Positions 1-41,932 of a DNA stretch of 41,932 nucleotides are shown here, in pieces. This DNA is from an uncultured Bacilli bacterium (GTDB lineage Bacteria; Bacillota_I; Bacilli_A; RFN20; CAG-288): the NCBI GenBank assembly GCA_944372245.1, contig CALVYN010000005.1:1-41932 (forward strand), in the 5' to 3' direction. Position 1 is the stretch's first letter; the number at the start of each line of letters is the position of its first letter. Both the position numbers and the translations under genes were made by a program. Below the pieces are notes generated by a model. It saw nothing but the letters and a program-made list of their open reading frames with translations, was not told where the DNA came from and searched no databases.

Positions 1-7
1 GAGCATG

Positions 8-2833
8 CTACCTGCCCTCCTTCGCCAGTATCTTAGCTAGATACTGGCCGGTGTAGGAATTCTGGTTGGTCGCCACATCCTCCGGCGCGCCCTCGGCGAC
101 CAGGGTGCCGCCGCGGTCGCCGCCGTCGGGGCCGAGGTCGATGATCCAGTCAGCGCACTTGATCAGGTCGAGGTTGTGCTCGATCACGACCACGGTGTTG
201 CCCGCGTCGACGATGCGCTCGAGCACGTGCACCAGGTTCCTGACATCGTAGGCCGACAGGCCGGTGGTGGGCTCGTCCAGGATGTAGAGAGCCTGGCCAT
301 CCGAGCGGCGCTGGAGCTCGTTGGCCAGCTTGATGCGCTGGGCCTCACCGCCCGACATCTCGGTCGAGGGCTGGCCCAGGTTCATGTAGCCCAGGCCGAC
401 ATCGATCAGGCACTTGAGCTTCCGCTCGAGGCGAGGATTGGCCTTGAAGAAGTCATAAGCATCCTCAATCCTAGTATCGAGGATGTCAGAGATGGACTTG
501 CCGCGATACTGGACGGAGAGGACGTCCTCGGAGTAGCGCTTGCCGTGGCAGACCTCGCAGGTGACGTAGACGTCGGGAAGAAAGTCCATCGAGATGCGCT
601 TGACACCTCCGCCCTGGCAGGCCTCGCAGCGGCCGCCGGGGATGTTGAAGGAGAACATGCTGGCGGTCATGCCCTTGGCCTTGGCGCTGGGGGTGCTGGC
701 AAAGAGGGTGCGGATGTCGTCGAAGATGCCCAGATAGGTGGCAGGGTTGGATCGGGGCGTCTTGCCGATGGGGTCCTGGGAGACGTTGATAACCTGGGAG
801 ATGTCCTTCAGACCATCGATGCGGCCGCAGGCGCCGGGCTGGATGTGCTGGGCGCCGAAGTACTGCTTCGCCCGCTTGTAGAGGCACTCGGTGATGAGGG
901 AGGACTTGCCGGAACCGGAGACGCCGGTGACGCAGACGAACTCGCCCAGGGGGATCTTCACCGTCAGGTTCTTCAGGTTGTGGCAGGTGGCGTCGTGGAT
1001 GGTGATGAACCGCTTGGACATGCGCCGCACCTCGGGCATCTCGATGCGCTCGCGCCCGGAGAGGAAGGCGCCGGTGATCGAGTCGGGGCAGGCCTCGAGG
1101 TCAGCCACGGAGCCGGTGGCCACCACCTGGCCGCCGTGGGTGCCCGCGCCGGGGCCGATATCGACGAGGAAGTCAGCCGCGCGCATCGTGTCCTCGTCGT
1201 GCTCGACGACGATCAGGGAGTTGCCTAGGTCCCGCATCTCCTTGAGAGTGGCGATCAGCTTGTCGTTGTCCTTCTGGTGCAGGCCGATGCTGGGCTCATC
1301 CAGGACGTAGAGGACACCGGTCAGCTTGGAGCCGATCTGAGTAGCCAGCCTGATGCGCTGGCTCTCGCCGCCCGACAGGGTCATGGCCATGCGGCTCAGG
1401 GTCAGATAGTCCAGACCCACATCGATGAGGAACTTGAGGCGGTCCTCGATCTCCTTGAGCACCAGCTCAGCCACCTCGGCCTGGCTGGGGGACAGCTGCA
1501 GACCCCGGTAGAAGTCCAGAAGCTTATCCAGGGAGAGGCAGCAGGCCTGATAGATCGAGAGGCCGCCGACTCGTACCGCCAGGACGGTGCTGTTGAGCCT
1601 GGCGCCGTGGCAGGTGGGGCAGACCACCTGTCCCATGAAGGAGCCGTAGTACTCCCGCATCCAGGTGGATGCGGTCTGGTTGTACAGGCGGTCGATCCTA
1701 GTCCTCAGGCCATCGTCGATAAAGGTGTTGATCAGAGAGCCGGTGGTAGCCCTCAGCTGGATGGGAATGGGCTGATCGGGTCCGTCCATGAGGATCTTCT
1801 TCTGGCGGGCGCTCAGCTTGGAATAGGGGGCATCCATGTTGATCTTCTCCGCCTTGCAGAGCAGCTCCAACTTGGCCCAATCCTGAGAGGAACGGCTCTT
1901 GCCGTAAGGCTTTAAGGCACCCTCGTTGATGCTCAGGCTGGGGTCGGGAACCAGAAGATCGGGGTCGGCGCTGATCTTCACGCCCAGACCCTTGCAATCG
2001 GGGCAGGCGCCCAGAGGGTTATTGAAGGAGAAGATGGACGCCTCCAGAGGCGGGACGGTAAAGCCGCAGACCGGGCAGCTCTGGTGGGTCGAATAGAGGA
2101 CCTCATCCTCGCCGTTGAAGCCGATTGAGACATAGCCCCGACCGAGGTCTAGAGCGGTCCTCAGAGAGTCGTAGACGCGCTCGCGCTCCTTCTCGCTAAT
2201 GGTCAGCTTGTCGATCTGGAAGTCGATGCTGTGCTTGGTGTTCTTGTCGAGGACGGGAGGGGCGAAGAACTTCTGGATCGGCTGGTTGTCGATCCTAGCC
2301 TTGTAGAGACCGCGCTGGATGAACTTCTGCATGGTCTCCGCATGGCCGCCCTTCTCGTTCCTGACCACGGGGGCGAAGAAGGTCACTTTGGTGCCCTCGG
2401 GCTTAGCCATGACCAGGTCGACCAGCTGCTGGAGGGAGAAGGGCTGGATGGGAATATTGTGGGTGGGACAGTAGGCCACGCCGATGCGGGCCCAGAGCAG
2501 CCTCATGTAGTCGTAGATCTCCGTGACCGTGCCGACGGTCGAGCGGGGGTTGTGAGAGGTGGTCTTCTGGTCGATGGAGATGGCCGGCTGCAGGCCATCG
2601 ATGGAGTCGCAGTCGGGCTTCTTGAAGTTGCCCAAAAACATCCGTGCGTATGAGGAGAGGGACTGGATGTAGCGCCTCTGTCCCTCCGCGAAGATTGTAT
2701 CGAAGGCCAGAGTGGACTTACCGGAGCCCGAGACACCGGTAAAGACCACCAGTTTGCCCTTGGGGATACTGACGTCGAGGTCCTTGAGATTGTTCTCTCG
2801 GGCTCCCTTCACAACTATCATCTCATTCGTCAT
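8..2833 (-). CDS. uvrA: UvrABC excinuclease subunit A
   Basis: UvrA is the damage-sensing ATPase of nucleotide excision repair; as a dimer it loads UvrB at bulky DNA lesions. The 941-aa protein has the family's duplicated ABC layout: Walker [10 protein letters not shown] near residue 35, a zinc module with paired CxxC motifs (SCPVC, then ACPDC), signature [12 protein letters not shown], and [10 protein letters not shown]. The second half repeats Walker [10 protein letters not shown], a CEAC/CEVC zinc finger, [12 protein letters not shown] and [10 protein letters not shown]. The length is normal for UvrA. The start was set at MTNEMIVV because AGGAGG lies 7 nt upstream; a Met six codons earlier has no ribosome site. 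The stop is 8 nt from the window edge, so uvrB, a frequent neighbour, cannot be checked. Confidence 0.97.
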
Positions 2834-2866
2834 AGACACACCTCCTCTCATTTGCCGCGAACCTTA

Positions 2867-2872
2867 ATTATA
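2867..2872 (-). promoter_or_regulatory. Candidate -10 box for uvrA
   Basis: On the minus strand this reads TATAAT, a perfect -10 consensus, 34 nt before the uvrA start codon. No good -35 hexamer sits 16-18 nt further upstream, so the promoter call rests on the -10 box and its position. Confidence 0.45.
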
Positions 2873-3056
2873 AGACCACTATTCCGCCCCATACTAATCG
2901 ATAAGGGGACACTTCCACCCTGGTCTTACCATAGCAGAGACACGTGTCTATCTGTGCAAAACGATTATAGAAATTGAAAAATCTTTTTGTGATTTTGGGA
3001 GTGGACTGGAATTATGTGTAAGTACCTGCACTCAATCACTTTCATTTACTTGTAGG

Positions 3057-4214
3057 GTTGAAGAGATCTAATAAATCACAATACTTCGAGACACTTCGAG
3101 GCGGAGCAGCTAGAGGGCTACGGTTGAAGAGATCTAATAAATCACAATACTTCGAGACTAGACAAAGTCTATATAGAATGATTTCGGAGTTGAAGAGATC
3201 TAATAAATCACAATACTTCGAGACAGCAGTGGTCGCGCGGCGGTAGCCGCTACGGTTGAAGAGATCTAATAAATCACAATACTTCGAGACCTATGAATAT
3301 GGCGGACACTTCTTTTGGTGGTTGAAGAGATCTAATAAATCACAATACTTCGAGACACTACTGGTGGCAGCCCCACCGTCGACTGGGTTGAAGAGATCTA
3401 ATAAATCACAATACTTCGAGACGATAATATTCTAGGAGGGAGAATCGTTCTCTGTTGAAGAGATCTAATAAATCACAATACTTCGAGACCCCTTGCGATG
3501 AAGCCCCTTACTGACGAAGGTTGAAGAGATCTAATAAATCACAATACTTCGAGACTCAAGATTTGGAATGACTGGTTCCGTGACCGTTGAAGAGATCTAA
3601 TAAATCACAATACTTCGAGACTGCGACTAGGGCCCAGATCGAGTTGCACAGTTGAAGAGATCTAATAAATCACAATACTTCGAGACCGCCTTAACGAAAG
3701 AATCGGCAAAGCGCTTAGTTGAAGAGATCTAATAAATCACAATACTTCGAGACCGCTGCGGTGTGAATATCCGCGAGTGGCGGTTGAAGAGATCTAATAA
3801 ATCACAATACTTCGAGACCTCAACGAGCATAGAAAGAGCCTAGACGTGGTTGAAGAGATCTAATAAATCACAATACTTCGAGACCAACTACCTTTTATCA
3901 TGGATGTATTCCTTTGTTGAAGAGATCTAATAAATCACAATACTTCGAGACTGGCTACGTCGCCAAGCGACGGAACTTAATGTTGAAGAGATCTAATAAA
4001 TCACAATACTTCGAGACTCACTTGATATGGAACTCTAACAGCTGGGGGTTGAAGAGATCTAATAAATCACAATACTTCGAGACGTGAACAGTAATCACAC
4101 CAGTAGAGGTATCGTTGAAGAGATCTAATAAATCACAATACTTCGAGACAACGCGTTGACCCGATAACCGGCAAGCCAGTTGAAGAGATCTAATAAATCA
4201 CAATACTTCGAGAC
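3057..4214 (-). CRISPR. Type II-A CRISPR array, 18 repeats and 17 spacers
   Basis: Eighteen copies of a 36-bp repeat, which I read as identical throughout, are separated by 17 spacers of 29-31 bp. On the plus strand the repeat begins GTTGAAGAGA and ends ACTTCGAGAC. Repeat starts are 3057, 3123, 3189, 3255, 3321, 3387, 3454, 3520, 3586, 3651, 3718, 3783, 3849, 3916, 3982, 4048, 4114 and 4179. Three observations show transcription on the minus strand, starting from the csn2 side: the cas genes run that way, the flank at 4215 reads TTTGAG directly before the repeat, and the tracrRNA anti-repeat has plus-strand polarity. The mature crRNA repeat therefore begins GUCUCGAAG. The newest spacer should be 4150-4178. 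The leader-distal repeat (3057-3092) is not degenerate, which is unusual for an old array end. Confidence 0.98.
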
Positions 4215-4302
4215 CTCAAACTGCAAAATTTCATACGTTTTTTGATGCTTTTTGATAGGAAAGTACTGTGAAGGGCAGGAGAAATACGAGGTCTCCTGCC
4301 AA
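4215..4302 (-). promoter_or_regulatory. CRISPR leader
   Basis: This 88-bp AT-rich interval separates the csn2 stop from the first transcribed repeat. Read on the minus strand it ends in TTTGAG immediately before the repeat. That matches the leader-anchoring sequence (ATTTGAG type) used by type II-A Cas1-Cas2 to select the leader-proximal repeat in streptococci. It also contains two adjacent 10-nt direct repeats (4237-4246 and 4247-4256, GYTTTTTGAT on the plus strand). No strong -35/-10 pair was found; TATGAA on the minus strand near 4235 is the best -10 candidate. Confidence 0.75.
4274..4300 (-). terminator. Hairpin between csn2 and the CRISPR leader
   Basis: A perfect 8-bp stem (GGCAGGAG/CTCCTGCC) with an 11-nt loop starts 3 nt after the csn2 stop codon. 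No U-run follows it on the minus strand, so it is either a weak terminator, leaving some cas readthrough into the array, or an mRNA 3'-end stabiliser. The structure is certain; its role is inferred. Confidence 0.5.
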
Positions 4303-4986
4303 TTAAGATTTTAGGATTTCGCAGAGATCTGAATCAATTATGATGATGCGCTCATCCGCTTTTTGACACCTAGGTTCTCGAGCATCAATCACGACGATAT
4401 CGATATCTAAGAGAGCCATCTCTCTATAGAAAATATCAATCTCTTCAGCCGACAGAACATCGTGAAGATTCACCAGAAAGAAAATGTTCTTTCTGAATAA
4501 GATAGACAGAATCATGATTCTATCGATTAGAGAAACTAGATAGTCACCACTGGTTTCATAGTCAGGTTTAATAGATGCGAGCTTCAGTATCGATGCAATA
4601 TCGAATTCCTGCTGATAAGTAATAGGAATGGAATAGTCAGCAATCAGGTTATATACGAATGAGGAGATTGCTGAATTGAGCTTGGCAAGCTCCAGTCTAT
4701 TGCTCTCGGTTGCTCTCTTCTCTATGTCCTTGTAGAGAAGAGTGGCACATTTCTTATCATCGATAGGAATCTCAAAAAGATCTGTCATGAGAAATGCCGT
4801 CTTGGATAGAGAGAAAGGCTCCAAACCATCAGTGCAAATAACAAACTCCTCATCCAACTCGATCTGTGTCTGAATACCGAGGATAACCTCTCGAAAGAAC
4901 TTTTGATTCTCTAGGACGAGGACATTAACTTTCTGTCTATCCAATCGAATAGGATCATCAATCCACTTATGCTTTATCTCTCTCAT
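4303..4986 (-). CDS. csn2: CRISPR-associated protein Csn2 (type II-A)
   Basis: Csn2 forms a tetrameric ring that slides on DNA ends and takes part in spacer acquisition with Cas1, Cas2 and Cas9; its presence defines subtype II-A. The 227-aa length fits the family. The N-terminal part resembles Csn2 proteins (short strands followed by QIELDEEFVICTDGLEPFSLSKTAFLMTDLFEI), with a helical middle region and a C-terminal NIFFLVNLHDVLSAEEIDIFYRE segment typical of the degenerate ATPase-like core. Its start ATG overlaps the cas2 stop as ATGA, so it is translationally coupled. The assignment rests on both sequence and position as the last cas gene before the leader. Confidence 0.9.
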   Translation of the reverse strand: MREIKHKWIDDPIRLDRQKVNVLVLENQKFFREVILGIQTQIELDEEFVICTDGLEPFSLSKTAFLMTDLFEIPIDDKKCATLLYKDIEKRATESNRLELAKLNSAISSFVYNLIADYSIPITYQQEFDIASILKLASIKPDYETSGDYLVSLIDRIMILSILFRKNIFFLVNLHDVLSAEEIDIFYREMALLDIDIVVIDAREPRCQKADERIIIIDSDLCEILKS

Positions 4987-5306
4987 AGTTCGATAAACCT
5001 CTCATCGGAATTGATCACATCAGTCTTTAAATTGCCCACGATAAATTCAATGCTTGAGAACTGCCGTTCGGTGATTGTGAGAGCAGCAACGCTCCCCTCC
5101 TTAGGTTTGTTCTCCCTTATGATTTCAAGAACATTATCAACTGCAGTCTGATTGAGACTCATACGCACGTATACAGATTCCTGGAGCATGAAGAATCCAT
5201 TTCTTTTAAGCATAGTAACGAATCTTCGATACTCGCGTCTCTGGGATGCCTTAATCACTGGTAGGTCGAAGAATATCAGGGTTCTCATATATCGATATAG
5301 ACTCAT
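4983..5306 (-). CDS. cas2: CRISPR-associated protein Cas2
   Basis: Cas2 is the small ferredoxin-fold scaffold that bridges two Cas1 dimers in the spacer integrase. The 107-aa protein has the expected first strand ending in the conserved acidic residue (RTLIFFDLP, Asp14) followed by helix ASQRREYRRFVTMLKRNGF and strand MLQESVYVR, as in type II-A Cas2. The start ATG overlaps the cas1 stop codon (ATGA), and its own stop overlaps the csn2 start the same way. A second Met at residue 7 is possible, but the overlapping start fits the coupled arrangement better. Confidence 0.94.
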   Translation of the reverse strand: MSLYRYMRTLIFFDLPVIKASQRREYRRFVTMLKRNGFFMLQESVYVRMSLNQTAVDNVLEIIRENKPKEGSVAALTITERQFSSIEFIVGNLKTDVINSDERFIEL

Positions 5307-6181
5307 CTTTCAGAAAAATAGATAAATTGGCAATCAGAAGGATTATTTTTATTTAAGGCATAAAATATTGTTTGAACATAGTCATCTATCGCATTGCTCA
5401 GGATAGCTGTTCTCCCATTGATGCCAACAGTATCTCCTAGGACGCCCTTCATGTATTGCTTGTAGTTATCATCATTCAGCTCAAAATCGAGGAATTTAGC
5501 ATCGACAAATGGTCGAAGTGGTTCCACAAGATCACATCCAAAATTAAAGGGGTTTGTTTCTCCGCGATGATGGATTCCAAGCTGAAGCAGATATCCAGAT
5601 GATGAGATGGCTCGATTTATAGCGCTCAAAATGATTGAGTAACCATAATCCAGATAGACATTTCTCTGGTCCATCGAATTTCGACGATTGAAGCCTAAAT
5701 TAAATAGTGCTTCAAAATAAATTTTTGCCCCGAGACCCTCTCGGTTAGTCGCATCATCAGGTTCCACCTGATCCGCATATGAAAGGATAAGATCTGCAAC
5801 ATCATTGACTCTTTTCCTCTGGAGCACCATGGCTTGGCGAGTCAGCTTTGCTTTCACAATAGCCTGCCACACTAATCCTCTCGTCTCACTAGTCCAGGAC
5901 AATTGTTTTTTGAGAGCCTGAAGTGGTGCGTGATATTGATGGTATGGAACCACCTCTCCCTGAGGATTCCACTTAGAGTCACAAAAGATGATTTTTACGC
6001 CGTGATCCATCAACTTTGAGATGGCTGCCGCGGTCATCGAGCATTGGACATTGGCGATTATCAGAGTTGCAATCTCATCTAGGAGAACTCTCTTCTCCTC
6101 TTCTGCACGAACGACCAGATAGTTGAGTTGAACTTCGAGTTTGCATCTCGACTTAATCGTCAGAGTCCGAAACGCTGCCAT
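5303..6181 (-). CDS. cas1: CRISPR-associated integrase Cas1
   Basis: Cas1 is the metal-dependent integrase that inserts new spacers at the leader-repeat junction. The 292-aa protein begins AAFRTLTIKSRCKLEVQLNY, matching the N-terminal strand of type II Cas1. It carries the catalytic set: Glu148 in NREGLGAKIYFEALF, His204/205 in LGIHHRGETNPFNFGCDLVEP, and acidic residues at 217 and 220. The first Met lies inside the cas9 reading frame, giving a 29-nt overlap with the cas9 end. This start is preferred because the conserved N-terminal strand begins two residues later. The 3' end overlaps cas2 by 4 nt. Confidence 0.96.
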   Translation of the reverse strand: MAAFRTLTIKSRCKLEVQLNYLVVRAEEEKRVLLDEIATLIIANVQCSMTAAAISKLMDHGVKIIFCDSKWNPQGEVVPYHQYHAPLQALKKQLSWTSETRGLVWQAIVKAKLTRQAMVLQRKRVNDVADLILSYADQVEPDDATNREGLGAKIYFEALFNLGFNRRNSMDQRNVYLDYGYSIILSAINRAISSSGYLLQLGIHHRGETNPFNFGCDLVEPLRPFVDAKFLDFELNDDNYKQYMKGVLGDTVGINGRTAILSNAIDDYVQTIFYALNKNNPSDCQFIYFSER

Positions 6182-9100
6182 CGTTTAGAAAGACCTTGCC
6201 GTTACCCTGGTCGTCGAGCTCAAAGATTTTGTGTCGATAGAAGCCAGTAGGAGATTCAGTATAGATAGATAGAGGGCCTGAAAGTTTGATACCAAGCAAA
6301 CATATACCTGCTTGTTTCACTAATCCAATTTTTCGGAGGTCAACTCCTGAACTTCTTCCGCAATGTATTAGTTTAAAAAGATTAGTTAAAGTAATAATCT
6401 GATCGCAAATTGGCAAAGATTTGAAAACATCTCGCTTATTCGAAAGTTTATTTTTATTAAATCTGAATAGAGTCGTGTCTTTAAAACGATTTTTCGTGAG
6501 ATAACTCTTGATGTAATCAAAAATTATTAAATTGTTATCAGTCGTAATTTTAAATTTGTCTGCCAACTTAGCATTGATGTGTGAGATAAAAGAATCTACA
6601 AGCTTAGCAATAGATTTTTCATCTTTACTAGCCTTACCAAACTCATTAATTTGATTGTTAATATAGACAATGCTTTGACAATATTTTTGCATCTCATATG
6701 AATAGAATGGCTGATAGCTTAGCTCATAAACAAAAGAGTTAGAGGTTTTAGAAGCAATTCTAATTGGAAGCTTTCCTGAGCCAAGTTCGAATAATGTATT
6801 TATAGAGATTTTATTGATTAAAATTTTTGCATTCTTACATTCAATTTGATTACAGGCATATTGCTTAGCAAATTCAGGATTAGATAAATACTTAGAAGCA
6901 ACAATTCTCTGAATTGGAAGTAGATAGAAGAAATTCGAATCATCATTGCCTTCATACTTTACCAAAGAGAAAAAACTGACACTTGGTTTGGGGTAAAAAC
7001 CATATTTATGAGTATCACTCATCATTTGAAAACGATCATCACTATTCTCTGAAGATTTAAGAGGAAAATAATCTTCGCCTTTAATCATTCTGGGAGAAAG
7101 AGGATTAGATTTTGAAAACGCCCCCTTAGACTGGACAAGCATCTTCGTATACAGGATATCGGTATTTCTCAGTTGTCTCTTTACAAGCTGGATTGTCGAA
7201 TGTGCCATTTCTCCGGGAATCCAGTCAAACCGCGAAGTCGAGAAACGACAGGGAATATTGCCGTTAAAAATCTTATCGACTAGTCTGGTCGTCACCTTTC
7301 TATCGGGGTTATTTTCCAAAATTCGATCTTTATTATTCTGATCATTTGAAACCCACGCCTTAGTGACTTTGTCGATCTTCCAGGTGAGGTGATAGAAAGA
7401 CTTGGAGCACTCGCCGGTAATGATGTTGATGTAGGCGTCATGGGCATGATGGAAATCATTAGTCTCACGGCACTTAGGGATATCGAACTTATCTCTAAAC
7501 TCGTGGGCAAGTGAAGCTCTAGGCATATTCAACTCAGGAATAGCATCTTCGATAGCCTTGCTATCCCAATCGGGATGCTGCTTCTGAATGCGATTGAAGT
7601 AGTCGGTGTGCAGAACATCCCAAAGCAGCTTGATGGATTGAGAGGTGGAAACGATCTGCCTGTTGATAAAGGTGGCTTTCTCCTCGTCAGTCAAAGGTCT
7701 AGTGACAGGTCTCATCAGGCGGTCGTACTTGCTGTCGCTGATGAGTTTGCTCTGATGTAAGAACTCGATAACCCTGCGGGCATCAGGATTGTCCTGAATG
7801 ATATTAGTGGGGATAGGATAGATATCCTTCTTTTTATCCCTGTTAACACTCTGAGATACGAGAACAAGATTGTCAAGGCTATCATCCTTCTTCACAGACC
7901 TAGGAATGATATGGTCGATATCGTAGAGATTCTCCTTGTCGAGGTCATCAAAATCGATAGGCTTCCCAGTGTAGACATCGTATCCAAGCTGGTTGAAATA
8001 GAGGAAATATCTCTTGGCTTTCAAGGAGATATCCGTTTTGCTAAGTTTCTTCTGGAATTTGCTGATGCGAGTGGCAAAAGTCGAATATTTTTCGATGGCC
8101 ACGCGTTGCGCATACTTGTATTGATTCTCAAGAACCTTCTTGCGATTGAGGTCATTTCCATTGACCTTCTGTGCTTTCGGAATCGAAGGGTCCTGACTCC
8201 TGGGGGATTCCATGAAAATCGCATCGACCGGACGCCCGATGATGTGCTCAACTTCACGCACGATCTTCATCGCCTGGATGATGGCGCGCTTGGTCATCGG
8301 TGAGCCGTGAAGGTTGAGCGTGTAGTCGACATAGTTCGTGTATTTATCACTCGTCTTCTCGTTGATTTCCTTAATCTGATCCAAGAAGTGATAGTCCTCG
8401 TTATAGAGGATCTGCATGAAGTTTTCGGAGTAGTCTGCACCGTTCTTCTTGGTGACGCGACGCATGAGTTCAATGATGCTGGGGCCGGTGTAGAAGATCA
8501 CGTCATCATCGTTAACCACACCCGCTTTGAGCTCGGTGAGAAGCTGCTCAGAGAGGCTTCCCCAGCCCTTATAGCGGAGCTTTAAGATCTTCTCGACCTG
8601 TCCACGGCTCAGGCTGGGCATGATCTTCTTGACCTGCTTGAGCAGAATACTCCTATCCTCGAACAGGGTGATGGCCTTAATGATCTGCTCGGCTTTCTCC
8701 ACATCAAAGGCAGAGCCCAAGATATTCTTGAGGTCGACATAAGAGCGCATATTAGCCTGCAGATAGTCGTTGGTCAGAAGCTTGTCGTCATCTGAGGTGG
8801 ATCCAGCGGTGTAGAGTTTGAAGTCACTGCGTCCGAGATGCTTTTTGACAACCTCACTGATATCAGTCTTAGAGACTTTGCCCTTTGTCTTGTAGAGATC
8901 AAGGACATCATCCTTGGTCGCTTGATCAAGGTAGCAAAGGCTATTGCCGCTCTTGATGACGATCTTGTTAATCTCGTTGAGGACACAGTACTCAGAGTAG
9001 AGTATCGAGAAGCGAGGGAGGGTATTGGCAGAGAGGATATAGGAGCACTTGTTCACCATCCTCTGGATGAACTCCTCGGCTGCCTGATCCTCATTCACAA

Positions 9101-10781
9101 ACTTCTGCCAGTTCCAGGCATGGATGTCTCCAGGCTTTCTGTTCTTCCAAGCATCAGTCTTCTTAGCCCAGGAATTCGGGTTGTTAGCATTGTTATCGAG
9201 AGGGCCGATATAGTAGGGAATCTTGAACTTGAAGATGCTCAGAATCTTTTCAGAGACGGAGAGGCCATCCGCATCTTTAGCCTTCAAGAAGGGATAGTAC
9301 TGCTCCATCCTCGCGAGAATGGCTCCCAACTCCTTCTGATGGAGCTGCCTCTTGATGATTCCATTCTCGCCGCTGTTCTGCCGCAGCAGATAATCATTCG
9401 CTTCAATCTGAGCGAGGATTTTCTTCTTCTCTTCGATCTCTTTCCTCTCAAAGTCAGAAGTGGGAGAAGCCTTATCCAGATTCTCCTTCTTATCCATATC
9501 GAGCGTCTTCTTCAAAAAGTCATAAAACTCATCACACTTAACATGACCACCCTTACCAGCCGTATTGTTGGCAAAATCACGTCCCTTGCGGCCCTGGACC
9601 AGAGTACTTCCAACATAGTGAGAGTAGTTGGCAGGAGAGCCTTTACCATCGCTGGCCTCTCTGAAGATTGCGTTGTACTTCTGAGGATAGTAGGTCTTCA
9701 CAAACCTCTTCAGCTCTCTGAGCTGCTGGTGGTGCTTCTCATACCTTTCAACCATAGCATCGGAGATCGTGCTGTTATCTCCGAGAATCCTGGTCAATTT
9801 GAGAGCGTCGTTGAATCTCTTGCAGCAGGTCAGGATGTTGGACACATCTTCGGGATAGGAATCTAGTTTCGGCTCGATCTTCTCATCCCAATCATCCAAG
9901 CTAAAGCTGCCCAGCTGCTCCACATCCTCGATCGAGCCAGGGAAAAGGTCAGAGAACTTCGTCTTGCCGCCCGAGATGAGGGCGAGGATCTTCCCCTCCA
10001 TATTGGTCAGCGTTCGGGTATCAAAGATGCCAAGCAAGGCTTCCTTGGTATTCATGCTGCCTTCAATCTTAGGAAGGATCTCCTCCTTGATCTTCTCAGC
10101 CTGTTCGTAGCTGATTTCAAAGCCGCAGGGAACAATATTCTCCTCCGTCTTTTCAGAGAACAGGAGACCATCCTGACTGAGATTCACATAGGAAGCGTCG
10201 ATCTGATTAAAGAGGTCTTTGATCTCATCAGCATTGACGTTGTTTCCCAAGTTATCTGAGGGGTCCAGGAAGTTTCCGCGATACTTGATAATGTGGTGAA
10301 TAGCGAGATAGACCAGCCTGATATCGGGCTTCACAGGGCCGGTCCACTCCATGAGGGCTTTGCGGAGATGAAAGATCGTCGGATATTTCTTGAAGAAATC
10401 TCTGTCTTTGTAGTCAGGGTCATCAAAGAGGATACTCTTCTTAACCCTCACTCGATTGGCTTCATCCTTCCAATCAAAGGAGAAGGAGTAGTCGAGCCGG
10501 TGGAAGAAGTTGGGGTCGACCTTCTGGATCTCGTCGGCAAAGAGCTGACGCAGCTCGAAGATGCGAGCGCGCCTGCGCTCGAGGCGCTTCCGCTGCGTGC
10601 GGAACATGCGCCTATCATTGGCCGTCTTAGCCTCATCGAAGAGACGGATTCCCCACAGGTGCTGATTTCTCTTTCTCAGCAGCTTGAAGTTTCCATCGGT
10701 GACAGCCCATCCCACACTATTAGTGCCCAGGTCAAGACCCAGGTAAACCATATTGGTCTTCTTGTCCTTGTTTTCTCCCAT
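6153..10781 (-). CDS. cas9: Type II-A Cas9 RNA-guided endonuclease, large and compositionally mosaic
   Basis: Cas9 cuts both strands of DNA matched by crRNA:tracrRNA. Its 1542 aa carry all nuclease motifs: RuvC-I YLGLDLGTNSVGW (Asp17), an Arg-rich bridge helix (RTQRKRLERRRARIFELR), RuvC-II IFMESPRS (Glu858), HNH YDIDHIIPRS (His957) with VSQSVNRDKK, and RuvC-III FHHAHDAYIN (Asp1115). S. pyogenes Cas9 has these at 10, 762, 840 and 986, so about 90 extra residues lie in the REC lobe, with smaller gains around HNH and in the C-terminal domain. ESPTGFYRHKIFEL near the end matches the QSITGLYETRIDLS region of SpCas9. The start was set at MGENKDKK, preceded by AAAAGGGG 9 nt upstream; a Met nine codons earlier has no ribosome site. 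The last 1.1 kb is much more AT-rich than the rest. PAM is unknown. Confidence 0.97.
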   Translation of the reverse strand: MGENKDKKTNMVYLGLDLGTNSVGWAVTDGNFKLLRKRNQHLWGIRLFDEAKTANDRRMFRTQRKRLERRRARIFELRQLFADEIQKVDPNFFHRLDYSFSFDWKDEANRVRVKKSILFDDPDYKDRDFFKKYPTIFHLRKALMEWTGPVKPDIRLVYLAIHHIIKYRGNFLDPSDNLGNNVNADEIKDLFNQIDASYVNLSQDGLLFSEKTEENIVPCGFEISYEQAEKIKEEILPKIEGSMNTKEALLGIFDTRTLTNMEGKILALISGGKTKFSDLFPGSIEDVEQLGSFSLDDWDEKIEPKLDSYPEDVSNILTCCKRFNDALKLTRILGDNSTISDAMVERYEKHHQQLRELKRFVKTYYPQKYNAIFREASDGKGSPANYSHYVGSTLVQGRKGRDFANNTAGKGGHVKCDEFYDFLKKTLDMDKKENLDKASPTSDFERKEIEEKKKILAQIEANDYLLRQNSGENGIIKRQLHQKELGAILARMEQYYPFLKAKDADGLSVSEKILSIFKFKIPYYIGPLDNNANNPNSWAKKTDAWKNRKPGDIHAWNWQKFVNEDQAAEEFIQRMVNKCSYILSANTLPRFSILYSEYCVLNEINKIVIKSGNSLCYLDQATKDDVLDLYKTKGKVSKTDISEVVKKHLGRSDFKLYTAGSTSDDDKLLTNDYLQANMRSYVDLKNILGSAFDVEKAEQIIKAITLFEDRSILLKQVKKIMPSLSRGQVEKILKLRYKGWGSLSEQLLTELKAGVVNDDDVIFYTGPSIIELMRRVTKKNGADYSENFMQILYNEDYHFLDQIKEINEKTSDKYTNYVDYTLNLHGSPMTKRAIIQAMKIVREVEHIIGRPVDAIFMESPRSQDPSIPKAQKVNGNDLNRKKVLENQYKYAQRVAIEKYSTFATRISKFQKKLSKTDISLKAKRYFLYFNQLGYDVYTGKPIDFDDLDKENLYDIDHIIPRSVKKDDSLDNLVLVSQSVNRDKKKDIYPIPTNIIQDNPDARRVIEFLHQSKLISDSKYDRLMRPVTRPLTDEEKATFINRQIVSTSQSIKLLWDVLHTDYFNRIQKQHPDWDSKAIEDAIPELNMPRASLAHEFRDKFDIPKCRETNDFHHAHDAYINIITGECSKSFYHLTWKIDKVTKAWVSNDQNNKDRILENNPDRKVTTRLVDKIFNGNIPCRFSTSRFDWIPGEMAHSTIQLVKRQLRNTDILYTKMLVQSKGAFSKSNPLSPRMIKGEDYFPLKSSENSDDRFQMMSDTHKYGFYPKPSVSFFSLVKYEGNDDSNFFYLLPIQRIVASKYLSNPEFAKQYACNQIECKNAKILINKISINTLFELGSGKLPIRIASKTSNSFVYELSYQPFYSYEMQKYCQSIVYINNQINEFGKASKDEKSIAKLVDSFISHINAKLADKFKITTDNNLIIFDYIKSYLTKNRFKDTTLFRFNKNKLSNKRDVFKSLPICDQIITLTNLFKLIHCGRSSGVDLRKIGLVKQAGICLLGIKLSGPLSIYTESPTGFYRHKIFELDDQGNGKVFLNDGSVSDSDD

Positions 10782-10794
10782 GCTGTGAAACCCC

Positions 10795-10822
10795 TTTTCA
10801 ATCAGCATTTAAAGGATATACT
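10795..10822 (+). promoter_or_regulatory. Predicted tracrRNA promoter, divergent from cas9
   Basis: A -10 box TATACT (10817-10822) follows a -35-like TTTTCA (10795-10800, 4 of 6 consensus) after a 16-nt spacer. This places the start of transcription near 10829, about 15 nt before the anti-repeat. The -35 overlaps the cas9 leader and ribosome-site region, so tracrRNA and cas9 transcription may interfere with each other. Confidence 0.6.
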
Positions 10823-10828
10823 AATAGC

Positions 10829-10919
10829 GCAGCCAATAACTGCAAATCACAATACGAGTCGAGATAAAAATTTATTCTAATCGCCCTTGTGGCAGGCCCG
10901 CGTCGGCGGACCATTTTTT
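10829..10919 (+). ncRNA. tracrRNA of the type II-A system
   Basis: An anti-repeat starts at 10844: AAATCACAATAC, then GAG, then TCGAGAT (10859-10865). It is complementary to the minus-strand repeat. The lower stem pairs crRNA GUCUCGA with tracrRNA UCGAGAU, including a G·U first pair as in S. pyogenes. The bulge is 1 nt (A) on the crRNA and 3 nt (GAG) on the tracrRNA, and the upper stem is 12 bp. An AU-rich linker, a short GCC/GGC stem-loop (10882-10893) and a GC-rich hairpin (10894-10911, one mismatch) ending in ATTTTTT follow; the last is a rho-independent terminator. Start and end are predicted from the promoter and the T-run. The gene is divergent from cas9, as in S. pyogenes. Confidence 0.88.
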
Positions 10920-11211
10920 ATTTATAAAATTTCAAAGTTTAGATAAATTTAAGATAGAAAAGACTGCTTATTTACAATCAAAATCCATGATTTCCAACTT
11001 ACATATTTATATATAGATATTTCTTTTCTATTTCTTGTGGTCAACCTGCATGGGCTATGAAATTTACCATATCTCCGCCAAACTCATTGTGTCATTTTTG
11101 ATACGTTAAAACACAGTTCCTTGACCTTGTTCTAATGCCAAAACAACTGATTGCTTTTGTGCGAGTCATTGAGAACGTGCTATTAGTTAGACCGATATTG
11201 TCGTCTTCAAA
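10920..11211. other. AT-rich intergenic stretch with no recognised gene
   Basis: About 290 bp between the tracrRNA terminator and the next minus-strand terminator. It is strongly AT-rich, has stops in all frames at short intervals, and shows no RNA gene or convincing promoter. It marks the right edge of the CRISPR-Cas island. Confidence 0.6.
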
Positions 11212-11243
11212 TATAAAAACGGCAACCTTTTAAGGGTTGCCGT
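11212..11243 (-). terminator. Rho-independent terminator of the endonuclease/PopT-like/phosphatase cluster
   Basis: On the minus strand ACGGCAACC and GGTTGCCGT form a perfect 9-bp stem around a 7-nt loop, followed by TTTTATAT. It lies 88 nt after the stop of the phosphatase-superfamily gene. Confidence 0.88.
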
Positions 11244-11330
11244 CGTATCTTGATGCAGGAAATTTTCGCACTTCATTGCGGATTTATCATCTAGAACAAC
11301 GGAGTTCTGTGAAGCCTTCAAAGATTATTT

Positions 11331-12458
11331 CTAAGCGTTTGCAACACCGAGACTGAGGATTCGCTCCTCCTTGGTGGCGCCAGCGTGTCCCCAGTTGAGC
11401 TTAAAGTTGAACCCGTCCCAGAGGGACTTGTTAGAAGTCGAAATTAAGGTGTAGTCACCGATGAAGTCCTCGATATCGGGATGGGGAGTACCCCAGCCGA
11501 AGACGTGCTCGTCGTAGATCTGAGCCCGGTCGTACAGCTCGAAGTCGGAGGCGAAGTGACGGCGGTACTCCGCCTTGAACTCCTCGTGCTTATCGGGTTT
11601 GACGAAGAAGGTGGCGAAGCGTGCCTCGATGGAGAAGCGAGGCTCCTTGGAGTCCTCGAGGGTATCGCAGAAATTGGGATACTTTCTGATATCGATGTAA
11701 TTCTGCGCCACGTGTCCATGGTCGGCGATGAAGAGGAAGAGCACCTCGGGATTGCGGCGGCAGATCTCCGCCACGCACTGGTCGATGACCGACGTCACCT
11801 TGCGCACCTGCTCGGAGTTAACTCCATACTCGTGGAGGCTGTGGTCGGGCTCGGTCCAGTAGGCGTAGGTGAAACGGTTGCGGTTGCTGTCCCGAATCGC
11901 CTTCTCAACCTCCTCGAAGAAGACACCAGCCGAGGCCTTACGCGATTCATCGAGGCAGTTGAATCCCATGATGCTAGTGGCCGAGCCGTTGCCCAGACGG
12001 TCGTTGATCATATCGACGATCGAGCGATAGGTCAGAATGTCGGCCGGCTTGGGCCCCGAGACGAAGCGATCCTCGGTGCCCTCCAAGCGGCCGGAGAACA
12101 TTTCGACGTAGAGGTTGCTCTTACGGAAGTACTGGGTCCAGCCCAGCCAGCCGGTCTCGATGGGATACTTGCCCGAGAGGAGAGCGGTGGTGGCCGCCAC
12201 GGTGGTGGGAGGATAGACTGCCTCCATATCGAACCGCTGGTGGTCGATCATGAAGGGGCAGAAGTTCTTGAGCTTCTTCTGGATATACTTGCCAAAGCCG
12301 TCGAAGAGGAACAGGCAGATCCGCCTGTCGGGGTTCTTCTCCAGCAGCTCATCCAGGGGTTTGAAGGTGTCGTGGAAGGTAGGCAGGTCGAAATAATGCA
12401 GGATCGAATTGGAGAGATTCACCTGGGAATCGGTGGGCGAAAGTCTAGGGATGCTCAT
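11331..12458 (-). CDS. Alkaline phosphatase superfamily protein (type I phosphodiesterase/nucleotide pyrophosphatase-like)
   Basis: Enzymes of this superfamily hydrolyse phosphate mono- or diesters using two metal ions. The 375-aa protein shows the expected ligand pattern: Asp53 in LFLFDGFGKY, the candidate nucleophile Thr85/86 in YPPTTVAATTALLSG, EPDHSLHEYG, ADHGH and NWGHAGATKEE. No signal peptide or membrane segment is visible, so it is probably cytoplasmic. The start was set at MSIPRLSP because GGAGGT lies 7 nt upstream. The gene begins 1 nt after the stop of the PopT-like gene, so the two are co-transcribed and probably coupled. The substrate cannot be read from sequence; the pairing with a lipid-carrier transporter homologue suggests a phospho-headgroup or polyprenyl substrate only as a guess. 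Confidence 0.8.
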   Translation of the reverse strand: MSIPRLSPTDSQVNLSNSILHYFDLPTFHDTFKPLDELLEKNPDRRICLFLFDGFGKYIQKKLKNFCPFMIDHQRFDMEAVYPPTTVAATTALLSGKYPIETGWLGWTQYFRKSNLYVEMFSGRLEGTEDRFVSGPKPADILTYRSIVDMINDRLGNGSATSIMGFNCLDESRKASAGVFFEEVEKAIRDSNRNRFTYAYWTEPDHSLHEYGVNSEQVRKVTSVIDQCVAEICRRNPEVLFLFIADHGHVAQNYIDIRKYPNFCDTLEDSKEPRFSIEARFATFFVKPDKHEEFKAEYRRHFASDFELYDRAQIYDEHVFGWGTPHPDIEDFIGDYTLISTSNKSLWDGFNFKLNWGHAGATKEERILSLGVANA

Positions 12459-12459
12459 C

Positions 12460-13731
12460 TCATCTACCTCCGAGAATATCTTCGAGCATCTTCTCATCCT
12501 CGCTCAGCTGGCGGTCAGCGGGAGCCGAGGGTTGCTTATCTTTAGCGGGCTCTTCCTTGTGTTCAGAGGGAATCTCACCGCCATTCAACACCTCATCCAG
12601 CCTTTCGGTCGCATCGGCATCATCGGGTTTGATATCCGGTATGACCGGGGTGGCGACAGCCGGGGCCACCGAGTCCGCACTCTCGTAGCGCAGGTCGGTG
12701 CGGGCATCGAAGGCGGGGCGGTAATCCTCGCCGGGATAGGGTGTGGCACCCTTCTCGTTGGAGAGGACGACAGGCTTGAGGATATGGTATCTGAAGAGGT
12801 TGGCAAACAGGGGAACTAGACCGACAGCCAAACCGGCGACACCCATGGCCAGATAGATCCAGACCAGAGCTCCCTTCTCCTGGCTGGTGCTGGCTGTAAA
12901 GGAGGAGTAGTACCTGTCCCAGCTGGTCACGACGTAGTAGATGAGAGTCGCCGCGGTGAAGGCGGAGCCGAAGCAGGAGAGATAGGAATCCAGGCCGGAT
13001 ACCTTCTTTCTAGCCCAGCCCTTCAGCAGTCCAAAGAGGAAGAAGAACAGGGTGAACAGGGCAGCAAAGAGACAGATGGCAACGATGTAGGAGGACTTTT
13101 CTCCCGTGCCCCTCAAAGCCGTGTTGAAGGTGATATCGAGGAACTGGTGTAGGCCCAGCGGCATGAGTGCGATACCGGAGAAGCCCGGGCAGAAAGCCGA
13201 GAGAGCCAGAAGGAGCGCGCCGAGAGTCAGACCGAGATAGGTGGTGGCCCCACCCTCGTCGATCGACAGCGAAGAGGAGATGTCTCCGAGGCCGAAACAG
13301 AGGGCTGCAAATGTGCCAACTCCAATGATGAGAGCAAGGATGCCAAATCCCGGCTTAGCTTTCTCATTCTTGAATTCATCTCTTCTAACAAATCCGCGGG
13401 CTGCGGTGAACAGCGAGTCGGAGAGACCGCCGATGGTCAGACCTATAACCAGGATCAGAAAGCCTAGGCTAAGGTTGGTCCGCATCTCGTAGACGGGGAT
13501 GCTGAAGGCGCAGAAAGCCAGTCCAAAGAGGACGAGGACCGTCAGCGGCAGAAGAAAGCGCGCCAGCCAGCCGCGGCGGCCGTAGATGATGTCGACGATC
13601 CTCCGCTCGGTCCCATAGGGCGTCAGGAGGCTGTTGAAGGAGAGGCCGGGCACTGCGGAGGCCAGACCGGTCCCGATCAGGCTGAGCCAAGGCCAGCCCC
13701 GTTCATTCTCTTCACGCGCTTTCTCTCTCAT
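12460..13731 (-). CDS. DUF368-like membrane protein (candidate PopT-type undecaprenyl-phosphate translocase)
   Basis: The 423-aa protein has about eight to ten hydrophobic segments up to residue ~310, then a charged cytoplasmic tail of about 100 residues rich in Asp, Glu and Pro. Two related re-entrant-like motifs, ASAVPGLSFNSLL near residue 24 and SAFCPGFSGIALMPLGL near residue 180, match the duplicated (V/L)PGxS pattern of DUF368/PopT proteins. That family includes transporters recycling undecaprenyl phosphate across the membrane. The motifs are divergent (F in place of the second Gly), so the function is inferred. The stop abuts the phosphatase-superfamily start. The ribosome site (GGGAG, 11 nt away) is weak. 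Confidence 0.6.
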   Translation of the reverse strand: MREKAREENERGWPWLSLIGTGLASAVPGLSFNSLLTPYGTERRIVDIIYGRRGWLARFLLPLTVLVLFGLAFCAFSIPVYEMRTNLSLGFLILVIGLTIGGLSDSLFTAARGFVRRDEFKNEKAKPGFGILALIIGVGTFAALCFGLGDISSSLSIDEGGATTYLGLTLGALLLALSAFCPGFSGIALMPLGLHQFLDITFNTALRGTGEKSSYIVAICLFAALFTLFFFLFGLLKGWARKKVSGLDSYLSCFGSAFTAATLIYYVVTSWDRYYSSFTASTSQEKGALVWIYLAMGVAGLAVGLVPLFANLFRYHILKPVVLSNEKGATPYPGEDYRPAFDARTDLRYESADSVAPAVATPVIPDIKPDDADATERLDEVLNGGEIPSEHKEEPAKDKQPSAPADRQLSEDEKMLEDILGGR

Positions 13732-13773
13732 GATTCCGTTCGCTCCCAGACACCAGGAGATTCTAAACGAAGT

Positions 13774-15246
13774 CTAGCTATTCCAGATAGCGTCGGCCAG
13801 GTCGGGATAGTCGATGAAGGGGTTGCGGTTGCCCTGATACTGGTAGACGCGGTCGTTGCGCTGGCGCTCGAAGTCGTCCACAGGATCCTCCTCATTCCAC
13901 TCCAGCATGACGGAGAGCAGACCCATAGAGTCGTCGGGCGAAGCTAGAGGATCGTCGTTGAGGTTCAGGTTGTCGTACCTAGTCGCCATGTAGAAGCAGA
14001 TGCGAGCCGCATCGCCGCGCCAGTCGCCAGCGTACTCGTGGAGGCCGGAGAGGTTATCGCCGGTGTCGACGTTGGGATAGAAGTAGCCCTCCTGGCCCGA
14101 GGTCTCGGGCACATCCTCGTTTCCGAAGAAGCGGTTCGAGTGGTAGTTGTTGGTCGAGGCGCAGGCCACGCGGAGGTTGTGCAGGTCGGACTGAGCGCCC
14201 TGCTCCTTGTCGTCGTGGCCATCCTCGCCCGCGGGCAGGCCCAGGTGCGAGGCCGCCCAGACGTGCTCGCGCTGCCAGGAGCCGCCGCCAGTCCAGGTGG
14301 CGGGGATGTAGTCGCCATCCCACATGCCGAGGTCATAGCCGGGCCGGTCGAGGCTCTCGTCGGTGTATAGGAGCATCTGCTTGGCGTCACCGTAGTCCAG
14401 GACCTCGTTGTCGCTGATGCGGTCCCTGAGGGCGAGGAGCAGCGCTTCGCCCTGCTGGGTCAGATCGACATCGGCGTAGTAGATCTCCGGGGTGGTCAGC
14501 TCGTAGGCGACCTCGGGGATATCGTTCTCGCCCGGGGTCACGGGGTCACGGGTGGCACCGGAGTCGTCGGTGATCTCGCCGGGCAGGCCGTCGGGGTTGT
14601 ACAGGGAGATGGAGAGCTCGTAGAAGTACATGGCCTTCTGCTCGGCCTTCAGGCTGAGGCTGAAGGTCTCAGCGGGCACCTCGAGGCTGTTCTCGAAGAT
14701 GGACTGAAGGCCATCAGCAGCCGTGAAGGCCTGCTGGAAGGTGTGGTCGCCAAAGGTGGCCTCCAGATGGGCCGAACCGCCGCTGGCGTTCTCCACGGTG
14801 GCCGACCAGCCGGTCACCACGGTGCCCTCGGGCAGGGCGGTGGTCAGCACCCAGCCCGCAGTCTGAGGCTTGCTGGCCGAGCCGACCTGGACGCCGGAAT
14901 TGTGCTGGGAGAAGTAGTCCACTCCGCTGAAGCTGAAGGTCAGTCCGTTGACGGTGGTCTCGCCCGCGCTCAGCTTGCTGCCGCTGAGCCCGGAGGAGAA
15001 GTCATCCTTGATGAAGGCGTGGCGGAAGGTGCGGGTGTTGGAATCCTGGACCGGGGTCGAGGAGGAAGAGGAGGATGAAGAGGAGGAGCTGGATGAAGAG
15101 GCCGGAGTGGACGAGGAGACAGGGGTGGAGTCTGACGAGGGGGAGGAGGACGACGAGTTGCCGAAGATGCTCTCGATGAAATCGCACGAGGCGAGCGGGG
15201 CGACGCAGGCCAGAGCCAGAGTCGCGATAAGAGTTCTCTTATTCAA
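13774..15246 (-). CDS. Secreted endonuclease I family lipoprotein
   Basis: A 490-aa extracellular nuclease anchored as a lipoprotein. The signal peptide ends in lipobox LASC (Cys21). A poly-Ser/Pro linker (about residues 31-67), a beta-rich domain (about 73-215) and a C-terminal EndA/NucM domain follow. Family motifs visible are REHVWAASH (catalytic His region), DLHNLRVA, a following Asn-rich segment, RGDAARICFYMATRYD, LLSVMLEWN and VDDFERQRNDRVYQYQGNRNPFIDYPDL. These enzymes digest DNA non-specifically outside the cell, for nutrition or to degrade extracellular DNA. The start codon is TTG, supported by GGAGGT 7 nt upstream. The DUF368-like gene begins 42 nt downstream on the same strand, so all three genes may share a transcript. 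Confidence 0.88.
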   Translation of the reverse strand: MNKRTLIATLALACVAPLASCDFIESIFGNSSSSSPSSDSTPVSSSTPASSSSSSSSSSSSSSTPVQDSNTRTFRHAFIKDDFSSGLSGSKLSAGETTVNGLTFSFSGVDYFSQHNSGVQVGSASKPQTAGWVLTTALPEGTVVTGWSATVENASGGSAHLEATFGDHTFQQAFTAADGLQSIFENSLEVPAETFSLSLKAEQKAMYFYELSISLYNPDGLPGEITDDSGATRDPVTPGENDIPEVAYELTTPEIYYADVDLTQQGEALLLALRDRISDNEVLDYGDAKQMLLYTDESLDRPGYDLGMWDGDYIPATWTGGGSWQREHVWAASHLGLPAGEDGHDDKEQGAQSDLHNLRVACASTNNYHSNRFFGNEDVPETSGQEGYFYPNVDTGDNLSGLHEYAGDWRGDAARICFYMATRYDNLNLNDDPLASPDDSMGLLSVMLEWNEEDPVDDFERQRNDRVYQYQGNRNPFIDYPDLADAIWNS

Positions 15247-15412
15247 AGTTAAAACCTCCGTTACAAGCTTGGATATGTAGCGGTCTCAGGATATTCCCTC
15301 AATGTGATACCACACCCACCGAGGTTTCGCACCACGCAATCGGTCTCAGCAGCTAGGTTAGACCCAGAATAACCCCGATATTTTCAAACTTTATTGTTAT
15401 TACTAGCACATA

Positions 15413-15418
15413 TATAAT
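15413..15418 (+). promoter_or_regulatory. Candidate -10 box for the S4-recF-gyrB-gyrA cluster
   Basis: A perfect TATAAT lies 45 nt before the S4 gene, in an AT-rich stretch that contrasts with the coding sequence. No strong -35 is seen at the right distance. No DnaA-box cluster (TTATNCACA) was recognised in this intergenic region. Confidence 0.5.
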
Positions 15419-15463
15419 ATATAAACGCGCGCACACGTGCGCCTGCGCGAGGAGAGACACATC

Positions 15464-15697
15464 ATGGCTGCTGAGAGAACCGTCGAGCTGAAGCCCGGGG
15501 AGGAGTTCATCCGCCTCGGCCAGCTCCTGAAGTATACCGGGGTCGTCGACCGCGGCTCGGACGTCAGGGACTACCTGGCCACCCGAGCGGTGACCGTCGA
15601 TGGCCGGGCCGAGAACCGGCGCGGGGCGAAGATCCGCCCCGGCCAGGTCGTGGCCACCGATGAGCTCATCATCAGGGTATGCGCATCCGCGAACTGA
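15464..15697 (+). CDS. S4-domain RNA-binding protein (YaaA/RlbA type)
   Basis: A 77-aa protein made almost entirely of one S4 RNA-binding fold: EEFIRLGQLLKYTGVVDRGSDVRDYLATRAVTVDGR, then RRGAKIRPGQVV. This small family is typically encoded just before recF in Bacillota and is linked to ribosome assembly or translation. The start was set at MAAERT with GAGGAGAG 7-8 nt upstream; an upstream in-frame GTG would overlap the ribosome site. The 3' end overlaps recF by 19 nt, indicating coupling. Unlike B. subtilis, dnaA and dnaN are not upstream; the endonuclease gene lies there on the other strand. Confidence 0.88.
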   Translation: MAAERTVELKPGEEFIRLGQLLKYTGVVDRGSDVRDYLATRAVTVDGRAENRRGAKIRPGQVVATDELIIRVCASAN

Positions 15698-16764
15698 AGC
15701 TCTCCTGCTGGCGGAACTTCCATGAGGCCGACGTCACCTTCGCCCCGGGGCTGAACTTTGTCACCGGCCCCAACGGGGCGGGTAAGACCAACCTCTTGGA
15801 GGCCGTGGCCTATCTGGGCCAGACGCGCTCGTTTCGCCGGGCGCTGGACCGCAACCTGATCACGGAGGGCGAGAAGCTCGCCTCCATCCAGGGGGTCTTC
15901 GAGGTGGAGGGCGAGGTCTACTCGCGCACGGTCGACATCCGCATCTCCACCCAGGCCAAGTCGATCAGCGTCGATGGCAAGCGGTTCAAGACCACCTCAT
16001 CCTACTTCGGGAACGTCTCGACCATCTCCTTCGACCCGCGCCGGGTCTTCCTGTTCAAGGGCGAGCCCAGCGAGCGCCGCCGGGCCATGGATGAGGCCTG
16101 CGCCGCCATCGACGGCCGGTATCTCCACGCCCTGAGCCGCTACAAGCGGCTGTTGAAGGAGCGCAACCGGGCGCTGGCCCAGGGGCTGGATGACGACGTC
16201 CTCGCCGCCTACAGCGGGCAGCTGATTACCTGCGCCTACCAGCTGATCCGCCAGCGCCGCGCCCTGGTGAGTAGCGCTAGCGCCAAGGCGGCCACCCTGT
16301 TCGCCGCGCTGTTCGACCCCGAGGCCAGATTCAGTCTCACCTACCTCTCCAAGATGCCTCAGACCGACGATTTAGAGGCGTTCAGGGCCGAGGCCCAGGG
16401 CCTGTTCGAGCAGCGGCGCTCGCTCGAGCGCATCCGGCGGGCGACCTCCATCGGTCCCCACCTGGATGACCTGGAGTGCCGCATCGACGACCATCCGGTG
16501 CAGATATACGGGTCCCAGGGCCAGAATCGCCTCGCCTCCCTCGCCTTCATCCTGGCTCTGGCCCAGATCATCCGCGAGAGGCGGGGCGACCCGCCCATCC
16601 TGGTCCTGGATGACGTCCTGTCCGACCTGGATAGTACGAGAAGGAGTGCTCTGATCGAGGTGGTATCGCACCTGGGTCAGACGATCGTCTCGGGCAGCGC
16701 GACGGACGTGCCCGCAGATGCCAACATCATCGCCATCGAGCACGGAGAGATCCGCCACAACTAA
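15679..16764 (+). CDS. recF: DNA replication and repair protein RecF
   Basis: RecF is an SMC-like ATPase that loads RecA at single-strand gaps together with RecO and RecR. The 361-aa protein has an N-terminal MRIRELKLSCWRNF strand, Walker A GPNGAGKTNLLEA (about 30-42), the signature segment YGSQGQNRLASLAFILALAQ and Walker B ILVLDDVLSDLD. The length is typical. It starts inside the S4 gene with only a weak AGGG ribosome site, consistent with coupled translation, and gyrB follows after 14 nt. Confidence 0.96.
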   Translation: MRIRELKLSCWRNFHEADVTFAPGLNFVTGPNGAGKTNLLEAVAYLGQTRSFRRALDRNLITEGEKLASIQGVFEVEGEVYSRTVDIRISTQAKSISVDGKRFKTTSSYFGNVSTISFDPRRVFLFKGEPSERRRAMDEACAAIDGRYLHALSRYKRLLKERNRALAQGLDDDVLAAYSGQLITCAYQLIRQRRALVSSASAKAATLFAALFDPEARFSLTYLSKMPQTDDLEAFRAEAQGLFEQRRSLERIRRATSIGPHLDDLECRIDDHPVQIYGSQGQNRLASLAFILALAQIIRERRGDPPILVLDDVLSDLDSTRRSALIEVVSHLGQTIVSGSATDVPADANIIAIEHGEIRHN

Positions 16765-16778
16765 AGGAGGAGGAAGAC

Positions 16779-19049
16779 ATGGCTGAAGATAGAGAGCAGA
16801 CCGCGGCGGTGAAGGACACCGCCGCCGAGAAGGAGAGCGAGGCCGCCAAGCCCGCCGAGGCGACCGGCGCCTCCTCGCAGCACATCGAGATCGTCAACGA
16901 CACCACCGCCCGCGAGACCGAGATCTCGCTCAAGGAGAAGGAGAAGGTCGGCGAGAAGATCAAGAAGCTGTCCTTCCAAGCCCCCGGCACCAACCAGCGC
17001 CGCGAGCGGGTGCCCGAGGTGACCGTGGAGGAGAAGCCCGAGGACTTCTCCTCCGAGACCGTCCAGTTCGAGGAGCTGTCCGCCGAGGAGATCCAGGCCA
17101 AGATGAAGGCCAAGTCCAACTACAGCGCCTCCGACATCAAGGTCCTCAAGGGCCTGGAGCCCGTGCGCGAGCGCCCCGGCATGTACATCGGCTCGACCGG
17201 TCCCAAGGGCCTCAACCTGCTGATCCGCGAGATCGTGGACAACGCGGTCGACGAGGCGCTGGCCGGCTACTGCCGCCACATCCGCGTCACCCTGCTGCCC
17301 GGCACCGCGGACAACCCCATCAACCGGGCCAGGATCGAGGATGACGGCCGCGGCATCCCCGTCGATATCGCTCCCGGCGAGACCAAGACCGCCGTCGAGA
17401 TCACCTACACCGACCTCCACGCCGGCGGCAAGTTCGAGGGCGGGACCGGCTACAAGGTCTCCGGCGGTCTGCACGGCGTCGGCGCCAAGGTCGTCAACGC
17501 TCTCTCCACCTCGCTGTCGGTCACCGTCTACAAGAACGGCAAGATCCACCAGATCCGCTTCGCCGACGGCGGCAAGGTCGTCTCCAACGGCCTGGAGATC
17601 ATCGGCACCTGCCCCGAGGAGCGGACTGGAACCACGGTCGAGTTCACCCCCGACCCCACCATCTTCAAGCAGACCACCGAGTTTGCCTTCTCCGAGGTCA
17701 GGGACAAGCTGCGCCAGACCGCCTTCCTAAACGGCGGTCTGGAGCTGACCCTGATCGACGAGCGCGGCACCGAGCGGGTCGAGGAGACCTTCAAGTACGA
17801 CGGCGGCATCCGCGAGTACGTCGCCTGGCTCAACCAGGGCCGCGGCGCGATGTTTGCCGCCATCCCCTACTTCGAGGGCATGGCCGAGGACCACGTCTTC
17901 GTCGAGTGCTCCCTCCAGCCCACCAACACCCGCCCGTTCAACATGCGCTCGTTCTGCAACAACATCAACACGCCCGAGGGCGGCACCCACGAGGAGGGCT
18001 TCCGCCTCGCCCTGGGCCGCGAGCTGAACAACTACTACCGCTCCAAGGGCTGGATCAAGGACAGCGACGAGAACTTCACCTACGACGACCTGACCGAGGG
18101 TCTGACCGTCGTCCTCTCCGTCAAGCACCCCAACCCCGAGTACGAGGGCCAGACCAAGGGCAAGCTGGGCAACTTCGAGGTCAGGAAGGACGTCTCCTCC
18201 ATCGTCGGCGAGAACCTCAAGGAGTGGCTGCTGGAGCACCCCAAGGAGGGCCACATCTTCTTCGAGCGCTCCCTGGCGGCCTACAAGGGCCGCAAGGCGG
18301 CCGAGCGGGCCCGCAAGCAGGCCCAGTTCAAGTTCGGCCTCTCCTCCTCGATGCCCGACAAGCTGGCCGACTGCGTGAGCAAGGACCCCAAGGAGCGCGA
18401 GCTCTTCATCGTCGAGGGTAACTCGGCAGGCGGCTCGGCCAAGAGCGGCCGCGACGCCCGCACCCAGGCCATCCTGCCCCTGAGGGGTAAGATCCTCAAC
18501 GTCGAGAAGGCCGTGGCCAACCGCATCGAGAAGAACGCCGAGATCATGGGCCTGATCCAGTGCATCGGCGGCGGCGCCGGCGAGAACTTCGACGTGAGCA
18601 AGATCAAATACGACAAGGTCATCATCATGACCGATGCCGATGTCGACGGCTCCCACATCCAGATCCTGCTCCTAACCTTCTTCTACCGCTTCATGCGCCC
18701 GCTGATCGAGACCGGCCACGTCTACATCGCCATGCCCCCTCTCTACAAGCTCACCTACCACGGCCACGAGTACTTCTGCTTCCGCGAGGAGGAGCTGCCC
18801 GAGCTGAAGAAGCACCTGCCCGAGAACGCCCGCTACACCCTCAACCGCTACAAGGGACTCGGTGAGATGAACGCCTCCGAGCTGGCTGAGACCACCATGA
18901 TCAAGGGGCGCCGCTGGCTCAAGCAGGTGACGGTGGAGGACGCCGAGGCGGCGGCCAACGCCATCACCGACCTGATGGGCGAGGCGGTTTTCCCCCGCAA
19001 GGAGTTCATTGTCTCCAACGCCAAGTTCACCAAGAACCTGGATATCTAA
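16779..19049 (+). CDS. gyrB: DNA gyrase subunit B with a long charged N-terminal extension
   Basis: GyrB is the ATPase subunit of gyrase, which introduces negative supercoils. The 756-aa protein contains the GHKL ATPase (GLEPVRERPGMYIGST near 125-140, EIVDNAVDEALAG, DDGRGIPVD, GGLHGVGAKVVNAL) and the TOPRIM domain (FIVEGNSAGGSAKSGRD, QAILPLRGKILNVEKA, TDADVDGSHI). The C-terminal YKGLGEMNASELAETTM is also conserved. GyrB rather than ParE is indicated by recF upstream, gyrA downstream and GKILNVEKA. Canonical homology begins only at about residue 115; the first 115 residues are low-complexity and rich in Glu, Lys and Ala. The start is well supported by AAAGGAGGAGG 5 nt upstream, so the extension appears real. 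Confidence 0.96.
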   Translation: MAEDREQTAAVKDTAAEKESEAAKPAEATGASSQHIEIVNDTTARETEISLKEKEKVGEKIKKLSFQAPGTNQRRERVPEVTVEEKPEDFSSETVQFEELSAEEIQAKMKAKSNYSASDIKVLKGLEPVRERPGMYIGSTGPKGLNLLIREIVDNAVDEALAGYCRHIRVTLLPGTADNPINRARIEDDGRGIPVDIAPGETKTAVEITYTDLHAGGKFEGGTGYKVSGGLHGVGAKVVNALSTSLSVTVYKNGKIHQIRFADGGKVVSNGLEIIGTCPEERTGTTVEFTPDPTIFKQTTEFAFSEVRDKLRQTAFLNGGLELTLIDERGTERVEETFKYDGGIREYVAWLNQGRGAMFAAIPYFEGMAEDHVFVECSLQPTNTRPFNMRSFCNNINTPEGGTHEEGFRLALGRELNNYYRSKGWIKDSDENFTYDDLTEGLTVVLSVKHPNPEYEGQTKGKLGNFEVRKDVSSIVGENLKEWLLEHPKEGHIFFERSLAAYKGRKAAERARKQAQFKFGLSSSMPDKLADCVSKDPKERELFIVEGNSAGGSAKSGRDARTQAILPLRGKILNVEKAVANRIEKNAEIMGLIQCIGGGAGENFDVSKIKYDKVIIMTDADVDGSHIQILLLTFFYRFMRPLIETGHVYIAMPPLYKLTYHGHEYFCFREEELPELKKHLPENARYTLNRYKGLGEMNASELAETTMIKGRRWLKQVTVEDAEAAANAITDLMGEAVFPRKEFIVSNAKFTKNLDI

Positions 19050-19079
19050 AGACCTCGACGAGGAGAAAGGATCATCACT

Positions 19080-21767
19080 ATGGCTGATGAAGAGAAGCTG
19101 AACGAAGACCTCGAGAGCGAGGTCGACGACCAGGAGGAAGCCACCGACGAGGAGAGCGCCAAGCAGGAGAAGGGCGAGGGCCTCGTCGGCGTGGTCGAGG
19201 GCATCCAGGGCGGCATCCAGGCCGCCGAGCTGGACACCCAGATCAAGGTCTCCTTCCTGGACTACGCGATGTCGACCATCACCGCCCGCGCCCTGCCCGA
19301 CGCCCGCGACGGCATGAAGCCCGTCCAGCGCAGGATCATCTACGGCATGGCGGCGATGGGCATCACCCCCGACAAGCCCTACAAGAAGTCCGCCCGTATC
19401 GTCGGTGATGTCATGGGTCGCTACCATCCCCACGGCGACTCCTCGATCTACATGGCCATGGCCAGGATGGCGCAGAGCTTCGCGCTGCGCATGCCCCTGG
19501 TCGACGGCCACGGCAACTTCGGTTCGCAGGACGGCGACGACCCCGCGGCCTACCGTTACACCGAGGCCAGGCTCAACAAGCTGGCCCTGGAGATGGTGCG
19601 CGACATCAACCGCGACACCGTCGACTTCACCGACACCTACGACGGCGACGGCCGCGAGCCCCTGGTCCTGCCGTCCCGCATCCCCAACCTGATCGTCAAC
19701 GGCGCCCAGGGCATCGCCGTCGGTATGGCGACCAACATCCCCAGCCACAACCTGGGTGAGACCTTCGACGCCATCATCGCCCTGATGCGCAACCCCGACC
19801 TGACCCCGACCGACCTGATGCGCTACATCAAGGGCCCCGACTTCCCCGGCGGTGGCATCATCTGCGGCCGCGCCGGCATCCGCCGCTACTTCGAGACCGG
19901 TCTGGGCTCGGTCAAGGTGCGCGGGCGCTACGAGATCAAGGAGCACAACGGCCACGCCTCCATCGTCTTCACCGAGGTGCCCTACATGGTCAACAAGAAG
20001 GAGCTGGCCAAGAAGATCATGGAGCTGGTCGACAGCAAGGTTCTAGAGGGCATCCAGGATATCGCCGACTACTCCGACGGCAAGCACGGCACCGTCTTCC
20101 AGATCGACCTGAAGAAGGACGCCAACCCCGAGATCGTGGTCAACCACCTCTTCAAGTACACCCAACTCCAGGTCAACTTCGCGGTCGACATGCTGGCCCT
20201 GGATGACGGCACCCCCAAGGTGCTGAACATGAAGCAGGCCCTCCAGCTGTACATCAACTTCCAGCGCGAGGTCATCCGCCGGCGCACCGTCTTCAACCTC
20301 AAGCGGGCCCAGAGCCGCATCCACATCATCGACGGCCTGCTGATCGCCGTGGACAACATCGACGAGGCGGTCCGCATCATCCGCAGCTCCAAGACCCAGG
20401 AGGAGGCCTCCGCCCGCCTGATGGAGCGCTTCAGCCTGGACGAGGCCCAGACCAAGGCCATCCTCGACATGACCCTGCGCCGCCTGACCGGACTGGAGAA
20501 GGACAACCTCGTCTCCGAGCGCGAGGGCCTGCTGGCCGACGTGGCCGAGTACCAGAGGATCCTCAACGACTCCGCCCACCTGGACGATGTCCTCATCGGC
20601 GAGATGGAGGAGATCAAGGCCAAGTACGCCGATCCCCGCCGCACCGAGATTTCCGACAACATCGCCTCCGAGGATGACGAGGACCTGATCGACGACAAAG
20701 CCATCCTCATTGCCCTCACCAGGGGTGGTTATATCAAGAGGATGGATACCACCGAGTTCAAGACGCAGAACCGCGGCGGCATCGGCATCAGCGGCATGAC
20801 CACCAAGGAGGACGACGAGGTCGACATCATGACCATCGCCCGCACCAAGGTCGACATCCTCTTCTTCACCAACCTGGGCCGCATCTACCGCCTCAGGGGC
20901 TATCAGATCCCCGAGGGGACCAGGACCTCCAAGGGCATTCCCGTGATCAACCTCCTGCCCCTGGGCGAGGGCGAGCGGGTGCTGGACATCATCTCCCACG
21001 ACGGCCACGAGGGCTATCTGACCTTCGTCACCGCCAATGGTCTAGTCAAGCGCACCGCCGCCTCGGAGTTTGAGAACATCAACCGCCTGGGCAAGATTGC
21101 CATCGGTCTGCGCGAGGGCGACGAGCTGTTCGGCGTCCTGCCCACCGACGGCCACGCCAAGATCTGCATCTCCTCGAGCGCGGGCAAGATGTGCATGTTC
21201 GACGAGAACGACGTGCGCCCCATGGGCCGCACCGCCACCGGCGTCATCGGCATGAACCTGGCCGGGGCGACCGTCGTGGGCTTCTCCACCTCGCTCCAGG
21301 GCGACCTGGTCCTCTCCGTCTCCGCCAACGGCTTCGCCAAGATGTCCCCCATCAGCGAGTACCGCGAGACCGCCCGCGGCACCCAGGGCGTCCTGACCAT
21401 GCGCGAGTCCGAGCGCTCGGGCAAGTTGGTCTCCCTGGCCGTGGTCAAGGGCGATGAGGACGTCCTAGTCACCACCGACAACGGCACCGTCATGAAGACC
21501 ACCCTGACCCAGATCAAGACCAGCTCGCGCGCCACCACCGGCGTCATCCTGGTCCGCCTCAGAGAGGGCGAGAAGATCGCCTCGGTCACCATCTCCCCCA
21601 GCGACAAGACCGTCGACGAGGAGGGCGAGGCAGCCCAGGCCCAGGCCGACTCGGCCAACTCCTCCTCGGACGAGCGCGCGGCCCGGGAGCAGATGGCGGC
21701 CCAGGCCGGCGATTCTGACGCCGAGGCCGACGGCGATGGCGAGGGCGACAGCGACACCCAGGAGTAG
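19080..21767 (+). CDS. gyrA: DNA gyrase subunit A
   Basis: GyrA performs DNA cleavage and strand passage with GyrB. The 895-aa protein has about 38 extra acidic residues before the usual start region ([29 protein letters not shown]). The winged-helix part [28 protein letters not shown] and the catalytic Tyr in [10 protein letters not shown] follow. The coiled-coil region ends in a C-terminal beta-pinwheel with a GyrA-box-like QNRGGIG, a variant of QRRGGKG, and an acidic Ala/Asp/Glu tail. In the quinolone-resistance region the position matching E. coli Ser83 is Ser, but the Asp87 position is Met (residue 125). The ribosome site is GAGGAGAAAGG, and the gene lies 30 nt after gyrB. Confidence 0.95.
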
Positions 21768-22716
21768 GTCCGCGCTCCTGGCCGGGCCCAAGAACCCCGG
21801 TGGGCTGTACTACCGCGCGGCCACCGAAGCCCTGAAGAGGCTGGCAGAAGCCTCTCACCTGGAAATATCCACCGACTGGACCGATAGGGAGGCTCCCGCA
21901 GACCTCATCCTCGGAACCTCGCCCGGCAGCTTCACCAAGGCGATCCACGCCGTCGGTGAAGCCGTGCCCCAGCGGATCCTCTTCGCCTTCTCCCACGGGG
22001 GTTTCCTCGCTAGGAGCGAGAGGATCCTCGCCAAGCGCCGGCGGGCCTACGAGCTGGCGACCCAGATCATCTGCCAGACCCCGACCCAGGCCGGGATCAT
22101 TCGCCAGGAGTGGCCGACCCTGACCAACATCCGGGTCAGCCCGCTGATCGTGGCTAGAGACCTGAGAGCGGAGGTGACCGAGTCCGAAAGGACTCTGGCT
22201 ACCCGAGCACTATGGCTCGACCCTGAACGGCCCATCTATCCCGTCGCCATCGACTGGGAGGAGCCCCAGCAGATCGAGGTGGCCCTAGCCCTGAGCCGCC
22301 TGAGGCCCAACTGTCAGTTCATCCTCTTTGGAAACAACCCCAAGGCTCACCGAAACGCCCTGAACTTCCAGAGGGAACTCCCTCTGGAGAACGTGAGGGC
22401 CCAGGGCGAGCTGAGGGTCGAGCTGGTCGCTCCCCTGTGCTGGGTCAGCCGAGCGCTCATCGTCCTCGACACCAACCTCTCTCACCCCTTCTTCCTCGAG
22501 GATGCCATCGCCTCGCACCTGCCCATAATCAGCGTGAAGCTGTCTCTGTTGGCTGAACTCATGGGGCCCGGCAGGGACTACCTGCAGGTTTCCTCGGAGG
22601 CTGATAGGATCGCCCAGGCGCTGGAGAGTCCCGAGCTTGATGAGGTGTCTCAGACCGCTCTGAAACACCTAGACCAGCTCCACGAAACCTTCGATCCTGC
22701 GCACTTCCTAGACTGA
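21736..22716 (+). CDS. GT-B-fold glycosyltransferase-like protein
   Basis: A 326-aa soluble protein with an alternating strand/helix pattern ([70 protein letters not shown]). It resembles the two-Rossmann layout of GT-B glycosyltransferases, including a late [13 protein letters not shown] segment where the donor-binding Glu motif would be. No canonical ExxxxxE signature is clear, so activity is uncertain. The first Met overlaps the gyrA end by 32 nt in another frame, which implies coupled translation; no strong ribosome site is visible and a later non-ATG start is possible. A terminator follows directly. Confidence 0.5.
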
Positions 22717-22720
22717 GCAT

Positions 22721-22750
22721 AATCCCGGAGAGATTCGGGATTTTCGTTTG
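22721..22750 (+). terminator. Terminator after the gyrA cluster
   Basis: AATCCCG and CGGGATT form a 7-bp stem with an 8-nt loop, followed by TTCGTTTG. It starts 5 nt after the stop of the GT-B-like gene. Confidence 0.8.
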
Positions 22751-23354
22751 TCAAAATGTGGAGACTTTACAAATAATGCCCGAAATCGTGGCAGGAAATT
22801 CAGTTTCTCGGATATTTATTTCAGGAGGGGAAAATTGGGTGGAAGGATGGAGTGAAAGGAAGGGAGAGTTAGTAATGGAGGGGATGATGAAAATGTCTAT
22901 GAAAAGTTAAGGGAAAGTGATAGGAAAAGCCCTAAGAAGGATGCATTTAAGATTTAGAAAAGAGGTTTTATAGAGAAGATAGAAAATAGAGCTGTGCTTT
23001 CTATAATTTGACTATTTCAAAGTGAAACTTGATATAAACAATCTTATTTTGCAGAATTAGATTGTGGTCAGAATCTCACAATCTGGGGCTTTGAAAAACA
23101 TCGGGGAAATGAAAAATTCCGGCTCTTTAATAGCTTAACAATGCGAGATTTTTGAAAGAAAATGCATGGGAGAAAACGTGCTTAGATCACTTTTATTAAG
23201 CTTGAAAGATGACTCGGATTTTTCCTTTATATATCCGCTTTTATGCAGCTTTCACTGCTGTTGGAGGCCATCTGTTTTAAATATTGTTTTGCACTTTTGG
23301 TGCGGCTATCTCAAAATATGACTGCTCAAAGAGCAAAAGGAGCGAATTATCGAT
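22751..23354. other. AT-rich, purine-skewed intergenic region
   Basis: About 600 bp with no convincing gene. The first half of the plus strand is strongly purine-rich (22830-22980, many GGA/GAAA runs) and the rest is AT-rich. TTGAAA near 23202 with TTTATATA about 18-20 nt later is a possible promoter for the lipoprotein genes. A short frame at 23243-23506 overlaps the lipoprotein start and has no family resemblance. Confidence 0.5.
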
Positions 23355-25160
23355 ATGCCATTTTTACGCAAGAAATTGATTCCTCTGCTCGTTTTACCGA
23401 TGGCTCTCGCCTCGTGCGCGGCCACGGGAACGGTTCACAGCGGAGGAGTCATAGGAGCGGCAGAACCGTCGGTCGAGACCACCTACACCTCGACCACCGT
23501 GGCTAGCCCCTATGGCTTCGTAACCCCTTCCCAGGGTTCAGTGGCAGCAGGCGGCGAGGTGACCTATACCGTCACCACCTACGACAGCCTCTACGCGCCC
23601 TACGCGGTCGAGGTCAATGGCGAGCAGCACGTCCTGAATGAGAACGCCCAGTTCACCACCACGATGGCTGAGGGCGGCAACACCGTCAAACCCCTCTTCA
23701 AGCCCGCGCTGGAGAACATCGGGATCTATCCCGACTTCTACCGCATCGAGTGCGAGTACATCGAGGGTGCCCAGTACAAGCTGAACGATGGAGAGTGGCA
23801 GGACTCCAACGTCTTCGACACCGGCATCATCCCCCACGGCGCCTACACCATCAGCGTGCGGGTGCCCGGCGATGATGACACCCTGCTGGACAGCGACGTC
23901 TACAGCCGCACCGTCCAGAGCATTCCCCACCGCGATGATGCGCTCAAGAACGCCCTGGCGATGGACTTCGCCCTGGATGGCTCGGTCCTCCTCGATCCCG
24001 TCTACCTGGGTCAGTCCCTGCCTCAGACGGTCACCATCGACGCCGATGTCGCCCTCACCTCGCAGCTCTACTCCATGAACATCTCCAACGGCGACACCAC
24101 CGCCTCGGAGACCTACTATCGCGGCTCGGGCGACAGCATCATGGTCCGGGAGATCAACTATCTCAACCAGGTCAGCGAGACCACGGTCGACGGCGTCAAA
24201 TTCTCCACCATGTTCGTCAACCCCTTCACCCAGCTAACCTCGGACAACCTCTACACCAGCGCGGATGAGAGCCGCCTCTACTTCCGCCTCGAGCAGCTGC
24301 CCACCCCCGCCATCTTCCCCACCCTGACCATGGGCGACGGCTCGATCGTCCTGACCGACCTGTATCTGGATCTGGATGAGAACATGGTCCCCACCGCCCT
24401 CCACTACACCGGCTACTACTACGACACCACCTATATCGGCATGCGCTACTTCGTCCAGTATGACGGCGAATTCGTCAATGCCGACCAGATCGCCACGACC
24501 CAGGTGACCCCCTACGAGCACCAGCCCGAACACGATAGGCTGGCGGCCCTGTTCAACGCCCTCAAGGACCAGAACTACACCGCTCACGTCAGCACCACCT
24601 ACAACAACCTGAGCGACCCCGTCTGGACCGGCGAGAAGACCCTGACCGTCGCCAGCGGAGCCGTCCTGGTGGACGACATCACCAACGACACCCAGTCGGG
24701 CATGCTCCAGACCGCCGATGGCTTCTACCGCTTCGACGTGACCCAGGAGGGTGAGACCACCTATCTAGACTACGATTCCACCCAGTATCCCATGGGCACC
24801 AGCGGCGGCATCAGCGTCGCCTTCTACTCCGCCTCCTTCAACTACGCACCCGAGGTCTTCGAGGTCGTCGACGAGAACACCTTCCAGCTGCGCAAAACCA
24901 CCACCCTGTACAACTTCGCCGACCAGACCCTGCCCGACTGCGTCGACCAGAGCTCCAAGGCCCTCTACATCACCGATGGCACCCTGGAGATCTCCATCGA
25001 GGGCGAGGGCGATGACCTGTCCGCCACCTTCACCTACAGCTACGTCGACAACAGCGCTCAGGTCCTGGGCGACGTCACCATCGAGGTCGACCACATTGGC
25101 TCGACCACGTTCCCCTACAGTGTGGAGAACCTGCGCCCCGTCACCCCGACCGAGGCCTAA
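23355..25160 (+). CDS. Surface lipoprotein, paralogue of the next gene
   Basis: A 601-aa predicted lipoprotein. The N-terminus MPFLRKKLIPLLVLPMALASC is a lipoprotein signal with Cys21. A Thr/Ser-rich beta domain (GFVTPSQGSVAAGGEVTYTV) follows, then a segment VNGEQHVLNENAQFTTTMAEGG and NVKPLFK-like text resembling divergent InlB-type repeats, and YKLNDGEWQDSNVFD. The remaining 400 residues are beta-rich with no recognised catalytic motif. The gene downstream repeats the same order of segments, including NYTA, a TLPD-like stretch and a HIGSTT C-terminal motif. It lacks the poly-Ser linker of its neighbours. The ribosome site AAAGGAG is 12 nt upstream. Function unknown; a cell-surface role is inferred. 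Confidence 0.8.
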   Translation: MPFLRKKLIPLLVLPMALASCAATGTVHSGGVIGAAEPSVETTYTSTTVASPYGFVTPSQGSVAAGGEVTYTVTTYDSLYAPYAVEVNGEQHVLNENAQFTTTMAEGGNTVKPLFKPALENIGIYPDFYRIECEYIEGAQYKLNDGEWQDSNVFDTGIIPHGAYTISVRVPGDDDTLLDSDVYSRTVQSIPHRDDALKNALAMDFALDGSVLLDPVYLGQSLPQTVTIDADVALTSQLYSMNISNGDTTASETYYRGSGDSIMVREINYLNQVSETTVDGVKFSTMFVNPFTQLTSDNLYTSADESRLYFRLEQLPTPAIFPTLTMGDGSIVLTDLYLDLDENMVPTALHYTGYYYDTTYIGMRYFVQYDGEFVNADQIATTQVTPYEHQPEHDRLAALFNALKDQNYTAHVSTTYNNLSDPVWTGEKTLTVASGAVLVDDITNDTQSGMLQTADGFYRFDVTQEGETTYLDYDSTQYPMGTSGGISVAFYSASFNYAPEVFEVVDENTFQLRKTTTLYNFADQTLPDCVDQSSKALYITDGTLEISIEGEGDDLSATFTYSYVDNSAQVLGDVTIEVDHIGSTTFPYSVENLRPVTPTEA

Positions 25161-25181
25161 GCGGGAGGAATAGAGAAAGCT

Positions 25182-27353
25182 ATGAGAACCAAGATCATCA
25201 ATCTGGCCGCCGTCGCGGCGGCCCTGCTGCTCGCTTCCTGCGACACCGGCCGCGGAACCTCCAGTTCCTCTTCCCCCTCGTCGTCCTCGTCCCCGATCAC
25301 CAGCTCGTCCTCCTCTTCTTCCTCCTCGTCCTCTTCCTCCTCGACTCCCGTCATCGAGATCGACCCCTACCTGGGCGTGAGCTTCGTCAGCACCACCCAG
25401 GGCACCGCGACCGCCGACAAGGAGCTCTACGCTCCCGGTGAGACCGTCACCATCACCATCACCTCCACCACCGAGGGCCTGGTCCCCGCCGGCGCCGTGA
25501 TCAACGGCACCGAGGTGCTGGACATCGAGAACAACCAGGTCACGACTGCGATGGTCGAGGGCGGCCTGGTCGTCCGGCCCCTGTTCAAGGAGGTTCTGGA
25601 TGATATTCAAGTCGACTTCGGCGACCAGACGATTCAGGTGGAGGCAATCCCCAACGGCGAGTATCGGTTGGATGATGGCGAGTGGCAGGATTCCAACATC
25701 TTCGAGGTCGAACCCGAGTCCAGCCACACCGTCTACGCCCGCATCGGCGCCCACGATGGATTAGCCCCCTCCGACCCGGTCAGCAAGCAGGTCACCACCC
25801 TCGACACCAACAGCCTGATCTCCACGGCGATCATGCAGCTGGGTGTCGGCGAGCTGGCCTTCTCCGGCGGGATGAACATCGCCCGCTACGTCGGGGGCTC
25901 CTTCTACGATGAGACCGTCTTCAACCAGGAGGTCTTCATGGGCACCGACGCCTACTACCTCCGCTCCAGCTTCGCCGATGACGGCACCGTCCAGCGCCAG
26001 TACGACTATCGCCGCGGCGAGGACGGCAAGGCCTACTCCACCAGCCTGAACTACGACAACACCGTCATCTCCAGCCCGACCGATATCGACTTCGATGCCA
26101 ACTACGAGAACCCCTTCGTCGACCTCAACTCCAGCCTCTTCACCCGCGTCGACGCCTTCACCCTGAGCTACGACTGCGAGGCCGACCCCGAGACCGCCAG
26201 AGCCGTGGATGACTACATGACCACCCACGGCCAGACGCCGGTCAATCTCTTCATCCACCTCGATGGCGTCGGCAATGTCATCGGCATCTCCTCCTACTCC
26301 GCCTGGGAGTTCACCGCCGCCATCGGCACGGGTGCCTACTACTGCCAGCTGGAGCTCTCGGTCGTGCCCCAGACCCAGCTGGAGATGGTCCAGCCTCTGG
26401 AGCTCACCTACAACCCCAACAACCTGAACATGGTCTTCCAGATGCTCCGGTCCAACAACTACACGGCCAAGGTCACCGTGGACGAGGACTACGCCAGCCC
26501 CTACTCCACCACCATCGAGGCCTTCGGAAACGGCGCGCTGGTCATCCCCCACGATGGCTCCAGGGCCTACGGCTACATCGAGCACGAGGGTGCGCTGAGC
26601 GCCTTCGATGTCACCACCGACACCTCCTCCAACACCATCTTCAAGGAGCGGCTGCAGAAGCCCGAGGCCAAGAGCATGGCCGAGCTGATGCCCGCCTTCG
26701 ATGTCGACCCCGCCCTGTTTAGCGCCTACGGTGCTTCCACCTACACCCTGAGAGACCTCTGCAACATCTACGACTACACCAGCCACCTGCTTCCCGACAC
26801 CATCCTGAGCAGCAACACCGCCTCGATGGTCCTCGGCGGCACCCTCGACATCCATCTGACCAGCACCGGCGTGACCATCGCCTACGACTTCGAGGACATC
26901 TACGGCTACGGCGGCACCACCACCATCGAGATCTCCAAGATCGGCTCCACCACCTCCAGCTACGGCAACATCGAGGATAACTTCGTGGAGTACTCCAACC
27001 CCACCAGCTGGGAGGAGCTCGACAGAGACCTGTACAAACTGCTGGTCACGAAGTTCGGCAGCGTGGACCACATCCCCTTCTACTACGACACCACCTACGG
27101 CGTCTCTCGCTGGAGCGAGAGCAGGGACGGCTCCCTGGTCGGAGTGACCTCCCGCTTCCCCGACACCACCGCAGCGCAGAGCTACGTCGACTCCTACGTC
27201 AACCTTCTGACCGAGCAGGGCTTCACCACCTCGACCGAGGACAGCATCCTCATCGCCACCGACGGGACCATCAGCATGTACTTCGCCACCCAGGACTATT
27301 CCAGCGTCGAGGGCTACGTCGAGGTCACCGTCTTCATCGGTGGTGCAATCTAG
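25182..27353 (+). CDS. Poly-serine-linker surface lipoprotein, paralogue of the previous gene
   Basis: A 723-aa predicted lipoprotein with signal peptide and lipobox LLASC (Cys20), a poly-Ser linker (about residues 25-54) and a beta-rich body. It shares with the upstream protein the blocks INGTEVLDIENNQVTTAMVEGG/VVRPLFK, YRLDDGEWQDSNIFE, NYTAKV and a C-terminal KIGSTT. It then has a further ~110-residue C-terminal domain (VEYSNPTSWEELDRDLYKLL to FIGGAI) absent from its neighbour. The Ser linker uses mixed TCC, TCG, TCT and AGC codons, so it is kept at protein level rather than by slippage. The genes are 21 nt apart and surely co-transcribed. Function unknown. Confidence 0.8.
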   Translation: MRTKIINLAAVAAALLLASCDTGRGTSSSSSPSSSSSPITSSSSSSSSSSSSSSTPVIEIDPYLGVSFVSTTQGTATADKELYAPGETVTITITSTTEGLVPAGAVINGTEVLDIENNQVTTAMVEGGLVVRPLFKEVLDDIQVDFGDQTIQVEAIPNGEYRLDDGEWQDSNIFEVEPESSHTVYARIGAHDGLAPSDPVSKQVTTLDTNSLISTAIMQLGVGELAFSGGMNIARYVGGSFYDETVFNQEVFMGTDAYYLRSSFADDGTVQRQYDYRRGEDGKAYSTSLNYDNTVISSPTDIDFDANYENPFVDLNSSLFTRVDAFTLSYDCEADPETARAVDDYMTTHGQTPVNLFIHLDGVGNVIGISSYSAWEFTAAIGTGAYYCQLELSVVPQTQLEMVQPLELTYNPNNLNMVFQMLRSNNYTAKVTVDEDYASPYSTTIEAFGNGALVIPHDGSRAYGYIEHEGALSAFDVTTDTSSNTIFKERLQKPEAKSMAELMPAFDVDPALFSAYGASTYTLRDLCNIYDYTSHLLPDTILSSNTASMVLGGTLDIHLTSTGVTIAYDFEDIYGYGGTTTIEISKIGSTTSSYGNIEDNFVEYSNPTSWEELDRDLYKLLVTKFGSVDHIPFYYDTTYGVSRWSESRDGSLVGVTSRFPDTTAAQSYVDSYVNLLTEQGFTTSTEDSILIATDGTISMYFATQDYSSVEGYVEVTVFIGGAI

Positions 27354-27424
27354 GCCGATCAAAGGGATGATAATTAAGTTGCTAAATATAAAATCTAACT
27401 AAAAGAGGAAAGGAATATAGTGAT

Positions 27425-29593
27425 ATGAAAACTTTCAAGAGAAGGATCAGTATCCTCGCCTGCGCCCTGGTCTCCACGGCGCTATTGACCGCCTGCAACA
27501 CCCAGACCGGCAACTCCTCCTCCAGTGGCACCTCCCAGTCGACCCCCATCAGCTCCGACACCACTCCCGTCTCTACCGACTCCACTCCCGTGTCCTCCGA
27601 TTCGACTTCGGAGCTGCCCGACACCTCGACGTCCGAGCTGCCCGACACCTCGGGCTCCTCGTCCTCGTCTTCGTCCTCTTCCTCCAGCTCCACCACGCCC
27701 GAGCCCGTGTCCTACCCTCTGAGCTTTGTAGGTGACGCGGGTGTGACCGGCTTCTTCGCTCTGGACTTCCAGGGCCAGCAGAAGGTCACCGAGGCCGAGA
27801 CTGGCACCACCGTCTACGTCATCCTGACCGTCGATGAGGACTACACCCTCAACAGCGTGGGCGCCAAGGGCGCCCGGCTGGAGCAGCTGGCTGGCCAGTA
27901 CTCCTTCGTCGTGGAGGAGTCCCCCGTCACTGTGACCGCCACCACGACCAAGCTGGCCCAGTACGCGATCAGCTTCGCCGAGGCCGATGGCCTGGCCTCC
28001 GCCGTCGCCTACGTCGACGGCGAGCAGGCCGCCACCGCCCGGGCCGGCGAGCTGGTGCGCATCGTGGTCAGTGCGGACGAGGGCACCAAGATCGTCTCCG
28101 TCAGCGCCTCAAATGCCACCATCACCACCGTCGAGGAGGGTGCGGTCTACACCTTCACCATGCCCGAGGCGGACGTGACCATCAACATCGCGACCCAGAC
28201 CTACATCAACCTCACCTACACCGAGACTCCCGGCATCTCCAACGTCCACTTCACTCTGGCGGATATCTACAGAGATGTTCCGGTCACCGGCGCTGACACC
28301 GGCACCGACATCCTGGTCTATTTCACCGTGGACGAGGAGAACTATCGCTTCGACCGCGCCCACTTTGGGGATACCACGATCTACGATGACCCCATGACCT
28401 ACTCCAGCGGCAACAACTACATCTACAGGTACACCGTGAACTACGATGCCGGCGGCCACGTCGAGTTCGAACTGACGCCCAAACACGCGGTCACCATCCC
28501 CGAGAGCGAGGCCTACACCATCGCTAGCGCTCCCTCGGGCAAGGTCACCCAGGGCGACACCTGCAGCTTCCAGCTCAAGGAGAATGCCGGCCATCGCATC
28601 ACCGAGGTCAAGGTCGGCGACCAGGTCCTCGAGGAGCAGGCCGAGAATCCCGGCTGGTACTCCTTCGTGGTGAATGGCGACAGCGAGGTCACCGTCACCA
28701 CCGAGACCTGCGAGACCACCACCCTGGCGGTCGCCTCCGAGACCGGCTACTCCAACCTGGTCTTCACCGACCGCTACGGCGACACCCACGAGGTCGGTGA
28801 CACCGTCAACATCGACGATGAGCTGACCCTCAGCTTCGGTCTGAACAACGGCTATACCCTCGATTCGGTCAGCTACGGCGAGACCGTCCTGACCGCGGAG
28901 AGCGAGTACCTCTTCACCGCGGCCGCTGACACCCAGCTGACCATCGCCACCACCCAGCAGGAGCACTACGCTCTCAGCGTTGTGGCCAAGGCTGAAGGCG
29001 ATACCGACCACTACACCGTGGCTCTCACCGACAACGGCTATGCCGTCACCGACGGCATCGGCTATGTCGGCCACGAGATCGTGGCCACCGTCACCGTCGG
29101 CGACGCTCTGACCACCCTGACCGGCATCGAGGTCACCACCGCTTCCGGCGCTCCCGTCGAGGCTGCTGTCGACCTCGAAGCTGGCACCGCCACCTTCACC
29201 ATGCCCGCCGAGGCGGTCAACATCTCGCCCGTGGTGGAGATCGAGGTCCAGGAGGCCTGCACCTTCACCCTGGTCAATGAGACCACGTACACCCCTGTTA
29301 TCACCGATGATGAGAATTACGTTAAGTACGGCGGAAATCCTAAAGATAACTTCGTCAACACTGTCGACTCCGAGACTGGTACCAGCACGATGACCTTCGA
29401 AGCTGGAACCGTTCTCTTCATCGGTATGCCGTCTAGCGGCTACCCCACTCCTTCTGGATATGTGACTGTCACTGGTAATACCTCCGGAACTGTCCTCATC
29501 GATCACGAGCAGATCATCGGCGGTTTCTCTGGCCACTACACTCAGTTCACCATGCCCAACGAGTCCGTCACCATCACCATCGCGGCCGAGTAA
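27425..29593 (+). CDS. Poly-serine-linker lipoprotein with InlB B-like repeats
   Basis: A 722-aa predicted lipoprotein: signal peptide with lipobox LLTAC (Cys24), a Ser/Thr/Pro linker (about 30-98) containing two STSELPDT units, then successive beta modules. Several modules end in YxFTMPEADVTI, YSFVVNGDSEVTV, ATFTMPAEAVNI and TQFTMPNESVTITI. These are the repeated C-terminal strands of divergent InlB B-type repeats, which usually act as stalks or adhesive spacers. No catalytic motif is seen. The last 300 bp use noticeably fewer G/C-ending codons than the rest. The ribosome site AAAGGA lies 10 nt upstream. It is 71 nt from the previous gene and ends at a strong terminator. Confidence 0.8.
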   Translation: MKTFKRRISILACALVSTALLTACNTQTGNSSSSGTSQSTPISSDTTPVSTDSTPVSSDSTSELPDTSTSELPDTSGSSSSSSSSSSSSTTPEPVSYPLSFVGDAGVTGFFALDFQGQQKVTEAETGTTVYVILTVDEDYTLNSVGAKGARLEQLAGQYSFVVEESPVTVTATTTKLAQYAISFAEADGLASAVAYVDGEQAATARAGELVRIVVSADEGTKIVSVSASNATITTVEEGAVYTFTMPEADVTINIATQTYINLTYTETPGISNVHFTLADIYRDVPVTGADTGTDILVYFTVDEENYRFDRAHFGDTTIYDDPMTYSSGNNYIYRYTVNYDAGGHVEFELTPKHAVTIPESEAYTIASAPSGKVTQGDTCSFQLKENAGHRITEVKVGDQVLEEQAENPGWYSFVVNGDSEVTVTTETCETTTLAVASETGYSNLVFTDRYGDTHEVGDTVNIDDELTLSFGLNNGYTLDSVSYGETVLTAESEYLFTAAADTQLTIATTQQEHYALSVVAKAEGDTDHYTVALTDNGYAVTDGIGYVGHEIVATVTVGDALTTLTGIEVTTASGAPVEAAVDLEAGTATFTMPAEAVNISPVVEIEVQEACTFTLVNETTYTPVITDDENYVKYGGNPKDNFVNTVDSETGTSTMTFEAGTVLFIGMPSSGYPTPSGYVTVTGNTSGTVLIDHEQIIGGFSGHYTQFTMPNESVTITIAAE

Positions 29594-29615
29594 GAAGCAA
29601 GCTTCATCCGACATC

Positions 29616-29646
29616 AGAGCCGCCTGAAAAAGGCGGCTCTTTTGTT
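29616..29646 (+). terminator. Terminator after the lipoprotein cluster
   Basis: AGAGCCGCCT and AGGCGGCTCT form a perfect 10-bp stem around GAAAA, followed by TTTGTT. It sits 22 nt after the stop. Confidence 0.93.
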
Positions 29647-29890
29647 GTTCATAAATAAAACTGTAATTGCCAATCTTCTTGTGCAAGCAAAGATTTTTAT
29701 GAATATTTTGTCTGTTTGTTAACTTCTAAACAGTGCGGAGGCGCAATGTGTCCAAAATCTCCCATACATAGAAGATAAAGAAAATATTTTTATGGTTTTC
29801 TTAAAGTTAATCGTGAGAAGAATATCTGTAAAATCTAGTTAAATCGCGTTGCTAATATCTCATTAACATCGAGAGGCAGGGAGGAGATAT

Positions 29891-30592
29891 ATGGCTTTCA
29901 TCGAAGTGAAGGATCTCTGTAAGGACTACGGAGCGAAGGAGACCCTCGTCCATGCGCTCAAGGATATCTCCTTCGAGATCGAGAAGGGCGAGATCGTGAT
30001 CATCCTGGGCGCCTCCGGTGCCGGCAAGACCACGCTCTTGAACCTCCTCGGCGGCATGGATAAGTGCACCTCCGGCACCTTCTCAGTCGACGGGAGGAGA
30101 ATCGACGGAGCCAAGGAGAAGCAGCTGGAGGACTACCGCCGCAACGACATCGGCTTCGTCTTCCAGTTCTACAACCTCCTGGCCAACCTCACCGCCTTCG
30201 AGAACGTCGACCTGGCCGCCTCGATCGTCAAGGATCCCCTCGACCCGCACGAGGTCCTCTCCGAGGTAGGACTGGCAGCCAGGGAGAACAACTTCCCCTC
30301 GCAGCTGTCCGGCGGCGAGCAGCAGCGCGTCTCCATCGCGCGCGCCGTGGTGAAGAACCCCAAGCTGCTGCTCTGCGATGAGCCGACCGGCGCGCTCGAC
30401 TCCAAGACAGGCGTGGAGATCATCAAACTGCTCCACGCCATCTCCACCAAGCTGGGGACGACGATTATCATCGTCACCCACAACTCGACCCTGACCAAGA
30501 TCGGCGACCGCGTGATCAGGATCGCCGATGGCCAGATCGTGGAGAACCAGAAGCTCGTGCGTCCGACCAGCCTGGAGGATATTGTCTGGTGA
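29891..30592 (+). CDS. ABC transporter ATP-binding protein (MacB/LolD family)
   Basis: A 233-aa nucleotide-binding protein of the FtsX-type transporter class. Visible motifs are Walker A GASGAGKTT (about 38-46), the Q-loop FVFQFYNLL, the signature LSGGEQQRVSIARA, Walker B LLLCDEPTGALDSKTG and the H-loop IIIVTHNS. The FQFYNLLANLTAFENV and TGALD patterns are typical of MacB/LolD-like ATPases that drive mechanotransmission rather than classical transport. The ribosome site GGGAGGAG lies 5 nt upstream. The stop overlaps the permease GTG start (GTGA), so the two are coupled and form one complex. Confidence 0.93.
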   Translation: MAFIEVKDLCKDYGAKETLVHALKDISFEIEKGEIVIILGASGAGKTTLLNLLGGMDKCTSGTFSVDGRRIDGAKEKQLEDYRRNDIGFVFQFYNLLANLTAFENVDLAASIVKDPLDPHEVLSEVGLAARENNFPSQLSGGEQQRVSIARAVVKNPKLLLCDEPTGALDSKTGVEIIKLLHAISTKLGTTIIIVTHNSTLTKIGDRVIRIADGQIVENQKLVRPTSLEDIVW

Positions 30593-33048
30593 GCCGGCGT
30601 CCGCATCACAGCAGGACCTCGACGACCATGACCAAGGAGCTGCTTCGCTCCTGCCTGAGAAACTGGAAGCAGCTCATCTCCATCATCGCCATCTCCTTCC
30701 TCGCCCTCTGCCTCTTCTGCGGTCTGACGTCGAACGCGGCCAACATCGCCGATCGCGCTACGCACATCTATCAGGTGGGAAACTATCCTGATGTCTTTGT
30801 CACGACCACCAATCTGTCAGCTGAGGACCAGACAGCCCTCGGAAAGATGGAGGGCGTCGAGAAGGTCGAGACCAGGATGTACGCCCCGGCCAAGGTCGAC
30901 AGCACCATCGTGTTCCTCATAGGTGCCGATCCCGACTCGACGCTCTCGACTCCCTCTCTAGTCGAGGGCGAGAGGGGCGTGGTCATCACCCCCTCCATGG
31001 CCCAGGTCGAGGGTGTCGGCATCGGAGACTACATCACCGTCAACATCGCCGCCGATCTCTTGACTCCTCTGGACTTCTATAAGCCCCTCTTCGATACCCT
31101 GGTCCTGAAGACGGGAAGCAACATCTTCCGCCAGGACAGCATCCCCTTCCAGTTCAAGGTGACCGGCATCGGCTATCACCCCGAGGGCGTCCAGTCCGCC
31201 GCCTTCTCGACCAGCTTGATCTACTGCGATATGGATGCGCTGGTGGGCAATCTGATCTACACCATGGGCCAGAACTACTCCCTCCACCTGCTCTCGATGT
31301 ATATGGAGCCTCTGGGTATGACCATCGAGGGCGTCATCGACGAGATGATTCCAGCTCTGGTCAACCAGGCTCTGATCACCTCCTCCAACCCCGAAGCGAC
31401 CATCGCAGCCATCCAGGACTACTTCGCCTCCGGTGCGACGAGCTCCTTCCTGGTCTCCGCTCAGAGCGGCGACCAGTACGGCTCCTACATGGAGCTCAAA
31501 CAGGAGCAGGACCAGTCGATTCAGCTGACCTACGTCTTCCCCATCATCTTCTTCCTGGTCTCGATCCTGGTCATTTTGACCACCCTCTCGCAGATGATCA
31601 TCAAGCAGCGGAGCCAGATCGGCGCTATGAAGGCCATCGGTGTCCCCCGCTGGCGGATCTATCTCAACTTCTCGATGTACGGAGCTCTCACCTGCGCCAT
31701 CGGAGCGATTCTCGGCTTCAGTATCGGCCCGGTTCTGATTCCTCGAGTCCTATCTATCAAGTATGACATCCTCTGGGATTTACCCCGGATTGGTATTAGA
31801 TTTTTCCTGCCTGCCTCAATTGCGATGTGTGTGGTCACCATCGCTGCGGCGGCCCTGTGCTCGGTCCTGGTCTCCTGGTCCGTCATCCGCGAGAAGCCGG
31901 TGGATACCCTGCGCCCCAAGACCGGTCACGCCGAGAAGAAGTCCACCAGGCGCAACGCCTTCTTCGACCGCATCCCCCTGGAGATGAAGATGTCCCTGCG
32001 CAACATCAAGCGCAACTGGGGCAAGTCCCTGATGGTCGTCCTCGGCATGATGGGCTGCTCCGGCCTTCTGGTCTGCGGCTTTGGCATCATGGATACCATC
32101 AACTACGATGTCGACCGGGACCTGAACCACAACATGACCTTCGACGCTCTGGTGCTCACCCTCGATCCCAACCCTCTTCTGAAGTACAACGTCCAGCACA
32201 CGGATGGAGTGGATAAGGCCGAGGAGCTCTATATGCTCAACGCCACCGTCGCGGGCGAGAACACCATCTCGACCAACTTCGTCCTGGTCGAGCCGGATTC
32301 TGAGGTCTTCAACCAGCCTGTCGGTGTCGACGGGGGCGTGAGCATGAACGAGGTCACCGCCGAGAAGGTCGGACTAAAGATCGGCGACGAGCTGACCATC
32401 TCCGTCGATGGCCACGCCTATACCCGCACTCTGACCTCCACGTTCCAGTCCTCGATCTTCAACGGGGTCTACGAGCTCTGCACCGACTATCCCGAGGGCA
32501 CCTTCATGGCGACCGGCTATGCAATCAAGGCCCAGGAGGGGACCGACATCGAGGACCTGATCGAGCGCCTGGAGGAGGTCGAGGGCGTGGCTGGCGTGCG
32601 CGACCACGCCTGGCTGATGAGCATCGCCGAGCGGGCGGTCAGCACCATCTCGGTCATGACCAACGTCGTCGAGGTCTTCGCCATCCTCCTGTCGATCGTC
32701 GTCATCTACAACCTCACCTCGCTGAATATCACCTCGCGGCACCGCGAGATTGCCACGCTAAAGGTGCTCGGATTCCGCTATCACGAAATCCGGCGCACCC
32801 TCACCATCGAGATGATGATCGATACTGTCGTCGGCGCGCTCCTGGGTCTCGCCATCGGCTTCCCCATGGTGGTGGTGGTCATGGTGACCAACACCACGGA
32901 GCTGTTCAACTTCATCTACCACATCCAGTGGTACACCTACATCATGTCATTCGCCATCGCGGCGGTGACAGCCCTCGTCGTCTCGCTGATCCTCTGCCTC
33001 AAGGCGAAGACAATCAGCATGTCCGAATCTCTGAAGTCGGTCGAATAG
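30589..33048 (+). CDS. ABC transporter permease with two FtsX domains
   Basis: An 819-aa membrane protein. It has one N-terminal helix (about 22-45), a large extracytoplasmic region, three helices near 320-440, then a second copy of this layout with a helix near 495, an extracytoplasmic domain and three helices near 690-810. Both helix trios resemble FtsX domains (MIIKQRSQIGAMKAIGVPRWRIYL and ITSRHREIATLKVLGFRYHEIRRTL). The partner is the ATPase just upstream. The GTG start overlaps the ATPase stop and has GGAGG 10 nt upstream; ATG 13 codons later (MTKELLRS) is a possible alternative. It could extrude or sense peptides or act on cell-envelope lipoproteins; the substrate is unknown. Confidence 0.9.
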   Translation: MSRRPHHSRTSTTMTKELLRSCLRNWKQLISIIAISFLALCLFCGLTSNAANIADRATHIYQVGNYPDVFVTTTNLSAEDQTALGKMEGVEKVETRMYAPAKVDSTIVFLIGADPDSTLSTPSLVEGERGVVITPSMAQVEGVGIGDYITVNIAADLLTPLDFYKPLFDTLVLKTGSNIFRQDSIPFQFKVTGIGYHPEGVQSAAFSTSLIYCDMDALVGNLIYTMGQNYSLHLLSMYMEPLGMTIEGVIDEMIPALVNQALITSSNPEATIAAIQDYFASGATSSFLVSAQSGDQYGSYMELKQEQDQSIQLTYVFPIIFFLVSILVILTTLSQMIIKQRSQIGAMKAIGVPRWRIYLNFSMYGALTCAIGAILGFSIGPVLIPRVLSIKYDILWDLPRIGIRFFLPASIAMCVVTIAAAALCSVLVSWSVIREKPVDTLRPKTGHAEKKSTRRNAFFDRIPLEMKMSLRNIKRNWGKSLMVVLGMMGCSGLLVCGFGIMDTINYDVDRDLNHNMTFDALVLTLDPNPLLKYNVQHTDGVDKAEELYMLNATVAGENTISTNFVLVEPDSEVFNQPVGVDGGVSMNEVTAEKVGLKIGDELTISVDGHAYTRTLTSTFQSSIFNGVYELCTDYPEGTFMATGYAIKAQEGTDIEDLIERLEEVEGVAGVRDHAWLMSIAERAVSTISVMTNVVEVFAILLSIVVIYNLTSLNITSRHREIATLKVLGFRYHEIRRTLTIEMMIDTVVGALLGLAIGFPMVVVVMVTNTTELFNFIYHIQWYTYIMSFAIAAVTALVVSLILCLKAKTISMSESLKSVE

Positions 33049-33050
33049 TT

Positions 33051-33470
33051 CTAGTTCTGAGAGCGGTCGTCCGCGCTGCGCTCGGACTTTAGTATGGTCT
33101 CAGAAAGCTTTAGGATCTCGGGACCGTAGCGCTTGCGGCTCCAGCGGTTCATCCACTGGCGCATGGGGAAGGCCGAAGCCAGAAGGAGCAGGCCGACACC
33201 GCAGCCGGCCAGGCCCCACAGATAGTTGGCGTTGAGCTTAACCTGCAGGCAGAGGATCAGACCCGCCACGAAGATGGTGACTCCCAGTAGGCCCAGGATG
33301 GTGGCCACCACGACTCCGAGGCGGCCGACGCGGTGGTCGAGCCGCTTGAGCTCATCGATGCCGGCGGAAGCCGGCAGGGTGACGTACTTCTTTCTGATCT
33401 CCTCGATCTCGCGCCGCTCCTGCTCGCTGGGGGCATAGTATGTGTATTCGAATGTCTCTTTGTCCTTCAT
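33051..33470 (-). CDS. Small two-helix membrane protein
   Basis: A 139-aa protein with a charged N-terminal half (residues 1-50), two transmembrane segments (about 53-76 and 82-101) and a basic C-terminus (MRQWMNRWSRKRYG). I do not recognise a named family with certainty; small proteins of this shape often follow two-component genes in Bacillota. The ribosome site AAAAGGAG is 7 nt upstream. It starts 13 nt after the histidine kinase stop and is therefore the third gene of that operon. It ends 2 nt from the convergent permease gene. Confidence 0.75.
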   Translation of the reverse strand: MKDKETFEYTYYAPSEQERREIEEIRKKYVTLPASAGIDELKRLDHRVGRLGVVVATILGLLGVTIFVAGLILCLQVKLNANYLWGLAGCGVGLLLLASAFPMRQWMNRWSRKRYGPEILKLSETILKSERSADDRSQN

Positions 33471-33483
33471 ATCTCGCTCCTTT

Positions 33484-34542
33484 TCACTCCGCGCGCAGGG
33501 TCACAGTGAAGGTCGTACCCTCGCCCACACGGCTGTGGATCGCGATGGAGCCTCCGACGATCTCCAGCACCCTCTTGACCAGGGAGAGGCCGAGGCCGTT
33601 GCCCTCAGCCTTGTGGGAGGTGTCGCCCTGATAGAACTTTTCGAAGATCTTCTGTCCCGCCTCGGGGGCGATACCGCAGCCGGTATCGCTCACGGCCACG
33701 GCGATCTCATCGCCCTCGCGCTTGAGGGAGATGGTGATCTTGCCGCCCGAGTCGGTGAACTTGATAGCGTTGGAGAGAAGGTTGTTCCAGATGATGTTCA
33801 ACAGCTCCCGGTCGGACTTGATCAGGGTCTGCTCGGGGATGTCGCAGACCAGCTCGATCCCCTTGGCGTCGATGCGGTCGGAGAGCTGGAGGATCAGCTG
33901 GGAGAGGGACTCCGAGAGGTCGAAGAACTCGTGCTTGGGCAGGATCTTCTGGTTCTCCAGGCGGTTGAGCTTGAGGATGTTGGCGATCATGTTGGCCAGG
34001 CCCTCGCAGGCGTCGACGATGACCCGCATGCTCTGCTGGCGCGCCTCCTGGGCGATGTTGGGGTCCTCCAGCAGCTGGACGTTGGCGGCGATGACCGCGA
34101 TCGGCGTGCGGATCTCGTGCGAGATGTCGGCGATGGCGTCGCTGCGCTGCGACTCGTGCTTGGACAGCTCCTCCGCCATCCGGTTCACGTAGGCTTTGAT
34201 CTGGTCGAACTCATCGTAGGCACCCCACTCGTGGACCAGCTCCATGCGGTAGCTGAAGTCGCCGCGGGAGATGCGCTCCAGGGCGTAGAGGATGTGGTTG
34301 GCGGGGCGCTCGATCGACCAGCGGCGATAGGTCTCATAGAGGGCTTCGATGATGATGCTCAAAGCAATTACAACTAGGGAAGCCAAGATGGTAGCCAGAG
34401 TGTAATTTTTCTCCGTCTGCCTCAGCGTGACCCAGAAGATCACGATGGCGATGCCGGCCACCACGAGGAACATCCCGATGAAAATCATCGTGATGACGAA
34501 GCGGTAGAGGCCGTTGCGCACCCGGTTGCCGGTCTTGGTCAT
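33484..34542 (-). CDS. Sensor histidine kinase with short extracytoplasmic loop
   Basis: A 352-aa kinase. Two transmembrane helices (about 13-38 and 48-68) are separated by only about ten residues, so there is almost no external sensor domain. A HAMP-like segment (about 80-130), the HisKA box ADISHEIRTPIAV with His142, and the HATPase motifs NIIWNNLLSNAIKF, VSDTGCGI and GNGLGLSLV follow. The layout is that of intramembrane-sensing kinases, which usually respond to membrane stress or to a partner ABC transporter. The start ATG overlaps the response regulator stop (ATGA). The FtsX-type transporter encoded convergently is the natural candidate partner; this is an inference. Confidence 0.93.
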   Translation of the reverse strand: MTKTGNRVRNGLYRFVITMIFIGMFLVVAGIAIVIFWVTLRQTEKNYTLATILASLVVIALSIIIEALYETYRRWSIERPANHILYALERISRGDFSYRMELVHEWGAYDEFDQIKAYVNRMAEELSKHESQRSDAIADISHEIRTPIAVIAANVQLLEDPNIAQEARQQSMRVIVDACEGLANMIANILKLNRLENQKILPKHEFFDLSESLSQLILQLSDRIDAKGIELVCDIPEQTLIKSDRELLNIIWNNLLSNAIKFTDSGGKITISLKREGDEIAVAVSDTGCGIAPEAGQKIFEKFYQGDTSHKAEGNGLGLSLVKRVLEIVGGSIAIHSRVGEGTTFTVTLRAE

Positions 34543-35210
34543 CTGGGGACCGCCTTGTAGCCCAGGCCGTGGACGGTCACGATATCGAAGCCGTCGCAGG
34601 CGTGGGTCTTCTCCCTGATCTTGGTCATGTAGACATCGACCGTGCGCGAAGAGGTCGAGGTGTCATAGCCCCAGAAGTCCTCCATCAGCTGGGCGCGGGT
34701 GAAGGGCTTGCGGGGGAAGGAGAGGAGCTTGTAGAGGATCTGGAACTCGCGCAGGGTCAGCTTGATGTCGACCCCGTCGACATAGGCGACGTGCTCGTCG
34801 GTGTTCAAAGTCAGATTGCCCATGGTCAGAAGGTGGGCGGCCGCCGAGTCGGCCCGGCGCAGGATCGCCTTGATGCGCATGGCCAGCTCATCGAGGCTGA
34901 AGGGCTTGACCAGATACTCGTCGATACCCACGTCGTAGCCCTTCTTCTTCGACTGGAGGTCCTCGCGGGCGGTGATGAAGACGATGGGCATCTTGACGTC
35001 CGCCGCGCGGATGGCCTTGGCCAGCTCATAGCCGTCCATCCTCGGCATCATGATGTCGGTGATGACCATCTCGAAGTGGCCATCGGCCAGCCTGAGCAGA
35101 GCCTCGCGGCCATCGGCCGCGGCCACCGGCTCATAGCCCTGTCCCCTGAGATAGTTGCAGATGACCTGGAGCAGATTGACGTCATCCTCGACCACGAGAA
35201 TCTTAACCAT
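34539..35210 (-). CDS. OmpR/PhoB-family response regulator
   Basis: A 223-aa transcription factor with an N-terminal receiver (ILVVEDD acidic pocket, phospho-acceptor Asp52 in MVITDIMMPRMDGYEL, conserved Lys in EYLVKPFSLDEL) and a C-terminal winged helix (LTLREFQILYKLLSFPRKPFTRAQLMEDFWGYD to RTVDVYMTKIREK). The start was set at MVKILVVED, preceded by AGGAGG 7 nt upstream; an earlier in-frame Met is embedded upstream of this ribosome site. It is the first gene of the regulator-kinase-small membrane protein operon. A perfect inverted repeat lies about 85 nt upstream, in the intergenic region shared with serS, and could be its operator. Confidence 0.95.
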   Translation of the reverse strand: MVKILVVEDDVNLLQVICNYLRGQGYEPVAAADGREALLRLADGHFEMVITDIMMPRMDGYELAKAIRAADVKMPIVFITAREDLQSKKKGYDVGIDEYLVKPFSLDELAMRIKAILRRADSAAAHLLTMGNLTLNTDEHVAYVDGVDIKLTLREFQILYKLLSFPRKPFTRAQLMEDFWGYDTSTSSRTVDVYMTKIREKTHACDGFDIVTVHGLGYKAVPR

Positions 35211-35294
35211 GCCTTCACCTCCTCGCGCGGACCGTCTCACGCGCTGCTATTTCGGGAAGGATTTTATAACGCTGGGCAGTTTAGACAAATTGGC

Positions 35295-35313
35295 ACCCTA
35301 TGAAATAGGGTGG
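35295..35313. promoter_or_regulatory. Perfect 8-bp inverted repeat between the regulator operon and serS
   Basis: CACCCTATGAAATAGGGTG: 8-bp arms with a 3-nt centre and no T-run on either side. Its location between divergent genes favours a protein-binding operator over a terminator. The response regulator, or a repressor elsewhere, could bind it. Confidence 0.5.
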
Positions 35314-35352
35314 ACTCCGCCGCTTGAGCGCGCCCAATGCCCTGTCTGGCGC

Positions 35353-35358
35353 TATACT
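35353..35358 (+). promoter_or_regulatory. Candidate -10 box for serS
   Basis: TATACT lies 31 nt before the serS start. No good -35 is found at normal spacing, and the leader is too short for a T-box riboswitch. Confidence 0.4.
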
Positions 35359-35389
35359 TATTCGGCAAAAAAGCGAAGGAGTCAGACCC

Positions 35390-36676
35390 ATGCTAGACAT
35401 CAAGTACGTCATCGACCACCTGGATGAGGTGATCGAGAATCTCAGCCACCGCAACGGCGATTACAACTATCTGCGCGAGCTGCCCAAGCTCCAGCAAGAG
35501 AGGGTCGAGCTGATCCAGAAGCGCGACGCCCTGAAGAACGCTAGGAACTCGCTGTCCAAGAAGATCGGCCAGCTGATGGCCCAGGGCCAGAAGGACGAGG
35601 CGGAGGCAATCAAGAAGCAGGTCTCCGACTCCAAGGAGGAGATCGCGCGCGACGACGCTCGCGTCGAGGAGATCGACCAGATCATCAAGGAGACCCTGCT
35701 CAAGACCCCCAACCTGACCGACGCCTCCCTGCCCATCGGCACCGACGACACCTTCAACCGCGTGGAGAAGGTCGTGGGCGAGCCCACCAAGTTCGACTTC
35801 CAGCCCCGCTCCCACTGGGATATCGGCGTGCAGAAGGGCTACTTCGACTTCGACCGCGCCGTCAAGGTCGCCGGCCCCCGCTTCGTCTTCTACAAGGGTC
35901 CCTTCGCCCGCCTCGAGCGCGCCGTGGCCAGCTTCATGCTGGACACCCACATCGCCCACGGATACACCGAGGTCCTCCCTCCCTACCTGGTCAACACCGA
36001 GACCATGACCGGCACCGGCCAGCTACCCAAGTTCGCCGACCAGGCCTACCACGTCGACAACCAGACCGAGGGCAACTACTGGCTGATCCCCACGGCTGAG
36101 GTCCCCGTGACCAACCTCTACCGCGGCGAGATTCTCGACGGGGCCGACCTGCCCATCCGCTACACCGCCTACTCCTCCTGCTACCGCGCCGAGGCCGGCG
36201 CCGCCGGCCGCGACACCCGCGGCATCATCAGAATGCACCAGTTCCAAAAGGTCGAGCTGGTCACCTTCACCAAGCCCGAGGACAGCTTCAAGGAGCTGGA
36301 GCACCTGACCGAGGAGGCCGAGAGGATTCTTGAGCTGCTCAAGCTCCCCTACCGCCGCGTCTGCCTCTCCACCGGCGATGTCGGCTTCAACGCCGCCAAG
36401 TGCTACGACCTCGAGGTCTGGATGCCCTCCTATGAGAACTACAAGGAGATCTCCTCCTGCTCCAACGACACCGACTTCCAGGCCCGCCGCATGTCCATCA
36501 GGTTCAAGCGCACCAAGGACTCCAAGGCCGAGCTGGTCCACACCCTCAACGGCTCCGGTCTGGCCGTCGGCCGCACCGTGGCTGCCATCATCGAGAACTA
36601 CCAGCAGGCTGATGGCACCATCCGCGTCCCCGATGTCCTGGTTCCCTACATGGGCGGAATGACCGTCATCGAGTAG
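35390..36676 (+). CDS. serS: Seryl-tRNA synthetase
   Basis: SerRS charges tRNA-Ser. The 428-aa protein has the N-terminal helical arm (about 30-105, [18 protein letters not shown] then the long Lys/Glu-rich coiled coil) and the class II core. Motif 2 is seen as [28 protein letters not shown] and motif 3 as [19 protein letters not shown]. The length is typical. The start at MLDIKYV has AAGGAG 8 nt upstream; the frame is open further upstream but without family resemblance. A terminator follows, so it is probably a single-gene unit. Confidence 0.97.
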
Positions 36677-36700
36677 GTCAAAGATACATTCAGCAACGTG

Positions 36701-36731
36701 AGAGCGCAGGCGACTGCGCTCTTTTCTATTT
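36701..36731 (+). terminator. Terminator after serS
   Basis: AGAGCGCA and TGCGCTCT form an 8-bp stem around GGCGAC, followed by TTTCTATTTT. Confidence 0.9.
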
Positions 36732-37069
36732 TGATTATGTGTATGAAGATATGAATCGAAGTTTGGATTGTTTGAGATGCTTTTAGAGGGGTGTGAGCTA
36801 CCGTTGAAATGTCTGGTTACGACAATTTCCGGGGCCTTTAATAGGAAAAATAAATAATGCGTTTAGACTTCAAAACATAAAAGCAAGTTTGTTCTGCTTA
36901 TAAAAATTGTGTTTGACTGTTTTTAGGCTTATTTATTAGTCTTTAATTTAATGGCTTTCACTTCAAACTACATGGAATATCCGACTTGAACTTCTTCGGT
37001 TCGTTTAAAAACTATTTGCTCCTATCTATGAGCTATATCAATTTGAACAATACCTAAATATATAGAGTG
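36732..37069. other. AT-rich intergenic region upstream of rpmG
   Basis: About 340 bp of strongly AT-rich DNA with no gene, RNA or repeat that I can support. It ends at the rpmG promoter. Confidence 0.55.
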
Positions 37070-37097
37070 TTTACATTGTCCCGGCTCGTGCTAGAAT
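37070..37097 (+). promoter_or_regulatory. Promoter of rpmG-secE-nusG
   Basis: -35 TTTACA (37070-37075) and -10 TAGAAT (37092-37097) are separated by 16 nt. Transcription should begin near 37104, just before the leader hairpin. Confidence 0.7.
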
Positions 37098-37105
37098 TAC
37101 CAAGG

Positions 37106-37134
37106 TTTTAAAGGCTCGGAAGAGCCTTTTAAAA
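37106..37134 (+). promoter_or_regulatory. Leader hairpin before rpmG
   Basis: TTTTAAAGGCTC and GAGCCTTTTAAAA form a 12-bp stem with one bulged T and a GGAA tetraloop. It lies in the first 35 nt of the predicted transcript, ending 19 nt before the rpmG start. It could act as a 5' mRNA stabiliser or an attenuator; only the structure is seen. Confidence 0.6.
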
Positions 37135-37152
37135 TGCCGAAAGGAGGCGGGC

Positions 37153-37299
37153 ATGCGAATCAAGGTTATTCTGCAGTGCACTGAGTGCATGGCTCGCAAC
37201 TACACGATCGAGAAGCAGAAGGGCGACACGAAGAGATTCGAGATGAAGAAGTTCTGCCCGACCTGCGGAAGACACACCCTACACAGGGAAACCAGGTAA
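37153..37299 (+). CDS. rpmG: 50S ribosomal protein L33
   Basis: A 48-aa ribosomal protein of the zinc-binding L33 type: QCTEC at residues 8-12 and [15 protein letters not shown] at the end give the CxxC...CxxC pair. The ribosome site AAAGGAGG lies 6 nt upstream. Its position before secE and nusG is conserved across Bacillota. Zinc-containing L33 forms are often swapped for zinc-free paralogues under zinc limitation; no second copy is in the window. Confidence 0.95.
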
Positions 37300-37312
37300 G
37301 GAGCGACCATCC

Positions 37313-37576
37313 ATGAAAAAGATCAGCCGGTATTTCAAGGGTGTGGCCGAGGAGGCCCACCGCGTCCGCTGGCCCAGCGGCAAGGAGCTGTGGAAGGCGG
37401 TAGCCATCGTCGTGGTCATCACCGTCATCTGCTGTCTGGTCCTGCTGCTGTCCGACTATGTTGCCTACCTCATGCGGGACGCCTTCCAGCAGCAGATTCC
37501 CAACTCTTCAACCGACAGCAGCACCAGCGCTGCTGTCGCATCCGCCTTCCGTCCCCTCATCAGGCTATTCAGGTAA
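37313..37576 (+). CDS. secE: Preprotein translocase subunit SecE
   Basis: An 87-aa single-helix subunit of the SecYEG channel. The amphipathic N-terminal helix with the conserved VRWPSGKELWKAV motif (about 18-31) precedes one transmembrane helix (about 30-52). The C-terminal Ser/Thr tail of about 30 residues is longer than in many SecE proteins. The ribosome site AAGGAG is 9 nt upstream; rpmG is 13 nt before it and nusG 22 nt after it. Confidence 0.94.
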   Translation: MKKISRYFKGVAEEAHRVRWPSGKELWKAVAIVVVITVICCLVLLLSDYVAYLMRDAFQQQIPNSSTDSSTSAAVASAFRPLIRLFR

Positions 37577-37598
37577 TCAAGCAAGGAGAGAGATTCAA

Positions 37599-38267
37599 AT
37601 GTTCGACGAGAATGAAGATGTGAAGCAGGAGGAGACCTCCTCCGCTGAGCAGGCGCCCCAGGAGACTGCGGCGTCCGACCTGACCAAGGACACCGACCTG
37701 GACCGCCAGGACTATCAGTGGTACGTGGTCAACACCTACACGGGCCGCGAGCGCGCCGTGCGCGACTCGCTGGAGAACCGGTCCAAGAACCTCAACTTCT
37801 CCAACCTGATCCGCCGCATCATCGTGGCCGAGTATGAGGACCCCGTCATCAAGGACGGCAAGCCCGTCACCGACAAGAAGACCGGCGCGCCCAAGTTCAA
37901 GATCAAGAACTACTACCCCGGCTACGTCTTCATCGAGATGAAGATGTCCGACGAGGCCTGGTACATGGTTCGTAACACCCCGGATGTCACCGGCTTCGTC
38001 GGCTCCTCCGGTAAGGGTACCAAGCCCTTCCCCATCCCCCGCGCGGAGATCGAGCCCATCCTCAAGAAGCTCAAGATCGCCGACTGGGACTACTTCTCCG
38101 ACTACAAGGTCGGCGACATGGTCAAGATTCTCTCCGGCGCCTTCGAGGACAACGAGGGTCCGATCATCAGCGTCAACTCGCAGACCCAGGAGGTCTCCGT
38201 CAACATCACCTTCTTCGGCCGTCCCACTCCGATCGTCGCCCGCTTCGACGAGATCGAGAAGATCTAG
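37599..38267 (+). CDS. nusG: Transcription termination/antitermination protein NusG
   Basis: NusG binds RNA polymerase and modulates pausing and termination. The 222-aa protein has an acidic N-terminal extension of about 38 residues, then the NGN domain starting at QWYVVNTYTGRERAVRDSL and including the YYPGYVFIEM motif, and a KOW domain (KVGDMVKILSGAFEDNEGPI). A small insertion of about eight residues (around 84-100, DGKPVTDKKTGAPK) separates two NGN strands compared with E. coli NusG. The start at MFDENED has AAGGAG about 12 nt upstream. Confidence 0.96.
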   Translation: MFDENEDVKQEETSSAEQAPQETAASDLTKDTDLDRQDYQWYVVNTYTGRERAVRDSLENRSKNLNFSNLIRRIIVAEYEDPVIKDGKPVTDKKTGAPKFKIKNYYPGYVFIEMKMSDEAWYMVRNTPDVTGFVGSSGKGTKPFPIPRAEIEPILKKLKIADWDYFSDYKVGDMVKILSGAFEDNEGPIISVNSQTQEVSVNITFFGRPTPIVARFDEIEKI

Positions 38268-38274
38268 TTCATCA

Positions 38275-38302
38275 GGTGGCCGCAAGGCCACCATTTATTG
38301 TT
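38275..38302 (+). terminator. Terminator after nusG
   Basis: GGTGGCC and GGCCACC form a 7-bp stem around GCAA, followed by ATTTATTGTT. Confidence 0.85.
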
Positions 38303-38362
38303 GGCGATTTTGATTAAACCGCCTCGATTGCTAACATTATCCAAAATAAGGAGCAAACCGCT

Positions 38363-39313
38363 TTGGATACAGAGAGAAAGACTATCGCTCTGATCGTCCC
38401 CTGCTACAACGAGGAGGAGACCATCGAGAGCTTCGTGAGCGCCTGCGACCGCTTCCTGGCGCCGCTGAAGGACCGCTACGCCTTCTGCACCATCCTGGTC
38501 GATGACGGGTCGAAGGACCGCAGCCTGAAGATCATGAAGAAGCTGGCCAAGACCCGGGATGATATCCGCTACATCTCCTTCTCCAAGAACGGAGGCAAGG
38601 AGATGGCCCTCTATGCGGGCTATTCCGCCGCTCTGAAGATCGGGGCCAGCGCCTCTATCACCATGGATGTCGACCTCCAGGATCCCCCCGAGCTCATCCC
38701 CCAGTTCATCCAGGCCTGGGAGGAGGGATACGAGTACATCTACGCCCACATGCGGGGCCGCAAGGGCCAGAGCTTCGCCAAGCGCTTCTTCTCGGACAAC
38801 TACTACCGCGTCTTCCGTCTGCTGACCGGCGACAAGAAGATCGAGTCGGGCGACCGCGACTACGCCATGATGGACCGCAAGGTCCTCGCGGCCTTCGTCA
38901 GCCTCAGGGACCGGACCAGATTCAACCGCGGCATCGCCGACTTCGTCGGCTTCAAGCGCAAGCGGATCGACTACGACTACACCGAGAGGGTGGCCGGCAG
39001 CAGCAAGTTCAACATCAAGAGACTTCTCAAGTACGCCTATCAGTCCTTCGTCGAGTTCGGCCATATCGACCGTCTGATTCCCGATCTCTTCATCATCCTG
39101 AGCGTCCTGGGCCTAGTCACATTCATCATCCTCGGACCTCTGGTCTCCTGGTTCTCGTTCCTGCCTCTGGCCCTGTTCGCCCTGACCCTGGTCATCTCCA
39201 TCCTGGCCCGGGTCATCATCAGCCTGCTTTATGAGATCAGGGACGAGAGTCGGCGCCGGCCCTTCTTCTTCATCGCGGACACCAATATCGAAGATCTCGA
39301 TTTCGACTGGTAA
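38363..39313 (+). CDS. Polyprenol-phosphate glycosyltransferase (GT2, GtrB/DPM1-like)
   Basis: A 316-aa family 2 transferase that probably moves a sugar from a nucleotide donor to a lipid carrier phosphate. Motifs visible are IALIVPCYNEEETI (donor site), LVDDGSKDRS, MDVDLQDPPELI (DxD-like metal site) and the GtrB-type SGDRDYAMMDRKV and RIDYDYTERVAGSSKFNIKRLLKYA. Two C-terminal transmembrane helices (about 236-258 and 266-288) anchor it. The start codon is TTG, with AAGGAG 9 nt upstream. It stands alone between the nusG terminator and a tRNA gene. Confidence 0.9.
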   Translation: MDTERKTIALIVPCYNEEETIESFVSACDRFLAPLKDRYAFCTILVDDGSKDRSLKIMKKLAKTRDDIRYISFSKNGGKEMALYAGYSAALKIGASASITMDVDLQDPPELIPQFIQAWEEGYEYIYAHMRGRKGQSFAKRFFSDNYYRVFRLLTGDKKIESGDRDYAMMDRKVLAAFVSLRDRTRFNRGIADFVGFKRKRIDYDYTERVAGSSKFNIKRLLKYAYQSFVEFGHIDRLIPDLFIILSVLGLVTFIILGPLVSWFSFLPLALFALTLVISILARVIISLLYEIRDESRRRPFFFIADTNIEDLDFDW

Positions 39314-39336
39314 ATCGACACGACCTATCTGCTGTA

Positions 39337-39345
39337 TGCTATACT
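39337..39345 (+). promoter_or_regulatory. Extended -10 promoter of tRNA-Ala
   Basis: TGCTATACT is an extended -10 (TGn plus TATACT) ending 11 nt before the tRNA. A TTGACA-like TCGACA is at 39315-39320, with a rather long 19-nt spacing, which an extended -10 tolerates. Confidence 0.65.
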
Positions 39346-39356
39346 CTCCCTCTGCC

Positions 39357-39432
39357 GGGGCTGTAGCTCAGCTGGGAGAGCGTATCGTTCGCAACGATGA
39401 GGTCGCGGGTTCGATCCCCGTCAGCTCCACCA
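39357..39432 (+). tRNA. tRNA-Ala(CGC)
   Basis: A 76-nt cloverleaf with encoded CCA. The acceptor stem GGGGCTG/CAGCTCC includes the G3·U70 pair that specifies alanine. The D-arm is GCTC/GAGC, the anticodon stem TATCG/CGATG holds loop TTCGCAA (anticodon CGC, reads GCG), and the T-arm is GCGGG/CCCGT-like with TTCGATC. It is a single gene with its own promoter and terminator. Confidence 0.96.
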
Positions 39433-39446
39433 TTATCGAAGATGAG

Positions 39447-39476
39447 ACCTGATTTCCTCGGGAGTCAGGTTTTTTT
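39447..39476 (+). terminator. Terminator of tRNA-Ala
   Basis: ACCTGA and TCAGGT form a 6-bp stem with a 12-nt loop, followed by six T. Confidence 0.88.
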
Positions 39477-39687
39477 CTATATCTTCGATGATAGAGAGCT
39501 CAAAACTTGAGCTCTGTGATGCGATCAAATGAATGTCTCTATCGCTTCTATAAAAGAGAAAGCTGGATTTCTCAAACACATAATTCAACTCTCGATCAAA
39601 GATTTAGATAAAGCTAGAGTTGTCTTTACTTTGCCTTATGTGAGAGCTCGTCTCATCATCTTCCTGTGAGAAGGAGAGAAGAGGTAG

Positions 39688-40041
39688 ATGAATATCTATA
39701 TCAACGGACAGAAGGTGAACTTCAAGCCGGTCGACAACGAAGCGACCCGTGCTATAGAGAAGAGATTGGAAAAGGGCGATATCGCCTGTGTAGCAGAGGA
39801 TTACGGCGGCTTCGAAAAGGTTGGGGAGTTAGGGTTTAGCCTGCCTAGGAAGGATGCGTACATCACCACGGGTCCCGGCGATGTCGTCCTCTATCTCGGC
39901 TCTCGCATCTGCTTCTACTACGCGAGGAACAGCTGGGACTTCACCCGCCTAGGCAAGCTGGTCGGATACACGACCAGCGAGCTGAAGAAGATCCTCAGAG
40001 CGGGCCAGGGAGATATCGAGGTCAGAATCAGCAAGAACTAA
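39688..40041 (+). CDS. Cyclophilin-like fold protein
   Basis: A 117-aa cytoplasmic protein resembling the short bacterial cyclophilin-like family: MNIYINGQKVNFKPVDNEATRAIEKRL, then GFEKVGELGFSLPRKDAYITTGPGDVVLYLGSRICFYYARNSWDFTRLGKLV. This GDVVLYxGxxxxxyY...nsWdfTrLGki pattern is typical of that family. Proteins of this type lack established prolyl-isomerase activity and the role is unknown. The ribosome site GAAGAGG is close to the ATG. No clear operon partner; the DUF1349 gene follows after 47 nt. Confidence 0.75.
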   Translation: MNIYINGQKVNFKPVDNEATRAIEKRLEKGDIACVAEDYGGFEKVGELGFSLPRKDAYITTGPGDVVLYLGSRICFYYARNSWDFTRLGKLVGYTTSELKKILRAGQGDIEVRISKN

Positions 40042-40088
40042 TTCCGATAGAATCCTAGGTGACGCTCATCAAACCCAGGAGGATGGAT

Positions 40089-40700
40089 ATGAGATTGAAT
40101 ACCGGGGCCCTCGAGTGGACCCGTGCGCCTGAGAGCTACACGATCTCAGAGGACCGCATCGAGATCGTGACAAAACCCCACACGGACCTGTGGCAGCGCA
40201 CCTACTATCACTTCCGCAACGACAGCGCTCCGGTCCTTCAGATGGCGACCGATGAGAGGTATTTCTCCTTCATCGTGAAGACCGAATTCGCGGACAGCCA
40301 TCATCGCTTCGACCAGTGCGGCGTGGTCCTCTATCTGGATAGCGAGAACTGGATCAAGGGCTCGATCGAGTATGAGAACGACAGGTTCCAGCACCTGGGG
40401 AGCGTAGTGACCAACCACGGCTACTCCGACTGGGCCACGACCGAGATCCCCGCCTCCATCAAATCCATGTGGTATCGCCTCAGCCGCCGCGAGGACGACT
40501 ACTGCATCGAGTGCTCCGAGGATGGTGTGACCTTCCACCAGATGCGAGTCTGCCACCTCCACGAAGGCAAGGGGACCATCCGCTTCGGCATCTATGCCTG
40601 CAGCCCGGAGGACTCCTCCTTCCACGCCGTCTTCACCCACATGGAGTTGACCGAGTGCAAGTGGTTGGCCCACGACGGTCAAAAGCCTGACGAGGAGTAG
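40089..40700 (+). CDS. DUF1349 family protein
   Basis: A 203-aa protein that appears to be one concanavalin-like beta-sandwich domain. The segments DLWQRTYYHFRNDSAPVL, FSFIVKTEF, RFDQCGVVLYLDSENWIKGSIEYEND and GKGTIRFGIYACSPE match the DUF1349 pattern (DQ.G.ml..d...WiK...E and G.yacsP...f.v.F). Some members are annotated as regulators or as carbohydrate-binding, without firm biochemical support. The start was chosen at MRLNTG because AGGAGG is 6 nt upstream; an ATG two codons earlier directly abuts the ribosome site. Confidence 0.85.
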   Translation: MRLNTGALEWTRAPESYTISEDRIEIVTKPHTDLWQRTYYHFRNDSAPVLQMATDERYFSFIVKTEFADSHHRFDQCGVVLYLDSENWIKGSIEYENDRFQHLGSVVTNHGYSDWATTEIPASIKSMWYRLSRREDDYCIECSEDGVTFHQMRVCHLHEGKGTIRFGIYACSPEDSSFHAVFTHMELTECKWLAHDGQKPDEE

Positions 40701-40744
40701 GAAGATCTAGCTCTTCGATTCAGAATGGATTTCGACCTGTAGAG

Positions 40745-40775
40745 ACCTCGAGCCAGACGGCTCGAGGTTTTCTGT
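40745..40775 (+). terminator. Terminator after the DUF1349 gene
   Basis: ACCTCGAGCC and GGCTCGAGGT form a 10-bp stem around AGAC, followed by TTTCTGTT. Confidence 0.92.
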
Positions 40776-40794
40776 TGAATATCTTTCAGGTGGC

Positions 40795-40800
40795 TATAAT
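40795..40800 (+). promoter_or_regulatory. Candidate -10 box for the Pr6Pr-like gene
   Basis: A perfect TATAAT 28 nt before the start codon. A TTGAAT -35 candidate at 40775-40780 has only 14 nt spacing, which is short. Confidence 0.5.
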
Positions 40801-40828
40801 TATCACCCGGTCCAAACAGGAGCACAAA

Positions 40829-41494
40829 ATGATCAAATCTCGTCCACTCCAGATCGTCTATCGGGCGATATATCTCATCCTCATGGTCCTCGCTATCGCC
40901 GATTCCCTGGGAGCCTTCTCAGGCATTCCTAACCCCTCCTTCTACGTCTACTACACCAACCAGAGCAACTACATCTGCACCCTGGTCGCCCTCTTCGAGC
41001 TGATCTTCGGCATCGTCATGGTCGCCAGAGGTAAAAAGCAGGGCACGGAGAGCCCCCTGTCCGCCCTGAAGTTCCTCTCTGCCGTGTGGATCCTCATCAC
41101 CTGCTGCGTCTACAACGTCCTCCTGGGTGACATCACTGATCCCAGCTACTGGAGCGACTTCTCCAACGTCATCCTCCACCTGGTCGGCCCCATCCTCTTC
41201 ATCCTGGACTTCATCCTCTTCACCAAGCCTCGGTCGATCAAGTTGCACGACACTGCTCTGGTGGTCGTCTACCCCTACCTCTACGTCATCTTCATCCTGG
41301 TCCGTGCGGTGCTGATTGATCCTAACAGCACCGATGTCCTCTATCCCTACTTCTTCCTGGATGCGGGCGCTGAGGGCTATGCCTACGTCTTCATCTACGT
41401 CCTCGCCCTCTCGGCCGTATTCATCGCTCTCGCTCTGCTCTTCACCCTCATCAACCATCTGACCGGCCGCAGAGAGAAGAAGGTTCTGCTGTAG
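40829..41494 (+). CDS. Pr6Pr-like integral membrane protein
   Basis: A 221-aa protein with about six transmembrane helices (near 9-31, 45-70, 83-105, 118-137, 150-170 and 188-213). The pattern FYVYYTNQSNYICTLVALFELIFG, VILHLVGPILFILDFILF and YPYLYVIFILVRA, plus a late YPYFFLDAGAEGYAYV, matches the Pr6Pr/FAR-17a/AIG1-like membrane family. The function in bacteria is not established. The start was set at MIKSRPLQ with CAGGAG 6 nt upstream; the predicted -10 box lies inside the upstream extension of the frame, which argues against a longer protein. Confidence 0.8.
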   Translation: MIKSRPLQIVYRAIYLILMVLAIADSLGAFSGIPNPSFYVYYTNQSNYICTLVALFELIFGIVMVARGKKQGTESPLSALKFLSAVWILITCCVYNVLLGDITDPSYWSDFSNVILHLVGPILFILDFILFTKPRSIKLHDTALVVVYPYLYVIFILVRAVLIDPNSTDVLYPYFFLDAGAEGYAYVFIYVLALSAVFIALALLFTLINHLTGRREKKVLL

Positions 41495-41501
41495 AGAAAA
41501 G

Positions 41502-41544
41502 CTGGAGCAGTCTCGGATTACCCCTGAGAATGTTCCAGTTTTTT
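41502..41544 (+). terminator. Terminator after the Pr6Pr-like gene
   Basis: An imperfect stem (CTGGA, CA, TCTC paired with GAGA, TG, TCCAG, with two symmetric mismatches) is followed by six T. Confidence 0.8.
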
Positions 41545-41860
41545 GATGGGAAATTCTGATAGAGATAGTGGTTAGAAAGCTCGTGGTGTTTGTGAGGATA
41601 GGGTGGTTAATAAATTAGGGGTGGTCGATAGTTTTTGTACAGGGAAGAACATAATCCATGTACCAGAAAGGATTATGTGCGAAACATTTTCTCTGGAGTT
41701 GGCTTTTAAATCCATCTCTCGGTTGAATAATCGCGAATATAAAGTGGCTAAAGAATTTTAAAAAAGGAAATAAGCAACTTTTATTTAGTTATTCAAATAA
41801 GAGAGTACTAAATATCAAAAATGAATCTAATCGGATTCAAAAAGCCATCAAAAACTGATA
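41545..41860. other. AT-rich intergenic region before an IS end
   Basis: About 315 bp, strongly AT-rich, without a supportable gene, up to the presumed insertion-sequence end. Confidence 0.5.
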
Positions 41861-41932
41861 TGTACCCCAAATCCTGGACAAGTTGATCGGATTGTATCAT
41901 AAGGCCCTCATGGATGCCTCCCGGTATTTCGC
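41861..41932 (-). mobile_element. End of an IS3-family-like insertion sequence (partial)
   Basis: From 41861 the plus strand reads TGTACCCCAAATCCTGGACA. This resembles the TGTnCCCCAAA...GGACA terminal repeats of IS3-family (IS150 group) elements. The element continues beyond the window, so the other end and a target duplication cannot be checked. Confidence 0.5.
41897..41932 (-). CDS. 3' end of a possible IS3-family transposase OrfB (partial)
   Basis: The minus strand encodes AKYREASMRAL and then TGA, 36 nt inside the putative IS end. IS3-family OrfB proteins commonly end shortly after an SPxxYR motif, and xKYR fits. Only eleven codons are present, so this rests mainly on position next to the terminal repeat. 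Confidence 0.4.
   Translation of the reverse strand, partial: AKYREASMRAL

What the first reader, a model, noticed from the sequence alone, without database searches (positions are those of the whole stretch)
10829..10919. tracrRNA found divergent from cas9, with S. pyogenes-like duplex geometry
The plus strand carries AAATCACAATAC-GAG-TCGAGAT, matching the repeat except at a 3-nt insert. With minus-strand crRNA this gives a 7-bp lower stem starting with a G·U pair, a 1/3-nt bulge and a 12-bp upper stem. The 3' part lacks the usual GGCUAGUCC-like nexus: an AU-rich linker leads to a tiny GCC/GGC loop and the terminator hairpin. The scaffold may be of a less common type and so may not be interchangeable with known Cas9s.
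Basis: partly seen in the sequence, partly recalled or inferred. Interest (0 to 1): 0.78.

Follow-up and report, generated by a model that had tools for sequence, protein, structure and literature searches.

The report
Ordinary tracrRNA of a II-A CRISPR
This is the small RNA that a normal bacterial Cas9 defence system needs to use its guides; its fold is one already common among related gut-bacterial Cas9 systems, and the only distinctive trait is a base-swapped stem whose two halves, 7 kb apart, have changed together.

Summary
Plus strand 10844-10865 is a full-length pairing partner for the minus-strand crRNA repeat. It is the only such site in the 1.12 Mb genome, and chance gives none in 100 shuffles. 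A weak promoter-like site precedes it and a terminator hairpin follows. The locus is a complete type II-A system (cas9-cas1-cas2-csn2 and 18 identical repeats), and a leader-anchor motif confirms the crRNA strand.

The claim that the scaffold is of a less common type without a nexus is not supported. In 85 tracrRNAs parsed beside related Cas9s, the 'AU-rich linker' is the nexus: a 3-bp stem with a 4-nt loop, 2 nt after the lower stem, with strong pair covariation. The window's form, AAA-UUUA-UUC, is the commonest one (22 of 85). Divergent transcription is the rule (77 of 85). A sequence profile built without the window finds it once in the genome (E = 2.1e-6).

The lower stem is distinctive: three pairs changed on both sides (GUUUGA:UCAAAU to GUCUCG:CGAGAU), unique among 58 systems, although Lacticaseibacillus repeats also begin GTCTC. 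Best reading: a working, ordinary tracrRNA, a new member of a known kind. In passing, the locus is a low-GC island, and one spacer matches gokushovirus VP1 with NNTA-like flanks.

The parts
10795..10822 (+). predicted sigma-70-like promoter of the tracrRNA (TTTTCA-16-TATACT); start expected near 10829
   Evidence: consensus scan, 9 of 12 matches, weak; overlaps the likely cas9 ribosome-binding site
10829..10919 (+). tracrRNA gene (predicted transcript, about 90 nt)
   Evidence: anti-repeat, nexus, hairpin and terminator; profile R1 built from 44 relatives without the window hits 10845-10902 as the only place in the genome, E 2.1e-6
10844..10855 (+). anti-repeat, upper stem (12 bp with crRNA GUAUUGUGAUUU)
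10856..10859 (+). bulge GAGU, opposite crRNA AA (GAG opposite A if the extra A-U pair forms)
   Evidence: GAGU or AAGU in 56 of 58 systems with a repeat
10860..10865 (+). anti-repeat, lower stem CGAGAU (pairs with crRNA GUCUCG, first pair G-U)
   Evidence: three compensated pair changes against the relatives' UCAAAU:GUUUGA
10868..10877 (+). nexus: AAA-UUUA-UUC, 2 nt (AA) after the lower stem
   Evidence: identical 12-mer AAAAATTTATTC in 21 relatives; nexus pairs covary across the set
10883..10893 (+). hairpin 1: GCC-CUUGU-GGC
   Evidence: minimum-energy fold; CGNC..GNC hairpins at the same place in many relatives
10895..10919 (+). intrinsic terminator hairpin GGCCCGC-GUCG-GCGGACC plus T6
   Evidence: fold -10.4 kcal/mol, z -2.0
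6153..10808 (-). cas9 (1551 aa from the first ATG; the ATG at 10781 with an AAAAGGGG ribosome-binding site is the likelier start)
   Evidence: TIGR01865 E 2e-212; GLDLGTNS, DHI and HHAHDA motifs present; best solved relative 9jwk
5303..6181 (-). cas1, type II
   Evidence: TIGR03639
4983..5306 (-). cas2
   Evidence: TIGR01573
4303..4986 (-). csn2, which marks subtype II-A
   Evidence: TIGR01866 E 3.5e-43
3057..4214 (-). CRISPR array: 18 identical 36-nt repeats, 17 spacers of 29-31 nt, crRNA strand minus
4215..4302 (-). leader; leader-anchor GTTTGAG abuts the first repeat (4215-4221, read on minus)
   Evidence: TTTGAG at the same junction in most relatives with arrays

Best explanation
It is the tracrRNA of an intact type II-A CRISPR-Cas9 system. 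It is transcribed away from cas9 and pairs with the repeat part of the pre-crRNA. By established type II-A biology, RNase III would cut the duplex and Cas9 would hold it through the bulged lower stem, the nexus and the 3' hairpins. The scaffold is of the nexus class common among related Bacillota Cas9s. Its lower stem has been rewritten by compensated changes in repeat and tracrRNA together. Shown here: the sequence, the pairing, uniqueness in the genome, the homologous position and motifs, covariation of nexus pairs in the family, and the complete cas operon. Inferred: transcription, processing and Cas9 binding.
For: Single anti-repeat in the whole genome. csn2, cas1, cas2, cas9 and 18 identical repeats. 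crRNA strand fixed by the TTTGAG leader anchor, so the tracrRNA must be on plus. Same place and strand in 77 of 85 related systems. A sequence profile built without the window finds it, E 2.1e-6, the only hit in the genome. Nexus and hairpin pairs covary in relatives: 49 both-side-changed cells against 11 in shuffles, score 0.408 against 0.155. Three compensated lower-stem pairs between the array and a site 7 kb away. FrCas9, whose structure 9jwk is the best solved match, has a divergent tracrRNA upstream of cas9 confirmed by small-RNA sequencing (PMC8931148).
Against: No RNA data. The promoter is a weak consensus match. The window's own nexus does not fold alone (two A-U pairs plus an A-C mismatch), so its stem rests on relatives. 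The 3' part alone folds no better than shuffles (z -0.6). The exact AUUUAUUC nexus string is rare in the Bacilli genomes sampled (2 of 392), although the window Cas9 groups with Bacilli.
Confidence: 0.94

Rival explanations
1. The scaffold is a rare, nexus-less class with its own way of being held by Cas9.
For: No GGCUAGUCC motif; the AU stretch is unpaired in the minimum-energy fold; the window Cas9 has a long branch (0.87).
Against: The identical 12-mer occurs at the same offset in 21 other systems; GGA-UUUA-UCC, CGA-UUUA-UCG, CAA-UUUA-UUG and GCA-GAAA-UGC sit at the same place and covary.
Confidence: 0.04
2. The site is a decayed or chance repeat-like sequence and not a working tracrRNA.
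For: No transcript data; weak promoter match.
Against: Zero chance matches in shuffles, compensated changes with the array, terminator, profile hit, intact cas genes and identical repeats.
Confidence: 0.02

Closest known systems
FrCas9 system of Faecalibaculum rodentium (type II-A; PDB 9jwk; PMC8931148)
   Same: Best-scoring solved Cas9 (445 bits; identity of 9jwk from PMC13052146); cas9, cas1, cas2, csn2 and array; tracrRNA upstream of cas9, transcribed opposite to the cas genes.
   Different: Its tracrRNA letters could not be read here (they are in supplements), so the nexus was not compared. The window Cas9 is longer (1551 against 1372 aa in the PDB chain).
tracrRNAs beside the retrieved Cas9 relatives, mostly from Clostridia (named hosts include Anaerococcus tetradius L110 and Allisonella histaminiformans L086; also MAGs L111, L115, L124)
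   Same: GAGU/AAGU bulge; identical AAAAATTTATTC nexus; L111, L115 and L124 share the 18-mer AAAAATTTATTCTAATCG; L124 and L148 likewise lack the CACAGUGUGUG hairpin.
   Different: Lower stem UCAAAU:GUUUGA there, CGAGAU:GUCUCG here; many have an extra CACAGUGUGUG hairpin before the terminator.
S. pyogenes tracrRNA and SpCas9 (from general knowledge)
   Same: 6-bp lower stem, 2/4 bulge with AAGU-type tracr side, AA linker then nexus, terminator hairpin, tracrRNA divergent from the cas operon.
   Different: Nexus letters differ (GGCUAGUCC against AAAUUUAUUC); SpCas9 scores lower than FrCas9 against this Cas9 (about 350 bits).
Lacticaseibacillus casei group repeats (GTCTCAGGTAGATG..., PMC7156538)
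   Same: The repeat also begins GTCTC, so a C at position 3 is known elsewhere.
   Different: The rest of the repeat differs; no relationship was tested.

Membership tests
Type II-A CRISPR-Cas | cas9 with RuvC and HNH domains | tested here: met
   TIGR01865 and Pfam HNH_4, RuvC, REC and PI domains; catalytic motifs present
Type II-A CRISPR-Cas | csn2 with cas1 and cas2 | tested here: met
   TIGR01866, TIGR03639, TIGR01573
Type II-A CRISPR-Cas | leader-anchor TTTGAG next to the first repeat | tested here: met
   GTTTGAG at 4215-4221 on minus
tracrRNA | anti-repeat outside the array that pairs with the crRNA repeat | tested here: met
tracrRNA | nexus plus terminal hairpin or terminator | tested here: met
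   nexus by homology and family covariation; terminator by fold
tracrRNA | expressed and co-processed with crRNA by RNase III | not testable with these tools
   needs RNA sequencing
common nexus class (N3-UUUA-N3 two nt after the lower stem) | AA linker, 3-nt stem, 4-nt loop, 3-nt stem | tested here: met
   AA-AAA-UUUA-UUC, the commonest of 85; the outer A-C mismatch is shared by many members
SpCas9-type scaffold | GGCUAGUCC-type nexus letters | tested here: not met
   direct reading of 10866-10893
FrCas9-type scaffold | same tracrRNA nexus as FrCas9 | not tested
   FrCas9 tracrRNA sequence not available in the texts held

The most novel reading that the evidence does not exclude
The rewritten lower stem (GUCUCG:CGAGAU), together with a divergent 1551-aa Cas9, makes this dual RNA orthogonal to the common GUUUGA:UCAAAU guides although it keeps the same nexus: a natural example of stem-letter recoding. 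Its PAM may be NNTA-like.
Probability: 0.15. Interest if true: 0.42.

Novelty: new member of a known kind. Interest (0 to 1): 0.24.

Why it matters
It completes the description of a usable Cas9 system (guide scaffold, strand, termini) from an uncultured bacterium and corrects the idea that it lacks a nexus. The compensated lower stem is a natural test of whether Cas9 reads the letters of that stem or only its shape.

Tried and rejected
Rfam at gathering thresholds: no tracrRNA hit, only a tRNA. Single-protein scans of genome and viral contigs found no close Cas9; the alignment scan did. RNAalifold found no consensus pair on the tracrRNA alignment, so profile R1 is sequence-only; pairs were counted on a structure given by hand instead (a first attempt had the wrong length). 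Looking up the nexus letters in papers gave nothing. Five exact spacer searches in viral contigs gave nothing. Another array with this repeat in the order: none, only one partial single-site match. A tracrRNA on the minus strand was rejected because the anti-repeat would then have the same sense as the crRNA.

Full report
The locus. The window carries a complete type II-A system on the minus strand: cas9 (6153-10808), cas1, cas2 and csn2, followed by an array of 18 identical 36-nt repeats at 3057-4214. In crRNA sense the repeat is GTCTCGAAGTATTGTGATTTATTAGATCTCTTCAAC. The leader is on the csn2 side: GTTTGAG abuts the first repeat there, as TTTGAG does in most relatives with arrays. This fixes the crRNA strand as minus and hence the tracrRNA strand as plus.

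The observation. 10844-10865 (+) reads AAATCACAATAC-GAG-TCGAGAT and pairs with the crRNA repeat over 12 + 7 bp with a 1/3 bulge. In 100 shuffles of the window no such match arises, and the 1.12 Mb genome holds only this one apart from the array. The genome is about 90% complete, so a better anti-repeat in the missing tenth cannot be wholly excluded. A promoter-like TTTTCA-16-TATACT lies upstream (weak) and a hairpin with T6 downstream.

Comparison. Cas9 relatives were taken from the same order and class and from titled genome records. Beside their cas9 genes, 85 tracrRNAs (window included) could be parsed. This set is a sample of the nearest Cas9s, not a census. 77 of 85 are divergent from cas9, as in FrCas9 (PMC8931148). 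The bulge GAGU/AAGU is present in 56 of 58 systems with a known repeat. In that frame the lower stem is 6 bp and the bulge 2/4, the S. pyogenes arrangement (general knowledge); the window's extra A-U pair only narrows it.

The nexus. Two nucleotides (AA) after the lower stem, relatives carry three bases, a four-base loop (mostly UUUA) and three bases that pair back: GGA-UUUA-UCC, CGA-UUUA-UCG, CAA-UUUA-UUG, GAA-UUUA-UUC and, in most of the window's own family, GCA-GAAA-UGC. Both-side changes are far above shuffles and above slid pairings (49 cells against 11; covariation score 0.408 against 0.155; the structure counted includes both the nexus and the CACAGUGUGUG hairpin). The two inner nexus pairs alone are paired in 133 of 170 cells against a shuffle mean of 99 and maximum of 113. 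The shuffles do not keep relatedness, so the size of the excess is only a guide. The window's AAA-UUUA-UUC is the commonest form, 22 of 85 including itself, with the same outer A-C mismatch as many others. It does not fold alone in energy terms, which is why it looked like a linker. So the nexus is not missing and the class is not rare among related Cas9s. As an exact string it is rare in the Bacilli genomes sampled (2 of 392), and the window Cas9 lies in a Bacilli clade on a long branch, so the form is either retained or regained there. A sequence profile of 44 relatives, built without the window, finds 10845-10902 as the only hit in the genome, E = 2.1e-6.

The distinctive part. Among 58 systems with both repeat and tracrRNA, the window alone has GUCUCG:CGAGAU in place of GUUUGA:UCAAAU and close variants. 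Pairs 3, 5 and 6 changed on both sides, and all still pair. All 18 repeats and the tracrRNA 7 kb away agree, which is strong evidence that the pairing is in use. No other array in the 279 genomes of the order that were searched has this repeat start. Lacticaseibacillus repeats also begin GTCTC (PMC7156538), so the start itself is not new.

Side results. The CRISPR locus has 0.41-0.45 GC in its genes and array against 0.57-0.62 in the flanks, which suggests acquisition from elsewhere. One spacer (3556-3585) matches the VP1 gene of gokushoviruses at 28 of 30 bases in two different records, each with TA at positions 3-4 of the 3' flank (AGTA, AATA). FrCas9's PAM is NNTA (PMC8931148). But the flank encodes a tyrosine shared by both viruses, so the two cases are not independent, and in one record the two PAM-side bases mismatch. 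It is a lead only.

Verdict. A real, probably working tracrRNA of an ordinary type II-A system, with a common nexus class and an unusual, compensated lower stem. Transcription, processing and use by Cas9 are inferred, not shown.

Noticed in passing
2852-11330: The CRISPR-Cas locus has 0.35-0.45 GC while neighbouring genes have 0.57-0.62: a low-GC island, probably acquired horizontally.
   Followed up: partly
3556-3585: Spacer 10 matches the VP1 capsid gene of Microviridae (gokushoviruses; MG945410, KT264805) at 28 of 30 bases; 3' flanks AGTA and AATA fit an NNTA PAM.
   Followed up: partly
10781-10808: cas9 probably starts at the ATG at 10781 (AAAAGGGG 9 nt upstream) and not at 10808; the tracrRNA promoter overlaps this ribosome-binding site.
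   Followed up: partly
6153-10808: Cas9 is unusually long (1551 aa against a median of 1362 among 110 relatives), with scattered inserts totalling about 147 aa, including 439-451, 1067-1075 and 1083-1092.
   Followed up: partly
L036, L037, L038, L045: Members of the window's own family carry a different nexus, GCA-GAAA-UGC, at the same position.
   Followed up: partly
L050, L052, L053, L055, L057, L059, L061: A second group in the same order has the tracrRNA on the cas9 strand, with a different 3' part that includes GACCA..TGGGTC-like hairpins.
   Followed up: no
L056: cas9 in this relative (G031) is interrupted by in-frame stops while array and tracrRNA remain.
   Followed up: no
L122: A record titled Methanomassiliicoccales archaeon carries a typical Clostridia-like II-A Cas9; possibly a misbinned bacterial contig.
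   Followed up: no
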